Part shown: positions 1 to 64,000 of the stretch, one piece after another
Layout: each line of letters begins with the position of its first letter
Position numbering within the stretch: the first letter of the stretch is position 1
Source: Gracilimonas mengyeensis
GTDB lineage: Bacteria; Bacteroidota; Rhodothermia; Balneolales; Balneolaceae
Length of the DNA stretch: 64,000 bases
Assembly (NCBI RefSeq): GCF_900182705.1
Contig: NZ_FXTP01000004.1
Span: 1-64,000, forward strand
Direction: 5' to 3'
Position numbers and translations under genes: made by a program
Notes under the pieces: model-generated
The model's database searches: none
Told to the model about the DNA's origin: nothing
Seen by the model: the letters and a program-made list of their open reading frames with translations, nothing else

Positions 1-19
1 AAGCCCACCAAGCCACCCA

Positions 20-53
20 TAAAAAAAGTAGCCCTGCCAAAGGCAAGGCTACT
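20..53 (-). terminator. intrinsic terminator at the left edge
   Basis: Read on the minus strand, a 12-bp stem (arms 42-53 and 27-38, 11 of 12 positions paired, 3-nt loop) is followed directly by seven T. It is a strong Rho-independent terminator for leftward transcription. No convincing gene lies just upstream of it on that strand, only a 16-codon Met-rich reading frame (99 to 49), so it ends a short transcript or attenuates a gene beyond the left edge. Confidence 0.75.
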
Positions 54-289
54 GTAGATACATCACATGCAAAGGCATCATGATGTTCTTTGAAGTCATA
101 AAAATAGAAGTTTCTCTTGATTTTTAACACAGTACCTGACGATTTTTTAAAGACCATGCATATCGGTTTACCTCCACATTCATCGGACGAACTGAAGTCG
201 GCAGATGAAGTTCATCCCCAAATCCATTTTCTCTACAGATTTGTTAGGTAGCTTTTGGGCGAATTCTTAAAGCTCAAAAGTAAACCAAT
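54..289. other. upstream region of the metal-efflux operon
   Basis: This AT-rich non-coding stretch precedes the czc-type operon. It presumably holds the operon promoter and any metal-responsive operator, but I could not identify a clear promoter box. A 16-codon Met-rich open frame (99-49, minus strand) overlaps its left part. Confidence 0.4.
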
Positions 290-1534
290 ATGTTTCACTC
301 TTTTCTAACACTGGTTTTGATGCTTTTTCAAATGGGTACGAGTCCTGCAGATACTGCAGATATTTTGGCACTAAGTGTAGAAAAAGCGCTGGAGATTGCT
401 TACCGCCAGCATCCGCAAATCAATATCCTGCAGCAACAGATTGTGGCACAGCAAAAACAACAGGTACTAAGCTGGGGGCTGGATGATCCTCAAATCAATT
501 ACTTCAAAGAAGGTATCAACGATGGTGCTTTTATGGAGCAACGGTGGTCGATCACCCAAGGCATGGATTTTCCGCTTAGCAGTTATTACCGGGTGAAGCA
601 GGAAAAGGCTACTACTGAATCGCTGCAACTTAAATTGGACGACCTCAGAAACCAGGTTAAGGCCGATGTTAAAGCTTCCTATACCCGCCTGGCGTACACC
701 TTGCAATCGGGCAAGCTGGCGCGCGAACAGGTGGGACTCTTTGAAGATTTGAAACGGGCCGCGCAGGCTCGGGCCGATATGGGCGAGTCGTCCGAGATTG
801 ATGCCATGCAGGCTGATCTACAGCTGCAAGAAGCCCGAAACAGCATGGAATCAACGTTTCGGGAGATTATGAATGCTCGATATGATTTATTTCAGTCCAT
901 TGGATTAGATCCGGAAGATCAGACTTATGACATCAGCTTTCCCGATACGCTTGAATACCTCACCGTAGTTATTGACCAGGAAGAGGTAATGAACCGGCTT
1001 CAGGATCACCCCAAACTAAAACAAATGCAGCAGCAGGTAAGTGCTGCTGCTTACCAGGTCAAAGTGGCCAAAAGTGCGTACTTGCCGGATCTGAACATGA
1101 GTTACTACCGGCAGGATTTTGGTAACGATTATGATTTTTATGGCTTTGAAGTAGGCCTTTCTATTCCGCTTTGGTTTGCTGCCAAACAATCCCCCAAAGT
1201 GCAGCAGGCGCATGCCATGGAAAATGCGGCTCAGTGGCAATATGAAGACATCCGGCTCCTCATCAAAAAACAGGCCGAGCAAACCTGGCACAGTTACGAA
1301 ACGGCCAAAACAAACATTGAGCGCTTTAAGGGTAATATCCAGGCACAGTCGCAAGAGCTGGTACAAATGACCCAAACCGGCTACAGTATGGGTGAGCTGG
1401 ATTTGCTGACCCTGCTGGAAGCTCAGCGCACCTACCTGAGAACCCAAGAGGCCTACTACCGCACGCTGCGTGACTATTACCTCACCATCATTGAACTGGA
1501 ACGCTTTCTGCAAAACGACATCATTTTTAATTAG
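290..1534 (+). CDS. czcC: TolC/CzcC-family outer-membrane efflux protein
   Basis: Outer-membrane channel subunit of a tripartite RND metal efflux pump. The 414-residue length and the two long alpha-helical halves rich in Gln, Glu and Ala (roughly residues 35-200 and 230-400) are typical of the OEP/TolC fold. A hydrophobic N-terminal segment (about residues 2-18) looks like a signal peptide, although no lipobox is seen. It is the first gene of a four-gene operon: the adaptor starts 2 nt after its stop and the RND pump follows. The family assignment is firm. The symbol is by analogy with czcC/cusC, and the specificity is inferred from the pump gene. Confidence 0.85.
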   Translation: MFHSFLTLVLMLFQMGTSPADTADILALSVEKALEIAYRQHPQINILQQQIVAQQKQQVLSWGLDDPQINYFKEGINDGAFMEQRWSITQGMDFPLSSYYRVKQEKATTESLQLKLDDLRNQVKADVKASYTRLAYTLQSGKLAREQVGLFEDLKRAAQARADMGESSEIDAMQADLQLQEARNSMESTFREIMNARYDLFQSIGLDPEDQTYDISFPDTLEYLTVVIDQEEVMNRLQDHPKLKQMQQQVSAAAYQVKVAKSAYLPDLNMSYYRQDFGNDYDFYGFEVGLSIPLWFAAKQSPKVQQAHAMENAAQWQYEDIRLLIKKQAEQTWHSYETAKTNIERFKGNIQAQSQELVQMTQTGYSMGELDLLTLLEAQRTYLRTQEAYYRTLRDYYLTIIELERFLQNDIIFN

Positions 1535-1536
1535 AT

Positions 1537-2757
1537 ATGAGACTTCCAATGAACGCTTCATCCCACAAAAGAAAAATTGTAACGGTGGCAACAGCTGTGC
1601 TAATTGGGCTGGCAGGTTGCTCGGGCAAAGAGGACATCTCCCCCCAAGAAGACCCGGGCGTTCCGCCTTCGTTGCAGGCTTCCGAAACCTTACAAACCAT
1701 CAAGCTAACTCAGGAACAGGCGGATAACCTGGCGATTCAAACCTATACGGTAGATTCCGATCCGGTCAGTTTTTCCATTGACGCTCCCGGCGAAGTATTT
1801 GCCGCCCCCGAACGCATTTCTGTTGTGAGTGCTCCTATTAACGGACGGGTTTCAAACATTTATGCCCACGAGGGAGAGAAGGTATCGAAAGGTGATCCGT
1901 TACTGGAGCTCGAGAGCCTGGAGTTTGCCAACCTGGTGGCTGATTATCTGGAAGCCACGGCAGAAATCACCTACCAGCAACAGCAGGTAGAGCGGCTGAA
2001 GGTGTTGACGGAAGAGAAAATCAGTCCCCAGCGTACTCTGGAACGCGCTGAAGCCGATTTGCAACGGACTCAAACCAAACAAAGTGCAGCGCTGGCACGT
2101 CTCAAGGCCATAGGCATTACGAATCAACAAATTCAGGAATGGGATCCTTCAACTTCCGATCCAAACGCCAAGCTCACCTTGTATGCCTCCATTGACGGAA
2201 TATTAAACGAGCACCTGATTGAGATGGGCGAATCGGTCACGGCGTATCAGAAACTGCTGGATATCATTGACAACACCGAAGTATTGGTGCGAGGATTTGT
2301 AGCTCCCGAAGACGCTATATTTATCCAACCGGGTATGGCTGTAACCATAAGCGAGCGTGCCAGCCGGGAAGGCGTTTCCGCTCACACTATCGATGCCGCG
2401 GTGACCACCGTGAATCCCGCTCTTGATCAGAATAATCGGTCGGTGGTATTGAACTCCATTGTACGAACTACCCAAAACTGGCCGATGGTTGGGCAAAGCG
2501 TGCGGGTGTCGTATCAGGCAAAACCAGCGAACAACACGGTGAGTATCCCCATTTCCGCTGTACAGTTTGAGCAGAACAATGCCACGGTTTTTGTACAGCA
2601 TTCCGGTTTGGAATATGAATTACGCAGGGTGCAGATCGCCCGGCTTACGGCAAAACATGCTATCCTGAATAGCGGACTGGAAACGGGAGAAAAAGTAGCG
2701 GTGTCGCAGATATTCAGCCTGAAGGCTGTTGAGCGTTTTGAACAATTTGCAGATTAA
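1537..2757 (+). CDS. czcB: efflux RND transporter periplasmic adaptor (CzcB/CusB type)
   Basis: Membrane-fusion protein linking the inner-membrane RND pump to the outer-membrane channel. A lipoprotein signal ends in the lipobox LAGC (Cys about residue 28). A lipoyl/barrel-sandwich half-motif (SAPINGRVSNIYAHEGEKV) lies near residues 88-106, followed by a helical hairpin (about 125-190) and beta-barrel and membrane-proximal domains. The 406-residue length fits the family. No His- or Met-rich metal-binding N-terminal extension is visible. The start at 1537 lies 2 nt after the czcC stop; a second Met four codons later is an equally possible start. The pump gene begins 18 nt after its stop. Confidence 0.87.
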   Translation: MRLPMNASSHKRKIVTVATAVLIGLAGCSGKEDISPQEDPGVPPSLQASETLQTIKLTQEQADNLAIQTYTVDSDPVSFSIDAPGEVFAAPERISVVSAPINGRVSNIYAHEGEKVSKGDPLLELESLEFANLVADYLEATAEITYQQQQVERLKVLTEEKISPQRTLERAEADLQRTQTKQSAALARLKAIGITNQQIQEWDPSTSDPNAKLTLYASIDGILNEHLIEMGESVTAYQKLLDIIDNTEVLVRGFVAPEDAIFIQPGMAVTISERASREGVSAHTIDAAVTTVNPALDQNNRSVVLNSIVRTTQNWPMVGQSVRVSYQAKPANNTVSIPISAVQFEQNNATVFVQHSGLEYELRRVQIARLTAKHAILNSGLETGEKVAVSQIFSLKAVERFEQFAD

Positions 2758-2775
2758 ATATTAGCAGAAGAACCC

Positions 2776-5700
2776 ATGTTAAACAACCTCATTGATTTCA
2801 GTCTTAGGCAAAAATTTGTGGCCTTGTCATTGGTAGTCTTAATGGCCGTAGCCGGTATATTTTCACTACAGGATATTTCCATCAACTCCCAGCCGGATGT
2901 GACGCCCGTGCAAGTGCTGGTGATTACCAAAGCCGGCCGCTATTCACCCTATGATGTAGAGCGCCTGGTGAGCTATCCCATCGAAACGGCCATGAACGGG
3001 TTGCCGGATATCAAAGAAGTACGCTCTATTTCGCAATTTGGGTTGTCTGCCGTAACCATAGAATTTGATGAAGGTACCGATATCTATTTTGCCCGCCAAC
3101 TGGTAAGCCAGCGTGTACAAAGTATTGCCGGTGAGCTGCCGGAAGGGGTTTCTTCACCGCAACTGGGGCCTATTTCAACGGCTTTAGGGGAGATTGTGCA
3201 GTATGTAGTAAGAGGAAATCATCAGACCCTGACCGAGCTGCGTACCATACAAGACTGGCTGATTGCTCCTCAGCTTAAAACCGTGCAAGGGGTAACGGAG
3301 ATCAACTCATTCGGCGGTTTTGTGAAACAATATGAAGTACAGGTTGATCCCGACCGGCTTCGGAATTTCGGGATTGGCCTGAAAGACCTCACCGATGCCA
3401 TTGAAAACAACAACAGCGTTTCTGGTGGAAATTACCTGGAACATAATCGGGAACAGTACATCATCAGGGGCTTTGGCCAAATCAGTACGGCTCAAAATAT
3501 TGAAGATATCATCGTTAAAGAATTGGACAACCGCCCGATTTATATAAAGGATGTAGCCAATGTAGAGCTCGGAAGACAACTGCGTCAGGGGGCAGTAACC
3601 CAAGACGGAAACGGCGAGATTGTAACCGGCATCGTAATGATGCTGCGCGGGGGCAATGGCCGTGAAGTGATTGCCGATATTGATGAGAAAATAGACGAGG
3701 TAAACAAGAGTCTGCCTGAAGGAGTGTACATCGAGAAATTCTATGATCAATCGGATTTGGTGGATCGCACGACGGATACCATTGTAACCAACTTAGTAGA
3801 AGGAGGCTTTTTCGTAATCGCCGTGTTGTTATTGCTGTTGGGTGAAATCACCGGGGCGTTAATTGTGGCTTCAGTGATTCCCTTATCTATGCTTTTTGCT
3901 TTTATTGGAATGGATCAGCTGGGGCTGGCTGCCAACCTGATGAGTCTTGGAGCCATCGACTTTGGTATGGTCGTGGATGGTTCGGTAGTAATGGTCGAAA
4001 ATATCGTCCACCGCCTCAACCATGATGACGGGAAAAAATCGAAACTAATGGTAATCCGTGAGGCAGCGCATGAAGTAGCACGACCCATTTTCTACGGAGT
4101 GCTGATTATCCTGATGGTTTACGTACCTGTGATGACTTTTTCGGGAATGGAGGGCATCTTGTATCGCCCGATGGCTATAACGGTAGCTACGGCTGTATTT
4201 GGTTCGCTGATATTAGCTCTGGTGTACATCCCGGCAATGTCGGCCATCATCTTTAAAAACGGGGTGAAGCTCCGCAGGAATGTGGTCATCAACTGGCTGC
4301 GTCCCCGCTACAAAAAATTCCTGGAAGGCAGCTTAAATAAAAAAGCCATTACAGTAGGTTCAGCCGTGGTGGTATTTCTTGCCTCGTTGGCGGTCCTTCC
4401 ATTTCTTGGGACCGAATTTTTGCCGGAACTGGACGAGGGTTCCATCCTGATTGAGCAGGTACGAATGCCTTCTGTTACCCTCGAAGAGTCCGTTGAAAAT
4501 GCTGATTGGCTGGCCGGAAAGCTCACCGCAAACATCCCCGAGATAAAAACGGTGGTGCCTAAAACCGGTCGCTCAGATTTGGCTAACGATTGGATGGGCG
4601 TGCATCAAACCGATGTGTGGGTAGTGCTGAAACCAAGAGAAGAATGGCGGGAGGGATTGGATAAGGAAGGCATTATTGACCTGATTCGCCCCTACCTGGA
4701 AACCGAGCCCGGACTGTCTTATAACTTCACCCAACCTATTGCCATGCGGGTAGATGAGCTGACAAGTGGAGTGAAATCAGATATCGCCGTAAAAATATTC
4801 GGAGAAGATTTGCAAACACTGGATGCAATTGGCCGGGATATCTCTCAAATACTGGGTGATTTGGAAGGAACCGACAACCATTACCTGGAGCAAAGCAGCG
4901 GGCAGCCTTATTTCAATATCGAAATTGACCGCGAGGCGGTGGCTTCTTATGGACTAAATGTGAACGAAGTACAGCATGTGATTGAAACTGGCATTGGCGG
5001 GAGTGCGGCCGGACAGATTTTTGAAGGTCAGCGTCGCTTCGATATTGTGGTGCGTTTGCCGGAACACCTGCGGAATTCCTTCCAGGAAATCATGGATGTT
5101 CCCATCCAGCTGCCTAATGGCGGATATATTCCCCTTAAGCAGGTAGCACACATCTATGCTGAAGAAGGTCCCCGCGAAATTGCCCGTGAAAACGGCTGGC
5201 GGCGTGCCATACTGGGCATAAACATCCGCGATATTGACACCGGAACCTATGTGGCAAACCTGCAACAGGCTATAGAATCAAAAGTGGAGGTGCCGGCCGG
5301 TTATTTTCTGCAGTATGGCGGGGCTTTTGAAGATCAGCAGCGAGCTATGAATCACTTGTTGTTGGTGGTGCCGCTTTCCCTGCTGATCATCATTGGCTTG
5401 CTGTACATGATGTTTGGTAAATTCCGATTTACTATGTTGATTTTCCTAAACTTGCCTCTGGCTCTATCGGGCGGTATTTTTATCCTGTGGATGCGCGGGT
5501 TGTATCTGTCCGTTTCGGCCAGCATCGGTTTTGTGGCTTTGTTTGGCGTTGCGGTGTTGAACGGTATCGTATTGATATCACACCTGAATGATCTGCGCAA
5601 AGAGGGAACCAGCTTGAAAGACGCGGTGATTCAGGGCTCAGCCGATCGTTTGCGCCCGGTATTGATGACGGCACTGGTAGCAAGCCTTGGTTTCCTTCCC

Positions 5701-5865
5701 ATGGCTTTCAATGTAGGACCGGGTTCCGAAGTGCAACGCCCATTGGCTTCTGTAGTGATTGGAGGACTGGTGACATCTACACTGCTTACATTACTGGTTC
5801 TGCCCACCATCTACCACTGGATGGAAAAGGGAAAAGAACTTGTGGAGAAGAAACAGGAATTTTAG
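2776..5865 (+). CDS. czcA: CzcA-type heavy-metal efflux RND pump
   Basis: Inner-membrane proton/metal antiporter of the HME-RND family; 1029 residues is normal length. Hydrophobic TM1 lies at about residues 13-32, a large periplasmic loop follows, and TM clusters lie near 340-500 and 860-1020. TM4 carries DFGMVVDG...VEN with acidic residues Asp395, Asp401 and Glu408. In the characterised CzcA family this triad is needed for proton-coupled export of divalent ions (Zn, Co, Cd, Ni), whereas Cu/Ag CusA pumps have a different TM4. I therefore infer divalent-cation rather than copper specificity. It is the third gene of the operon, and the next gene starts 13 nt after its stop. Confidence 0.92.
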   Translation: MLNNLIDFSLRQKFVALSLVVLMAVAGIFSLQDISINSQPDVTPVQVLVITKAGRYSPYDVERLVSYPIETAMNGLPDIKEVRSISQFGLSAVTIEFDEGTDIYFARQLVSQRVQSIAGELPEGVSSPQLGPISTALGEIVQYVVRGNHQTLTELRTIQDWLIAPQLKTVQGVTEINSFGGFVKQYEVQVDPDRLRNFGIGLKDLTDAIENNNSVSGGNYLEHNREQYIIRGFGQISTAQNIEDIIVKELDNRPIYIKDVANVELGRQLRQGAVTQDGNGEIVTGIVMMLRGGNGREVIADIDEKIDEVNKSLPEGVYIEKFYDQSDLVDRTTDTIVTNLVEGGFFVIAVLLLLLGEITGALIVASVIPLSMLFAFIGMDQLGLAANLMSLGAIDFGMVVDGSVVMVENIVHRLNHDDGKKSKLMVIREAAHEVARPIFYGVLIILMVYVPVMTFSGMEGILYRPMAITVATAVFGSLILALVYIPAMSAIIFKNGVKLRRNVVINWLRPRYKKFLEGSLNKKAITVGSAVVVFLASLAVLPFLGTEFLPELDEGSILIEQVRMPSVTLEESVENADWLAGKLTANIPEIKTVVPKTGRSDLANDWMGVHQTDVWVVLKPREEWREGLDKEGIIDLIRPYLETEPGLSYNFTQPIAMRVDELTSGVKSDIAVKIFGEDLQTLDAIGRDISQILGDLEGTDNHYLEQSSGQPYFNIEIDREAVASYGLNVNEVQHVIETGIGGSAAGQIFEGQRRFDIVVRLPEHLRNSFQEIMDVPIQLPNGGYIPLKQVAHIYAEEGPREIARENGWRRAILGINIRDIDTGTYVANLQQAIESKVEVPAGYFLQYGGAFEDQQRAMNHLLLVVPLSLLIIIGLLYMMFGKFRFTMLIFLNLPLALSGGIFILWMRGLYLSVSASIGFVALFGVAVLNGIVLISHLNDLRKEGTSLKDAVIQGSADRLRPVLMTALVASLGFLPMAFNVGPGSEVQRPLASVVIGGLVTSTLLTLLVLPTIYHWMEKGKELVEKKQEF

Positions 5866-5878
5866 AGAAGGAGTTACT

Positions 5879-6343
5879 ATGAATGCAGCACATCTTCATC
5901 TGATTGTAAATCACATCCCTATTTTTACTACGCTGATTGGCATTTTGATTCTGGCGTGGGGGATGTACAAAAAAGAAGTTTCCATCCGCAATATCGCCTT
6001 TGTATTATTTATTGTGGGAGCAGCGAGCAGTTACCTGGCAATTGAAACCGGCGAATCAGCCGAAGATATTGTAGAAGAGGTAGCTTCCGTTTCTCACGAT
6101 ACTATTCATGATCATGAAGAGGCTGCTGAGATCTCTCTGTGGTTTGCAGTGGTGATGGGATTCCTGAGCATAGGCGCCCTTGCCTCACGTAAATTAAAAC
6201 TCCGCTTCGAAACGGGCTTGAATATTGCCATTCTATTAACCGCCCTGATTACCTTGGGATTATTGACCTATACGGCATACGAAGGGGGGAAAATCCGGCA
6301 CTCTGAAGCCTATACGGAAGTCGTTCAAACTTCGGATGAATAG
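5879..6343 (+). CDS. small four-TM membrane protein, DUF2231-like
   Basis: About 154-residue membrane protein of unknown function, last gene of the metal-efflux operon. The ATG at 5879 is chosen because a strong GAAGGAG Shine-Dalgarno sits about 6 nt upstream; an in-frame start at 5840 would overlap the czcA end. It begins with a His-rich HLHLIVNHIP motif in the first helix, reminiscent of DUF2231 proteins (which start with HPxxVHFPI). Four hydrophobic helices lie near residues 7-25, 33-48, 75-95 and 103-122. The loop between helices 2 and 3 contains HDTIHDHEE, which could bind metal. Its position suggests a role linked to metal handling, which is inference only. Confidence 0.8.
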   Translation: MNAAHLHLIVNHIPIFTTLIGILILAWGMYKKEVSIRNIAFVLFIVGAASSYLAIETGESAEDIVEEVASVSHDTIHDHEEAAEISLWFAVVMGFLSIGALASRKLKLRFETGLNIAILLTALITLGLLTYTAYEGGKIRHSEAYTEVVQTSDE

Positions 6344-6412
6344 CGTTTAATTTAAGGTCAATTGATGATACTTTACGAGGTGTGATTTCCAACGAAAATA
6401 GATTCATCCTTT

Positions 6413-7507
6413 ATGGAAAAATTTTATGCAGCGATCTTTGGAGCCGGAATAGCAGGGACCGCTATCGCAAACGAATTAGCCAATCGAAATAAGAAGGTTT
6501 TACTCATTGATCCGAATGTCTCGGAAACGGCACCCGGACCTCCCGCAGCTTTGGTTAATCCAGCCACAGGCCGGCGCGCGAAAATGTCGTGGAATGTGCA
6601 TCTTTGCTTGCCCGCCCTGAGGGACCTCATTACAGAATTGCAAGATTTTGCCGAAGATACACCTATTATCTCCGATACTGGGGCCATTCGGCCTGCGATA
6701 AATGAGAAGCTGGCGGAGAATTTTCGGGAATCGCTGGAGAAATATGACTGGCCGAAGGGGTGGATCCGATGGATGGAAAAAGATGATGTCATGGCCTTCA
6801 ACCCTAATATTGCACCGAATCATGGTGCATTGTTTTTGGATGTAGGCTTTACAGTACTGGTGGATAATTACCAAAACATTTTTCGGCAGTATCTGCGCGA
6901 TAAAGGAGTGGATTGCAGGTATGAAACAGCTCAGTATCATCACCATAAAAAGGATGACGGATTTACAATACAGTTTGGGGAAGGAACAGAAGCTGAAGCA
7001 GAGCATGTAATAATAGCAGCGGGTCATCAGACGCCTTTTTTCGAGGATTGGGAATACCTGCCACTGCACCGGGTAAAAGGACAGATTGTCCATTTTGAAG
7101 CCGATCAGGATTTGGAGTGGGAACATGCCACATCTGCCATGGGCTACAGTTTAAGGCGTGGAAAGCGGGATCTGATAGTCGGATCAACCTACGAGCATAA
7201 ATTTGAGGATCTGAGCACTTCAGAAAAAGCGTTTGTGCAAATAAAGGGAAAACTTGAGAAAATGTATCCCGGTTTGGTTGATAAGGTTCATAAGAAGAAC
7301 CAGATGGCCGGAGTGCGGGTTACCACGCCTAACAAACTGCCGGTAATTGGACGTCATCCTGAACACAAAAACTTATGTATATATACGGCCATGGGTTCAA
7401 AGGGACTGCTCTTTTCACAATATGTTGGGAGTTTGCTGGCTGAGCATTTGGTTGGTGGGGCTGCTATTCCTGAAGAGCTGGATACTAAACGCTTTGATGG
7501 TGACTAA
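6413..7507 (+). CDS. FAD-dependent oxidoreductase (DAO fold)
   Basis: A 364-residue single-domain flavoprotein of the D-amino-acid oxidase / MnmC-C-terminal superfamily. The FAD dinucleotide-binding motif GAGIAG is at residues 10-15, followed by a basic-to-acidic strand (VLLIDP). A second FAD contact (VIIAAGHQTP) lies near residue 200. The C terminus has the family motif MAGVRVTTPNKLPVIGRHP and a closing G-S-K-G-L pattern (about 305-345). The N-terminal part contains PAALVNPATGRR, similar in style to the MnmC oxidase domain, but no methyltransferase domain is present, so the substrate cannot be named. It has its own intergenic upstream region and is monocistronic or loosely linked to the next gene. 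Confidence 0.8.
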   Translation: MEKFYAAIFGAGIAGTAIANELANRNKKVLLIDPNVSETAPGPPAALVNPATGRRAKMSWNVHLCLPALRDLITELQDFAEDTPIISDTGAIRPAINEKLAENFRESLEKYDWPKGWIRWMEKDDVMAFNPNIAPNHGALFLDVGFTVLVDNYQNIFRQYLRDKGVDCRYETAQYHHHKKDDGFTIQFGEGTEAEAEHVIIAAGHQTPFFEDWEYLPLHRVKGQIVHFEADQDLEWEHATSAMGYSLRRGKRDLIVGSTYEHKFEDLSTSEKAFVQIKGKLEKMYPGLVDKVHKKNQMAGVRVTTPNKLPVIGRHPEHKNLCIYTAMGSKGLLFSQYVGSLLAEHLVGGAAIPEELDTKRFDGD

Positions 7508-7618
7508 TTAGGCTCTTCATACCACCTACATATTCTATTGGGATCTTCTGCTAAAATGGATTGGTGTTTATTGGAAGCACCTTTCCGGTCGGTTAAAATA
7601 TGAGGTATCCATTCTGAT

Positions 7619-8896
7619 ATGAAAGAAGAAACTATGCTTCAGCCAACTGCCGATGGCACGCTGATAAATAAAACGGAAATTATGGCCCCAGCGGGGGATT
7701 GGTCCTCGTTACAGGCGGCTATTCAAGGTGGTGCCGACTCGGTCTATTTTGGCATCGAACAGCTGAATATGCGGGCCCGGGCCTCCAATAATTTTACCAT
7801 GGCCGATTTGCCCGAGATAGCCGGGCTGGCACAAAAGGCAGGCATTCGCACCTATCTCACCCTAAATACGGTACTGTACGATCATGACTTGCCACTGATG
7901 AAGCGCATTATCGATGCCGTGAAAGAAAATGGTATTACAGCTATCATTGCGGCTGATCAGGCGGCTATCTCCTATGCATTCAAACAGAGCGTGGAAGTGC
8001 ATATTTCCACCCAGGCCAACATTTCGAATATTGAGATGGTGGAGTTTTACAGTCATTTCGCGGATGTGATGGTACTGGCCAGAGAACTAAGCCTGGGCCA
8101 GGTGAAAAAGATTGTAGAGGGCATCAAGGAGCGAAATATAACAGGACCTTCAGGCAATCTGGTTCAAATTGAGATTTTTGCCCACGGAGCTTTATGCATG
8201 GCCGTTTCAGGTAAATGTTATATGAGTTTGCATACCTACAACTCATCCGCGAATCGGGGTGCTTGTAAACAGAATTGCCGCCATGCCTACCGGGTGACGA
8301 ATGATGAAGGTGTGGAGCTGGAGATTGAAAACGAATACATCATGTCTCCCAAAGATTTATGTACCATTGATTTTCTGGACCAGGTATTGGATACCGGGGT
8401 AGAGGTGTTGAAACTGGAAGGCCGGGGCCGTTCACCCGAATATGTAAAAACGGTAACCCGCTGCTACAAAGAAGCGGCACAGGCCGTTTCAGAGGGAACC
8501 TTCACCCCCGAAAAACTGGCTGAGTGGAAAGATGATTTGGAGAAGGTGTATAACCGGGGTTTTTGGGATGGTTATTATCTGGGCCGCCGTTTGGGTGAGT
8601 GGAGCAAAGTACATGGTTCGGCTGCTACCAAAGAGAAAACCTTTGTGGGTAAAGTGCTGCATTACTATCCCAAAGCCAAAGTGGCACATATACGGATCAA
8701 AGCCCGTGAAGTGAAACCTGGGGATTTCCTGCTAATCATTGGGAATAAAACCGGTGTGGCTGAAGTGGAAGTGGATTCTCTGTGGGTGGATGAGCAACCG
8801 GCAGAGAAAGTAGAACAGGGACAAGATTGCACCATAAAAATGGAAGCAGAAGTGCGAGAGGGCGACAAAGTGTACATCTGGGAGGATAGAAACTGA
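7619..8896 (+). CDS. peptidase U32 family protein (RNA hydroxylase-like)
   Basis: 425-residue U32-family protein. The N terminus has the TIM-barrel opening EIMAPAGDWSSLQAAIQGGAD. Four conserved cysteines (Cys193, Cys200, Cys216, Cys220, in GALCMAVSGKC and GACKQNC) match the Fe-S cluster ligands of the family. Although named collagenase-like peptidases, studied members such as RlhA and TrhP act in hydroxylation of rRNA or tRNA, and UbiU/V in anaerobic ubiquinone synthesis. The C-terminal beta-barrel domain begins around residue 340. The stop overlaps the ATG of the ferredoxin gene by one base, so the two are translationally coupled and the ferredoxin is a likely electron donor. The exact RNA target is not determinable. 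Confidence 0.88.
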   Translation: MKEETMLQPTADGTLINKTEIMAPAGDWSSLQAAIQGGADSVYFGIEQLNMRARASNNFTMADLPEIAGLAQKAGIRTYLTLNTVLYDHDLPLMKRIIDAVKENGITAIIAADQAAISYAFKQSVEVHISTQANISNIEMVEFYSHFADVMVLARELSLGQVKKIVEGIKERNITGPSGNLVQIEIFAHGALCMAVSGKCYMSLHTYNSSANRGACKQNCRHAYRVTNDEGVELEIENEYIMSPKDLCTIDFLDQVLDTGVEVLKLEGRGRSPEYVKTVTRCYKEAAQAVSEGTFTPEKLAEWKDDLEKVYNRGFWDGYYLGRRLGEWSKVHGSAATKEKTFVGKVLHYYPKAKVAHIRIKAREVKPGDFLLIIGNKTGVAEVEVDSLWVDEQPAEKVEQGQDCTIKMEAEVREGDKVYIWEDRN

Positions 8897-9117
8897 TGCG
8901 GATTACTTTTTATCGGGATAAATGCATCGGCTGTAATTATTGTGTGGAAGCCTGGCCCGAACGCTGGCAGATGTCAAAGCGGGATGGAAAGTGCGTCCTC
9001 GTTGGCGGCAAGAAAAAAGGCCGGGTACACCGCGCTGAAGTTGGCGAGCACGAACGCGAATTTAACGAACGTGCAGCTGCCGCCTGTCCGGTGGGGATTA
9101 TTCGTATTGATGATTAA
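8896..9117 (+). CDS. single-cluster ferredoxin
   Basis: 73-residue soluble ferredoxin. Cys10, Cys13 and Cys16 (CIGCNYC) plus Cys64 followed by Pro (CPVG) form one 4Fe-4S site. The position where a two-cluster ferredoxin would have its fourth CP is replaced by AWP, so only one cluster is expected. Cys33 is additional and unassigned. The ATG shares its A with the TGA of the preceding U32 gene, indicating translational coupling. It probably delivers electrons to, or maintains, the U32 Fe-S enzyme. Compared with typical 60-residue monocluster ferredoxins it has a basic insert (GGKKKGRVHRAE, residues 37-48). Confidence 0.85.
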   Translation: MRITFYRDKCIGCNYCVEAWPERWQMSKRDGKCVLVGGKKKGRVHRAEVGEHEREFNERAAAACPVGIIRIDD

Positions 9118-9132
9118 GCTATAGCCGTTAGC

Positions 9133-9498
9133 CTACTGACTCGCAATAATCCGGTATGTATTACCCTGAGCCTGATATATAATTGAAATAGTTCCTTTCT
9201 TGAAAGTACCTGAACCAACTATTTGCTCTCCCCAAACCTCTTGGTTAAAGCTAAATTTCTTATCGTCCAGCTTTGCGGACACAGTTTGCATCCCATTGGA
9301 AAGCCATTGAGTTTCAATTTCAATCCGGCCATCAGTGGTTTTGAAAATGGTGAGAGGAATGGTCACATTTTGCCCGATTTTCTTTGCCGTATAAACTCCT
9401 GCATAATCTTTTGGTCCTAAGGTGTTTTCGCTGCAAGAAGTGATGCCGATGAGCAGGGCGAAAAATAGGAGTAGGTTGATGGGAAACGTTCTCTTCAT
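9133..9498 (-). CDS. small lipoprotein of unknown function
   Basis: 121-residue exported protein. A hydrophobic signal with lipobox ITSC puts the lipidated Cys near residue 22. The mature part is short, beta-rich and polar, without a family I recognise; it resembles the many small lipocalin-like lipoproteins of Bacteroidota, but that is only a shape impression. It is convergent with the ferredoxin gene (15 nt between stops) and lies downstream of gltD on the same strand, behind a terminator, so it is probably transcribed separately. Confidence 0.65.
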   Translation of the reverse strand: MKRTFPINLLLFFALLIGITSCSENTLGPKDYAGVYTAKKIGQNVTIPLTIFKTTDGRIEIETQWLSNGMQTVSAKLDDKKFSFNQEVWGEQIVGSGTFKKGTISIIYQAQGNTYRIIASQ

Positions 9499-9613
9499 TT
9501 AATCTCTCCAAGTTATTTAATGTGTAGACTTTACTACGCTAACAATATTCTGAAATTGTGTGCTTTCCGTGAAATACAGAAAAAATTTTGAGGCTTGATA
9601 GTATTTTTGAAAA

Positions 9614-9643
9614 TAAAAAAAGCCCGCAGTGAAACGGGCTTTT
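9614..9643 (-). terminator. intrinsic terminator of gltBD
   Basis: The inverted repeat AAAAGCCCG...CGGGCTTTT (arms 9618-9626 and 9635-9643) is followed on the minus strand by a T-rich tract. It lies 34 nt downstream of the gltD stop. Confidence 0.85.
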
Positions 9644-9676
9644 GTATACATACTGTTTCAAGAAAACGAGTGCTTA

Positions 9677-11161
9677 TCAAGGCAGTTCGGTACTTCCCAT
9701 CAGCCAGCGGTCGCATTCGCGTGCAGCTCCGCGGCCTTCGTTGATAGCCCAAACTACCAGGCTTTGTCCGCGGCGCATATCACCCGCGGCAAAAACACCT
9801 TCCACATTGGTGTCATAAGCACCATGTTCGGCTTTGGCATTAGAACGCTCATCTTTCTCAACTTCAAGCTGATCCAGTACCGGACTTTCAGGTCCCAGAA
9901 AGCCCATGGCCAGCAGTACTAAGTCTGCCTTCCATACTTTTTCTGTGCCTTCAATTTCTTCCGGTCTTTTACGACCGTTTTCGTCTGTAACCCATTCAAT
10001 TTGTACGGTATGGAGTTCTTTTACATTACCATCTTTATCGCCTACAAACTTCTTGGTCATTACCTGATACTGACGCGGATCGTCGCCAAACCTTTCGGCA
10101 GCCTCTTCCTGCCCGTAATCCACTTTATAGACGTTGGGCCATTGTGGCCAGGGGTTATCCTCAGAGCGCTCGCCAGGTGGCTTAGGAAGGATCTCAAACT
10201 GTGTGAGGTCCTTGCACTTATGTCGCAGCGAGGTACTCACACAGTCGGTACCGGTATCTCCACCGCCAATCACAATTACGTTTTTGTCTTTTGCCGAGAT
10301 GAAGTTTCCATCTTCATGGTCAGAGTCTAAAAGACTTTTGGTATCCGCATGCAGAAACTCCATAGCAAAGTGTATGCCGTTAAGATCGCGACCGTCGATA
10401 GGAAGATCACGTGGCTTGGTGGCGCCACCGGCTAAAATAACTGCATCAAATTTTTCCTGGAGATCTGTAGCTGGAATATCGGTACCGATCTCTGTATTCG
10501 TCACAAACTCAATGCCTTCTTCACGCAGAATATCAATACGACGTTTTACGATGGATTTGTCCAGTTTCATGTTGGGGATGCCATAGGTCAGCAGTCCGCC
10601 AATACGGTCAGCTCGTTCATAGACCGTAACTTTGTGCCCGGCTTTATTCAGCTGTGCTGCTGCGGACAATCCTGCAGGTCCGGAGCCTACGATAGCAACC
10701 GTTTTTCCGGTTCTGGTCTCTGGCGGTTCAGGAACAATCCAACCTTCCTCAAAACCCTTGTCAACAATAGCCTGTTCAATACTCTTGATAGCTACGGCAG
10801 GATCAGTGATACCTAATACGCAGGAACCTTCGCAGGGAGCGGGGCATACGCGGCCAGTAAATTCGGGGAAGTTGTTGGTTTTGTGCAGGCGGTGCAGTGC
10901 ATCTTTCCACTTGCCACGGTATACCAGGTCATTCCACTCAGGAATGAGGTTGTGAATGGGGCATCCCAGAGATTTGCCACTGATTTCTGCTCCGGTGTGG
11001 CAAAAGGGAATGCCGCAGTCCATACAGCGGGCCCCTTGTTTTTGTAATTCTTCTTCGGAAAGAGGTTCATACAATTCTTCCCAGTTGTCAATACGTTCGT
11101 CAGGTTTACGGTAAGGAGTCGTTTTACGATCATACTCCATGAAGCCGGTTGTCTTACCCAT
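9677..11161 (-). CDS. gltD: glutamate synthase small subunit
   Basis: 494-residue flavoprotein that takes electrons from NAD(P)H and passes them through FAD and Fe-S clusters to GltB for glutamate formation. The N-terminal Fe-S domain shows Cys46, Cys49 and Cys54 (CMDCGIPFC), Cys67, and Cys106, Cys110 and Cys114 (CPAPCEGSC). The FAD Rossmann motif GSGPAG is at 159-164 and the NAD(P) motif GGGDTGTD is near residue 295. A C-terminal [14 protein letters not shown] matches the family's FAD-binding end. It lies 93 nt downstream of gltB in the same operon and ends at a clear terminator. Confidence 0.96.
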
Positions 11162-11254
11162 GTCAATAAAAACTTATGTTTAATGTTTTAGCAAAAAGTG
11201 AGGTACCTCAGGGCTGCAGGTTAATGTTCAGCCCCGAGGTTGGTTGGTGATTCG

Positions 11255-14200
11255 TTAGTTGCCGGCAGCCCGGGCTTTGTCAGCCTTGTTTGCCAGGAAA
11301 GCTTCCATGACGGCATCTTCGCCATCATAACCCTGCTGTTCTGATTCAGCAATAGATTCCTGCATGCGCTTGAAATCTTTGGGCATCACTTTCACAAACT
11401 TGGAAATCATTTCGTCCCATTTGGCCAAAATCTTCCAACCTTTATTGCTGTCTGTGTAATCGCAGTGTCTGCGGATCATTTGCTTCACTTCTTTGATTTC
11501 CTCTTCGTCTTCCAGACGCTCAAGGAAAACCATTTCGGTGTTGCAGTTATGGGCAAAGGTGCCTACTTCATCCAGTACGTAAGCAATTCCACCTGACATT
11601 CCCGCAGCAAAGTTTCGTCCGGTAGAGCCTAATACCACAACGCGTCCGCCGGTCATATATTCGCAGGCATGATCGCCTACGGCTTCCACTACGGCTTTAA
11701 CTCCACTATTTCGCACACAGAAACGCTCTCCAGCCATGCCACGGATGTATGCTTCTCCGCTGGTAGCGCCATAAAAGGATACGTTACCAACAATGATGTT
11801 TTCTTCGGGTTTGAAGTGCGCGGCCTCATCCGGGTAAAGAATGAGTTTACCGCCTGAAAGTCCCTTGCCAAAGTAATCATTGGCGTCACCAACCAGCTCC
11901 AGGGTCATTCCATTGGGCACAAAAGCACCAAAACTTTGTCCGGCTGAGCCTTTGAAATTCAGGTGAATGGTATCTTCCGGCAGACCTTCCCGTCCGTAAC
12001 GGCGGGTTACTTCGCTGCCTACAATTGTGCCTACCACGCGGTTGATATTTCGTATGGGCAGTTTTGCTTTTACTGGTTCTTTGTTGGCAAGAGCCGGTTC
12101 GCAAATATCCATCAGGGTTTGAATATCTAAAGAGTTTTCTAAGCCGTGGTCCTGATTGATGAGCTTCCTGATTCCCACTCCATCTTTGGCTTCAGGTTTG
12201 TAAAGTATTGGAGAAAGATCCAGGTATTTGGCTTTCCAGTGATCGATTTTGCGTTGCTTCAGTTTATCGGTTCGGCCGATCATTTCATCAACCGTGCGGA
12301 AGCCGAGCTTAGCCATGTATTCCCGCATATCCTGAGCCACAAACTTCATGAAGTTCACCACATACTGCGGATCGCCTTTAAACTTGTGACGGAGTTCCGG
12401 GTTTTGAGTGGCGATGCCTACCGGACAGGTATCCAGATGGCAAACACGCATCATAATACAGCCAAGGGTAATCAATGCACTTGTACCGAAGCCATATTCT
12501 TCAGCTCCAAGAAGCGCAGCAATGGCGATGTCCCGGCCGGTTTTAATCTGTCCGTCGGTTTCAAGAGTCACCCGGCTGCGCAGATCATTTAATACCAGGG
12601 TCTGATGGGTCTCAGAAAGTCCAAGCTCCCATGGCAGTCCGGCATGTTTGATACTAGTTTGGGGTGATGCTCCCGTTCCGCCATCGTGGCCACTTACCAA
12701 AATAACATCGGCATGACCTTTAGAAACACCGGCAGCGATGGTTCCTACGCCAACCAATGAAACCAGCTTCACATTGATGCGGGCTTTCTTGTTGGCATTC
12801 TTCAGGTCATGAATCAACTGAGCCAGATCCTCAATAGAATAAATGTCATGGTGAGGAGGGGGCGAGATCAACCCAACACCGGGCGTGGAAAGCCTTACTT
12901 TGGCAATCCAGGGATATACTTTACGGCCGGGCAGCTCACCGCCTTCACCAGGCTTGGCACCCTGGGCCATTTTAATCTGAATTTCTTCGCCTTGAGTCAG
13001 GTATTCGCTGGTTACACCAAAGCGTCCGGAGGCTACCTGCTTAATCGCACTGTTGCGGGAGTCACCGTTTTCGTCAAGGGTATAGCGTTTGGGATCTTCA
13101 CCACCTTCGCCGGTATTGCTCTTGCCGCCAATACGGTTCATGGCAATAGCCATGGCTTCGTGGGTTTCTTCACTAATTGATCCATAGGACATGGCCCCGG
13201 TTTTAAATCGTTTGCAAATGGATTCAACCGATTCAACCTCATCAATAGGAATTGGATCTTTTTCAAAGTTGAAGTCCAGTAAATGGCGCAGCGTAGGAGC
13301 GGGATCCAGTTGATCATCAATCATACGCGCGTACTCTTTGTACAATTTGTAATCACCGGTTTTACTGGCAAACTGCAGCGTATGTACGGTTTCGGGATTG
13401 TACATGTGGTATTCACCTTTCTTACGCCACTTGTAATCGCCGCCTTCTTCCAACACTTTTCCATTTGTTTGGATATTGGGATAGGCTTTTCGGTGACGCA
13501 TCTCTGCTTCTTTGGCGATGCCGTCCAAACCAATACCTCCAATTCTGGAGTCAGTCCAGGTGAAATATTTGTCCACAACCTCTTTGCTGAGGCCAAGGGC
13601 TTCAAAAATTTGTGCGCCACGGTAAGATTTGATGGTTGAAATACCCATCTTAGACATCACTTTAACAATGCCTTTTACTACCGCTTTGTTGTAACCTTTA
13701 ATGGCGCGTTCATAACTAATGCCTTCAATAAAGCCTTCCTGCATCAAGTCATAAAGACTTTCATAGGCCATATAGGGATTCACCGCATCTACACCGTAAC
13801 CCAGCAGGGTACAGAAGTGATGCGTTTCACGAGGTTCACCAGATTCTAACACGATGCCTACTTTGGTTCGGCTACCAGAGCGCACCAGGTGGTGATGCAG
13901 GCCGGCTACCGCTAAGAGGGCAGGGATCGGGATATGCTCGCTGTCAAAGCCACGATCGGAGAGAATCAGAATGTTAGCTCCTTTGTCAATGGCCTTATCG
14001 GCAGCTTCGAATAAATTGTCGAGGGCTTTTTCGAGCCCTTCGCCACCGGATCCGGCTTCAAAGAAAATTGGCAGATCCTGGCATTTAAAGCCTCTCAACT
14101 CCAGTTCACGGAGCTGCTCCATCTCTTCATTGGTCAGTACCGGCGAAGCCAGCTCAATCTGTCGGCAGCTTTCCGGAGTTGGGTTCAGGATATTACCCTG

Positions 14201-15871
14201 ACTGCCCAAAATGGTTTCGGTGGAAGTAATCAATTCCTCACGGATCGGATCGATAGGAGGGTTGGTTACCTGTGCAAATAACTGTTTAAAATAATTGTAC
14301 AGTAACTGAGGCTGATTGGATAAGACCGCCATTGGCGCATCGTTACCCATAGCACCTACCGGCTGAAGCATATTTTCAGCCATAGGACCAATATTAACAT
14401 TAAGGTCTTCGTAGGTGTAGCCAAATACTTTCTGACGGTGTACCACTTCTTCATGGGGGATGTCCGGCTCTTCATACATCAACTCTTCAGTTACCTTGTC
14501 AAAGTTGATGAGGTTTTCTTCCAGCCACTCTCCATAAGGATGTTCGGTGGCAATTTGTTGCTTAATCTCTTCATCACTAATAATGCGGCCTTTTTCGGTA
14601 TCTATAAGCAGCATGCGGCCGGGCTGTAATCGTTCTTTCTTAACGATGTCTTCTTCCGGCACATCCAAAACGCCTACTTCTGAGGCCAGCACCACGGTGT
14701 CATCCCTGGTTACATAATAACGTGAAGGGCGGAGGCCGTTACGGTCAAGTGTAGCACCTACAATCTTTCCATCGGTAAAAGCGATAGAAGCGGGGCCGTC
14801 CCAGGGCTCCATCAGGCAGCTGTGATATTCGTAAAAAGCTTTTTTGTCTTTGTCCATGCTTTGATGTTTCTCCCAGGGTTCAGGGATCATCATCATCACG
14901 GCATGGGGTAGGGAGCGGCCGGTAAGCGACAGAAACTCCAGGCAGTTATCAAACTTGGCAGAGTCACTACCGCCATCCTGTATAATTGGGAAGATTTTGT
15001 CGAGGTCTTCCCCAAAAAGTTCGGAATCCAGCTGTCCTTCACGGGCTCGCATCCAGTTTTGGTTGCCCCGTAAGGTGTTAATCTCTCCGTTATGAATAAG
15101 GTATCGATAAGGGTGTGCCAGTTTCCAGCTCGGGAAGGTGTTGGTACTGAAGCGGGAGTGAACCAGGGCAATGGAGGTTTCCATGTCCGGGTGGTGCAGA
15201 TCAGAGAAATAAACCTCAACCTGCTTGGGCGTCAACATTCCCTTATAAATAATGGTACGGCAGGAGAAACTGGAGATATAAAAAAGTTCTTTTTCGTAAA
15301 TCTCTTGCTCCATGTCCTCCACAGCTCGTGCGGCACGCCGGCGGATCACATACAGTTTGCGTTCAAAATCCAGCTCTGTTTCCAGGTCCGGGCTGCGCTT
15401 TATAAATAGCTGACGAATGGATGGTTCTGAAGCCTTTGCGGTATCGCCCAGGTGGAAGTTATCGGTAGGCACTTTACGCCAGCCCAAAACTTCTTGTCCT
15501 TCTTCTTCTACAATTCGCTCTACTACTTTTTCACAGGGCAAGCGGTCTTCACGCTCTCCGGGTAAAAAGATCATTCCAACACCATATTGACCGGGTTCAG
15601 GAAGATCAAATCCTAAGCCTTCGCAAGATTGTTGCAGGAATTTATGAGGAATTTGCATCAAGATACCGGCACCGTCACCAGAATTAGCTTCTGCTCCGGT
15701 TGCACCACGGTGATCAAGGTTGCGGAGAACCGTGAGTGCCTGATTCACGATTTTGTGTGATTGCTTCCCCTTTATATTAACAACAAAACCAATACCGCAT
15801 GCATCGTGCTCGTGTTCAGGATTATATAATCCCTGCTTATTAGGGGGACTTTTAGTTCCTACCTTCTTCAT
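11255..15871 (-). CDS. gltB: glutamate synthase large subunit
   Basis: 1538-residue catalytic subunit of GOGAT: glutamine plus 2-oxoglutarate gives two glutamates. The class-II glutamine amidotransferase domain begins at Cys25 (HDACGIGF), so a 24-residue propeptide is probably removed. A central domain follows, then the FMN-binding synthase barrel ([31 protein letters not shown]). The 3Fe-4S cysteines ([15 protein letters not shown]) lie near residue 1135 and a C-terminal GXGXG beta-helix completes the protein. Length is normal. Together with gltD it forms the ammonium-assimilation operon. The 688-bp upstream gap probably carries its promoter and regulation. Confidence 0.97.
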
Positions 15872-16559
15872 ATTATTCCTAACTTCGATGTTCTAATTGA
15901 GTGAGTGATAAGTGCCAACCGAAACGTACCTGATCAATCTGCCTGATTCCGGACAGGTTTTAAGACAACCTTAAGACTGAGAATACGATTTGTTTTTAGA
16001 TCCGGTACTTGCTTTCAGATCATATAATGTAGGCTGTCCATCCCTTTCGCTTAGCTACTTAACTGATAAATAACATAAGTTCCGAATTTTCCAAATTAAA
16101 GCTGGTGATTTTGGCTGCTTCAAAATTATTGCTACCTGAATTTCTTGGATCGAAACTTTTTAGCAATAATAATTTTTAGGTTCAAAAAATTTGGAACTAT
16201 TGCGTTTATCGCTATTAAATATTAAAAAAATAAAGCAAGTATTGTAATGGAAAATGCTATTACTCAGAATTGCAAGTTTTGCAATCGCCGAATTCGAGTT
16301 CTGGGTAGGGAAGTAAGCGCTTTTCTTGTGCGCAAATGAGAGTGAAATTCCTGAATAACTTAAAAGGGATATATTTTGCTACAAACTACTGTAATGCAAT
16401 AGGTTAAGGCTGTATATACCAGTAGGAAAGTATGAATGTCTTTGTAGCACTTAAATGAAGAAATTGTGAAAAGCTGTGCGTGAAATTGGGGTAAAGAGGC
16501 TCCGGCTTTTATTCGTTTTTGATGCCTTTAATAGGGTAAATCAAGGATTGAGGTGATAA
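15872..16559. other. 688-bp non-coding region upstream of gltB
   Basis: AT-rich spacer between the small monooxygenase gene's stop and the gltB start, both on the minus strand. No plausible gene is seen on either strand. It contains a short dyad ATTGCAAG/TTTTGCAAT near 16270 and a small hairpin with GCGC arms near 16318-16334, neither diagnostic. I see no known riboswitch consensus. It should hold the gltBD promoter. Confidence 0.45.
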
Positions 16560-16877
16560 CTAATAGGCCTGTTCTTTTCTTAATTGATAATGTTCGGACC
16601 GTTTATTGTACCTCTTCAATAACTTTTGTGCTGCAGCAGGTACATGGGCCACTTTATAATCTCCACCCATGAAATCCTTGACCGCGTCGAGATCATCGAA
16701 ATACATGATGGTGACGAATTCCACTTCGTTCTGATGCTCCTGTCGAAGGACTTCTATCTTCTGAAAACCCTCAATGTTTTTAGCTTCAATGCCGGGAATC
16801 ACTTCCTTATATAATACCTGCTCATAGGCGTCGGCATTTTCGGGGGAGGTCCAGCCGTGCCAGATGCGTGTAATCAT
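16560..16877 (-). CDS. antibiotic biosynthesis monooxygenase (ABM)-like small protein
   Basis: 105-residue dimeric alpha-beta barrel protein. It opens with ITRIWHGWTSPENADAYE, has VEFVTIMYFDDLDAVKDF in the middle, and ends in a long basic helix, the usual layout of ABM-type domains. The ATG at 16877 shares its A with the TGA stop of the upstream acyl-CoA dehydrogenase (TGATG), so the two are translationally coupled; a GTG one codon earlier is the alternative. The function is unknown. Family members are heme-degrading or cofactor-free monooxygenases, or simply ligand binders, and the catalytic residues cannot be judged here. Confidence 0.75.
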   Translation of the reverse strand: MITRIWHGWTSPENADAYEQVLYKEVIPGIEAKNIEGFQKIEVLRQEHQNEVEFVTIMYFDDLDAVKDFMGGDYKVAHVPAAAQKLLKRYNKRSEHYQLRKEQAY

Positions 16878-18085
16878 CACTCATTTCCTTTTGGGGTGAA
16901 AGCCTGGATGCCGGTGATTTCACGTCCAAGTATGAGTCCGTGGATGTCGTAGGTGCCTTCGTAAGTATTTACCGATTCCAGGTTCACCATGTGATGAATC
17001 ACCCGGTAATCGCCGGTGATGCCGTTGCCGCCGTGCATATCGCGGGAAACACGGGCAATTTCGAGGGCTTTGCCGCAGTTATTGCGTTTGGCCAGAGAGG
17101 TCATAGAGGGATGATCCCGTCCTTCATCTTTAAGTTTGCCCAATCTATAGGCCAGCATCTGCATGGAGGTGATGTCAGTGAGCATGTTGGCCAATTTGGT
17201 TTGTATCAGCTGATTGGCAGCCAGTGGTTTACCAAATTGTTTGCGATCCAGCACATACTGCCGTGCTTTTTGATAACAGAATTCGGCCGCCCCAACGGTT
17301 CCCCATGCAATGCCATAACGGGCGGAGTTGAGACACATGAACGGGCCTTTAAGTCCTTTTATATTCGGGAAAGCATTTTCATCAGGCACAAATACGTCAT
17401 CAAATACTAACTCACCGGTTTCGGAAGCCCGCAAGCTCATCTTGTATTTAGTGGCCGGGGCGGAGAATCCTTTGGTTCCTTTTTCCACCAGAAAGCCGCG
17501 AATTACGCCTTCGTCTCCTTCATTTTCTTTGGCCTTGGCCCAGACTACGGCTAAATCAGCAATGGGGGAATTCGTGATCCACATTTTGGCACCATTTAAA
17601 ATCCAGCCGCCATCGGTCTTAACAGCCGTGGTTACCAGGGAACCGGGATCGGAGCCGTGATCGGGTTCAGTCAATCCAAAACAGCCAATCATTTCACCCG
17701 AGGCCAGCTTGGGCAGGTATTTTTGCTTTTGCTCTTCTGTTCCGAACTCTGAAATCGGGTACATCACCAAAGACGATTGCACACTCATAAACGACCGGTA
17801 GCCGGAATCCACCCGTTCTACTTCGCGGGCGATGAGTCCGTAGGCTGTGTAGCTGGCATCGGAGCCGCCATATTCTTCCGGGATGGTCACCCCAAGCAGC
17901 CCCATTTCTCCCATTTCTTTGGCGATATTCTGGTCAAAAAATTCCTCGGTATTTCCTTTGAGGGCGCGGGGCTCCAGCTTGGATTGAGCGTAATCGCGCG
18001 CGGTTTCCATGATGAGGCGGTCCTCCTCATTCAGTTCCGATTCAAAAAGAAAGGCGTCATCGGTATTAAACAGGTTCTTGGCCAT
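16877..18085 (-). CDS. gcdH: glutaryl-CoA dehydrogenase-like acyl-CoA dehydrogenase
   Basis: 402-residue acyl-CoA dehydrogenase. The C-terminal [17 protein letters not shown] closely matches glutaryl-CoA dehydrogenase, with Glu376 as the expected catalytic base. The flavin/acyl-CoA signature [16 protein letters not shown] lies near residues 134-149 and [15 protein letters not shown] near 275. GcdH oxidises and decarboxylates glutaryl-CoA to crotonyl-CoA in lysine and tryptophan breakdown, handing electrons to ETF, which is encoded about 7 kb away in the fix cluster. The downstream ABM gene overlaps its stop. The subfamily call rests on motif similarity from memory. Confidence 0.88.
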
Positions 18086-18408
18086 ATCGGGAGCTATTTA
18101 GTCTAAAAATTCTGTGTTGTTGGATAGTAAGAAAATTGCGGTAGTGGATAAAAGCATTTCTTGCCAGAAGTTGAAAATTTTAACTACTTATTATCAGCCA
18201 GTCGATATTTATAAATGATGGGTTCAGGCTTCAACTTTCTAGTCTAGATAGTACCGGTAGTACTATCTACTTATCATATTAGGGCTCTAAATTGGTGACT
18301 ATTAATTTTTTGTTAAATGACTTTTTGATATTTAAGAAGTACATTAATTTTTAAACAGAAATAAAACGCTGTTTTTACTGTATAGGGGTTAACAAAATAG
18401 AGAATAAA
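18086..18408. promoter_or_regulatory. divergent promoter region with perfect 10-bp dyad
   Basis: This 323-bp spacer lies between gcdH (leftward) and the secreted propeller gene (rightward). At 18245-18269 it holds a perfect inverted repeat, TAGATAGTAC - 5 nt - GTACTATCTA. It has no T tract, so it is more like a protein-binding operator or a cruciform than a terminator. The rest is AT-rich with no reading frame. Confidence 0.45.
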
Positions 18409-19407
18409 ATGATAGATAAACTATTTTTGGGGAAGATTTACATCGTCATCTTTTTGGTTGTAAATACGTTGGATTTCGCGGTAGGCCAATCCACAAGTCC
18501 AATTCAATTGGAATTAGATTATAGGTATGAGTTAGAGGAAGGCTTTTATCATTCCTTTTTGGAGTACGAAGAAGGAATGCTTTACTCTGTATGTCCAAAT
18601 TTGCAAAGGATCTATTCTATTGATACCGAAGAAAGGGAGATCAACTTTTTTACTTTTAACCAAGGGCGAGGGCCAAACGAAGTATTTCGCGGTCCATTTG
18701 GAATCTCCATATCAAAGGATGAGCTTATTTTAGGAGATCTTGATTTACGAAGAATGATAACGATGTCTCATCGTGGTGAACCAAATGAAACAGTCCTTTT
18801 TGATAAGGGAAGTAATGTGGGAACTATTTATAACATTTCTGGTGAGGAGGAATTCTTAATCAAAGTACAGAATACAGCCTTGGGGATTCGCTATGTAAAG
18901 TATGATCCGAATACGAAAAAAGAGGAACTAAGATATAATTTACCGGAGAAGGATAGTAAAGCTTTTCGTTTTAGTGGTTTTGTTGCTTTAACTGATAAAT
19001 ATTTGGTACATATCAATACATATTACGGTGATATGATGGTATGGGAAAGAAATACCGGCTCATATTTAAAAACAATTCAGGTATTAAATCCGGGGAATCC
19101 CAAACCAATATCAGCAAGAATGGGAGAATTTGTTGGAAGCATTCCGCCACAAGATTTGGAAGAGAAATTTGTGAACATATCCGATAACCCCTTAGATCCC
19201 AACCGGGTTTTTCTAATTGTAGATAGTAAAAATGGGAAGTATCAAACTGAAACAGTCTATGAATATGATTTAGTAGAAGAAGAGATGGTGGGAAAGTACA
19301 AGTTAGATATCCCTGCTAAATTGATTCAAAATAGCGAGACGCATCTGTTTGTATACAGTGAAGCATCAGATGTCATCTACCAATATGAAATCAAAAAGAT
19401 CCAGTGA
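18409..19407 (+). CDS. secreted 6-bladed beta-propeller-type protein
   Basis: 332-residue exported protein of unknown function. A hydrophobic signal peptide covers about residues 8-27 with a likely cleavage after AVGQ. The mature part contains repeated beta-strand segments with short Tyr/Asp-rich turns (for example RIYSIDTEEREINFF, GPFGISISKDELIL, LTDKYLVHIN), as in the BF3222/DUF4221-like propeller families common in Bacteroidota. No T9SS sorting tail and no lipobox are seen, so it is probably periplasmic. It is a single gene followed by a shared terminator region. Codon use is AT-richer than its neighbours. Confidence 0.65.
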   Translation: MIDKLFLGKIYIVIFLVVNTLDFAVGQSTSPIQLELDYRYELEEGFYHSFLEYEEGMLYSVCPNLQRIYSIDTEEREINFFTFNQGRGPNEVFRGPFGISISKDELILGDLDLRRMITMSHRGEPNETVLFDKGSNVGTIYNISGEEEFLIKVQNTALGIRYVKYDPNTKKEELRYNLPEKDSKAFRFSGFVALTDKYLVHINTYYGDMMVWERNTGSYLKTIQVLNPGNPKPISARMGEFVGSIPPQDLEEKFVNISDNPLDPNRVFLIVDSKNGKYQTETVYEYDLVEEEMVGKYKLDIPAKLIQNSETHLFVYSEASDVIYQYEIKKIQ

Positions 19408-19433
19408 TTTCCACTTTTCGAATAGTCTCATTA

Positions 19434-19466
19434 TAAAAAAAGCGCACAGCCCGAAAGCCATGCGCT
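19434..19466 (-). terminator. intrinsic terminator of the acyl-CoA dehydrogenase gene
   Basis: Inverted repeat AAGCGCA...TGCGCTT (19440-19446 and 19460-19466), followed on the minus strand by about seven T. It may also serve the convergent propeller gene. Confidence 0.85.
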
Positions 19467-19495
19467 TAAGTTATCCAACAACAAAGTCTAAAAAG

Positions 19496-20668
19496 TTATA
19501 CCAGAGACTTCTTTAGCTCCCTTGCAATGATCAGGCGCTGAACTTCGGAAGTGCCTTCGCCAATGGTCATTAGCTTGGCATCCCGCAGAAAACGCTCTAC
19601 ATGATATTCTTTGGTATATCCGTAGCCGCCATGAATCTGAATAGCTTCCAGTGCGGCCTTAACGGATAGTTCGGAAGCAAACAGTTTGGCCATGGAGGCT
19701 TCTGAGGTGTAAGGCTTGCCTTGATCCTTTAGCGTGGCAGCGCGGAGGGTGAGAAGCCGGGCGGCATCAATTTCAGTGGCCATGTCTACCATCTTACCTT
19801 CCAAATACTGGAAATCACCGATGGCTTTACCAAATTGTTTACGCTCCATAGAGTATTTCAGGGATTCTTCCAGGGATCCACGGGCAATACCCACGGACAG
19901 CGCAGCAATTCCCACACGACCGCCGTCCAAGACTTTCATGGTGTCCACAAAACCCTGTCCTTCTTCACCCAACAGGTTTTCGGCCGGTACTTCCACATTT
20001 TCAAATACCACTTCCGTAGTGTCTGAAGAATTCATCCCCAGCTTATGCATACCCGGTCCGGGTTTCACACCGTCCCATTCACGTTCTACAATAAAAGCCG
20101 AGATACCCTTGGTTCCTTTGTCGGGATCGGTTTTGGCCAATACCACATACGTATCACCCACAGAACCTTGTGTAATGAAAATCTTGGAACCGTTTAATAT
20201 ATAATGGTCACCCTTTTTGATGGCGGTGGTTTTCATTCCGGAGGCGTCGCTGCCGGAACCGGGTTCGGTGAGGCACCAGGCCGCTAATTTTTTTCCGGAG
20301 GTAAGATCCGGCATGTACTGTAATTTTTGCTCATGAGAACCGGCCAGGGCAATATGTCCGGTGCCCAGGGAGGTATGGGAAGCAACAGTCAAAGCCAGGG
20401 AGGCGTCCCAGCGGGCAATTTCTTCGAGCGCGAGGCAGAAGCTGACTACGTCAAAGCCGCCACCACCATATTGCTCTTCATGATAGATGCCCAGCATTCC
20501 CAATTCTCCTAATTGATCCACAATCTCATGGGGGAATTCCTTACTGTTGTCTCTCTCCATAACCGTAGGCGCTACATTACGTTCTACGAATTCCTTGATG
20601 CTGTCACGAATCATTTTTTGATCTTCCGTGAGCTCAAAGGATAAACCTTTTTCTAAAACCTCATTCAT
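19496..20668 (-). CDS. acyl-CoA dehydrogenase (short/branched-chain type)
   Basis: 390-residue FAD enzyme catalysing alpha,beta-dehydrogenation of an acyl-CoA with electron transfer to ETF. Family signatures are [17 protein letters not shown] (about residues 132-148), [18 protein letters not shown] (about 275-292) and C-terminal [20 protein letters not shown], then GEGTSE with Glu371 as the expected catalytic base. This Glu position is that of short- and medium-chain enzymes rather than isovaleryl-type ones. The exact substrate is unresolved; butyryl- or 2-methylacyl-CoA are plausible. It has its own terminator and is transcribed leftward from the region holding dispersed repeat copy A. Confidence 0.92.
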
Positions 20669-20797
20669 AAATCTGAAATAATATCTGTTTGTATTTCACT
20701 ATTGGAAACGCTTCCAAGATAACGGATTCTTTTTAAAATATCGTTCGGGATTGTGTAAAAAAATGAAGGTTGGTGGATAGTTGCTTGCCTCGCTGTT

Positions 20798-21000
20798 GAC
20801 TGCCCTCCCTGCAAAATCAGCGAGCTGATTTTTCGGTCCCTCCATGAGGGACACAGGTTCATGGTTATTGATGTATATAAGCTAAAGATCAAAACATTTA
20901 AATTGGCAAGAACCTATCTCTCTATCGCCTGCTCCGAGCATTCGGAGGAGAGAGACCGGATTTGACTTTTAGCCATAATCCAGAGAGAGGGCAGTGGTGG
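20798..21000. repeat. dispersed multi-hairpin repeat, copy A
   Basis: About 200 bp that recur at 54923-55115 in the same orientation. The first 63 bases differ at only about four positions between copies. Internal hairpins are AAAATCAGC-GA-GCTGATTTT (20813-20832), GTCCCTC-CAT-GAGGGAC (20836-20852), and a later CTCC...GGAG / CTCTCT...AGAGAG stem around 20916-20955. Both copies also share GGCAAGAA followed by CCTA and a CTCTCT block about 35-45 bases further on. No protein is encoded. Confidence 0.75.
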
Positions 21001-21142
21001 ATTGCAGTCCATATAGATGAATTGAGCTAATAGCAAACAGCGATAGTATAAGTGGACACTTGCACCATGCTAAATCGGAAGCCTTCTAAAATCAGTCACT
21101 ATTTAATTTGATAAGCATTCACAAATACGCTAATATGCGGAT

Positions 21143-21355
21143 ATGCGAACATCTATTGACATACCCGACGATTTAATGAAGAAGGCCAAAATTAAGGCTG
21201 TAGAAGACGGCATCAGTTTCAAAGACTTGGTGATTCGTTCTCTGAGCAAAGAACTGGAGCTGAAGGATCCTACCTCTGAGGCTCCATGGGAAGAATTGAA
21301 AGGCAAGGGGTCGGCTTCCGGACTCACTTCCCGCCATTCCGGCTTTGATGGCTAA
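21143..21355 (+). CDS. vapB: VapB-like antitoxin (ribbon-helix-helix)
   Basis: 70-residue antitoxin. The N-terminal ribbon-helix-helix segment (RTSIDIPDDLMKKAKIKA) gives DNA binding and dimerisation; the C-terminal half, rich in Gly, Ser and acidic residues, should be the disordered toxin-neutralising tail. The PIN-domain toxin begins 23 nt after its stop, the standard vapBC order. Autoregulation by the VapBC complex at its own promoter is the family rule; I did not identify the operator, and the upstream region is occupied by repeat copy A. Confidence 0.82.
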   Translation: MRTSIDIPDDLMKKAKIKAVEDGISFKDLVIRSLSKELELKDPTSEAPWEELKGKGSASGLTSRHSGFDG

Positions 21356-21378
21356 AAGGATAACCAAAAGGATTTATT

Positions 21379-21759
21379 TTGATTTTACTTGATACCCACG
21401 TGTGGTTGTGGTGGTTGCTGGATGAAGGTCCCCTGACCCACGAAGAACGCGAAACCCTTCATCGTCATGCAAAAAACAAAGAAACGGCTATTTCAGCAGC
21501 ATCGGTATGGGAAGCGGAAATGTTAAACCGAAAAGGAGTGATTGAACTGTACCCGGATTTTAAAAGCTGGATTGAACTCGCTACCCGGGCTGATGTGTGC
21601 AAAGTGGTGCCTATTGATGAAAAAGTAGTGGCCGCACAGGATAAACTCCCCGAAGATTTTCCCGATGACCCCGCCGACCGGCTGATTGTTGCTACCGCTC
21701 TCCTGAATGAATATCCGCTGGCAACCAAAGATGAGGTATTACAAGACTTAGGATTTTAA
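21379..21759 (+). CDS. vapC: VapC-like PIN-domain toxin
   Basis: 126-residue PIN-domain ribonuclease. Conserved acidic residues are Asp5 (MILLDTHVWLWW), Glu45 (SAASVWEAEM) and Asp97/Asp100 (DDPADRLIVATA), the four-acid metal site of the family, so the enzyme looks intact. Translation starts with TTG, because the protein begins exactly at the conserved first beta-strand and no ATG is available there. It pairs with vapB just upstream. VapC toxins typically cleave tRNA or rRNA; this one's target is unknown. It sits between metabolic operons, consistent with horizontal acquisition. Confidence 0.85.
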   Translation: MILLDTHVWLWWLLDEGPLTHEERETLHRHAKNKETAISAASVWEAEMLNRKGVIELYPDFKSWIELATRADVCKVVPIDEKVVAAQDKLPEDFPDDPADRLIVATALLNEYPLATKDEVLQDLGF

Positions 21760-21762
21760 GAC

Positions 21763-21852
21763 GGTGTTAAGGTGTTTGAGTGTTACGGTGTTAGTGTTAA
21801 TTAGGAAAAACTTTAACACTTTAACACCATAGCACTGTAAAACCATAACACC
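21763..21852. repeat. imperfect long inverted repeat between vapC and fixX
   Basis: Two arms of about 38-40 nt (21763-21800 and 21813-21852) are imperfect reverse complements, built from GGTGTTA-like units. A loop of about 12 nt including TTAGGAAAAAC separates them. The palindrome almost fills the 95-bp gap between the converging genes and may act as a bidirectional terminator. Confidence 0.7.
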
Positions 21853-21854
21853 AT

Positions 21855-22157
21855 CTATCCGAAGTTCCAGGTTACGCCTCGGCCAATTTCCGGATCGGGA
21901 TAATTCCAGTCTACCGCTCCCTGGTCGCAAGCATACATGCAGGTGCCGCACTCGATGCAATCTTCTACCTGAAAATGCACCTGGTTGTTTTCATCCATGG
22001 TATAGCAATTGGCCGGACATACCCACGTCGTACATTTATGGGGGCACGTGGAGTTACAAATATCCGTATCCACCACAATATGGGGCTTAATCTCGGATTT
22101 GGATTGATTCCGGTAGCTTACCAACCCAAGGCGTTCTGTTAATTTGAGGTTTTTCAT
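21855..22157 (-). CDS. fixX: FixX ferredoxin-like protein
   Basis: 100-residue iron-sulfur partner of FixC. Nine cysteines are present: Cys34, Cys38, Cys42, Cys47, Cys51 and Cys67, Cys70, Cys73, Cys77 (CIECGTCMYAC). This matches the FixX family with its AVDWNYP motif near residue 82. FixC plus FixX correspond to a split ETF-quinone oxidoreductase, passing electrons from EtfAB (FixAB) to the quinone pool. It is the last gene of the fixABCX cluster, separated from fixC by a 494-bp insertion carrying a four-helix-bundle gene on the opposite strand. Confidence 0.9.
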   Translation of the reverse strand: MKNLKLTERLGLVSYRNQSKSEIKPHIVVDTDICNSTCPHKCTTWVCPANCYTMDENNQVHFQVEDCIECGTCMYACDQGAVDWNYPDPEIGRGVTWNFG

Positions 22158-22166
22158 AGTTTTTCT

Positions 22167-22650
22167 GTTTAGTGAAAAGTGAAAAGGAAAAAGTGAAATT
22201 GAGTCCTTTTCACTTCCCGTAAGGGTAAATTTTTTGTATTTATTTATGAACTATAAACCAAATCGGGGGTACTTTGATCAAGCTAAATCATAAGAATTTA
22301 AATGTTTACAAAAAAAGTGTTCAATTAGTTGGTGAGATTTATCGGTTAACCGAAAGCTATCCTAAGTCAGAAACTTTTGGGTTAGCAAGTCAAATGCGAC
22401 GTGCTTCTGTCTCTATTCCTTCAAATATTGCAGAAGGTTCTTCTCGAAAGTCCGACAAAGACAGAAAAAGATTTTACCGTATTTCCAGATCATCATTAGT
22501 AGAACTCGATACTCAAGTAGAAATTTCGATTAACCTCAATTATTTAAAAAACGATGAAATAAAGAAGCTGGAAAAATTGGCAAATGAAGTTTTCGCAATG
22601 CTATCAAATATGATTTGAGTGCCTTTTTACTTTTGCCTTTTCACCTTTCA
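22167..22650. mobile_element. inverted-repeat-bounded four-helix-bundle element
   Basis: Imperfect terminal inverted repeats of about 30 nt, rich in GTGAAAAG motifs, lie at 22167-22199 and about 22624-22655. They enclose a four-helix-bundle protein gene on the plus strand, opposite to the surrounding fix genes. The left end also folds on itself (AAGTGAAAAGGA at 22178-22189 with its perfect complement at 22204-22215). Family members are known from intervening sequences in 23S rRNA genes, where they are also bounded by inverted repeats. Mobility here is inference. Confidence 0.5.
22274..22618 (+). CDS. four helix bundle protein (23S rRNA IVS / S23 family)
   Basis: 114-residue protein with the family signature: NLNVYKKSVQLVGEIYRLT at the start, then LASQMRRASVSIPSNIAEGS (about residues 37-56) and a closing helix pair. 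Members form pentameric four-helix bundles, and the related Avd proteins assist diversity-generating retroelements; no reverse transcriptase or template repeat is seen here. The start is TTG at 22274, since no ATG precedes the conserved N terminus. It lies alone, opposite to and between fixC and fixX, inside an inverted-repeat frame. The function is unknown. Confidence 0.85.
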   Translation: MIKLNHKNLNVYKKSVQLVGEIYRLTESYPKSETFGLASQMRRASVSIPSNIAEGSSRKSDKDRKRFYRISRSSLVELDTQVEISINLNYLKNDEIKKLEKLANEVFAMLSNMI

Positions 22651-22651
22651 C

Positions 22652-23977
22652 TTACAAAGACTTTCCAGCTTTAAATCCTAATTTCACCAATTCCCAGAAA
22701 GAAGCATGCCGCTTCACTGCATCCTTCAGCATATCTTTGGATTTTGGCGTTGGTTCATTCTTGATGGTGAAGAACTGACGGCCAAAATCACAGATTAAAT
22801 TTGGTACTTTCTGCTGCATAGTTTCTGTGTGAAGCAGGTGCACGGCATCCTGGAATCCGTTGATATCTTTCATCACATAGCTCTCATCCATCTTCTTGCG
22901 ATAATCACTCAAAGTAGCCGAGCTGTAATCGTCCTTTTCTTTGGCTTTTACAATCGTTTCAGCTGCAAGGATGCCCGAGCGCATCGCATAATCCATACCC
23001 TGGATGGCTTTGCCGGCGTTCATTAACAAATTGGCAGATTCTCCAACCAGTAAGATACCTTCTTTGTACAATTCTTTGGGCATCACTCGCTTGTCACCTG
23101 AGGAAACTACGTGTGCGGAATATTCCACTACTTCACCGCCTTTAATGATATCGGCAATGGCAGGATGGGTCTTAAAGTGATTGAGTACATCATGCGGGCT
23201 TTTCTTCTTTTCGCGCATGTCTTTGATGCCCAGAACCAATCCCAGGGAAATGGTATCGCGGTTGGTGTACAAAAATCCACCGCCTTCTACGCCATCGGTG
23301 GCCCAGCCCACAAACTCGTTGCTCATCCCGCTTAGCTCGTTCAGCTGAAATTTTTGCTCCAGCACTTCCTGATCAAACCGAATGATTTCTTTGATGCCGG
23401 TGAGCATATGATCGGCCGGCACATAATCATCCTGCAAACCCACCTGACGTGTAAGCAGGTTGTTCACTCCTTCGGCAATAATTACGGAATCGGCGTGGAA
23501 TTCGTCCTCGCCGGTGCGAATCCCAACGGCTTTGTCGTTTTCCATCAGTACTTCATCCACCTTAATATTAGTGGCGATGAAAGAATCCATAGCAAAATCA
23601 GAAGCATCAATCGCCTCCTGCACTTTACCGGAAAGCCAGTTATCAAACTTGGAACGAAGAACGACCACGCCGGAATAGGGTGGTTCATTAAAGTGAGAGG
23701 ATTTAAAATCAAGCGTAAAAGCTGATTGCTCATCCATTAGCGTAAGCCGGCGATGGTTGATAAACCGTTCCCAGCCGCCGTCTTCCTCTTCCCAGTAATT
23801 TGGAACGAGCTTGGCAAGATCGCTCCCCCACAACACACCACCAGATACATTTTTGGATCCGGCAAATTCACCCCGCTCAATCAGCAGGAATTTCATGTTA
23901 TTGCGGGCCAGGGTCATGGCTGCAGCCAATCCGGCTACGCCACCGCCAATTACGATACAATCAAACTTTTCGTCCAT
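22652..23977 (-). CDS. fixC: FixC, ETF-quinone oxidoreductase
   Basis: 441-residue FAD enzyme moving electrons from EtfAB to quinone. The N-terminal FAD motif GGGVAGLAAAMTLARN is at about residues 11-26, followed by KNVSGGVLWG (about 42-51), a hallmark of FixC/ETF-QO. C-terminal GKAIQGMDYAMRSGILAAE contains the conserved substrate/FAD loop. It lacks the C-terminal ferredoxin domain of the eukaryote-type single-chain ETF-QO; that part is encoded separately as fixX. Gene order on the minus strand is fixA-fixB-fixC-(insertion)-fixX. Confidence 0.93.
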   Translation of the reverse strand: MDEKFDCIVIGGGVAGLAAAMTLARNNMKFLLIERGEFAGSKNVSGGVLWGSDLAKLVPNYWEEEDGGWERFINHRRLTLMDEQSAFTLDFKSSHFNEPPYSGVVVLRSKFDNWLSGKVQEAIDASDFAMDSFIATNIKVDEVLMENDKAVGIRTGEDEFHADSVIIAEGVNNLLTRQVGLQDDYVPADHMLTGIKEIIRFDQEVLEQKFQLNELSGMSNEFVGWATDGVEGGGFLYTNRDTISLGLVLGIKDMREKKKSPHDVLNHFKTHPAIADIIKGGEVVEYSAHVVSSGDKRVMPKELYKEGILLVGESANLLMNAGKAIQGMDYAMRSGILAAETIVKAKEKDDYSSATLSDYRKKMDESYVMKDINGFQDAVHLLHTETMQQKVPNLICDFGRQFFTIKNEPTPKSKDMLKDAVKRHASFWELVKLGFKAGKSL

Positions 23978-23982
23978 GAGGA

Positions 23983-24069
23983 AAATTTTGAATGTTGAAT
24001 TATAAATGATGAATTGATTTCACACCTGTGTAAGAGATCAATTCAAAATTCAACATTTAGCATTTAAAA
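23983..24069. repeat. AT-rich imperfect palindrome between fixB and fixC
   Basis: Two arms of about 35 nt (about 23986-24020 and 24037-24070) are imperfect reverse complements made of TTGAATGTTGAATT-type units around a 16-nt loop. The palindrome fills the 92-bp intergenic gap. A 26-base part (24039-24064) is repeated exactly at 58288-58313. Confidence 0.65.
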
Positions 24070-25044
24070 TTAACTTTTGATTTTCTTGAGTTCTTCGATG
24101 AAAGGAGGGAGTACTTTGTAGAGGTCTCCAACCAGGCCATAATCGGCAATTTCGAAGATGGGGGCATCAGCATCTTTATTGATGGCTACAATCACTTTTG
24201 AATTGGCCATACCTGCCACGTGCTGTATCGCTCCCGAGATACCTACAGCAATATAGAGTTGTGGAGAAACTACTTTTCCGGTCTGACCAATCTGCAAGCT
24301 TGGGTCATATACGCCCGCTTCCGTTAAAGCCCTTGAAGCACCGATGCCGGCATTTAAAACTTCAGCCAGTTCGGAGATCAGTTTTTGGCCTTCTTCATCC
24401 TTCACTCCACGTCCGGCAGCTACAATGGCTTCGGCTTCGTTCAGGTCAATGGTATCGCCGGAAGCCGAGATGATTTCCTTGAGGGTGGCTTTGAGCTCGC
24501 CTTCATCCATGCTGAAGTCAACTTTTACCACTTCAGCTGAGGTTTCGTTCTCAACCAAATCATAAGAGCCGGAGCGGACTGAGACGATTACTTTATCGCC
24601 TTTGGCTTCGGTGTTGGAAATAATTTTGGCGGCCATCACCGGGCGTTTGGCTTTTACTCCACCTTCTGTCAATTCAAAAGAAGAAACATCCGGGAGTACG
24701 GCCGCATCCTGGTTCGCTGCTAAAGCGCCCAGAATATCTTTGGTGCCTTCGGTAGAGGCAAAAGCAAATACTGAGGGATTGGCCGTTTCCATCACATTGG
24801 ATAAGGCCTTCAAAAGCGGCGTATTCATATGATTTTTGAAGATAGGATCTTCCACTACATACACTTTTGATGCTCCATATTTCTGGATGCCTTCCACAAA
24901 AGAAGAAGCATTGGCATCAATCACAACCGCTTCAACCGAATGTCCGCCTTGTTCGGCGAGTTGTTTACAGTGAGAGAGAACTTCTAAAGAGGAACGTTTA
25001 ATTTTGCCGTCTGCAATGGCTATGTGGGTAAGAATAGTGCTCAT
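24070..25044 (-). CDS. etfA: electron transfer flavoprotein alpha subunit (FixB)
   Basis: 324-residue ETF alpha subunit that binds the electron-shuttling FAD. The C-terminal FAD domain has the signature QIGQTGKVVSPQLYIAVGIS (about residues 250-269), then SGAIQHVAGM and VAINKDADAPIFEIADYG, all standard. The N-terminal domain pairs with EtfB. It lies 96 nt downstream of etfB and upstream of fixC. It accepts electrons from acyl-CoA dehydrogenases such as the two nearby, or from NADH if the complex bifurcates; the sequence alone does not decide. Confidence 0.95.
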   Translation of the reverse strand: MSTILTHIAIADGKIKRSSLEVLSHCKQLAEQGGHSVEAVVIDANASSFVEGIQKYGASKVYVVEDPIFKNHMNTPLLKALSNVMETANPSVFAFASTEGTKDILGALAANQDAAVLPDVSSFELTEGGVKAKRPVMAAKIISNTEAKGDKVIVSVRSGSYDLVENETSAEVVKVDFSMDEGELKATLKEIISASGDTIDLNEAEAIVAAGRGVKDEEGQKLISELAEVLNAGIGASRALTEAGVYDPSLQIGQTGKVVSPQLYIAVGISGAIQHVAGMANSKVIVAINKDADAPIFEIADYGLVGDLYKVLPPFIEELKKIKS

Positions 25045-25049
25045 GAGTA

Positions 25050-25138
25050 ATTCCTTTCAGTCATAATTTTGAATTATGAATTCTAAATTTTGAATTGGAT
25101 CACATATTCAAAATTCAAAATCCAACATTTCTAATTTC
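25050..25138. repeat. AT-rich imperfect palindrome between etfB and etfA
   Basis: Arms around 25062-25098 and 25103-25135 consist of TTTTGAATT/AATTCAAAA units in inverted orientation. The element fills the 96-bp gap. It is similar in length and composition to the palindrome between etfA and fixC, but less regular. Confidence 0.5.
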
Positions 25139-25140
25139 TT

Positions 25141-25911
25141 TTAAATAACATTTGCTTCAGTGTCCAGCAGCTGGGCTACTTCTTTAGCTATTTCATCCGG
25201 TTCGCCTTCAAACTTCTTGCCGGCTTCACGTTCTGGTTTCTCTTCATACCTCAAAACAGTGGTTTTGGCCGTAAGCTCGTCTTCATTCAATCCAAGAGCG
25301 GAAAGCTCCACTTGTTCCATCGGTTTGCGCTTGGACGCCATGATGCCCTTCAGGTTCGGGATACGCGGCTCATTCATGTCATTAGAGCAAGTGACAGCAC
25401 ATGGAGTAGGTAGTTCAAGCATTTCCTGTCCGGTATCACCTTGGCGCCTTACGATAAGTTTATCTTTCTCAGCTTCCAGTCCCACCGCGTTGGTGGCATA
25501 GGGAAGGTCTAGCAATTCCGCCACCATGCTTCCTGTCAGGCCTGCGTCCGTATCCTGAGATTGTTTGCCCAAAGAAAGTACATCGTACGATTTATCCTCA
25601 AAGAACTTGGCTAAAATTTTGGCATAAGAGCCGGAATCATATTCTTCATCACCTGAAGTAAGGATATGAGTTGCTTTATCTGCACCCATAGCTAAGGCTT
25701 TCCGGATCGTTTCAGATGCCTTGGAGGATCCAATGCAAACCACTTCTACTTCGCCGCCATGTGCTTCTTTAAGTACCAGGGCTTCTTCAACGGCGGAAGC
25801 ATCATAAGCGTTTAGAATCTGGCGGTCGGAATCCTGTATCAATTGACCGTCTTTTATCTGTAGCGGTGCGTTTACATCGGGCACCATTTTTATACAAACG
25901 TAAAATTTCAT
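25141..25911 (-). CDS. etfB: electron transfer flavoprotein beta subunit (FixA)
   Basis: 256-residue ETF beta subunit. Hallmarks are FYVCIKMVPDVNAPLQI at the N terminus, NAYDASAVEEAL (about residues 35-46), MGADKATHI (about 77-85), and the nucleotide-binding QSQDTDAGLTGSMVAELLDLP (written here in part: QDTDAGLTGSMVAE, near 120-135). It is the first gene of the fixABCX cluster, with a 400-bp promoter region upstream. In Fix-type systems this subunit can hold a bifurcating FAD rather than AMP; I could not judge the diagnostic residues confidently. Confidence 0.95.
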   Translation of the reverse strand: MKFYVCIKMVPDVNAPLQIKDGQLIQDSDRQILNAYDASAVEEALVLKEAHGGEVEVVCIGSSKASETIRKALAMGADKATHILTSGDEEYDSGSYAKILAKFFEDKSYDVLSLGKQSQDTDAGLTGSMVAELLDLPYATNAVGLEAEKDKLIVRRQGDTGQEMLELPTPCAVTCSNDMNEPRIPNLKGIMASKRKPMEQVELSALGLNEDELTAKTTVLRYEEKPEREAGKKFEGEPDEIAKEVAQLLDTEANVI

Positions 25912-26338
25912 TCGGGGGAATATTTAACTTCAAAATTTCAGTTATGGAACCGCTTTTTTGGGCGGCTAATATACAAAACCATCATGTAAATGTTTAGAAA
26001 AGCAGCAAGATTTAAGTCATAAGTTGCAAAAATACCCTCTCTTTTTATTGGGGTTGATGGAATCGAAAACTTGAACAAAATTCACAAGTAATACAACGTC
26101 TTATTTATGTGCATTAAAAGAGAACAGTGAGTCTTTGATTACGACTAATTTGAACAAAATTAGGTGAGAATTTTGCCTTGATTGGATAATATTATTTCTC
26201 ACATAAGAAAAATGAAGAGGTGGTAGGCGGGAATTCATAATTCGTTGAACTGTAGTTGTTTAAATATTTTTTAGATCAACTTATCTTCGTATAATAGTAG
26301 ATAGTTGTTGGAATTTGCATGGAAATAAGAGCAAAAAT
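25912..26338. other. divergent spacer between etfB and the histidine kinase
   Basis: About 430 bp, AT-rich, with no reading frame worth calling. GAACAAAATT occurs twice (near 26072 and 26151). It should contain the fixABCX promoter (leftward) and the kinase promoter (rightward), but I recognise no box with confidence. Confidence 0.4.
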
Positions 26339-27418
26339 ATGGGATTTTCATCCTTTTTTAGATCTTCTGGAAACAGCATAGATAACAGTTTCCTTTTTGA
26401 TAAGTTATTGGATACCACTTCTGATCTAATCTATTTCAAAGACACTGATAGCAGATTTATCAAAGCCAGCATGCAATTGGCAAAACGGCTTGGCGCATCA
26501 AGGATGGAAGAATTAATTGGGAAAACCGATTTTGACTTTTTTTCGGAAGAGCATGCCCGTCAGGCTTATGAGGACGAGCAACAGATTATGGAAACCAGGG
26601 TTCCAAAGATTGGAATCATTGAGAAGGAAACTTTCACGGACGGCAGGGTTTTATGGTCTTCAACCTCCAAATTTCCATTGGTTGATGAAAGTGAAAAAGT
26701 AATCGGCACTTTTGGGATATCACGCGATATCACAGCTCGCAAACAAGCAGAGGATAAACTCAAAAAGAGTAAAAAACAGCTTCAAAATTCTTTAAAAGAG
26801 AAAGAGGTATTGCTTGCGGAAGTCCATCACCGGGTAAAAAATAATCTTGCTGTTATATCAGGAATGTTAGAACTGCAACGCGACCATGCCAACAATACAG
26901 ATACGGGCCTGGAAATGATATCCACCATGCAATCGCGAATCTTGTCTATCGCAAATGTGCACGAGCTGCTCTATAAAACCGAGAATTTTGCTGAGATTAA
27001 TATCAGGGATTTGGTAGTGCAGTTGTGTGAGGATATATGCCATAGCTACCAAAGCGATGTGAAAACGGTAAGTTTTGAGATCGATGTAGATAGAATCATA
27101 TTAACCCCTAATCGTGCAGTGCCTTTCAGCTTGTTAATGAATGAATTGATACAAAATTCCTATAATCATGCCTTTACAGGAAAGAAAGAAGGAGAGATCT
27201 CCATTGTAGTAAAAAGAACCAATGGAGAAGTAGAGGTGGTTTACAGTGATAATGGCAAGGGCATGTCAGAAAGCTTCGAGGAGGTTATTGAAAAGTCCAA
27301 CTCACTGGGGCTTACACTGATCAAAACACTGAGTAAGCAGATTGAGGCCTATGCTATTCATTCAAGCAATAGTCATGGTTTTAGCTACCGCTTTCGCTTT
27401 CGTAATCCTTCTCATTGA
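26339..27418 (+). CDS. PAS-domain sensor histidine kinase (HisKA_2 type)
   Basis: About 359 residues. An N-terminal PAS/PAC domain (about residues 20-140; DLIYFKDTDSRFIKAS, then DITARKQAEDKL at its end) is followed by a HisKA_2 phosphoacceptor helix with the motif EVHHRVKNNL (His163/His164) and a HATPase domain (MNELIQNSYNHAF as N box, DNGKGM as G1). No membrane segment or response regulator is present, so it is a cytosolic sensor with a partner encoded elsewhere. The ATG at 26339 is preferred over an in-frame TTG at 26315. Kinases of this type often act in light, stress or general stress-sigma signalling; the signal here is unknown. Confidence 0.87.
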   Translation: MGFSSFFRSSGNSIDNSFLFDKLLDTTSDLIYFKDTDSRFIKASMQLAKRLGASRMEELIGKTDFDFFSEEHARQAYEDEQQIMETRVPKIGIIEKETFTDGRVLWSSTSKFPLVDESEKVIGTFGISRDITARKQAEDKLKKSKKQLQNSLKEKEVLLAEVHHRVKNNLAVISGMLELQRDHANNTDTGLEMISTMQSRILSIANVHELLYKTENFAEINIRDLVVQLCEDICHSYQSDVKTVSFEIDVDRIILTPNRAVPFSLLMNELIQNSYNHAFTGKKEGEISIVVKRTNGEVEVVYSDNGKGMSESFEEVIEKSNSLGLTLIKTLSKQIEAYAIHSSNSHGFSYRFRFRNPSH

Positions 27419-27460
27419 ATTATAGTTGACACTATGTAATCTGCCGGGTCGTAAATAAAT

Positions 27461-28387
27461 TTAATTCTGCAAACGATCGTATTCGGTGAGATGTCCCTGG
27501 TCGGTTTGGCGTAAAATATCATAAGCCTCAAGGCGTATTTGTGTGGGGGCATCGGTGAATGCGGCAGTGATTTCGCGATATTTTGTATCAAAGAAAACAT
27601 CAAACAAGAGGTTACTGGTGGAGCGTCTTTTTGCTTCCTGAATAGAAGCCAGGGCATCCAGGATATTTTGTCGGGCCTCTTCGGGATTATTTATAAATTT
27701 ATCCAGACCATGCCGGTGATATTGGTAGATAGCCGATCGTAAGGAGCGATAACTTGGAGATACCAAATCAGTGACCAGCATATTTCGGTTTCGGCGGTTA
27801 TTGGTACTGCGCGACCATCCGATAGAGTTCGCTGATTCAGCCAGGTTCAGGATATTCTGTGCTTGCACATAATACTCTTCCCCGCCAAATTCCGAAAAGG
27901 TATCAAAATCCATGCCCAGCATGATGTAGCTGAAAAAGTCGATGTAGCCCGTTAAATCATCAAATTGCATTTCATCGTGAATCAGGCTTTTGCCTTCGGG
28001 ATAGCTAAACTGCCAGGTATCATCACTGATGAGCACAGAGGTAGTTTGTGCCGTGGTGTTATAGATAGGGCGTTGTACCTGGAAAACTGTTTCTGCGGAA
28101 AAGATGAAATCAGAGGTACCACTGTTTATAACAATCTGAATACGGCAATTTAGTCGTTCGTGCTCCAGAAATTCCTGATCAGACCATTCGTAATCATTGA
28201 TGTATGCCTCCAAATTGGTTTCCAGGTCCTCCAGGTGATCAAAGGAAGAACCTTCCAGCTGGTCGGTGTTCAGGGTCACATCACAATTAAATTCCTGTGC
28301 CCACGAGCCTTGTGGAATTAAACCAAAAAAGAATGCACATAAAATAATGTGCTTTATTACATTAAAAGTGTTTTTCGGATGTATCAT
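27461..28387 (-). CDS. DUF4835 family protein (PorD-like, T9SS-associated)
   Basis: 308-residue exported protein. A signal peptide with IPQGSWAQ cleavage (about residue 30) is followed by EFNCDVTLNTDQLEG, the conserved start of the DUF4835 family, then CRIQIVINSG, FFSYIMLGMDFDTFS and C-terminal FFDTKYREI. The family is found across Bacteroidota and has been linked by name to type IX secretion (PorD). Here it lies divergent from a PorV/PorQ-like barrel gene, supporting that link. The two start codons are only about 25 nt apart, so their promoters must overlap the coding starts. The molecular role is unknown. Confidence 0.8.
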   Translation of the reverse strand: MIHPKNTFNVIKHIILCAFFFGLIPQGSWAQEFNCDVTLNTDQLEGSSFDHLEDLETNLEAYINDYEWSDQEFLEHERLNCRIQIVINSGTSDFIFSAETVFQVQRPIYNTTAQTTSVLISDDTWQFSYPEGKSLIHDEMQFDDLTGYIDFFSYIMLGMDFDTFSEFGGEEYYVQAQNILNLAESANSIGWSRSTNNRRNRNMLVTDLVSPSYRSLRSAIYQYHRHGLDKFINNPEEARQNILDALASIQEAKRRSTSNLLFDVFFDTKYREITAAFTDAPTQIRLEAYDILRQTDQGHLTEYDRLQN

Positions 28388-28411
28388 AACGGGGATTTTA
28401 ATAAGGTACTA

Positions 28412-29230
28412 ATGATACGAATACGCATAGTTCTATATAAAATTTCTTTCCTTTTATTTTTGGGGATGATAGTAAGGCCTGCCAACGCTCAATTGACCAT
28501 CGGGGCCAGAGCATTGGGAATGGGACAGGCTGGTACCGGTATGCCGGCTGACCACTGGGCGCTGTTTAACAACCCAGCCCTTGCCACTAACGCAGAAAAA
28601 GCCGTTGGATTTTATGGAATCCGAAATTATGGTTTCCCGGAGCTTACCGACCTTGCTGCAGCCGGTAGTTTACCTACCAGATATGGCACGGCACTCTTGG
28701 GTATCCATCGCTATGGCGATGAGCTATTCAATAAAACAAGGGCCAGGCTTGGATACAAAAATGAATGGAGAAACCTGCATGCCGGAATAGTGCTTAATTA
28801 CAGCCATATTGCCTTTGGCGGCGATTATGGAAGCGGTGGTGCCCTGGGTGTTGACCTTGGCATTGCAGCAGAGCTAACGGATGGACTTTGGCTTGGGGCA
28901 CGCTCCATCAATATCAACCGTCCAAAATATCAGGGTATCCGGGAAGATTTATACCGTGATATGGCCTTGGGGCTTTCCTATCAGTTAAATGAGCGAGCCT
29001 TGTTCGCCCTGGATACTGTTAAAGATGTTCGCTACCCAGTTTCCTATCGCGGAGGAGTGGAAATTTTAGTAATTGAATCCCTGAAAGGCAGGGTAGGTGT
29101 TTCTACCAAACCAATGACCTATTCTTTTGGTTTCGGATACTCAGCCTTACGCTGGCAGATAAACATGGTGGTACAAAGGCATCAGTTACTGGGATTGAGT
29201 CCTGGTCTGGATCTTGTCACCTTCTTTTAA
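28412..29230 (+). CDS. PorV/PorQ-like outer-membrane barrel protein
   Basis: About 272-residue exported beta-barrel protein. The signal peptide ends near PANAQ. The mature N terminus has LTIGARALGMGQAGTGMP then WALFNNPAL, the typical opening of the UPF0164/PorV/PorQ branch of FadL-like barrels. Later segments alternate aromatic and polar residues as in transmembrane strands and end in a terminal Phe. The ATG at 28412 with AAGG about 7 nt upstream is chosen; earlier in-frame starts would run into the divergent gene. The next gene begins 2 nt after its stop, so they form an operon. Confidence 0.75.
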   Translation: MIRIRIVLYKISFLLFLGMIVRPANAQLTIGARALGMGQAGTGMPADHWALFNNPALATNAEKAVGFYGIRNYGFPELTDLAAAGSLPTRYGTALLGIHRYGDELFNKTRARLGYKNEWRNLHAGIVLNYSHIAFGGDYGSGGALGVDLGIAAELTDGLWLGARSININRPKYQGIREDLYRDMALGLSYQLNERALFALDTVKDVRYPVSYRGGVEILVIESLKGRVGVSTKPMTYSFGFGYSALRWQINMVVQRHQLLGLSPGLDLVTFF

Positions 29231-29232
29231 TC

Positions 29233-31284
29233 ATGAGGGGGCTATCACGCATATTACTATACTTTATGCTGCTTTTTGGGGCAGTGCCAATTTTGTGTAT
29301 GGCTCAAGACACTACTTCGGTAGAAGAGCAGTTAGAAGCAGCATTTGAAGAGTTAGATACCGAGGATGCTGAAGACGCAGGAGAACAACTTACCCAGTTT
29401 CTGGAAGATTTAGCTGCTAATCCAGTCAACATCAATCAGGCAGGACTGGACGATTTTTTGCAGGTGCCGGGCATCAATTTAAAAATTGCTCGTGGTATTC
29501 TGGATTACCGGCAATCAAAGCCATTTGAGACGCTTGATGAATTGTTGGAAGTGCCGGGCATCGGGCAGGCAACCTACCGGCGTATGCAGCCTTATGTAAG
29601 TGTTGGAGGCACAGGGTCACGGTTTAGAGACATGTATATGAGGCCGGAATATTGGTTGGCCGGTCGCAAAGTGGATGTTTTTTCCAGGTATCAGCAAAAT
29701 CTGGAAACCCGTGAAGGATTCAAAAGATCTGACTCTCTGGGTGGTTATGCAGGCAATGCCATGAAATACTATCAGCGGTTTCGGATGACATCCAATCATC
29801 TTTCCTTAAATCTTACGCAAGAAAAGGATGCTGGGGAGCCTTTGAGTGCCCGTACCGGCTTTGATTTTAACTCAGCCCATATTGCTCTTTCTGATGTGGG
29901 AAATCTCAATACGATGGTATTGGGAGATTACAGCCTCAGCTTTGGGCAGGGGTTGGTGCTGTGGACGGGCGGTGCTTTTGGTAAAGGTCGCGAGGTAACG
30001 GGAACCATCAGCAAAAACGAGCGCGGTATCAAACCGTATTCATCAGCACAGGAAACCAATTATTTTAGGGGAGCGGCGGTGAGTTATGGTCAGGAAATTG
30101 AGCTAACAACCTTCTACTCATACAGACCAAGGACAGCTTCAATTATTAATGGTGATACAACAAGGTTTCCTTCTTCATCGGGCTTGCATCGAACAGCCAA
30201 CGAGAGGGCCCGGAAAAACAATATCGATCAAACCACTTGGGGCGGGAGAGTCCGCTGGGATTCGCCCCTTGGATTGATTGGCGCCACCGGATACGTCAAT
30301 AATTTCAGTCATTATATTGCAAAAGGTTCCAGTAAGAGTAATCTGTTCGATTATGAAGGAAAAGAACATTCCGTAGTCGGCATTGATTACCGGGGTTTGT
30401 TGGGGAATGCATTTATATTTAGTGAATGGGCGCGCAGCCAAAACGGAGGGTACGGAGGGATTGCCGGTGTTGAAACTCCTGTAAGAGATAACACAGATTT
30501 GGCGTTTGCTTACAGAAAGTACAGTAAAGACTTTCAATCGTTTCTGGGAACAGGTTTTGGAGAAAGCTCCTCATCTCCCCAAAACGAAGAGGGTTTTTAT
30601 ATAGGTTTGAGGCACAGTGTTTCCAGAAAAATCACCCTAAGTACCTATTTTGACCAATACTATTTTGCAGCTCCCCGGTTTGGAACCACGCAGGCCACCG
30701 GTGGTATGGACCTGCTTGGCTTGGCTGAAATATTTTTCAATGATCGGATCAATGGTTATTTGCTAATGCGTTCGGAGGTAAGGGATGATGAGTTTGTTAT
30801 GATAGAATCCAGCGGTCAGGAAAAACTAAAGTTAGGATCTGAGAAAAGGAATAGTATCAGAGGGCATCTTGAATACCAGCTAAGTTCAAGAGTACGGCTG
30901 CGCACAAGAATGGAGGTTGTACAAAACCGGGAGGCCGGCGAGGACTGGGAAACGGGCTTTCTGATGTATCAGGATGTGCGCCTGATACCATCAACTAAGC
31001 TCCGAATAGATGGCAGAGTTACCTTGTTCGATACGGAAAGTTTTAATACCCGGGTATATCAGTTTGAAAGTGACCTTTTGTATGTACTATCCAATACAGT
31101 GCTATATAATCAAGGTCAAAGAGCTTATTTAACGGTCAAATACGAGCCAGTGGATTACATGGATATCTGGTTTAAGTACGGTATTACTATCTTTGAAAAC
31201 ACCCAGGTATTGGGCAGCGGTCTGAGTGAGGTAAGAGGGGATGTTAGAAATTCATTAGGTTTGCAGGTACGCCTTCAATTCTAA
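29233..31284 (+). CDS. outer-membrane barrel protein with helix-hairpin-helix repeats
   Basis: 683-residue exported protein. The signal peptide covers about residues 1-24 (VPILCMAQ), then an acidic coiled stretch rich in Glu and Asp (about 26-58). Two ComEA-like helix-hairpin-helix units follow: PVNINQAGLDDFLQVPGI (about 64-81) and FETLDELLEVPGIG (about 97-110). The remaining 560 residues alternate aromatic and polar stretches ending in LGLQVRLQF, a typical outer-membrane barrel terminus with C-terminal Phe. The architecture recurs in Bacteroidota but has no assigned role. HhH units normally bind DNA non-specifically, so DNA binding at the cell surface or periplasm is a speculative possibility. 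Confidence 0.75.
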   Translation: MRGLSRILLYFMLLFGAVPILCMAQDTTSVEEQLEAAFEELDTEDAEDAGEQLTQFLEDLAANPVNINQAGLDDFLQVPGINLKIARGILDYRQSKPFETLDELLEVPGIGQATYRRMQPYVSVGGTGSRFRDMYMRPEYWLAGRKVDVFSRYQQNLETREGFKRSDSLGGYAGNAMKYYQRFRMTSNHLSLNLTQEKDAGEPLSARTGFDFNSAHIALSDVGNLNTMVLGDYSLSFGQGLVLWTGGAFGKGREVTGTISKNERGIKPYSSAQETNYFRGAAVSYGQEIELTTFYSYRPRTASIINGDTTRFPSSSGLHRTANERARKNNIDQTTWGGRVRWDSPLGLIGATGYVNNFSHYIAKGSSKSNLFDYEGKEHSVVGIDYRGLLGNAFIFSEWARSQNGGYGGIAGVETPVRDNTDLAFAYRKYSKDFQSFLGTGFGESSSSPQNEEGFYIGLRHSVSRKITLSTYFDQYYFAAPRFGTTQATGGMDLLGLAEIFFNDRINGYLLMRSEVRDDEFVMIESSGQEKLKLGSEKRNSIRGHLEYQLSSRVRLRTRMEVVQNREAGEDWETGFLMYQDVRLIPSTKLRIDGRVTLFDTESFNTRVYQFESDLLYVLSNTVLYNQGQRAYLTVKYEPVDYMDIWFKYGITIFENTQVLGSGLSEVRGDVRNSLGLQVRLQF

Positions 31285-31374
31285 GTTAATAAATCATATA
31301 CTTAGCTTGGTTAATTAGTTAAACATTAGGTACACCTAAAAACGAGTTTACGATATTTTTAAAGAGTTGACAAC

Positions 31375-33144
31375 ATGACCGTAGCAGGCTGGTTTGTACT
31401 TTCAATTATCATTTTTTGCCTGATTACGTTGATTACAACCTCGGTTTCAGTGGATATTGTCCTATTTTCGGGGCTGGCGATTATATTTGTTTCAGGTATT
31501 CTCCCTGCCGACCAGGCATTATCAGGATTTTCCAATGAGGGAATGTTAACAGTGGGAGCTTTATATATAGTTGCCGCAGGGCTGAAAGAAACCGGGGCCA
31601 TACAATTCATGGTTCAACGGGTTATGGGGAACGCACGTACAGTTAAGAAAGCTCAACTCAGAGTGATGGGACCAGTGATGGTAATGAGTGCATTTTTGAA
31701 TAATACGCCTATTGTAGCATCCTTCATTCCTGCAATGGAACGCTGGAGCAGGATTTCACAGATTCCTGTGTCTAAGATACTCATTCCATTGAGTTACGCA
31801 GCAATTTTGGGAGGTACTACCACACTAATTGGTACCAGTACTAATTTGATTATTAATGGGTTGATGATTCAGGAAGCGAGTACTCAAACCTTAGGCATTT
31901 TTGAGCCGGCCTACATAGGTATCCCTTGTGCTATTGCCGGATTTCTATATCTATTGGTTTTTGGTGACAAACTGTTGCCGGAGCGTGGCTCAAGTATGGA
32001 TACTTTTCAGGATCCCAGGGAGTATACGATTGAGATGATTATTCCAAAGAGTAGTCCTTTAGCAGAACAAACCATAGAAGATGCAGGGCTAAGAAACCTG
32101 CCAGGGTTATTTTTGATTGAGATACAGCGCAATGGCCGGGCTATTCCAGCAGTAGGCCCTTATGAACATCTCAAAGAAGACGACCGCCTTATTTTTACGG
32201 GGATTGTGGATTCCATTATTGACCTTCAGCAAATATCGGGGCTGGTACCGGCAACCAACCAGGTGTTTAAATTGAATGCTCCTCGTAATGAAAGAACCAT
32301 GATAGAGGCTGTGGTATCGCGTTCTAATCCCTTGATTGGCCAAACTATTAAAGAAGGAAATTTTCGTTACCGGTACGATGCGGTTGTGTTAGCCGTATCA
32401 AGGAATGGGGAGCGTATTGATGAAAAAATCGGGGACATCACTCTTAAAAGCGGGGATGTGTTGTTATTGGAAGCTCTCCCCAATTTTGTAGATAAGTACC
32501 GAAATTCCAGTGACTATTTCCTGGTAAGTCCTATTGAAGACTCTTCTCCCATTACCTACAATAAAGCATGGATTGCAGCTTTGGCGGTAGTGGTGATGGT
32601 AGGATTGGCAGCATCGGGGATTTTAAGTATGCTTCAGGCTGCGATTGTGGCAGGAGGGCTCTTGTTAGTTACAAAATCATTCCGGTATTCCTCTGCATTA
32701 GAAAGTGTGGATTGGCGCGTTTTAATTGCTATCGCTTCTGCGCTGGGACTTGGTAGTGCCCTTGAGTATACAGGTGCAGCAGAACATCTGGCCACTAATT
32801 TATTTGCTTTTGCAGGAGACAACCCGACACTGGCATTATTTCTTACCTATTTGGCCACTTGGTTGCTAACAGAGATGATTACCAACAATGCTGCCGCTGT
32901 ATTGATATTTCCGATTGCATTATCCTTGGCACAATCACTTGGGGTTAGCTTTATGCCTTTTGCTATGGTGATGATTATAGCGGCTTCCTCAAGTTTTTCA
33001 ACACCCATAGGCTATCAAACAAACTTAATGGTTTATGGCCCCGGGGGCTATAAATTCACGGATTTTTTAAAAATTGGACTGCCGTTGAATTTGATCATCG
33101 CGGCTGTCGCTGTATCTTTAATACCTTATATTTGGAACTTTTAA
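31375..33144 (+). CDS. SLC13-family permease with two RCK_C domains (probable sulfate transporter)
   Basis: 589-residue polytopic membrane protein. The N-terminal transport half is at about residues 1-200, including TTLIGTSTNLIINGLM (about 157-172), an anion-binding SNT-type loop. Two cytosolic RCK_C/TrkA_C-like domains lie at about 210-290 and 300-375. The second transport half contains the paired motif TNNAAAVLIFPIALS (about 503-517). The arrangement matches SLC13-type permeases of the SAC1/sulfate group. It heads a run with cysQ, cysD and cysNC (13 nt to cysQ), which makes sulfate the likely substrate; that is inferred from context. Confidence 0.88.
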   Translation: MTVAGWFVLSIIIFCLITLITTSVSVDIVLFSGLAIIFVSGILPADQALSGFSNEGMLTVGALYIVAAGLKETGAIQFMVQRVMGNARTVKKAQLRVMGPVMVMSAFLNNTPIVASFIPAMERWSRISQIPVSKILIPLSYAAILGGTTTLIGTSTNLIINGLMIQEASTQTLGIFEPAYIGIPCAIAGFLYLLVFGDKLLPERGSSMDTFQDPREYTIEMIIPKSSPLAEQTIEDAGLRNLPGLFLIEIQRNGRAIPAVGPYEHLKEDDRLIFTGIVDSIIDLQQISGLVPATNQVFKLNAPRNERTMIEAVVSRSNPLIGQTIKEGNFRYRYDAVVLAVSRNGERIDEKIGDITLKSGDVLLLEALPNFVDKYRNSSDYFLVSPIEDSSPITYNKAWIAALAVVVMVGLAASGILSMLQAAIVAGGLLLVTKSFRYSSALESVDWRVLIAIASALGLGSALEYTGAAEHLATNLFAFAGDNPTLALFLTYLATWLLTEMITNNAAAVLIFPIALSLAQSLGVSFMPFAMVMIIAASSSFSTPIGYQTNLMVYGPGGYKFTDFLKIGLPLNLIIAAVAVSLIPYIWNF

Positions 33145-33156
33145 AACAACAGGTGG

Positions 33157-33930
33157 ATGCTCAATCAAGTCATTAAAACCGCAGAAGAAGCGGGTAAGAA
33201 AATACTGGAATTTTACGAAACAGACGTGGAGGTTATCACCAAAGAGGATGACTCGCCCTTAACCAAAGCTGATCTGGCTGCACACCATATTATTGTGGAT
33301 GCCTTGAAGGAGATGGATCCGGAAACCCCTGTAATTTCAGAAGAGTCGGGTGTGCCTGACTATGAGGAAAGAAAACAGTGGAATCGTTTTTGGCTGGTTG
33401 ATCCTCTGGACGGAACCAAAGAGTTTATAAAGAAGAATGGGGAGTTTACCGTTAATATTGCTTTGATTGAAGAAGGTAAACCCATCTTGGGCGTAGTCTA
33501 CGTTCCGGCTTTTGAGGTTTTATACTATGCTGAGGAAAGCATCGGTTCATTCAAGCGTACGAAAGAAGGGAATCCGGTAAAACTGGAAACCAGTATGTTT
33601 GAAGCACCCGGCAAAGCCAGTATTGTGGTAAGCCGCTCGCACGGGGATGATACGACGGTAGAGAAACTAAATTCCATTGGCATTGAAGTAAAAGAAGAAG
33701 TGCCGTCAGGAAGTTCTATCAAGTTTTGCCTGGTAGCTGAAGGTAAAGCAGATCTTTATCCTCGTCTTGGTCCTACCATGGAATGGGATACCGCTGCAGC
33801 TGATGCTATATACAGATATTCATCAGAAAACGGCGAAAAATATTCACCACTGGTTTACAACAAAGAAAACCTTAAAAACCCTTATTTTCTACTGGGTTTG
33901 AACAAAGAAGTCAATATTGAGGATTGGTAG
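33157..33930 (+). CDS. cysQ: 3'(2'),5'-bisphosphate nucleotidase
   Basis: 257-residue inositol-monophosphatase-fold enzyme that removes PAP, the by-product of PAPS use. The metal-binding motif DPLDGTKEF is at about residues 86-94, upstream Glu residues sit in ISEESG (about 61-66), and C-terminal WDTAAADAI is at about 210-218. The length is typical of CysQ. It lies 13 nt after the permease stop and 56 nt before cysD, within the sulfate-assimilation run. Its base composition matches the permease (about 42 % GC) and contrasts with the GC-rich cysD-cysNC block that follows. Confidence 0.93.
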   Translation: MLNQVIKTAEEAGKKILEFYETDVEVITKEDDSPLTKADLAAHHIIVDALKEMDPETPVISEESGVPDYEERKQWNRFWLVDPLDGTKEFIKKNGEFTVNIALIEEGKPILGVVYVPAFEVLYYAEESIGSFKRTKEGNPVKLETSMFEAPGKASIVVSRSHGDDTTVEKLNSIGIEVKEEVPSGSSIKFCLVAEGKADLYPRLGPTMEWDTAAADAIYRYSSENGEKYSPLVYNKENLKNPYFLLGLNKEVNIEDW

Positions 33931-33986
33931 TTAAAGGCTGATCTCTTTCAAATAAATTTTTACTAATACAGATCGATCACATTAAA

Positions 33987-34895
33987 ATGACAAAAGAAAA
34001 AACTCAATCACACCTAAAGGAATTAGAAGACGAAGGGATCTATGTGATGCGGGAGGTGGCGGCGCAGTTTGACCGCCCGGTGCTGCTGTTTTCGGGGGGT
34101 AAGGACTCGATAGTGATGTTCCACCTGGCGCTGAAGGCGTTTCACCCGGGCAAGATCCCGTTTCCGCTGATGCACATTGATACGGGGCATAACTTTCCGG
34201 AGACCATCGAATTCCGGGACCACCTGGTAGAGAAGCATGGAGTGGAACTGATTGTGGGGAGCGTGCAGGAGTCGATTGACAAGGGGCGCGTGGAAGAGGA
34301 GACCGGCCCGGACGCCTCGCGCAATGCCCTGCAGACGACGACGCTGCTGGATACGCTGAAAGAACATAAAGTGGACGCGGCCCTGGGGGGCGGACGCCGC
34401 GATGAGGAGAAAGCGCGGGCGAAAGAACGCTTTTTCTCCCACCGGGACGTATTCGGCCAGTGGGACCCGAAGAACCAGCGCCCGGAGCTGTGGAACCTGT
34501 TTAACGGACGCAAGAAGCCCGGGGAAAACTTCCGGGTGTTCCCGATCAGTAACTGGACGGAGATGGACGTGTGGCAGTATATTGCCCAGGAAGAGATTGA
34601 GATCCCAAGCCTGTACTTTGCCCACGAGCGGGAGGTATTTGACCGGCGCGGAGTGTGGCTGGCCGACACGGAGTTTGTCAACCGCATGGACGATGAGGAG
34701 CTGGAGACGCGCACGGTGCGCTTCCGCACCATTGGCGATGCGACCTGCACCGGAGCGGTGGAGTCGGAGGCGTCGAACCTGGAGGAGATCATCCAGGAGG
34801 TAGCGGCCGCGCGGCAGACCGAACGGGGCAACCGCCACGACGACAAGCGCAGCGAGACGGCCATGGAAGACCGCAAGCGCCAGGGCTACTTTTAG
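33987..34895 (+). CDS. cysD: sulfate adenylyltransferase subunit 2
   Basis: 302-residue ATP-PPase subunit that adenylylates sulfate to APS, driven by GTP hydrolysis in CysN. The PP-loop motif LFSGGKDSIVM is at about residues 35-45; GGRRDEEKARAKER, SNWTEMDVWQYI and C-terminal RKRQGYF are all family hallmarks. The first 14-15 codons are AT-rich like the surrounding genome, after which the gene switches to strongly GC-biased codons (CTG, CGC, ACG), about 57-67 % GC in sampled 60-base lines. The change continues to the end of cysNC and creates long spurious open frames on the other strand. Confidence 0.96.
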   Translation: MTKEKTQSHLKELEDEGIYVMREVAAQFDRPVLLFSGGKDSIVMFHLALKAFHPGKIPFPLMHIDTGHNFPETIEFRDHLVEKHGVELIVGSVQESIDKGRVEEETGPDASRNALQTTTLLDTLKEHKVDAALGGGRRDEEKARAKERFFSHRDVFGQWDPKNQRPELWNLFNGRKKPGENFRVFPISNWTEMDVWQYIAQEEIEIPSLYFAHEREVFDRRGVWLADTEFVNRMDDEELETRTVRFRTIGDATCTGAVESEASNLEEIIQEVAAARQTERGNRHDDKRSETAMEDRKRQGYF

Positions 34896-34956
34896 TCTCC
34901 ACACCAACCGGCGAACACTCAACATCGAATAACGAACTTTTTTATCACGCAATAGC

Positions 34957-36885
34957 ATGAGCGATACAAACGGACAAACCAACAACCCAAACACCGACAA
35001 CAAATACCTGGACATGGACCTGCTGCGCTTTACGACGGCAGGGAGTGTGGATGACGGGAAGAGTACGCTGATCGGGCGGCTGTTCTACGACTCCAAATCC
35101 ATTTTTGAAGACCAGATGGAAGCCATCGAGCAGTCCAGTAAATCCAGCGGGGAAGAAGACGTGAACCTGGCGCTGCTGACCGACGGGCTGAAAGCCGAGC
35201 GCGAGCAGAAGATCACCATTGACGTGGCCTACCGCTACTTTGCCACCCCGAAACGAAAATTTATTATTGCCGACACGCCCGGCCACACCCAGTACACCCG
35301 CAACATGGTGACGGGGGCCTCGACGGCCGACCTGGCCGTGATCCTGGTGGACGCCTCGAAGGGACTGCTGACGCAGTCGCGGCGCCACGCCTTTATCTCC
35401 TCGCTGCTGCGCATCCCGCACCTGGTGGTGGCGGTCAATAAGATGGACCTGGTGGACTACGACGAGAAGGTATTCAACGAGATCGTGAGCGAGTTTCGGG
35501 CCTTTGCCAAGAAACTGAACATCACCGACGTAACCTACATCCCGATCTCGGCCCTGAAGGGCGACAATGTGGTGAGCAAGAGCGAGAACACGCCGTGGTA
35601 CAACGGCTCGTCGCTGCTGCACCACCTGGAGAATGTGAAAGTGGACGCCGATGAGAACGTGGTGGACTTCCGCTTCCCGGTGCAGTATGTGATCCGCCCG
35701 CACCAGAACTTCCGGGGCTTCTCCGGTCGCATCGCCTCCGGGCACATCCGCCCCGGTGATGAGATTAAGGTGCTCCCCTCGGGGCTGACCTCCAAGGTGA
35801 AGGAAGTGGTGACGCGCGAGGGGAACCTCGAGATCGCTTATCCCGGAGATTCGGTGACGCTGACAACCGAAGACGAAATTGACATCTCCCGCGGGGACAT
35901 GATTGTGCGTAAGGACAACGTGCCGACGGTGCGCAATAACTTTGAGGCCTACGTGTGCTGGATGAACGAGAAGCCGCTGGAGCCGGGCAAGCAGTACGTG
36001 CTGCAGCACACCACACGGACCACGCAGGTGTTTGCCGAGGAGATTGTCTACCGGATGAACGTGGACAGCCTCAACCGGGAAGAGGCGGGGAGCCTGGAGC
36101 TCAACGAAATCGGGCGGGTGAAGCTGACGACCAGCCAGCCGCTGTTTTTTGACGCCTACCAGATCAACAAGAAGACCGGGAGCTTCATCATCATCGACCC
36201 GACCACGAACGTGACGGTGGGCGCGGGGATGATGCGGGCCGGCTCGACGGTATCGAAAGAAGAAGAAACTAACAACTCAGAACTAAGCACTCAACACTCC
36301 CCTAACGTGGTGTGGGAAGACTGGAACATTCCGCGCGAAGAGCGCGAGAAGCGCCACGGGCACAAGGCTCAGCTCATCTGGCTGACGGGGATCTCCGGGG
36401 CGGGCAAGAGCACGATAGCGCGGGCGGCCGAGCAGAAACTCTGGGAGCAAGGCAAGCAGACGATGCTGCTCGACGGCGACCAGGTGCGCCATGGGCTTAA
36501 CGGCGACCTGGGCTTTAGCCCGGCCGACCGTACGGAGAACATCCGCCGGGTAGGCCAGCTGAGCCGGCTGTTTTATGAGCACGGCAACATTGTGCTGTGC
36601 ACCTTTGTCTCGCCCTTCGCGAAAGACCGCGAGGCGGTGAAAGCCTTATTCCCGGAGGGAGCCTTTAAGGAAGTACACATTACCTGCGCCCCCGAAACGG
36701 CACAGGAGCGCGACCCGAAAGGCCTCTACAAGAAAGCCGAGGAGGGTGAAATCACCGGGCTGACCGGCTTTGATGCGGCCCACCAGGCCCCCGAAGACCC
36801 GGCCCTGACCATCAACACCGACGAGGTGTCGGTAGAAGAGGCCGTGAAGCAAATCCTCGAGCTTATTGGGCAAGGGGAAGCCTGA
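34957..36885 (+). CDS. cysNC: bifunctional sulfate adenylyltransferase GTPase subunit / APS kinase
   Basis: 642-residue fusion. The CysN part (residues about 1-435) is an EF-Tu-like GTPase: P-loop GSVDDGKST (29-37), DTPGH (G3), NKMD (G4). The CysC part (about 450-642) has its own P-loop GISGAGKST near 479-487, DGDQVRHGLN and FVSPF, and phosphorylates APS to PAPS. Together with CysD and CysQ it gives sulfate activation; the PAPS reductase is not in this window. The inter-domain linker (residues about 436-449, ENNSELSTQHSPN-like) is written in AT-rich sequence unlike the rest of this GC-rich gene. A strong terminator follows. Confidence 0.96.
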   Translation: MSDTNGQTNNPNTDNKYLDMDLLRFTTAGSVDDGKSTLIGRLFYDSKSIFEDQMEAIEQSSKSSGEEDVNLALLTDGLKAEREQKITIDVAYRYFATPKRKFIIADTPGHTQYTRNMVTGASTADLAVILVDASKGLLTQSRRHAFISSLLRIPHLVVAVNKMDLVDYDEKVFNEIVSEFRAFAKKLNITDVTYIPISALKGDNVVSKSENTPWYNGSSLLHHLENVKVDADENVVDFRFPVQYVIRPHQNFRGFSGRIASGHIRPGDEIKVLPSGLTSKVKEVVTREGNLEIAYPGDSVTLTTEDEIDISRGDMIVRKDNVPTVRNNFEAYVCWMNEKPLEPGKQYVLQHTTRTTQVFAEEIVYRMNVDSLNREEAGSLELNEIGRVKLTTSQPLFFDAYQINKKTGSFIIIDPTTNVTVGAGMMRAGSTVSKEEETNNSELSTQHSPNVVWEDWNIPREEREKRHGHKAQLIWLTGISGAGKSTIARAAEQKLWEQGKQTMLLDGDQVRHGLNGDLGFSPADRTENIRRVGQLSRLFYEHGNIVLCTFVSPFAKDREAVKALFPEGAFKEVHITCAPETAQERDPKGLYKKAEEGEITGLTGFDAAHQAPEDPALTINTDEVSVEEAVKQILELIGQGEA

Positions 36886-36910
36886 GGTTAATTTTAAATC
36901 GTTTTAAATC

Positions 36911-36945
36911 AAGCCGAAGGAAAAACTCTCCTTCGGTTTTTTTTT
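36911..36945 (+). terminator. intrinsic terminator of the sulfate operon
   Basis: Stem CCGAAGGA...TCCTTCGG (36914-36921 and 36929-36936) followed by nine T, 28 nt after the cysNC stop. Confidence 0.9.
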
Positions 36946-37344
36946 AGTTTTTATTTGGCCATCAAAGTTCAGCCTTGTAATCACTTTTATACTAATATTA
37001 GCTTGAGTTCGATATAAAATATGTCATTGCTGTACCTGGTAGGTATCTTGATGACAAGCCTGAAGATAGACTCCGGGGCTCCGACAACAGGAACATCAAG
37101 CTTCGCTCCGAAGGAAAAAGGGGGGGAGTAATTTTAACAGAAGCTTTGGCAGTCCATCCAAAAAAACAGAGCTGGCCAACCCTGGGCTACACTTTTATAT
37201 CAGCAAGTTTAAAAATATTATGAGGGACTAAATAGGGATCAGAATGTATAGGTTAACCTAAACCTGTGCGTGATATGTAGCATGTTATTTACATAAATGT
37301 AGCTAACCCTCTACCCACTAATTTTTCAGCAAACACAAGACCAA
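36946..37344. other. non-coding spacer with possible decayed frame
   Basis: About 400 bp between the sulfate-operon terminator and the autokinase terminator. A stop-free plus-strand frame of 73 codons (37002-37223) without any Met or convincing start crosses a run of seven G. It reads protein-like in places but I recognise no family, so it may be a gene remnant or chance. Confidence 0.3.
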
Positions 37345-37376
37345 AAAAGCCCGCTAACGTAAATCAGCGGGCTTTT
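37343..37376 (-). terminator. intrinsic terminator of the tyrosine autokinase gene
   Basis: Inverted repeat AAAAGCCCGCT / AGCGGGCTTTT (37345-37355 and 37366-37376), followed on the minus strand by T-rich sequence, 43 nt after the stop. Confidence 0.88.
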
Positions 37377-37418
37377 CAATGGAATGGTAAAAGTTAAATT
37401 CAAGAAGAGAAGTGTTGC

Positions 37419-39821
37419 TTATAATGCAGCTTTTTCTTCCTCGTAATAATCTTTGTATGCTCGTTTGTAATAATAGTAATTAGTGTAATAATCACTACTT
37501 CTCTTAGGATCAAATGCATTAAGTACCAGCCCAACAATATTGGCGTTAAGGTGCTTAAGACCATCCAAAGTAAAATCGAGTTCCTTTTTAGAGGTTAGTC
37601 CAAAGCGGGCCACAACGATAATTCCATCCGTGAGGCGCAGAAGAGAGGCTGAGTCAGATATAATCCCATAAGGAGCAGTATCAAGAATAATGTGATCGTA
37701 CTTGTCCTTAAGTTTGTCAATAACCGTTTTCAAGCGTTGGCTATCCAACACACTTGCAGGCTCGGGGGTTTTCTTACCGGCGCAAATTACATCAACATTA
37801 GGAGCGATGGTCTCTTTGATGCAATTATCAAAGCCTGCAGTTTCGAAAAGAAGTTCAACCAAACCAGGCTCTCTGTTTTCACCAAAAACTTTATGCATGG
37901 TAGGTCGTCTTAAGTCAAGATCTACTACCAGTACGCTTTTTTCAGCTTCCGCAAAGGTAACGGCAAGGTTAGCGGCTATGGTACTCTTTCCTTCACCTTT
38001 TGCCGAACTTGAAACCATCAACACTTTGTAGTCTTTATCCGGATCGGAATAAACCGTGTTGATTCTTAACCTTCTATATGCCTCAGAAATAGGGGAGATA
38101 TGATCAAGGAAGGTCAGTAATTGATTAGAAACGGATTTACCCTGAATCAGTTGTTTACCGTCAGGATCTAAAGAGTCAATGATCTTAAAATCAGGGATAT
38201 TGCCAAGGAACGGTACGTTGTATTTTTTGAGAAAGTCAGATGATTTGATACTGTCATCCAGCGCTTCGCGGATAAAAATAAATCCAGCTCCTAAGATCCC
38301 ACCTAATAAGAAACCAATCAGAACCCAAAGCTTTTTTTGAGGTTTGATAGGGTTTTTGGGAACTACAGCGTAGTCGAGTGGACGCCCTAAGCCAAATTGG
38401 GTACGTTCCCAAAGATTCATTTCAGCAAACTGATTAGAAACCAGTAAATAAAGTTCTTCGTTTATTTTCACATCTCTCTTAAGACGTGCCAGTTCAATAA
38501 TGTCTTCCGGTAGTTCCTCAAACCGTTCATTAAAAGAAGCTATACGTTCATCTAAAGCTTCTATTTGTGTTTCATATTGTGATCTTTCAACCCTGAGTTG
38601 AATTAACTTTTCATTAATATCAATGATTTTTTGGCCAATATTACCTGTTTCACTTCCTAAAAAGCTAAGAGCTAAGCTAGATTTGGAATCGATCAAGTTT
38701 TCAGCAATTGATCGAATCTGACTTTGAACACGATTAATTTGCTGATCAATTTTTTTGAGTTCAGGATGGTCGGGATTGTCCTCTAATTCTGGATTATTAG
38801 CAAGCAAGAGTAATTTTTCAGTCTCAAGCTCTGCTAAAGCAAACTGGAAGTTTGTCAACCTTGGGGTTACACTTTCTGAAAACTGGTCGGCTAAACCTGG
38901 TTTAATTTCGTCGAGCTGACTTTCATAAGTCTCAATAGCAGAATTAACGGCGACATATTGTACCCGTATTTCTTGCTTTTTTGTCTCAAGAGTAGTGATA
39001 GTGTTTATGAGTTGCTGTGTTTGTGCGTCTGTTGCTATTAGCATAGACTCATCCATAAACTGCTCGAGCTCATTTTCAGTTTGTTCTAGCTGATCTTCAA
39101 TATTTTCTCTTTCACCCCTTAGAAAGCTTAACGCAGAGGTAGCCATAGCTCTATTCTGCTCTGTAGAAAGCTGAGAGTAAGTATCCATAACTAAATTGGT
39201 TACGAAAGCTGCTTCTTCTGGTAGAGGGCTCTCAAAACCTATTCGAACAATGTCAGTTTCTTGATCTACTTGAACAGCGCTTAAATTATCTCTAATTCTT
39301 TGGGCCACAGTATCAATACTGGTGGTAGTTGAATCTTCAGGATATGCTCTCCACAATACTGGGTATTTAAATCCAGCTTCTGACAACTCTTTTGACATAA
39401 GGCTGTCGGCTACATCTTCACTCAGTGTTCTGGATTTAATAATTTGAAGTTCGTTGGCAATGGTACTACCCACACCGATACCATAGGTTGTGGTTAAGAG
39501 ATTAGAGAGGTCTGAACCAGCATAAGAATACCGATTTTTGCTTTCACTAATAAATAGTGTACCATCACTTTTATAAATGGGTATTTGACTTATAGCAAGA
39601 ATAGCAGCTAATACTGAAAAAACACCCACAAAGAGGATCAATGTCCATTTGTTGCGTAAAAGGGTGCCAAATAATTTGAAGAGATCTATTTCATCATCAT
39701 CTTCAGTGTTGTTTCCGAAAGAATTGTTTCCGAATGTACCCAGACTTCCATTACCGTTGGCATGGAATCCATTTTGACCATTTCCATAGGGATGGTGGTG
39801 ATTATTGGAGAATGAACTCAT
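37419..39821 (-). CDS. polysaccharide biosynthesis tyrosine autokinase (Wzc-like)
   Basis: 800-residue inner-membrane BY-kinase that controls export and chain length of surface polysaccharide. The N-terminal tail is rich in Asn, Gly and His (residues 1-40). TM1 (about 55-75) follows inside a Wzz domain, then a long periplasmic coiled coil (about 200-470) and TM2 (about 495-515). The cytosolic kinase has Walker A SSAKGEGKSTIAANL (about 600-614), Walker A' VLVVDLDLRRPT and Walker B IILDTAPYG. The C terminus carries the autophosphorylated Tyr cluster (YYTNYYYYKRAYKDYY). It is a single gene; no glycosyltransferases or Wza partner are adjacent, so the cluster it serves lies elsewhere. Confidence 0.93.
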   Translation of the reverse strand: MSSFSNNHHHPYGNGQNGFHANGNGSLGTFGNNSFGNNTEDDDEIDLFKLFGTLLRNKWTLILFVGVFSVLAAILAISQIPIYKSDGTLFISESKNRYSYAGSDLSNLLTTTYGIGVGSTIANELQIIKSRTLSEDVADSLMSKELSEAGFKYPVLWRAYPEDSTTTSIDTVAQRIRDNLSAVQVDQETDIVRIGFESPLPEEAAFVTNLVMDTYSQLSTEQNRAMATSALSFLRGERENIEDQLEQTENELEQFMDESMLIATDAQTQQLINTITTLETKKQEIRVQYVAVNSAIETYESQLDEIKPGLADQFSESVTPRLTNFQFALAELETEKLLLLANNPELEDNPDHPELKKIDQQINRVQSQIRSIAENLIDSKSSLALSFLGSETGNIGQKIIDINEKLIQLRVERSQYETQIEALDERIASFNERFEELPEDIIELARLKRDVKINEELYLLVSNQFAEMNLWERTQFGLGRPLDYAVVPKNPIKPQKKLWVLIGFLLGGILGAGFIFIREALDDSIKSSDFLKKYNVPFLGNIPDFKIIDSLDPDGKQLIQGKSVSNQLLTFLDHISPISEAYRRLRINTVYSDPDKDYKVLMVSSSAKGEGKSTIAANLAVTFAEAEKSVLVVDLDLRRPTMHKVFGENREPGLVELLFETAGFDNCIKETIAPNVDVICAGKKTPEPASVLDSQRLKTVIDKLKDKYDHIILDTAPYGIISDSASLLRLTDGIIVVARFGLTSKKELDFTLDGLKHLNANIVGLVLNAFDPKRSSDYYTNYYYYKRAYKDYYEEEKAAL

Positions 39822-40064
39822 AAATTTATCGCTTTTTTCCTTGACGAAATTAATTTAACAAATTAATAGCAAAAACTTATACCTGCTGAAACCAAATTAA
39901 CTTGAAAGTAAATGAATTTATGCGAAAAGCAGATTTAATTAAAAAATTCTATTATTTACAGCAGGTTAAAAGAATTCAAGATATTAATTTAAATTACCTA
40001 AAAGAAGGTTTAAGTTCATACTTAAATTAAAATTCTAAGCTTTTTAAGCCAGATAGCTATATAA

Positions 40065-40778
40065 GTGAGTAGAATCGCGATTTTATCTGATATACATGGA
40101 AATATGCCTGCATTGAAGGCAGTTCTTAAAGCTCTTGATGAGAAAAATCCAGAAGTTTGGATCTGCTTGGGAGATTTGGTAGGATATGGCCCTCATCCTG
40201 ATGAGTGCATAAATGAAATAAGAAAACGAGATTTTATTTGTGTGAAGGGTAATCACGATGCGGGAATTACCGGTGAGCTATCTAAAGAAGTTTTTAGGCA
40301 ACCTAACAGAAAGGTGATTGATCTTTCAGAAGACATAGTATCTGAGGAGCAAAAAAAATGGGTACGGGATTTACCACTAATCGCTACTAATACAGAAGGT
40401 GATACAAAATGGATAGCTGCTCATGCATCCCCGGTAAATCCATCCAAATGGGAATATTTGGAGAGCGCCTTTAAAATGCGCCCTATGCTTGCCGAATTAG
40501 AACAGCAGTTTTGTTTCATTGGACATACCCATCGTCCTGCTTTAGTCTCGGAACAAATTGGAATTAATAAATTTCAACCAGGTCTGAAGTATTTTATAAA
40601 TCCCGGTAGCGTAGGGCAATCAAGAGACGGTGATTATCGGGCTTCTTGCGCATTTTTAGATACCGAGAAAGGTATCTACGAAAATATAAGAGTAGAATAT
40701 GAGATGGAAGGTGTATTGTCTGATTTGCAAAGTCTTGGATTTTCCAGAAGAGAGGCAGAGTATTTGTTGAAAGTATAA
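40065..40778 (+). CDS. metallophosphoesterase (calcineurin-like, MJ0936/YfcE group)
   Basis: 237-residue phosphoesterase with the full set of two-metal motifs: SDIHGN (about residues 8-13), GDLVGYG (about 37-43), GNHDAG (about 65-70), a His in AAHASP, and GHTHRP (about 158-163). It probably hydrolyses a phosphodiester such as a cyclic nucleotide; the substrate is unknown. Translation starts at GTG (40065), which places the first motif at the expected distance. It is divergent from the autokinase gene, and no operon partner is evident. Confidence 0.88.
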   Translation: MSRIAILSDIHGNMPALKAVLKALDEKNPEVWICLGDLVGYGPHPDECINEIRKRDFICVKGNHDAGITGELSKEVFRQPNRKVIDLSEDIVSEEQKKWVRDLPLIATNTEGDTKWIAAHASPVNPSKWEYLESAFKMRPMLAELEQQFCFIGHTHRPALVSEQIGINKFQPGLKYFINPGSVGQSRDGDYRASCAFLDTEKGIYENIRVEYEMEGVLSDLQSLGFSRREAEYLLKV

Positions 40779-40907
40779 AGCAATTCTTCTGAGAAGCTTA
40801 TTTTGTAAACCTTTTAAGGAACAAAGAGATTAAAATTTAATAACTGTAGTTTGAAGTTGTATTTTTTCTATTTTTCTAAGTATAAATCATTAAATATTAT
40901 AAGTGAT

Positions 40908-41450
40908 ATGAAAGCAATTTACGGCCTGGTTTTGGTCATCTTTTTATCAATGGGGGTAGAGCTTGCTCAAGCTCAGTATAGGCAAACACCAATGTCTCAA
41001 CAGTTTAGGTTAGGAGAGCGCATAATACGTATAGCTGAACCGGGAGAATTGGCTGATTCGGTCAATGTCTGGGGAGATGTGGGAAGCTCAGGCCGCTATT
41101 TGGTTCCAAAAGGAACTACGCTGCCACTTTTATTATCCTACAGCTTTGGTCCACAAACACTCCGTGATGGACAAACAAACCTCGATTGGTCCAAGATGCG
41201 GGTAGAAATCAACATTCAGGAATTTAATCAGGATCAAGAACTGGTAGAAATAAAAAAATTCGAGTATCACTTTGAGGAACCCTTCCCTGATGGAATGTAT
41301 ACATTTGAATTAGAAAATAACCATACGGTGACGGTCAGGGTTAAACGCCGTCCTTCATTCAGGGATTACTTGGGAGTATTTGCATCGAGTGTTTCTGCTA
41401 TTGTGTCAACAGTGTTGCTGATTGATAGACTTAAAAACGGTGCTAATTAA
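40908..41450 (+). CDS. exported protein of unknown function
   Basis: About 180-residue protein beginning at the ATG at 40908, just before a clear signal peptide (residues 1-22, ending AQAQ). A longer frame begins upstream with TTG but would bury the signal. The middle is beta-rich (YLVPKGTTLPLLLSYSFG, VEINIQEFNQ, HTVTVRVKRRP) and a hydrophobic segment near the C terminus (VFASSVSAIVSTVLLI) may anchor the protein. It resembles no family I know. The next gene is convergent and begins 40 nt after the stop. Confidence 0.65.
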   Translation: MKAIYGLVLVIFLSMGVELAQAQYRQTPMSQQFRLGERIIRIAEPGELADSVNVWGDVGSSGRYLVPKGTTLPLLLSYSFGPQTLRDGQTNLDWSKMRVEINIQEFNQDQELVEIKKFEYHFEEPFPDGMYTFELENNHTVTVRVKRRPSFRDYLGVFASSVSAIVSTVLLIDRLKNGAN

Positions 41451-41489
41451 TTAAACCCAACTATTACTGTAATTTGAACCTAATTTAAA

Positions 41490-42575
41490 TTACAGCTGTT
41501 TCCCAATCTCAATAATATCCCCCAGAACACCGGCAGCCGTTACATTACGGCCCGCTCCGGGACCTTGAATGGTAATGGGGGAATCTGCATATCTCTTGGT
41601 ATATATTTGCAAAAGGTTGTCGGTTCCTTTTAGGCCAGCCAGTGGTGAATCAGCTTTAACTTCTTCCACGCCTACTTTAATTCCATCAGGACTGAAAGTG
41701 CCGGTGTAACGTAACTTGCGGTTATTTACCATAGCCTGGGCATTTCTGCTTTTCCAATGGCCATCATAGTCAGGTAAATGTTTGAGGAACTCATCTGTAG
41801 AAAGTGTAATGAGTTTTTCAGGCACCAGGGTATCTACTCTTATATCATCGCGCTCAAAAGTGTATCCGCTGGTTCGTGCAAGTATCAAGAATTTCCGTGC
41901 CACGTCTTCTCCTGAAAGGTCATCCCTGGGATCGGGTTCTGAATAGCCCTGTTGCTTGGCTTTATGTACGGCCTCACTGAAAGAAACTCCGTTTTGAAGT
42001 TGGGTAAACAAATAAGTCATAGTTCCGGAAGCAACGCCGGTGATTTTTGTGATCTCATCCCCGGTATTAAGCAAAGTATTCAGGGTGCTCACAATCGGCA
42101 AACCAGCTCCAACGGCTGTCTCGTAATGGTAATGGGTGCCGTTCTGAGTTGCTTTCAACAGTTTGTTGAAATACTCCTGTTCAAAAGTGTTGGCCCGTTT
42201 ACTGGGAGTCGCAATATGTATGCCATTTGTCAATAGTTGGTAGTAGGCACGTGCTACGTTAGCACTGCCCGTAGCGTCCACAAACACCGGATTTTCATAC
42301 TTTTGGTCAATTAGGCGTGCGGGAATGGTATCCCAGTTAGTTTTTTCTCCATCCTTTTTCAGCATTTTCGAATCAAGCATATCGATATCGGGATTCCACA
42401 ATGTGAAGGAGCTATTGCATACTCCGATAATTTCCAGTTCAAAAGCACTGGAATTCAATTGGTTAATTTGGCGAACTAAAGTGCCGCCTACTGCTCCGAT
42501 ACCCGCAATGAAAACGGAGAGTTTCTTCTTTTGGGAAATGGGCAGTATATGAGGTGCTGAGCTTGTTTTTTTCAA
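41490..42575 (-). CDS. hom: homoserine dehydrogenase
   Basis: 361-residue enzyme reducing aspartate semialdehyde to homoserine, the branch point to methionine and threonine. The N-terminal NAD(P) motif is GIGAVGGTLV (about residues 25-34). The catalytic domain has ATPSKRAN (about 134-141), GAGLPIVSTL, GVASGTMTYLFTQL, and PDPRDDLSGEDVARK with the active-site acids and Lys. The C-terminal GPGAGRNVTAAGVLGDI closes the nucleotide fold. Neither aspartokinase nor ACT domain is present, so it is the single-domain form most similar to the C-terminal half of ThrA-type enzymes. It is the last gene of the methionine operon, 8 nt after metX, and feeds MetX directly. Confidence 0.94.
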   Translation of the reverse strand: MKKTSSAPHILPISQKKKLSVFIAGIGAVGGTLVRQINQLNSSAFELEIIGVCNSSFTLWNPDIDMLDSKMLKKDGEKTNWDTIPARLIDQKYENPVFVDATGSANVARAYYQLLTNGIHIATPSKRANTFEQEYFNKLLKATQNGTHYHYETAVGAGLPIVSTLNTLLNTGDEITKITGVASGTMTYLFTQLQNGVSFSEAVHKAKQQGYSEPDPRDDLSGEDVARKFLILARTSGYTFERDDIRVDTLVPEKLITLSTDEFLKHLPDYDGHWKSRNAQAMVNNRKLRYTGTFSPDGIKVGVEEVKADSPLAGLKGTDNLLQIYTKRYADSPITIQGPGAGRNVTAAGVLGDIIEIGKQL

Positions 42576-42583
42576 ACCGTAAT

Positions 42584-43627
42584 TCAGGATTTTATTTTAG
42601 TGAGTGAGTGGTAAAAGTTATTGAGTTCAACATTTAGTTGATCAAATTCGATCAGAAAAGCATCGTGGCCGTAAGGCGATTCAAGCTCGGCCAACCGGCT
42701 GTTGGGAATGAGCTGGGCGAGTTCTTGTTGCTCTTCAATGGGATAAAGCTTGTCACTGGTAAAGCCGATCACCAATACGGGAATATCCAGCTTTCTCAGT
42801 ATTTCTTTAAACGTGCCCCGCCCGCGTGCTACATCATGAAAGTCCATAGCCTTGGATAGCGTTACGTAGGTGTTGGCGTCAAAACGTTCTACCAGTTTTT
42901 GGCCTTGATAATTTAAGTAGGATTCTACCTGGTAGACATCTTTTTGAGGGTGAACATCGCGCCCAAACTTCTGTTCGTAATTCTCAGGCGTGCGGTAGGT
43001 AATCATAGCCATGGCACGGGCGGCTGCCAATCCTTTTTTAGGGGGATTTTTTTCATCATAAAACCCATCATTCCAATGTGCATCAGCATAAATAGCCATG
43101 CGTTGTGCTTCGCTGATGCCAATGGCCCAGGCCGTGTGTGCCTTCCCCATGCCCATCACGCAGGCTCGTTCAATACGGTCGTCCATTACGGCAAATTCCA
43201 GGGCTGTCATGCCACCTAATGAACCACCAACCATGAGTTCTATTCCATTGATTTCCAGATCATCTAGAAGCTGTTGATTAAATCGCACGATATCACGGAT
43301 GGTAATATTCGGAAAATCAGCCTGGTAGGGCTTGCCGGTTTCTGGGTTAATAGAGGTGGGACCTGTACTTCCGTAACAACTTCCGAGAATATTGGGGCAC
43401 AGAATAAAATGTCTGTCGGGGTCAAAGGGTTTGTCTTTGCCGAACAAACCGCCAAACCATTCATCAGCTTCGGTATTGCCTGTTAATGCATGGCATATAA
43501 ATACCACATTGTCCCTGTTTTCATTAAGAGAGCCCCAGCTTTGGTAAGCAATTTGTGGCTTTTCCAGAACAAATCCACTCTCCGTGGTAAAAGGAGTATC
43601 AAAAGTAAGTACTTCAGGTTTCGCCAT
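42584..43627 (-). CDS. metX: homoserine O-acetyltransferase
   Basis: 347-residue alpha/beta-hydrolase-fold enzyme that acetylates homoserine. The catalytic triad is visible: nucleophile Ser136 in GGSLGGM, Asp292 in GFTSDKLYP, and His321 in YGHDAF. The conserved GSCYGSTGPTS segment (about residues 82-92) is present. The length and order match MetX from other bacteria; acetyl rather than succinyl specificity is assumed from family membership and from the partner MetY. It sits between the osmC-like gene (56 nt, with a hairpin) and hom. Confidence 0.95.
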   Translation of the reverse strand: MAKPEVLTFDTPFTTESGFVLEKPQIAYQSWGSLNENRDNVVFICHALTGNTEADEWFGGLFGKDKPFDPDRHFILCPNILGSCYGSTGPTSINPETGKPYQADFPNITIRDIVRFNQQLLDDLEINGIELMVGGSLGGMTALEFAVMDDRIERACVMGMGKAHTAWAIGISEAQRMAIYADAHWNDGFYDEKNPPKKGLAAARAMAMITYRTPENYEQKFGRDVHPQKDVYQVESYLNYQGQKLVERFDANTYVTLSKAMDFHDVARGRGTFKEILRKLDIPVLVIGFTSDKLYPIEEQQELAQLIPNSRLAELESPYGHDAFLIEFDQLNVELNNFYHSLTKIKS

Positions 43628-43644
43628 GTATTCCTGGATTATAG

Positions 43645-43678
43645 TAGAAGGGACGAAAATGGCATTGCGTCCCTTCTA
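43645..43678. repeat. intercistronic hairpin between osmC and metX
   Basis: Perfect 11-bp inverted repeat TAGAAGGGACG / CGTCCCTTCTA (43645-43655 and 43668-43678) without a following T tract in the direction of transcription. It is more likely an mRNA processing or stability hairpin than a terminator. Confidence 0.65.
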
Positions 43679-43683
43679 TTGGG

Positions 43684-44217
43684 TTAATTCACATAAGTCA
43701 ATTCCCCTTGCACCGGTACAGGATTTTGTATGATATCCAGTACGGGACAGTTCTTCAGGGAAATGTCTTTTAGTTGTTCAAGTTTCTTTGGATCGTCTTC
43801 GTCGGTTTCAATAACCGTTTCGTATTTCACATTGGTAAAACCGGGCCGGGTATTATCCAGGTTGAAAAAACCATGGAGATCCAGATCACCGGTTACCTCT
43901 ACCTTTACGGATTTCAGTTTAATACCGAGTTGACCGGCATGTGCTTTAATCACTATTTCCTGGCAGGCTGCAAAAGCACCTAACACGTATTCCACGGGGT
44001 TCGGTCCTTCATTCTGTCCGCCAAGACTTTCGGGTTCATCTGAGATAAATTCAAAGTTCCGGGCCTTAATGCTTGAGCGGAAGCCTTCTGTCAATTCAGA
44101 AGTAGCCGTAAAGCTCACATCTGCATTATCGGCTTTTTCTTTCACTGCTGAAATCACGCCGCTAAGCGTTTCATTTAATTTGTCATCAATGTGTGTTTGA
44201 GTTGTTACTGTAGACAT
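43684..44217 (-). CDS. OsmC/Ohr family protein
   Basis: 177-residue OsmC-fold protein. The two reactive cysteines of the family are present in FAACQEIVIKAHA (about residues 83-95) and KNCPVLDII (about 155-163), so thiol-dependent peroxidase activity toward organic hydroperoxides is plausible. A central LGIKLKSVKVEVTGDLD strand supports the fold. It lies inside the methionine operon between metY and metX, an unusual placement that may link sulfur-amino-acid synthesis to oxidative or sulfide stress. A terminator-like hairpin separates it from metY, so its level may be partly uncoupled. Confidence 0.88.
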   Translation of the reverse strand: MSTVTTQTHIDDKLNETLSGVISAVKEKADNADVSFTATSELTEGFRSSIKARNFEFISDEPESLGGQNEGPNPVEYVLGAFAACQEIVIKAHAGQLGIKLKSVKVEVTGDLDLHGFFNLDNTRPGFTNVKYETVIETDEDDPKKLEQLKDISLKNCPVLDIIQNPVPVQGELTYVN

Positions 44218-44276
44218 AGGTTGTGTATTTTGTAATTCGTTGAGTTGTTTCCGGATCCATCCGGGAATGATTGATA

Positions 44277-44311
44277 AAAGGGGAGCGAGGCCGTAAAACT
44301 CGCTCCCTTTA
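44277..44311 (-). terminator. terminator-like hairpin between metY and osmC
   Basis: 9-bp GC-rich stem GGGAGCGAG / CTCGCTCCC (44281-44289 and 44299-44307), followed on the minus strand by CTTTTATC. A leaky internal terminator is likely, reducing expression of the distal half of the methionine operon. Confidence 0.6.
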
Positions 44312-44364
44312 TTTTAATGAGCAGCGGACGATATGCTGCTTACAGGTTGAAGTTTCTTTTCCCT

Positions 44365-46226
<1,862 letters not shown>

Positions 46227-46259
46227 ATTTAATCCTAATTCAAAAATCTAAATTCAACA

Positions 46260-46412
46260 TGTCATCGCGAGGAGTAACTTAGTTTACATCAAGGCTTCTT
46301 TTCTTCCGACGAAGCGATCTCCCTGAACTAATTGGGATCTCGTTTTCGGTAGATTGCTTCATCGTTATAATTCTGAAACCTGTATCTAACTTGTGAGCTC
46401 CTCGTAATGACA
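46260..46412. repeat. 153-bp palindromic intergenic repeat
   Basis: Outer arms TGTCATCGCGAGGAG (46260-46274) and CTCCTCGTAATGACA (46398-46412) pair with two mismatches. Inner arms GAAGCGATCT and AGATTGCTTC (around 46311-46360) pair too, with further complementarity between. It resembles the TGTCATTGCGAGGAG-type intergenic repeats I remember from several genomes of this lineage. It lies inside the methionine mRNA leader, between the riboswitch terminator and the first start codon. Confidence 0.75.
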
Positions 46413-46441
46413 GCCCAAAGTTGATTCAAAATTATTAAAAC

Positions 46442-46483
46442 AAAAAAAGCCTCTTCCGGGATGAATCCGAAAGAGGCTTTTTT
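46442..46483 (-). terminator. riboswitch expression-platform terminator
   Basis: Strong hairpin (GCCTCTTTC...GAAGAGGC on the minus strand, arms around 46471-46478 and 46448-46455) followed by seven T, starting about 20 nt after the SAM-I aptamer. It is the OFF-state terminator of the riboswitch; a partly symmetrical A/T flank would let it work in both directions. Confidence 0.9.
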
Positions 46484-46499
46484 AATGAAGACCTTGTCG

Positions 46500-46627
46500 A
46501 ACTCATCTTTTCCATTCCGCCAAATGCAGAACAGACAGGATGTAGCACCTTTTCTCCCAATATTGCTATCGGGCGACGGTTGCCAAGGCTTCACAGGACC
46601 TGATCCCTCCACCTTTCTCAATGAGAA
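46500..46627 (-). promoter_or_regulatory. SAM-I riboswitch (S box)
   Basis: On the minus strand the aptamer core follows the SAM-I consensus: P1 CTCAT (46625-46621), then GAGAAAGGTGGAGGGAT, GGTCCTGTGAAGCC, TTGGCAACC, a variable P3 arm, AGGTGCTACATCCTG, and closing AAAGATGAG with P1 partner ATGAG (46506-46502). SAM binding should favour the terminator at 46442-46483 and shut off the methionine operon to its left. Recognised from consensus by eye; all key conserved blocks are present. Confidence 0.95.
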
Positions 46628-46663
46628 TGCAACTATTTTAAAGAACGTTTATACATCAACCAA

Positions 46664-46698
46664 CAAAAAAGCCCTTCTGAGTTACATTCAAAAGGGCT
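46664..46698 (-). terminator. attenuator terminator behind the Cys/Met leader peptide
   Basis: On the minus strand AGCCCTT (46698-46692), a 15-nt loop and AAGGGCT (46676-46670) form a stem followed by six to seven T. The sequence AAGGGCT also occurs just upstream, overlapping the leader peptide stop (46733-46727), and could pair with the 5' arm instead, forming an antiterminator. Confidence 0.8.
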
Positions 46699-46731
46699 GT
46701 GTTTGAAAATCGTTATCGTATACCTTAGCCC

Positions 46732-46803
46732 TTATGCCTGCGCAGTGCACATACACATCATCGTTGTACAAGAGCGGGTGGTATTTTGTTGGATTAAATT
46801 CAT
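46732..46803 (-). CDS. Cys/Met-rich leader peptide of the methionine operon
   Basis: A 23-codon frame, ATG at 46803 and TAA at 46734-46732, too short for ordinary gene finding. Codons 11-20 read SCTTMMCMCT: three Cys, two adjacent Met plus a third, and three Thr within ten codons, exactly the products of the pathways controlled downstream. GGAG lies just upstream of the ATG with short spacing. The stop overlaps AAGGGCT, which duplicates the 3' arm of the following terminator. A ribosome stalled for lack of charged Cys or Met tRNA would leave AAGGGCT free to form the antiterminator; one reaching the stop would mask it and allow termination. The peptide itself probably has no other job. Confidence 0.75.
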   Translation of the reverse strand: MNLIQQNTTRSCTTMMCMCTAQA

Positions 46804-46982
46804 GGCTCCAATGTTAAGGGGAGATTTTGGAAGGTGCAAATTATTTTTTGAGAATTGCAAACTATTCCTAAAATAGTCGTAATATTTCTTGATTAAACCA
46901 CCTGAGAGGTAGTTCGTCCCAAGCTTTTCCGGGCGACGAGATCAGTTGTGTAGATCGCAACAAGAATAAATACATCACATCT

Positions 46983-48392
46983 ATGAAAACAAAAATATGC
47001 TGGATGACAGTATGCCTGCTTGTGGCTTCATCCGGTATTACTGCACAAGTAAGAACCATTCCTAAAGTGGAGAAAAGTTCGATACAGAAGTTCATTGAAA
47101 AAACTTCTAAGCTAAAACACCTTGCAAAGAACAAGCAAAAAGCTGAACAGGAAGACCTGATTACCGGCCTCGATATCATTTACTATGATATGGGCAGCTG
47201 GTTTTATGGTACGCGGGTAGATTTCAACTATGAATCGGGTTTGCTGACCCAACAAATAGCTGAATCCAGGGTTGATACTGAATGGATAGTTGAGTCTAAG
47301 ATGACAAACACTTATACCAATGGCCGTTTAACTCAGGAGTTGTATGAAGAGTTGAATTATATGAGCGGCGAGCTTGAGCCTTATGAGCGATATTCTTATT
47401 CCTACAACAATGAGGTACTGGCTGAGGTGGTATATGAAGAGTGGGTGGATGGTAAATGGGTTATTGGTTATAAAGATACTTTCACTATTACCAATGGACA
47501 GATCTCGGAAGGCATCATTTACTATTGGGTAGATGATACGGAAGACTGGGAAGCGATGGAGCGTTACTCCATGGAAGAAACTAATGACACTCTGATTTAT
47601 ACCACTCAAGTACGATGGGAAACTGAAGAATGGGAAAATTATGAGCGTGATATGTATCCCGGTTTAACCGTACAGGGACTCCTGGATTATGTATTCAGTT
47701 TTAATGCTACTCTCCATTTGTCAGCTATATTGATCTACAATCAATTTCCGGATTATATCTACCAGGAATGGGATGGTGAAAAATGGTTAAATATAGAGCA
47801 GCAGTATAGCACCTTATACCATAGTTCAAACCAGTTGTTAGAAACCAAATATATCAATACCGTTACCTGGGAAGAAGGAGAACCGGTTCCAAGTACAAGT
47901 TTGGTGCATTATTACAATGAGAAAGAGAATCCTGACTCTACTGTATTAAATATCAATAATGGCTGGGGAGAAAATCAGGAATGGTCGGTTTACATGAGGG
48001 AAAACTACACCTATTCCCAAGAAGGATTGATGGATGAAATAAATGTATCCTTTGGTAGCCTGATAGCCTACCAGTATAAATTTGAGTGGAATGGTGTTTC
48101 TGTAAGCAATGAAAATCCTGAGAAACCTACTACTTTTAAGCTGAATAACGCTTATCCCAATCCATTTAATCCTACCACCAATATTAGCTATTCTGTAGCA
48201 CAGCCCGGATACGTTAAATTGATGGTGTACGACATGCTGGGACGTTATATAACTACCTTGGTTAATGGTATGCAGTCATCGGGTGACCACACGGTACAGT
48301 TTAATGCAGCCGGACTTTCCAGTGGCATGTATATTGTACGGATGGAAGCTCCGGGCTACATCAAAACCCAAAAAATGACATTGCTTAAGTAA
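46983..48392 (+). CDS. secreted protein with type IX sorting domain
   Basis: 469-residue extracellular or surface protein. The signal peptide covers about residues 1-22 (VASSGITAQ). The central part is Tyr/Trp/Glu-rich with repeated motifs such as YSYNNEVLAEVVYEEWVDGKW and related EEWE units (shortened here: EEWVDGKW, ETEEWENYE), of unknown function. The C-terminal ~80 residues form a type A T9SS sorting domain: NAYPNPFNPTTNISYS, a VYDMLGR turn, LSSGMYIVRM and terminal KMTLLK. After export this tail should be cleaved by the T9SS sortase. It is a single gene, divergent from the methionine leader, with its own terminator. Confidence 0.85.
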   Translation: MKTKICWMTVCLLVASSGITAQVRTIPKVEKSSIQKFIEKTSKLKHLAKNKQKAEQEDLITGLDIIYYDMGSWFYGTRVDFNYESGLLTQQIAESRVDTEWIVESKMTNTYTNGRLTQELYEELNYMSGELEPYERYSYSYNNEVLAEVVYEEWVDGKWVIGYKDTFTITNGQISEGIIYYWVDDTEDWEAMERYSMEETNDTLIYTTQVRWETEEWENYERDMYPGLTVQGLLDYVFSFNATLHLSAILIYNQFPDYIYQEWDGEKWLNIEQQYSTLYHSSNQLLETKYINTVTWEEGEPVPSTSLVHYYNEKENPDSTVLNINNGWGENQEWSVYMRENYTYSQEGLMDEINVSFGSLIAYQYKFEWNGVSVSNENPEKPTTFKLNNAYPNPFNPTTNISYSVAQPGYVKLMVYDMLGRYITTLVNGMQSSGDHTVQFNAAGLSSGMYIVRMEAPGYIKTQKMTLLK

Positions 48393-48410
48393 GCTTCAAT
48401 ACGTTGAATG

Positions 48411-48443
48411 AAAAAGCCTCGCAGTATCCGTGAGGCTTTTTTT
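48411..48443. terminator. bidirectional terminator between T9SS cargo gene and GH97 gene
   Basis: Stem AAAGCCTC / GAGGCTTT (48413-48420 and 48432-48439), with T7 on the plus side and T-rich sequence on the minus side, between the two converging genes. Confidence 0.88.
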
Positions 48444-48453
48444 CTGTGTAGTA

Positions 48454-50388
48454 TCAACGCTTAGTTAATATAATTGCTACACCACCAGAAGGTGCCAAGT
48501 TGAGGTCCATAGAATCCGATGCAGTCACATTTTGCGTTTCAATTATATAATCCTCTGCATGTTTATCCGCGTTGATCCCATCTTTAAAGATTTCTGCTTC
48601 ATACTTTCCATCTTCCAGAAAATCTAAATCAACAGTGAGTTCACGGCTTTCCTCGTTACTCATCCCTCCAATGTACCAGGTATCTCCTTTTCTGCGAGCG
48701 GTAACCAGGAATTCACCTACTTGTCCGGCCAGTGGAATGGTTTGATCCCAGGTAGTGGGGATGGAAGCCATAAATTGAGCCGTTTCTTCTTCATCTTGGT
48801 AATTGGTGGGAGTGTCGGCCATCATTTGCAGCGGACTTTCATATAAAATGAATTTGGCAACTTCGGCTGCACGGGTTCCCATCACCATAGGACGGAAATG
48901 GCTTACTCTGTGATTTCCAGGCTGGGTGTTAGTGAGTCCTCCGGGGGTGAAGTCTATCGGACCCGGCACCATGCGGATGAAGGGGATGGTAACATTATGG
49001 GTGGGGGTCACATTCTGGCTCCACTTGTTATACTCCAGGCCCATCACGCCTTCTCGAGTGATTACATTAGGGTAAGTACGTCGGATGCCTGACGGTTTGT
49101 AGGCTCCGTGGAAGTTCACCAGCAGTTCTCGTTCGGCTGCGGCTTGGGCTGTTTTTTCGTAGAAATTGACCATCCACTGGTCATCACGGTTCATAAAATC
49201 CACTTTGATGCCTTTTGCGCCCCAATTGGCAAAAGCATCCAGCGCTTCATCAAACTGATCGTTGAGCGTGCGCCAAACCACCCACAAGATGATGCCCACA
49301 TTCTTTTCTTCACCATAGCGGATGAGCTCCTTCACATCCACGTTTTCGCTGATATCCAACAAATCTCCCAAGTTGTACCACCCTTCATCCAGAATCACGT
49401 ATTCAATGCCATGCGCCGAGGCAAAATCGATGTAGTATTTATAGGTTTGTGTGTTCACTCCTGATTCGAAATCCACGCCTTTCAGGTTTAAAGCATTCCA
49501 CCAGTCCCAGGCCACTTTGCCCGGTTTGATCCAATCTGTGTCAATTTCTGATTCATCGGCTAACTGATACACCAGGTCGTTGCTGAGCAGGTCGGTATCT
49601 TTTTCTGCCACTCCAAAAATTCGCCAGGGGAAATTTCTAGTACCGGAAGTTTTGGCAAGATGATTCTGACGGGTTACTACTTCCCGGTAGCGATCAGTAA
49701 CGTCGGTAGTTTTGTCGGGATAGCTGGGGAAGGTAGCACTAATGCCCTCTGCCGTTTTGATAGCCCACATCCCCGCATAGTCACGCAAGCCGGATTCCAT
49801 TAGGATAATTTTATGAGCCCCGGTTTCACCAAATAATACGGGAAGGCTTGCGAGGTTGTGTGGAGATAAGGTATCCAGTTTGGCATGCAGGTAGTTGCGC
49901 TCGTTGGAGGAAAAGAAGCCATCTTCAAGCGGATACCAGGTTTCTGTATTTTGAGGGAACTGCAGATCGTATTGCTCATCGTTTATGGTGATTTGCCCCT
50001 CCAGATTGGTTTCCAGCCGGTGTGCTACCCCATTATCAAAAACACGAAAACGGATGGTGTAATCTTCATATTCTAAAGCTAATTCACGGTAGTCATTTTC
50101 TATCTCCGCATTTTTGGTTGGCGTAACAGGACGAATAATTTCCGAATGTGAAGATTCTTTGGTGTCAATAAGTGCCGCTTCTCCCAGTTCCAGTTTCTGG
50201 TTGTTGATTTTATATCCAATTTCAGCCTGTTCCAGTATTGTTTTCCCATTCAACTGAATGGAATAGGTTACAGGATTGCCGACATAAATATCCACACTGA
50301 GATCATTATCGGGCGAGGAAACAGAGTGAGTTTGGGCCTGGGCAATGGTACAAAAAAGACCCAGCAACAGCGTAAAGAAAGCCTTCAT
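48454..50388 (-). CDS. glycoside hydrolase family 97 (alpha-glucosidase/galactosidase type)
   Basis: 644-residue periplasmic hydrolase. The signal peptide ends at TIAQAQ (residue ~19). The GH97 layout is complete: N-terminal beta-sandwich (about 25-280; SPDNDLSVDIYV at its start), a (beta/alpha)8 catalytic barrel (about 290-540) with VILDEGWYNLGD, GIKVDFMNRDDQWMV and TREGVMGLEYNKW, and a C-terminal beta-domain. Family members are calcium-dependent: SusB-type enzymes invert, and another branch uses an Asp nucleophile and retains. The VDFM segment is compatible with the retaining branch but I cannot assign it firmly. It is a single gene; no SusC/SusD pair is adjacent. Confidence 0.92.
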   Translation of the reverse strand: MKAFFTLLLGLFCTIAQAQTHSVSSPDNDLSVDIYVGNPVTYSIQLNGKTILEQAEIGYKINNQKLELGEAALIDTKESSHSEIIRPVTPTKNAEIENDYRELALEYEDYTIRFRVFDNGVAHRLETNLEGQITINDEQYDLQFPQNTETWYPLEDGFFSSNERNYLHAKLDTLSPHNLASLPVLFGETGAHKIILMESGLRDYAGMWAIKTAEGISATFPSYPDKTTDVTDRYREVVTRQNHLAKTSGTRNFPWRIFGVAEKDTDLLSNDLVYQLADESEIDTDWIKPGKVAWDWWNALNLKGVDFESGVNTQTYKYYIDFASAHGIEYVILDEGWYNLGDLLDISENVDVKELIRYGEEKNVGIILWVVWRTLNDQFDEALDAFANWGAKGIKVDFMNRDDQWMVNFYEKTAQAAAERELLVNFHGAYKPSGIRRTYPNVITREGVMGLEYNKWSQNVTPTHNVTIPFIRMVPGPIDFTPGGLTNTQPGNHRVSHFRPMVMGTRAAEVAKFILYESPLQMMADTPTNYQDEEETAQFMASIPTTWDQTIPLAGQVGEFLVTARRKGDTWYIGGMSNEESRELTVDLDFLEDGKYEAEIFKDGINADKHAEDYIIETQNVTASDSMDLNLAPSGGVAIILTKR

Positions 50389-50624
50389 GATTTTTTGAAA
50401 TGAAGTTAAGGTTGGTTAGGAGAAAAGGAAATAAGGCAAATCCCGAGATAAGTTCAAATGAATTGATTAAATAGAATGAATATTCATTTTTTGGATTTAT
50501 TTACACTCTATTTCTGTTGAACCATCTGAATTGGGATATCAGGCGTCTATATCAAAACTATTATTCAACTTTTACCTGAGGCATCCCACCAAATAATTAT
50601 TAGCATTAAATATTTAGATTATTA

Positions 50625-51731
50625 ATGAGCGATCAACCATTATTAAAACCACTTAAAAACGATCATTTAGAATTAGAAAACCGGGTAGTAATGGCACCTA
50701 TGACACGGAGCCGTGCCAATAACGAAGGCAACGTACCCAACGGAGATTTACAGGGATTGTATTATGAACAACGGGCTTCGGCCGGACTCATCATCTCTGA
50801 AGGTTCTCAGATATCCGAGAAAGCCGTAGGCTACATCAACACGCCTGGAATTCATACAGAAAAACAGGTGGAGGGCTGGAAAGAAGTGACGGACCGTGTT
50901 CATAAAGCCGGCGGAAAGATCTTTATCCAACTTTGGCATGTAGGCCGGATTTCACACCCGGATTTTCATGACGGAGAGCTACCCCATGCACCTTCTGCGA
51001 TCAACCCGGAACAGCAGTCTTACACGCCAGAAGGCTTTAAGGATACGGTTACTCCAAAGGAGATGACCATTGACGACATAAAGCAAACGGTACAGGATTT
51101 TCGTAACGCAGCGGCTAACGCAATGAAGGCTGGTTTTGATGGAGTGGAGATTCATTCCTCCAACGGCTATCTCATCCACCAGTTTTTTAATGGAACCTCA
51201 AACCAACGCAGCGATGAATATGGTGGCAGCATTGAAAACAGGGCACGGTTCTTTTTTGAAGTGCTGGATGCTATAAAAGAAGAAGTGCCTGAGCATAAAA
51301 TCGGTGCCCGTTTTAACCCCTCTCTGCATGGGGCTTTTGGGATGGAGATGGACGAGGAAACCATCCCAACTTTTGATTATGTGATCAGCAAACTCAATGA
51401 CTATAATCTGGCTTATATTCATTTATCAGAACCATTCACGGATGTGTCGGATATTCCATATGCTGTAGACGAAATAGCCAAGCACTACCGTCCGATGTAT
51501 GACGGAACCCTTATGATTAACGGCGGTTTTGATCAGGAAAGCGGCAATAAAGTAATTGAAGAAGGGCATGCCGATTTGGTATCCTTTGCCAAGCTCTACA
51601 TCTCTAATCCTGATTTGGTAGAGCGCTTTGAGCACGGTCTTGAATTAGCTGAATGGGATGAGGATACGTTCTATACCCCGGGTAAGGAGGGCTATACCGA
51701 TTATCCCAAGGCTGAAGAAGCAGAAAGCTGA
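50625..51731 (+). CDS. alkene reductase (old yellow enzyme family)
   Basis: 368-residue FMN-dependent NAD(P)H oxidoreductase that reduces activated C=C bonds. Family signatures: VVMAPMTRSRAN (about residues 21-32), ISEGSQISEKAVGYINTPGI (about 58-77), IFIQLWHVGRISHPDF (about 99-114), and GVEIHSSNGYLIHQFF (about 174-189), where His and Asn of the substrate site are kept. The usual YLIDQF is YLIHQF here, a small deviation. The C-terminal NGGF and phosphate-binding region are intact. It is monocistronic with a terminator just downstream. The physiological substrate is unknown; such enzymes detoxify electrophiles. Confidence 0.93.
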   Translation: MSDQPLLKPLKNDHLELENRVVMAPMTRSRANNEGNVPNGDLQGLYYEQRASAGLIISEGSQISEKAVGYINTPGIHTEKQVEGWKEVTDRVHKAGGKIFIQLWHVGRISHPDFHDGELPHAPSAINPEQQSYTPEGFKDTVTPKEMTIDDIKQTVQDFRNAAANAMKAGFDGVEIHSSNGYLIHQFFNGTSNQRSDEYGGSIENRARFFFEVLDAIKEEVPEHKIGARFNPSLHGAFGMEMDEETIPTFDYVISKLNDYNLAYIHLSEPFTDVSDIPYAVDEIAKHYRPMYDGTLMINGGFDQESGNKVIEEGHADLVSFAKLYISNPDLVERFEHGLELAEWDEDTFYTPGKEGYTDYPKAEEAES

Positions 51732-51759
51732 TTTCTGATCAATAGATTCAATTAATTAT

Positions 51760-51805
51760 TAATCCTGAATTTGGCTTTCAACGAAGCCGGATTCAGGATT
51801 TTCTT
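51760..51805 (+). terminator. terminator hairpin after the alkene reductase gene
   Basis: Long stem AATCCTGAAT / ATTCAGGATT (51761-51770 and 51791-51800) with an inner GGCTT/AAGCC stem and TTTTC downstream. Confidence 0.85.
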
Positions 51806-51843
51806 GTATTAGCAGTTGTCTCGGCTGTTTGAATGATGTAAGC

Positions 51844-53070
51844 TTAGTCACAAGGTTCATCAGGATCATCATAATGATGATGGTCCATGAGAATGAATTT
51901 GAGATTGGAATCACGGTCAAAAAGTGGCCGGCGAAAAGTATAAGTGGATCTTTTTGAGGGTGTACTAGGAATTCCTTCAATGTCTTCCACCTGAATTTGT
52001 CTGATTAACTCTTCCGTTTCAACATCCAGCAAGGATAAAGTTTGACGGTCATTAGAAAGTATGGCAACTTTATCTTCAGAGGGAAAAGCATAATCGATAT
52101 CAGAAATAATATTGACCAGACGAATGGTTTTATTATCGGAAACCCGGAGATAATCACGGCCATTGTTAAAGGTAATTGATTCCCCGTCAATGCCCATTAC
52201 AAATTTCTTGCCGGTAGTTTCGGGAGTTAATTCTTTGCCATCGGTAGAAATGACTCTAAAACTATCGGAACCGTATACGAGAATTGAGTTTCCCCGAACC
52301 ATAAGGTTTGTTTTTGAAGGTTCTACAGAGATGAGTGAGTCGAGACGGGCTTGTTCTGCATTATATTTAACCAGGAAAGCCTCAGAAAAGAAGTCATTGT
52401 AGTAGAAGTTGGTATTCGTGGAATCCGAAGTAATTAAATAATCATTTCTAGCTGAGATGAAATAGGCATTTTTATCCACATCGTATCTTGGGGAGTGGAA
52501 CATAGAATAACCAAACTTGTTGTTAGCTCGGAAAGTGGTTTCCGAATAAGCCAAAGTATCTAAATGCGATGAGCTAAGATCCCAATCCAAAACAACGGAT
52601 TCCCGGTAATACATGGGGTGAGACACGCCTTCATTATAAGGGTCGTCAAGTGAACTAAACTCAAAAATAGCAAACACGGTACTAGAAGAAAGGGGAAGCA
52701 AGTCAATATTTCGGTCATGTATATAATAATCAGACAAATTACTGTAGATGTTTAAGTCCACAGAATTCTGCTCATTAAACCCATAATTGATGAATATTGG
52801 AAGATGATCAAAATAGAAACTGGCGGTACCATCTGCTGTAGTTCTGATATCTCTTATTCCGTAATAAATATCTGGGTAAGCATCTATGCTACTGTAATTA
52901 AAAACAGTTTCGTTATTCCAGTTAGATAAATCATCCTCGGATTCAAATATGTATAAATCAGTACCATAGCTGGTAGTTTCATATCCACCACCAAGCATAC
53001 AACCAAAATCAAAACATCCATTTATAAAGAATAGTGAAACGATGAGTAGCGAGGCTAGTTTGGTATTCAT
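51844..53070 (-). CDS. lipoprotein, probable beta-propeller, unknown function
   Basis: 408-residue exported lipoprotein. The signal sequence ends in FINGC (Cys about residue 19), a valid lipobox. The mature part has repeated strand-turn-strand segments with Asp/Ser-rich turns (AFPSEDKVAILSNDRQTLSLLD, quoted in part: EDKVAILSNDRQTLSLLD; also SYSTVFAIFEF-like blocks), suggesting a WD/NHL-like propeller, but no domain is recognised. The C terminus is His/Asp-rich (MDHHHYDDPDEPCD), possibly metal binding. Its start lies 1 nt after the stop of the next lipoprotein gene upstream, so the two are cotranscribed. Confidence 0.7.
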   Translation of the reverse strand: MNTKLASLLIVSLFFINGCFDFGCMLGGGYETTSYGTDLYIFESEDDLSNWNNETVFNYSSIDAYPDIYYGIRDIRTTADGTASFYFDHLPIFINYGFNEQNSVDLNIYSNLSDYYIHDRNIDLLPLSSSTVFAIFEFSSLDDPYNEGVSHPMYYRESVVLDWDLSSSHLDTLAYSETTFRANNKFGYSMFHSPRYDVDKNAYFISARNDYLITSDSTNTNFYYNDFFSEAFLVKYNAEQARLDSLISVEPSKTNLMVRGNSILVYGSDSFRVISTDGKELTPETTGKKFVMGIDGESITFNNGRDYLRVSDNKTIRLVNIISDIDYAFPSEDKVAILSNDRQTLSLLDVETEELIRQIQVEDIEGIPSTPSKRSTYTFRRPLFDRDSNLKFILMDHHHYDDPDEPCD

Positions 53071-53071
53071 A

Positions 53072-54271
53072 TCAGGAATGCTTTTTTATGATGACATAAT
53101 ACATTCCATCAACTTTTATGAAGTTTGAAATCGCTGATGGAGAATCAGGAAATTTTTTAGTGAATACTTCCGTCTTTTGGCCATAGTTATCAAATGAAAA
53201 GACTTTTAGAAACTCACGTCCTGTAAAAGTGTGACCTTCGGTTTCTCTATAGTGATATATCAACAGTAGTTTTTGTTTTTGCTCATCATATTGCACAACG
53301 GCATCCTGGGTAGACTCTTCAAATGGATGTAGCTTAACGAGCTTTTTTGTTAAGGGGTTGTAAGTCCATAATCCCTTGCTATTTACAAAAGCCAGAGAAG
53401 AATCAGTGATGGCTGTAGTAGTGTTAATAAAACCAAAGTAGGGGCTTAATTGGGTAGAGATTGTATTCCATGGACCCGTCTTAGAGTCAAAAACCAGAAG
53501 CTCACGACTATAACCTATAACAAACGAAAACCGGTTATTCAGAGTGCCAGCATAATATTTAAAGGGAATATCCAGACTTGGTACGTTATCAATCTTTACT
53601 GCATTGGCTGAGTTTGACTCAAATTTTGGTACTTCAATAGCATTTAAAAGGTGATAATAAGGATTCATGGAGAGCCGGGTACCCAAACTATCTTTAACCA
53701 TCATCTGCATTACATTATAGCCATATAGTTCGTAGCCTGTTAGATTGATGCGATGTGAAGAGATGGTTTTACTTAGAAACCGATCTTGAGAAGGACGTTC
53801 TGCATGTAATTCATAGATATTTTCGTAGAACGGATTATTTGGATCTTCTGTATTAAACTTTTGTACGGTAATTGAGGTAACCACCGAATCAGATACTGCA
53901 TCATCCCATCTTACGATATCTTTATTCCTGATCAGCCTAAACCAAGGTCCCAGTTGGTTATCATCATAAGACAATGAATACCGCGAAATATATTTTAGAT
54001 CTTTTGAAGCGATTAAAATAGTGCTTGCCCCAGGGTGTATGGCAAGGTGTTTTTCATTTGTTAATGTGATATATAATTGATCTTGCCACCATCCTTCTCC
54101 AAAGTCTGGACCCAGTTTTAGTGGTTTGGTTTGAACTTCATTTTCATTGAAAACCAAAAATACATAGTGTGGCCCATCAATAGTTTCTTGTCCCCCATCA
54201 ATCAGTGAGCATTGAGAAATGCTTAATCCTCCGAAAAGCAAAAGTGTAAATAAGATGACTCTCTTTTCCAT
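53072..54271 (-). CDS. exported protein, possible lipoprotein, unknown function
   Basis: 399-residue exported protein beginning with a hydrophobic signal (VILFTLLLFGGLSISQC). The Cys near residue 22 may be lipidated, though Gln at -1 is unusual for a lipobox. The mature part is beta-rich (ISRYSLSYDDNQLGPWFRL, LLVFDSKTGPWNTIS, GLWTYNPLTKKLVKL), similar in style to its cotranscribed neighbour and likely a propeller. No family is recognised. It is the first gene of a two-gene operon; the next lipoprotein starts 1 nt after its stop. Confidence 0.65.
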   Translation of the reverse strand: MEKRVILFTLLLFGGLSISQCSLIDGGQETIDGPHYVFLVFNENEVQTKPLKLGPDFGEGWWQDQLYITLTNEKHLAIHPGASTILIASKDLKYISRYSLSYDDNQLGPWFRLIRNKDIVRWDDAVSDSVVTSITVQKFNTEDPNNPFYENIYELHAERPSQDRFLSKTISSHRINLTGYELYGYNVMQMMVKDSLGTRLSMNPYYHLLNAIEVPKFESNSANAVKIDNVPSLDIPFKYYAGTLNNRFSFVIGYSRELLVFDSKTGPWNTISTQLSPYFGFINTTTAITDSSLAFVNSKGLWTYNPLTKKLVKLHPFEESTQDAVVQYDEQKQKLLLIYHYRETEGHTFTGREFLKVFSFDNYGQKTEVFTKKFPDSPSAISNFIKVDGMYYVIIKKHS

Positions 54272-54318
54272 CTTGACTGGTTTATAATTAATTGCCAGAT
54301 AATGCGGAATTTAGAGAC

Positions 54319-54804
54319 CTATTTCAAATTCTCCGTTTTTTTCATTGAAGCATCCGCCATTTCTTTGTGATAAGCTTTCAATCTGGAGGTGAGTTGGTTG
54401 TCATTCATGGCCAGCATGCGTACCGCCAGTAAGCCGGCATTTTGAGCTTTACCGATGGCTACAGTAGCTACGGGAATCCCGTTGGGCATCTGCACGATGG
54501 AGTACAAGCTATCCACGCCACCTAAAGCCGAAGTTTTAACCGGTACTCCAATTACCGGCAGGGTAGTGTGACTGGCCAGCATACCTGGCAGGTGAGCAGC
54601 ACCACCGGCCCCGGCAATAATAATCTGAATACCACGGCTTTTGGCTTCCTTTCCATATTCGGCCATCACATCGGGGGTACGGTGTGCTGAAACCACGCGT
54701 TTTTCGTAAGGTACTTCAAAGTGGTCAAGAATTTCAGTGGCTTCTTTCATGGTAGACCAGTCACTATCGCTTCCCATTACTACGCCGACGATTGGATTGC
54801 TCAT
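54319..54804 (-). CDS. purE: N5-carboxyaminoimidazole ribonucleotide mutase
   Basis: 161-residue class I PurE, which moves the carboxyl group of N5-CAIR to give CAIR in purine synthesis. Signatures: [16 protein letters not shown] (about residues 7-22), VVSAHRTPD (about 38-46) with the active-site His, and [15 protein letters not shown] (about 67-81). Length is typical. Its partner purK lies on the same strand but 3.5 kb upstream, separated by a plus-strand T9SS cargo gene and repeat copy B, so the two genes cannot be in one operon here. Confidence 0.95.
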
Positions 54805-54922
54805 GATTTGGATATACTTGCTTTGGAATTAATAATTGAGAAGGAATATAGAATTCAGAACTCAGAAATCAGAATTTCTGAAAGGGGAAATGTTTCTGGG
54901 TTTTTGTCTGGCAGAAAGGCAT

Positions 54923-55115
54923 GACTTCCCTCCCTGCAAAATCAGCAAGCTGATTTTCCGGTCCCTCCATGAGGGACACAGGGTTCTTGGCTTTCGATAA
55001 ATTGCTGGTATATGTTTACCTGTTTTATTAGGCAAGAAAACCTAACTCTCTTTGGAGAGAGACAGATTTCAGCTTGCTGCAAATCAGAGACAGGGCCGTG
55101 GGGATGAGGGTAAGT
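54923..55115. repeat. dispersed multi-hairpin repeat, copy B
   Basis: Second copy of the element at 20798-21000, same orientation. Hairpins AAAATCAGC-AA-GCTGATTTT (54938-54957) and GTCCCTC-CAT-GAGGGAC (54961-54977) match copy A; the loop change GA to AA keeps the stem. GGCAAGAA and the CTCTCT/GAGAGAG block (55031-55065) are shared at similar spacing, while the sequence between is diverged. Confidence 0.75.
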
Positions 55116-55147
55116 AGATGAATATAGGATGTTATTAGAAATCGACA

Positions 55148-55178
55148 AAAAAATGCACGGCTCAGGCGAGCCGTGGTG
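55148..55178 (-). terminator. leftward terminator-like hairpin
   Basis: Stem CACGGCTC / GAGCCGTG (55156-55163 and 55168-55175), followed on the minus strand by seven T. It has no clear gene immediately upstream; it may end antisense or read-through transcripts before purE. Confidence 0.7.
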
Positions 55179-55458
55179 CATTGGCTGCGATGTGTGTTAA
55201 TTCATATAAAGTAAATATACGAGATAAAAGTAACGGAACTAACCACATGAAGAACAGGGGCCATGCGTTGGAACGAAATGACATATTGCTAACCAACATT
55301 TCAACATGACATAACAATATAAAGTTTCTGTGAACCACAAAAACTACATACCCATGTCGTGTATTTTTTTTGATAGTTTTCATTATTTCGTTAACGTAAT
55401 TTTACAATATAACGATATAACTAGTAGAAAATATAGCCTTAAATAAATTAGAAATATA

Positions 55459-57882
55459 ATGAAACCCTATAGATTATTACTGCTACTAAGTTGTGTACTT
55501 TTAATTGCTTATGCATGTCATATACCGGCTCAAGCCCAACAATTTCAATTGCCTTTACTTGATAAAAAAGAACTGCTCGAAAATAGACACTTGGAGCGAG
55601 CATCAAGTGCGTATAAACCCTCTCAAACAACCTCAGTAGGAAATAATGAAGAAATTGGGGCCCACCTAACTCCACGAAATACGGGAGAAAATTCACTTTC
55701 TTCGTATTATAATGTTAATGGATTTGCAGACAGTCAGGGACGGTATTATTTCATGTCTTCTGGGTACGCCAATTATGCAGTTGATATATTAGATGGGTCA
55801 ACCTGGAGCCATCTTGAAGTGGGAGAAGAACTGGCGGGGCCTCCGTTGGATATGATCGAAGTTCAAAACGGGAATATATGGGTGTTAACAAATTACGGTG
55901 CTTATCAATATGACAGTAATTGGGAGGAGATTTCCAGTTATCAATTAGCCGATTCTGATACCATGTCGAACCAAATGCAGCAAGGCATATTAGACTCACA
56001 AGGACGATTGTGGATCTATCATCAGCCCGATTATTCTAATAACTATGACCCTGAAACAGGACAACAGGAACAGGTGTTAGAAAAAATTGGTGGGATTTCC
56101 GTGTATGATCCTGACCAAGAAACGGTAATAGCTCGTTCCGATACCATGGATTATGAAATCATTGATAACCTGTCCTTAGCAGGTGCCCGGGAAATGACGG
56201 TTGATGATGACGGCCGGGTTTGGGTTGTTGTGCAACCTACGGATTCAACAAGCAGCGGAATTGCCGTCTTCGAACCATCCTTAAACTATGTTCAGTCCTT
56301 TACTCCTGACAACAGTAATTTGGGTGATGACATCATCGCAATAGCTGCAGACTACAATGGAACTGTCTGGGGTAGTTTAGCCGACAGTAGCATCGCCTAT
56401 TATGAATACAGCAAATGGAATAATTATGACGATACCTCTGAAATTTTTGATTCCTACTGTGTGGATTTAACATTAGGGTCCGATAACCAATTGTATTGTG
56501 CCCAGGAAGGAAGCAATGTCCTCGTTTATGACGGCTCATCCTGGAGTGAAATGCCGGAAATTGTCGATGGACAGGATTTTTCAGCTATTGAGACAATAGT
56601 AAGTAATCAGGATGGCTCCGATATGTTTTTGAAAAATACCTCCGAAAAAGCCGGGGTTTTTCTCAAAGAGGAGGACACTTGGGCTTTTTACTCCACTTGG
56701 TCTGATAACGGACTTTTTTCAAATGTTATACTTGGCTTGTCGGTTGATGAGAAAAACGGCCTTTGGGCGAGTGGATTCTACGGTACTTCATACTTTGATG
56801 GTACCGACTGGACCTATTACGATGAAACAGACGGATTAGCAGACAAATATTCCTGGAAAATTCATGCAGCTTCTGATGGCACCGTATGGTTTGGGACTAC
56901 AGGCGATGACCTTTCCTATCTTGAAGAGGGTGAATTTCATATTGTGGACGAATATCCGGGCTTTTACGGAGAGGGAATGTATGAAGACCGCGATGGAAAC
57001 ATGTGGTTTGGCCACTACCAAACGGAAGATGGCGGGATCTTAATGTATGACGGGGAGGATTTCACTCACTTTCCAATGGACACTAGAACGATAGGAGGCG
57101 TTGTCCTTTCTTTTGCACAGGGTCCCGATGACTTTATATATGCTACCTCATCAACCTCAACGGGTTTGCATCTTATTCAATATGACGGAGATGAATGGTC
57201 CAAATGGAGCCCCTATCCTGATTCGGTTCTGACTGTAGGTTATACAAAATTAGCGGCTGATCAAGAACACAATCTATGGTTTTTAGATGAAGACGGCCTC
57301 AGGAAATGGGATGGTGAAAATTTAGCAACATATCAATTTCCTGAGGGAAAAGAGACTGGCGCTACAGAAGCAATGGAAGTAGATTCGGATGGAAATATTT
57401 GGATGGAATTATCCAATAGAAACAATGTAAGTGTTGGAGTATTTAAAGTAGATGAGGAAGAATGGGTAATCCATGATTTACCAAACTCACAAGGAATTTA
57501 TGACATTAAACATGATGGAAACGGTAATACCTGGATTGCATCTTATCCTAATGGAATTTATAAGTTTAATGCCGGAATAACGGTACCGACAGAATCAGAA
57601 CCCGATACGCCTGAACGATTTACGCTCGAACAAAACTACCCGAACCCGTTTAATCCAACTACAAATATAGTTTATAATCTACCTGAAGCAGTGAATGGAA
57701 TAACGGTAAGTGTGTACAACGTTTTGGGTAAAAAAGTAGCCACGCTGGTTAACGGCGAAACCCAAAGTGCCGGACAACACCAGGTAACATTTGATGCTAC
57801 GGAATTTTCAAGTGGTGTCTATTTTTACCGAATTGAAAGCAAGCAGTTTACCACTTCCAAAAAAATGATGTTGATCAAATAA
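55459..57882 (+). CDS. large secreted propeller protein with type IX sorting domain
   Basis: 807-residue secreted protein. The signal peptide ends at AQAQ (about residue 30). The body has repeated units of the kind DGSTWSHLEVG, DGRVWVVVQP, DGTVWFGTTGDD, DGNMWFGHY and DSDGNIWMEL, the Trp-anchored blades of two-component-regulator-like (reg_prop) propellers, probably two propellers in tandem. The C-terminal ~80 residues are a type A T9SS sorting domain: QNYPNPFNPTTNIVYNLPE, VYNVLGKKVATLVNG, FSSGVYFYRI and KKMMLIK. No kinase or DNA-binding domain follows, so it is a free secreted propeller. It sits alone between purK and purE on the opposite strand. Confidence 0.87.
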   Translation: MKPYRLLLLLSCVLLIAYACHIPAQAQQFQLPLLDKKELLENRHLERASSAYKPSQTTSVGNNEEIGAHLTPRNTGENSLSSYYNVNGFADSQGRYYFMSSGYANYAVDILDGSTWSHLEVGEELAGPPLDMIEVQNGNIWVLTNYGAYQYDSNWEEISSYQLADSDTMSNQMQQGILDSQGRLWIYHQPDYSNNYDPETGQQEQVLEKIGGISVYDPDQETVIARSDTMDYEIIDNLSLAGAREMTVDDDGRVWVVVQPTDSTSSGIAVFEPSLNYVQSFTPDNSNLGDDIIAIAADYNGTVWGSLADSSIAYYEYSKWNNYDDTSEIFDSYCVDLTLGSDNQLYCAQEGSNVLVYDGSSWSEMPEIVDGQDFSAIETIVSNQDGSDMFLKNTSEKAGVFLKEEDTWAFYSTWSDNGLFSNVILGLSVDEKNGLWASGFYGTSYFDGTDWTYYDETDGLADKYSWKIHAASDGTVWFGTTGDDLSYLEEGEFHIVDEYPGFYGEGMYEDRDGNMWFGHYQTEDGGILMYDGEDFTHFPMDTRTIGGVVLSFAQGPDDFIYATSSTSTGLHLIQYDGDEWSKWSPYPDSVLTVGYTKLAADQEHNLWFLDEDGLRKWDGENLATYQFPEGKETGATEAMEVDSDGNIWMELSNRNNVSVGVFKVDEEEWVIHDLPNSQGIYDIKHDGNGNTWIASYPNGIYKFNAGITVPTESEPDTPERFTLEQNYPNPFNPTTNIVYNLPEAVNGITVSVYNVLGKKVATLVNGETQSAGQHQVTFDATEFSSGVYFYRIESKQFTTSKKMMLIK

Positions 57883-58327
57883 TATGTTCTGGCAACTTGT
57901 ATCGTCAGATTTAATATTCGAGAATGCAGATACGCAATCAGTTAACCTGAATATCAAGTTGCTTGGAGAGCTGAGTTATTTCCTCATTCCGGTACTCCCA
58001 GACTGTGTGAAAAGAATTCCATTGTTGACATGAAGTTTAATTAGGGAAAACAGCTTATTTGAGCCAACCCTGGAAGTGTTCTAAACCCTTCCAGGTTTTT
58101 CTCCTAAATAATTAATGAACCTTCATAAAAAATTTGAGTTATTATACAGGTTGTCCGAGCCGGAATGCTCATTGGAGACACTGTTTCAACCGAATTAGGG
58201 GTTCCTCAAAAAGTAACGCCGTGCTGTTTGAAGGCAAATGAAAATGTTAAAGATTGCCGAATCAGGTTTCAGATATCAGGATAAAACCAATTCAAAATTC
58301 AACATTTAGCATTCCAAATTTCCTACC
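57883..58327. other. spacer between the T9SS cargo gene and purK
   Basis: 445 bp without a supported gene. It contains a hairpin CTGGAAG / CTTCCAG (58070-58094) with AACC/GGTT extension and following T5, the likely terminator of the cargo gene, and a 26-base sequence (58288-58313) identical to part of the palindrome at 24039-24064. Confidence 0.5.
58064..58100 (+). terminator. probable terminator of the T9SS cargo gene
   Basis: Stem around CTGGAAG (58070-58076) and CTTCCAG (58088-58094), extended by AACC/GGTT, followed by T5. It is about 185 nt downstream of the stop codon. Confidence 0.65.
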
Positions 58328-59488
58328 CTAAATCTCAATATTCCTGGTTACATGCATAGCCGTTTTATAGGTTTCCTCAAGATTGTCCCCCAATAACGTG
58401 TAATGTGCCATCTTGCGGCCTACTTTACTGTCGATTTTTCCATAGACATGCAAATGACCGTTTTCAGTTTCTAAGGCTTCTTTAATGTGATCGGTCTCAG
58501 CCGGACGTTTATGGGTTCCCAGCAGGTTGATCATGGCCACGGCGGGTTTATTGAGTTTGGTAGAGCCAAGGGGGAGATCAAGCACAGCACGCACATGATT
58601 TTCAAATTGGGAAGCTACCGCTCCCTCAATAGTGTAGTGACCAGAATTGTGTGGGCGCGGGGCTGATTCATTCAGCAGAATTTCACCGTCTTCGGTCAAG
58701 AAAAATTCAAAAGCGATGATACCCTTTGCGTCAATAGCTTCCATCGCTTTCACAGCCAACTCTTGGGCACGTTCCTGGAAGTGTGAGTCAACAGGTGCGG
58801 GGGATAAAACGGCTACACAAATGTGATCTTCCTGCACGGTTTCGCAGCAAGGATACACGGCTATACCGGTTTCGTTTCGGGCTACTTGGACCGCCAGCTC
58901 ATTGGTGAAATCCACAAATGCTTCGGCAATGATGTCCTGCCCGGCATTACCGCCCAGGTTATCGAACGCTTCTTTGGCTGATTCCAAGTTTTTGACGGTT
59001 TCGTTTCCATAGCCATCATATCCGCCTTTGGATGACTTGAGCAGGTACGGCCAGCCGTGTTCTTCCCCAAAATCCTTCAAATCCAATTCATCCTTAATCA
59101 AACTGTAAGGCGTTACGGGAATGCCGGCATCTTCAAAAGTCTGTTTCTCAATGAGTTTGTTTTCGATGAGGGCAAAAGTCTCAGGAGAGGGATAGATAGG
59201 CGTGCCACTTTTATCACGAACTTCCTTCAGGATGTCTGAACTGATGAATTCATTTTCCAGAGTGATGACATCGCAGCCTTTGGCGAATTCTACCATGTCA
59301 TCCACAGAATCAAAAGATCCGGAGGTGGAATAAGGCGTCATGAATTGGACCGGTTCGTTTTCGGTTCGATCTGAAAAAACAGCGACTTGAATACCAAAAC
59401 GAAAAGCTTCAAGTGCGCTCATGCGGGCCAGCTGTCCGGCGCCTAAAAATCCAAGTTTGAGTGTAGCAGGAAGTGATGTACGTGACAT
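58328..59488 (-). CDS. purK: N5-carboxyaminoimidazole ribonucleotide synthase
   Basis: 386-residue ATP-grasp ligase that carboxylates AIR with bicarbonate to N5-CAIR. N-terminal GFLGAGQLARMSALEAFRFG (about residues 12-31, quoted in part: LGAGQLARM) is the PurK hallmark. The ATP-grasp core includes LKSSKGGYDGYGN (about 150-162), FEFFLTEDGEILLNESAPRP (quoted in part: NESAPRPHNSGHYT, about 272-285) and a C-terminal lid. It works directly before PurE, whose gene is 3.5 kb away on the same strand. It is divergent from prfA with a 146-bp shared promoter region. Confidence 0.95.
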   Translation of the reverse strand: MSRTSLPATLKLGFLGAGQLARMSALEAFRFGIQVAVFSDRTENEPVQFMTPYSTSGSFDSVDDMVEFAKGCDVITLENEFISSDILKEVRDKSGTPIYPSPETFALIENKLIEKQTFEDAGIPVTPYSLIKDELDLKDFGEEHGWPYLLKSSKGGYDGYGNETVKNLESAKEAFDNLGGNAGQDIIAEAFVDFTNELAVQVARNETGIAVYPCCETVQEDHICVAVLSPAPVDSHFQERAQELAVKAMEAIDAKGIIAFEFFLTEDGEILLNESAPRPHNSGHYTIEGAVASQFENHVRAVLDLPLGSTKLNKPAVAMINLLGTHKRPAETDHIKEALETENGHLHVYGKIDSKVGRKMAHYTLLGDNLEETYKTAMHVTRNIEI

Positions 59489-59634
59489 ATCGGGTTTTTC
59501 TTTTAAAGGTAAGAATATTTTGAGTTATGCGTTGCTATTGCCGAAGTAAACAAAACTTTAGGTGCTTTGGTTTTCGTCTATTAATACACAGACGAATTTC
59601 TTAATTTTGAAGCCGATAAAAATCAGCCCAACCT

Positions 59635-60714
59635 ATGGATATAGAAGCAAAATTAGAGTCAATTAAATCCCGGTTCGAAGAAGTAAATGCAGCGATGAGC
59701 GACCCAGCTGTGTTTGACGACCCGGATAAATACACCGCCCTCACCAAAGAACGTAGTGATCTGGAAGAACTGGTGAAGGATTATGATACCTGGAAAGATC
59801 TGAAGAATCGGCAAGAGGGAAATAAAGAGCTCATCGAGATGGATGAGGACCCGGAGATTACCGAGATGGCGAAGATGGAAAATGCCGAGATTAAGGATCA
59901 GCTGGTGAAGCTGGAAGAAGAGATCAAGATGAAATTGATTCCTAAAGATCCCGAGGATTCCAAAAATGCCATTGTGGAGATCCGTGCGGGCACTGGCGGC
60001 GATGAAGCCGCTATTTTTGCCGGTGATTTGTTTGATATGTACCGTCGCTATTCCGATAAAAAGGGCTGGAAGATGAGTCTCATGAATATTGCAGACTCAG
60101 AAAAGGGCGGATATAAAGAAATCGTATTCACGCTTGAAGGCGAAGAAGTTTTTGGGTTGATGAAGTACGAGAGTGGCGTGCATCGCGTGCAACGGGTTCC
60201 AGAGACGGAAAGTCAGGGCCGTGTGCATACCTCTGCAGCTACCGTAGCGGTATTGCCTGAGGTGGAAGAAGTGGACATTGATTTAAACATGAGTGATATC
60301 CGTGTGGATACTTTCCGTGCCAGTGGCGCCGGGGGCCAGCACGTAAACAAAACGGATTCGGCTATTCGTCTTACACACGAGCCTACGGGCATTGTGGTAG
60401 AATGCCAAGAAGAGCGTTCACAGCATCAAAACAAAGAAAAAGCAATGACGATGCTGCGCTCCAAAATGTACGACATCGAACTGGAGCAAAAGCAGAAAGA
60501 GCGGGCCGCAGAACGTAAAAGCCAGGTTTCCACTGGCGACCGTTCCGCAAAAATCCGCACTTACAATTATCCGCAGGGACGTATTACCGATCACCGTATC
60601 AACCTGACGCTGTACAACCTCGATAACATCATGAAAGGTGATATCGGAGAAGTAATAGATGCGCTCCGCGTTCAGGAAAACCTGGATAAGCTAAATGCCA
60701 TGGCGGAGCAGTAG
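59635..60714 (+). CDS. prfA: peptide chain release factor 1
   Basis: 359-residue RF1, which recognises UAA and UAG and releases the finished peptide. The catalytic GGQ motif is at residues 233-235 in SGAGGQHVNKTDSAIR. The region HRVQRVPETESQGRVHTSAATVAVLPE (quoted in part: RVPETESQGRVHTSAA) marks domain 2, with the anticodon-recognition loop typical of RF1 rather than RF2. N-terminal domain 1 (about 1-110) is complete. Gln235 is the residue methylated by PrmC; prmC is not adjacent here. No programmed frameshift is seen. Confidence 0.95.
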   Translation: MDIEAKLESIKSRFEEVNAAMSDPAVFDDPDKYTALTKERSDLEELVKDYDTWKDLKNRQEGNKELIEMDEDPEITEMAKMENAEIKDQLVKLEEEIKMKLIPKDPEDSKNAIVEIRAGTGGDEAAIFAGDLFDMYRRYSDKKGWKMSLMNIADSEKGGYKEIVFTLEGEEVFGLMKYESGVHRVQRVPETESQGRVHTSAATVAVLPEVEEVDIDLNMSDIRVDTFRASGAGGQHVNKTDSAIRLTHEPTGIVVECQEERSQHQNKEKAMTMLRSKMYDIELEQKQKERAAERKSQVSTGDRSAKIRTYNYPQGRITDHRINLTLYNLDNIMKGDIGEVIDALRVQENLDKLNAMAEQ

Positions 60715-60717
60715 GTT

Positions 60718-60790
60718 GAGATTTAAAATTTAAGATTCAAGATTAAAAATTGAATCATCTTTAATTTTAAATCTTGAATTTTTAATCCCT
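60718..60790. repeat. AT-rich imperfect palindrome after prfA
   Basis: Arms of about 30 nt (60720-60750 and 60759-60788) composed of GATTTAAAATT / AATTTTAAATC units are imperfect reverse complements. It fills the gap between converging prfA and the DUF2892 gene and may terminate both. It belongs to the same style of element as those around fixABCX. Confidence 0.6.
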
Positions 60791-60794
60791 GAGG

Positions 60795-60998
60795 TCATTT
60801 AGTCTTGCAAGTGCTTAAACCAAATGGAGCATACAGCGGGCAAAAACTTACCAGGCTGGTGAGTACAAAGATGGCGGCAAGCACCAGCAACACGATGCCC
60901 CATGTACCTGTAACTGTTCCAGTGTAATAGAGAACCACAAAGATGGCAGCTAAAATAAAGCGAATGATTTTATCGGCAGATCCCATATTCTTTTTCAT
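60795..60998 (-). CDS. DUF2892 family small membrane protein
   Basis: 67-residue inner-membrane protein with two hydrophobic helices (about residues 10-29 and 33-52), the DUF2892/YgaP-transmembrane fold. It opens with MKKNMGSADKIIRFILA and ends with FCPLYAPFGLSTCKTK, where the paired Cys residues are typical of the family. The start at 60998 is chosen because GAGGT stands about 8 nt upstream; a longer frame to 61034 lacks such a signal. In other proteins this module is fused to rhodanese domains, suggesting a link to sulfur or membrane stress, but here it stands alone. Confidence 0.82.
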   Translation of the reverse strand: MKKNMGSADKIIRFILAAIFVVLYYTGTVTGTWGIVLLVLAAIFVLTSLVSFCPLYAPFGLSTCKTK

Positions 60999-61200
60999 AG
61001 TTACCTCATTTTTATCGTTATAAGTACCAGTCAATCAAAAATACTACGGCCGTAACTAATAGCAGACAGAGTACGCACACAGCAAAGAATTTTAGTATTT
61101 TCATGCCACAATAAACAGAGTTTCTGAAGGTTTTGTGAACTATTGGTAGTTACAAAATTCGCAGGTAAAAGTTTTCACTCACTAAATAATATTACTGAAA

Positions 61201-61896
61201 ATGAACACACAACATTTAACAGCAGAACAGGTCCAGTCCATACAGACCAGTTTTATCAATAAAGTGTACGGCTGGATGGCGCTTGCCCTGGCCATCACAG
61301 GTTTCGTAGCCATGCGCGTGGCTAGTTCCGAAACCATGATTAATATCATAGCCGGCAATCAGGTCGTCTTTTTTATTCTTGTGATTGCCGAGCTTGGATT
61401 GGTCGTTTGGCTCTCCAGCGCCATTGAGCGGATGAATGCCAACATGGCCATTGGATTATTTCTATTGTATTCGGCCTTAAATGGGCTCACTTTTTCCATC
61501 CTGTTTCTCGTATATACAGCAGGCTCTATTGCCTCCACCTTTTTTATTACCGCCGGTACTTTTGGGGTGATGAGCGCCTATGGCTACTTCACAAAGTCTG
61601 ACCTTTCCAGCTGGGGCAATATCTTGTTCATGGGCCTGATCGGAATTATCATTGCCAGCGTGGTAAATATTTTCTGGCACAATGAAACGTTGTATTGGGG
61701 CATCACCTATATTGGTGTACTGGTATTTGTGGGATTAACGGCCTATGACACCCAAAAAATTAAACGCATGAGCCTGGAAATGGATATTAATTCCGAAGAG
61801 GGCAGCAAAGGAGCCATTATGGGCGCTTTGGCCTTGTACCTTGATTTCATCAACCTCTTCATCATGCTGCTGCGCATTTTTGGAGATCGCAAGTAG
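61201..61896 (+). CDS. Bax inhibitor-1 / YccA family membrane protein
   Basis: 231-residue integral membrane protein with seven hydrophobic helices. The family motifs are clear: FINKVYGWMALALAITGFVA (quoted in part: VYGWMALALAITG) in TM1, LLYSALNGLTFSILF (about residues 89-103), FFITAGTFGVMSAYGYFTKSD (about 112-132, shortened: TAGTFGVMSAYGY), and C-terminal GALALYLDFINLFIMLLRIFG. Members are proposed calcium-leak channels or modulators of the FtsH protease (YccA). It has its own promoter region and a strong terminator; no partner gene is adjacent. Confidence 0.92.
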   Translation: MNTQHLTAEQVQSIQTSFINKVYGWMALALAITGFVAMRVASSETMINIIAGNQVVFFILVIAELGLVVWLSSAIERMNANMAIGLFLLYSALNGLTFSILFLVYTAGSIASTFFITAGTFGVMSAYGYFTKSDLSSWGNILFMGLIGIIIASVVNIFWHNETLYWGITYIGVLVFVGLTAYDTQKIKRMSLEMDINSEEGSKGAIMGALALYLDFINLFIMLLRIFGDRK

Positions 61897-61927
61897 GGAA
61901 GAATCTCAAAAGAAATACAGTTCTTGC

Positions 61928-61961
61928 AAAGGGAAGGTGCCACCAGCGCCTTCCCTTTTTT
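61928..61961 (+). terminator. intrinsic terminator of the Bax-inhibitor gene
   Basis: 10-bp stem AAAGGGAAGG / CCTTCCCTTT (61928-61937 and 61949-61958) running into T6, 32 nt after the stop. Confidence 0.9.
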
Positions 61962-62346
61962 GTGGGGTGATATTAAAGCGGCACTTGAGCTAAAAAACTA
62001 TCGGGGCTATACCAGGCGACCTCCCCCTTTGGACGGATAGATTTATCCGTCCATACCCGAAATAGGTTACTTGAATGGTGGCAAACGGGGCGGGCAAATC
62101 TGCCCGATCTATGTACTCGTTTATAGGCACTCATACAAGGTAAAAACCCAAATAATTAGAAAGTGATTATTAATAATTTAGGATAAAACCTCCAAGGATT
62201 TAAAATCCTTGGAGGTTTGGCCAATAGAGAACAAGTTTTCCTAAAATACTTACCCGAATTCCATGGATAAATTTTTTTAACGCAGGCTTTCCCAAATACT
62301 AAATGGAGGCTCTGCTCCAATACGGTAATCCACTCCAAGTCATCCA
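61962..62346. repeat. cluster of intergenic palindromes
   Basis: Non-coding stretch with three separate perfect or near-perfect hairpins: GGACGGATA / TATCCGTCC (62031-62052), CGGGCA / TGCCCG (62091-62106), and a 33-bp near-perfect palindrome CCTCCAAGGATT / AATCCTTGGAGG type (62186-62218). The last resembles palindromic intergenic repeats I recall from related genomes. No reading frame is supported. Confidence 0.6.
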
Positions 62347-62384
62347 ATAAAAAAGCCCGCTTGCAGGTTGTTGCAAACGGGCTC
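62347..62384 (-). terminator. intrinsic terminator of the GH3 gene
   Basis: Hairpin with GCCCG / CGGGC (62355-62359 and 62378-62382) and inner TTGCA / TGCAA pairs, followed on the minus strand by T6. It is 25 nt downstream of the GH3 stop. Confidence 0.85.
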
Positions 62385-62408
62385 AAAACCAAGCGCATTC
62401 TACGCTAC

Positions 62409-64000
62409 TTATTTTTCGTTGAGTGAGAAACTTTCGGTGAGCACATCTGTAGCGTTGCCACCTACCATAATTTTGAATTCGCCGGGTTCTGCCTTAAAGG
62501 TTTCATCGGCACCATAAAAGCCCAGCACTTCTTCGTTCAGTTCAAAGGTGATGGTTTTGGTTTCGCCAGCTTCAAACATGAGTTTTTCAAAACCTTTTAG
62601 CTCCCTTACAGGACGAATGGTACTGGCCGCTACATCCTGTATATAAAGCTGGACCACTTCTTCGCCGGCTCGATCACCGGTATTGGTAACCTCCACAGAA
62701 ACAGTGGCTGCTTCGCCCATTTTCATGGAATCTTTGCTCAGCTTCAGGTTGTCGTATTCAAAGGTGGTATAGCTGAGCCCGTGGCCGAAGTAATATTGAG
62801 GAGTTTTTTCTTCATCGGTATAGTGGCTCCAGAATACCATCTCGGGTTGCCCCGGAGTTGCATTGGGCCGGCCGGTGCTCACGTGGTTGTAATAGATGGG
62901 AACTTGTCCCACAGACCGGGGAATGGACACTGGTAATTTTCCGGCTGGATTATAATCCCCAAAAATAACATCGGCGATGCCGTTGCCGGCTTCGGTTCCA
63001 AGGTGCCATGTTTCCAGGATAGAGGGCATATTTTCGTACATCCAAGGCTCGGCAATGGGGCGGCCATTCATCAGCACAACCACTACATTATCATTCACTT
63101 TCTTGAGTTCTTGCAACAATTCCAATTGTTTGCCTTTCAGGCTGATATCGGTTTGGCTGCGGCCTTCACCACTTTGGAATGCCTCTTCGCCCACGGCTAC
63201 AATTACCGCATCTGAGTTTTGAGCGAGTCGCACCGCTTCGGGAATATCAGAACCATCATCATCGGCAAAGGTTAGTTCGTTAACAAAGGCACGGTCACCA
63301 ATTGCCAGCGTATAGCCTTGGGCAAAATGAACTTCGGTACCATCATTTACGGCAGCTTTAACACCCTCTAAAAGAGAAACTGCAGAGTTTGCCGTAGCCT
63401 GTGCTCTCCAGCTTCCGATAGGGGTATCTTTGTCATCCGCTAAATCACCAATTACAGCAATAGAGCCAAGGTCTTTGGACAGTGGCAGTACATCATTTTT
63501 ATTTTTCAATAACACGATAGATTTACGTGCCGCTTCACGGGCTACCGCTCGATTTTCTTCTGTGTAAGTATTTTGGTTTTCACGTAAAGAATCAGAGTAG
63601 CGATACGGATCTTCAAAAAGTCCCAGTTGAAACTTAACACGCAGGATGCGTCGAACAGCATCATCAATAAGGGCTTCGTCTACTTTCCCTTCTTCAACTA
63701 ACTCCACCAAATGTTGCTCGTAGCCGCGGGTTTCCATATCCATATCGGTTCCGCCGGTGGCTGCTTTGTATGCGGCATCTTTTAAATCGGCTGCATATCC
63801 GTTGATCGTCATTTCACCAATAGTATTCCAGTCAGAAAGAATGGGACCTTTGAATCCCCAATCGCCTTTCAAAATATCACGTTGCAAAAAAGCATTGCCG
63901 GTCACGGGAATTCCATTTACATCGTTAAAGGAGTTCATAACGGTAGCTACCCCGGCATCAACGGCTGCCTTAAAGGGGGGGAGTACCATGTTTAAAAGGG
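62409..64000 (-). CDS. bglX: glycoside hydrolase family 3 beta-glucosidase (5' end cut by window edge)
   Basis: C-terminal ~530 residues of a BglX-like periplasmic beta-glucosidase; the frame stays open through the right edge, so the N-terminal third (signal peptide and first half of the TIM barrel) is missing from view. Visible parts: MNSFNDVNGIPVTGN, the nucleophile Asp in PILSDWNTIGE, the alpha/beta sandwich domain with VIVAVGEEAFQSGEGRSQTDI and acid/base-region Glu residues, WHLGTEAGNGIADVIFGDYNPAGKLPVS (quoted in part: GDYNPAGKLPVSIPRS), and a C-terminal fibronectin-III-like domain (EVTNTGDRAGEEVVQLYI). The symbol is by similarity to E. coli bglX. It likely works on plant or algal beta-glucans. 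Confidence 0.9.
   Translation of the reverse strand, partial: LLNMVLPPFKAAVDAGVATVMNSFNDVNGIPVTGNAFLQRDILKGDWGFKGPILSDWNTIGEMTINGYAADLKDAAYKAATGGTDMDMETRGYEQHLVELVEEGKVDEALIDDAVRRILRVKFQLGLFEDPYRYSDSLRENQNTYTEENRAVAREAARKSIVLLKNKNDVLPLSKDLGSIAVIGDLADDKDTPIGSWRAQATANSAVSLLEGVKAAVNDGTEVHFAQGYTLAIGDRAFVNELTFADDDGSDIPEAVRLAQNSDAVIVAVGEEAFQSGEGRSQTDISLKGKQLELLQELKKVNDNVVVVLMNGRPIAEPWMYENMPSILETWHLGTEAGNGIADVIFGDYNPAGKLPVSIPRSVGQVPIYYNHVSTGRPNATPGQPEMVFWSHYTDEEKTPQYYFGHGLSYTTFEYDNLKLSKDSMKMGEAATVSVEVTNTGDRAGEEVVQLYIQDVAASTIRPVRELKGFEKLMFEAGETKTITFELNEEVLGFYGADETFKAEPGEFKIMVGGNATDVLTESFSLNEK

Follow-up and report, generated by a model that had tools for sequence, protein, structure and literature searches.

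Anatomy of the metY control region

The window analysed here is the stretch of 64,000 nucleotides at the start of contig NZ_FXTP01000004.1 of Gracilimonas mengyeensis, and on its minus strand a predicted promoter, a 23-codon open reading frame (ORF), an intrinsic terminator (terminator 1), a SAM-I riboswitch, a further terminator (terminator 2) and an operon follow one another in that order (Table 1). A sequence-only reading of this DNA had described the frame at 46803-46732 (minus), with SCTTMMCMCT as its codons 11-20, and re-translation reproduced it exactly. The intrinsic terminator that it placed behind the frame was found by the terminator scan, with the hairpin AGCCCTTTTGAATGTAACTCAGAAGGGCT at 46698-46670 and a T tract after it, and the heptamer AAGGGCT that it saw overlapping the leader stop is present at 46733-46727. 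It also saw the downstream operon, and is corrected there in one respect: a gene for a CoA-binding protein comes first, and metY is next. It overlooked the SAM-I riboswitch and terminator 2; the leader is half of the control region.

Table 1. Features of the metY control region and operon in window coordinates, and the second leader of the same genome
Feature	Position	Strand	Basis
Predicted sigma70-like promoter (TTGCAC, 17 nt, TAACAT)	46811..46839	-	Pattern scan; -10 box end to leader ATG, 7 nt
Leader peptide ORF, MNLIQQNTTRSCTTMMCMCTAQA*; Cys/Met control codons 12 and 15-19	46732..46803	-	Translation, conservation
Arm 1 (protector, GCUCUUGU); could pair with arm 2 when ribosome-free	46768..46775	-	Pairing energies, folding
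Arm 2 (antiterminator strand AAGGGCU); overlaps leader stop codon	46727..46733	-	Read in sequence; pairing, folding
Arm 3 (AGCCCUU); 5' strand of terminator 1	46692..46698	-	Terminator scan, pairing
Terminator 1: 11 pairs, then U tract; -15.5 kcal/mol	46664..46698	-	Terminator scan
SAM-I riboswitch aptamer (RF00162)	46500..46627	-	Rfam model: 63 bits against gathering score of 44.4
Terminator 2: 17 pairs; presumed expression platform of SAM riboswitch	46443..46483	-	Terminator scan
CoA-binding protein (PF13380); first gene past control region	45735..46226	-	Family scan
metY, O-acetylhomoserine sulfhydrylase family (TIGR01326)	44365..45681	-	684 bits against cut-off of 495
OsmC-like protein (PF02566)	43684..44217	-	Family scan
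metX, homoserine O-acetyltransferase family	42584..43627	-	Above NF001209 cut-off, below TIGR01392 cut-off
Homoserine dehydrogenase (PF00742)	41490..42575	-	Family scan; no NCBIfam model above cut-off
Second Cys/Met leader attenuator, MKTQNYIQTTTAATEQAMNCCCMCMCMMCNTPTVVDVMC, and terminator	G000 contig C15, L258:1550-1669, outside window		Same genome

The nearest large ORF upstream is divergent (46983-48392, plus strand). No T-box was matched in the window, where the Rfam cut-offs were reached by SAM and whalefall-1 alone; the whalefall-1 RNA match lies at 55042-55096 (plus strand) and scores 43.3 bits against a cut-off of 37. A second SAM match in the same genome (L001, contig C1:311204) has no leader, and the product encoded behind it reads as a MetH-type methyltransferase half.

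Conservation of the leader

The conservation of the leader was judged by a simple rule, which calls for an ORF of 8-60 amino acids with at least 2 Cys and at least 4 Cys/Met within 8 residues, lying in the 350 nt upstream of the aptamer. We searched 92 genomes of Balneolaceae for the SAM family and fetched 104 matches with their flanks, one of which (L104) scored below the cut-off, and these were sorted by whether a MetY relative of more than 45% identity lies downstream (81 yes, 23 no). Such a leader is present at 74 of the 81 metY-linked loci, the conserved Cys/Met codon run in relatives that the sequence-only reading had set as a test, and at none of the 23 SAM loci that no MetY follows. 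By comparison, the same rule picks out 8 of 364 tiles of 350 nt from the window (both strands, with the actual leader left in) and 12 of 1620 shuffled upstream regions. The Cys/Met leader upstream of the metY SAM riboswitch is therefore real and not a product of chance. Eight of the 23 loci without MetY were read, and seven of the products resemble the MetH-type methyltransferase half; the eighth, at L022, is a more divergent MetY-like enzyme. The seven metY loci that lack a leader are L047 and six loci of a single smaller-genome genus (g19), where the aptamer sits close behind the end of an apparent longer upstream gene.

Across the leaders the Cys/Met run is kept while the order of the residues and the length of the peptide drift. 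The last 16 residues hold on average 4.1 Cys and 3.1 Met, so that Cys and Met make up 45% of them against 5% of the remainder, figures that are a description and not a test because the leader rule itself selects dense ORFs; at least 2 Cys together with at least 2 Met occur there in 67 of 71 leaders. Within seven genera, pairwise comparison shows Cys retained in 1234 of 1705 cases (327 of the 1234 with the other codon, TGT versus TGC) and Met in 1011 of 1331, and the identity at positions with neither residue is 2137 of 4596. Substitutions fall somewhat more often on the third codon position (2819, against 2378 and 2250), a bias so mild that the evidence for the frame rests on the Cys/Met run rather than on general coding bias. 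Five leaders typed against NCBIfam had no match. Threonine, which the sequence-only reading had counted among the control residues, is rejected in that role: although it ranks third in frequency among the last 16 residues, it stands mostly in the tail past the Cys/Met run.

Terminator 1 and the antiterminator

A terminator behind the leader was called by script at 71 of the 74 loci; at the remaining three, inspection by eye reveals a hairpin whose U tract is interrupted or out of place. Over these 71 loci the duplex between the arm at the leader stop and the 5' strand of the terminator averages -13.3 kcal/mol when the two are matched, -10.5 when the arm is paired with the terminators of other genera and -7.0 when the arm is shuffled; the matched duplex is stronger than the locus's own swap mean in 59 of the 71 and significant at p<=0.05 in 61. 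The arm begins between -10 and +6 nt of the leader stop, a closeness that is built in, as the arm was searched only around the stop. Measured from the last Cys/Met codon, it starts at a median of 9 nt (range 0-17), with 65 of the 71 within 4-16 nt. When the arms of 62 loci are anchored on one pair, the distance has a standard deviation of 3.4 nt to the last Cys/Met codon versus 4.7 nt to the stop, and between genera the figures are 4.0 and 5.1 nt. The difference is modest, and the spacing fits a stalled ribosome that leaves the arm free.

Covariation was counted on an alignment (A2) of 28 of the 29 sequences from genera g11, g12, g13, g14 and g17, with L018 left out, its arm lying before the stop; a larger alignment (A1; 69 of the 71 sequences, two repeats dropped) was not used for pair counts, since in it MAFFT places the arm one base out of register from group to group. 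On the 28 sequences the antiterminator is 95.1% paired, compared with at most 62.1% when slid, and its covariation score of 0.153 (0.100 in shuffles) was reached by none of 500 shuffles. The variable pair is A-U in 19 sequences, G-C in 5, G-U in 2, U-A in 1 and another combination in 1. The number of pairs with two-sided change in these sequences (one) is not above that of shuffles, 402 of 500 of which reach it, and terminator 1 covaries too. The antiterminator covariation is thus present but narrow, and of the competing duplication with compensatory change that the sequence-only reading anticipated, the stronger matched pairing is borne out, with two-sided change confined mainly to one pair.

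A protector strand within the ORF could also hold the antiterminator arm. In the genus of the window its pairing scores -10.6, compared with -5.9 for shuffled and -7.7 for swapped partners; in the largest genus (g11) it scores -8.4, equal to the swap mean of -8.4. Across 71 loci it is better than the shuffle mean in 63 and better than the swap mean in 53. In simulated folding of the nascent RNA, a ribosome placed at codon 12 or at codons 15-19 lets the antiterminator hairpin form before the 3' strand of the terminator is made (one pair shorter at codon 12), while a ribosome at the leader stop lets terminator 1 form. With no ribosome in the simulation, arm 2 is sequestered by the upstream strand, and the result is again terminator 1. 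Equilibrium folding of the full-length RNA favours terminator 1 even when a ribosome occupies codon 17 or 19, so that the switch must be kinetic and depend on the order of synthesis.

Predicted promoters

A sigma70-like pattern lies within 60 nt upstream of 60 of the 74 leaders, and occurs in 23 of 2132 tiles of the window and 50 of 1480 shuffled sequences. The comparison is post hoc, as the pattern was written after the alignments had been viewed, and the shuffled sequences came from the 60 nt ahead of the longest version of each ORF. In 45 of these 60 loci, 6-8 nt separate the end of the -10 box from the start codon, and in 13 the distance is 20-27 nt (genus g3 shows the longer distance). 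For the 45 short-distance loci, that of the window among them, we predict a leaderless start at or near the leader ATG. A promoter of the Bacteroidota type (TTG-N17..21-TAnnTTTG) was also tried and was dropped, since most leaders lack it: it occurs at 4 of 74 leaders, 2 of 798 tiles and 9 of 1480 shuffles.

A second leader at the sulfite-reductase operon

A leader device of the same kind, an addition to the sequence-only reading, stands ahead of a sulfite-reduction operon elsewhere in the genome. The pattern ATGTGYATGTGY led to it, yet that pattern is not enriched (3 matches in the genome, one of them in another frame, against 5 for the reversed control), and the case for the second leader rests not on the pattern but on its relatives. 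The leader starts 280 nt upstream of a sulfurtransferase-like gene, which is followed by genes for sulfite reductase, uroporphyrinogen methyltransferase, cysH and siroheme synthase. Sulfite reductase of this type is present in 20 of 89 genomes of the family searched, and upstream regions of up to about 3 kb each could be taken from 19 of them, the twentieth contig beginning at the gene; in all 19 a Cys/Met leader is followed by a terminator to which an arm is matched at p<=0.05, judged by 100 shuffles. In five of the 19 the loose rule marks further ORFs, most of them without a terminator.

No SAM match was found at the sulfite-reductase operon of the window's genome, and the leader device seems to act alone on sulfide supply at sulfite reductase and together with SAM on sulfide use at metY. 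The genome encodes cysM above the cut-off, cysE-like and cystathionine beta-synthase-like genes below the main cut-offs, and five strong PF01053 enzymes, MetY included. Homocysteine might hence serve as a source of cysteine as well, which would explain the Cys codons ahead of metY.

Spread and order of leader and aptamer

MetY was found in 160 of the 195 genomes of a search across the class. Four other families of the order contribute 20 genomes with MetY, and the leader precedes the aptamer in 16 of the 19 upstream regions fetched from them; a terminator was called for 9 of these 16 leaders, 6 of them with p<=0.05. At L191, L194, L196 and L197 the end of the leader and the aptamer are separated by about 20 nt that hold no terminator, and the start and end of the ORF are complementary by eye. 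The rest of the class contributes 72 genomes with MetY; loci from 41 of them were picked by hand and fetched, 40 with a SAM match. The leader rule picks out three ORFs upstream and one downstream of the aptamer among these 40, none alike, and nothing in the other 36.

A further search, of named genomes, is limited to its 80 closest MetY loci, of which 55 (L130-L184) lie outside the order. Loci L105-L129 partly duplicate other genomes of the order (for example L105/G024 and L111/G011), and the two sets are therefore not independent. The 55 loci divide into 4 with leader then SAM, 25 with SAM then leader, 5 with a leader only, 7 with SAM only and 14 with neither. The four in leader-then-SAM order come from MAGs labelled Bacteroidetes or BMS3Abin03. 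The 25 in the reversed order include 17 from Pontibacter and 5 from Rufibacter; the leader start codon lies 9 nt past the aptamer end in 22 of the 25, and most of the ORFs finish in runs of Cys codons. This arrangement suggests that in the reversed-order loci the riboswitch may gate translation of the leader. This Pontibacter-type set holds 26 leaders at its 25 loci; a terminator was called for 5 of them, of which 2 reach p<=0.05, and good U tracts are absent by eye. We take intrinsic termination to be mostly absent there, and that control passes through Rho or translation instead is a guess.

Leaders also occur near metY where no SAM family was matched. Two Calditrichia/Calditrichaeota loci carry leaders and terminators with no SAM match. 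In one of the two, L131 from a Calditrichia MAG, two leader-terminator units stand in tandem before metY at about 1980-2470, the arm of the second being not significant (p=0.23). In Anaerophaga (L147 and L149) a short Thr- and Met-rich ORF with TTTTGMMMGRM lies upstream of metY with no SAM match; that of L147 was missed in a shorter scan.

Proposed mechanism and alternatives

We consider it very probable that the metY-metX-homoserine dehydrogenase operon is preceded by a leader-peptide transcription attenuator responsive to cysteinyl- and methionyl-tRNA, which stands in series with the SAM-I riboswitch. The basis of this model is the anatomy, the conservation, the pairing with some covariation, and the spacing; the ribosome-controlled Cys/Met attenuation proposed in the sequence-only reading gains support from the conserved leader and from the matched pairing of arm and terminator. 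From these elements we infer how translation, stalling, termination, SAM response and AND logic would play out at the metY locus. The transcript would begin close to the leader AUG. A shortage of Cys or Met tRNA would stall the ribosome on the Cys/Met codon run, leaving the arm at the stop codon free to pair with the 5' strand of terminator 1, and the polymerase would read on. When Cys and Met are plentiful, the ribosome would reach the stop and cover arm 2, allowing terminator 1 to form, and with no ribosome arm 2 would be held by the upstream strand within the ORF with the same outcome, an effect that is clear in the window's genus. A polymerase that has passed terminator 1 would then meet the SAM riboswitch and terminator 2, where high SAM should stop it, so that full expression should need a shortage of Cys or Met AND low SAM. 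A point against the model is that, under such logic, low SAM on its own would leave the operon silent, a behaviour without obvious benefit.

Some of the same features would be expected if the mini-ORF were a working small Cys/Met-rich (metal- or thiol-binding) peptide with the hairpin as its terminator, the metY operon having its own promoter before the SAM riboswitch. A short gene with a terminator right behind it is ordinary, Cys/Met runs resemble metal ligands, and the gap at 46663-46628 could house a promoter, for although a simple scan lists none there, such scans miss many. We nevertheless regard this as very unlikely: only the Cys/Met run is conserved while order and length drift, and none of the five leaders typed against NCBIfam was matched. 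Moreover, the arm fits its own terminator better than those of others, its distance to the last Cys/Met codon is somewhat less variable than its distance to the stop, and the ORF tracks the metY and sulfite-reductase operons and is missing from the other 23 SAM loci.

Conservation of Cys/Met content without conservation of peptide order, and the exchange of TGT and TGC at kept Cys codons (327 of 1234 kept pairs), also make it very unlikely that the leader senses general translation or acts as an arrest peptide instead of reading the supply of Cys and Met. Leader attenuators for antibiotics and for general translation do exist, but the genes served here belong to sulfur assimilation and Met synthesis. 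There is finally the reading in which the ORF arose by chance, control lies with the SAM riboswitch alone and the hairpin before it terminates a transcript from further upstream. This would agree with the rest of the class, where 36 of 40 loci have a SAM riboswitch before metY with no leader by the rule and the four rule matches are unlike one another; within Balneolaceae, however, the contrast between 74 of 81 loci and 12 of 1620 shuffles, the matching of arms to their own terminators and the opposite direction of the large upstream ORF in the window (46983-48392, plus strand) render it extremely improbable.

A wider reading of the attenuator model, which we put forward tentatively and regard as possible though somewhat doubtful, is that a Cys/Met-tRNA attenuator regulon built on (often leaderless) mini-ORFs spans sulfite reduction and homocysteine synthesis, and that it became linked to the metY SAM riboswitch on at least two occasions, with either element first. 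The leader would precede the aptamer in Balneolales and the four MAG loci, and the aptamer would precede the leader in Pontibacter and Rufibacter, the riboswitch there gating translation of the leader peptide and not of an enzyme.

Relation to known systems

Attenuators of the trp, his and thr type combine a short ORF carrying control codons with mutually exclusive antiterminator and terminator hairpins, an arm of which is covered by the ribosome at the stop. The metY leader resembles them in its control-codon ORF, its exclusive hairpins and an arm that a ribosome at the stop would cover, and differs in having two sulfur amino acids as control residues, a Balneolales host, a predicted leaderless start and a riboswitch downstream. 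A leaderless start, predicted from promoters for many of the metY leaders, would be shared with the polycysteine leaderless short ORFs that Canestrari reportedly described in mycobacteria in 2020. The Mg2+ leader of mgtA with its leader peptide mgtL unites a peptide and an RNA sensor in one 5' region, as the metY region does with a different signal and layout.

The uORFC-8-2 motif upstream of cysS in Rhodobacterales is a predicted Cys-codon uORF with an intrinsic terminator (PMC8632094); the excerpt of that report concerns two tandem Cys codons before a tRNA-synthetase gene of alpha-proteobacteria and mentions no riboswitch, in contrast to the Cys/Met run of the metY leader. Actinobacteria have Cys-run leaders upstream of sulfur genes, for which the excerpted source describes conserved terminator hairpins as absent (PMC1262725). 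The likeness lies in a Cys-rich short ORF before sulfur genes, and on the strength of that excerpt we do not file the metY leader as a member, given its terminator with a matching antiterminator and its admixture of Met codons. Serial terminators on a methionine gene are known from the tandem SAM-I and AdoCbl riboswitches of Bacillus clausii metE, which according to the excerpt act through two independent terminators (PMC2258182); at metY, one of the two sensors would be the ribosome reading the leader peptide. A SAM-II riboswitch has been combined with a terminator in a study whose abstract mentions no leader peptide (PMC9373788). According to the excerpt of a 2010 survey, leader-peptide systems had, ermC apart, been known from Proteobacteria and Actinobacteria alone until that survey described a case in Firmicutes (PMC2965389), and in Bacteroidota such systems are merely hinted at in the excerpts of two reports (PMC9723704, PMC7366714). 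Among the matches listed in a search of the full-text open-access literature, there was no description of the metY device. What would be new in it is the dual Cys/Met control, its serial coupling to a SAM-I riboswitch and its shared use at sulfite reduction; it would otherwise work like a classical attenuator.

Because of its reversed order, Pontibacter offers a direct test of a riboswitch-gated leader peptide. If the model for the window is true, one operon would read the same pathway at two serial levels, charged Cys and Met tRNA through the ribosome and SAM through the aptamer, and because the sulfite-reductase operon has the same kind of leader and no riboswitch, this could explain how the supply of sulfide and its use are coordinated.
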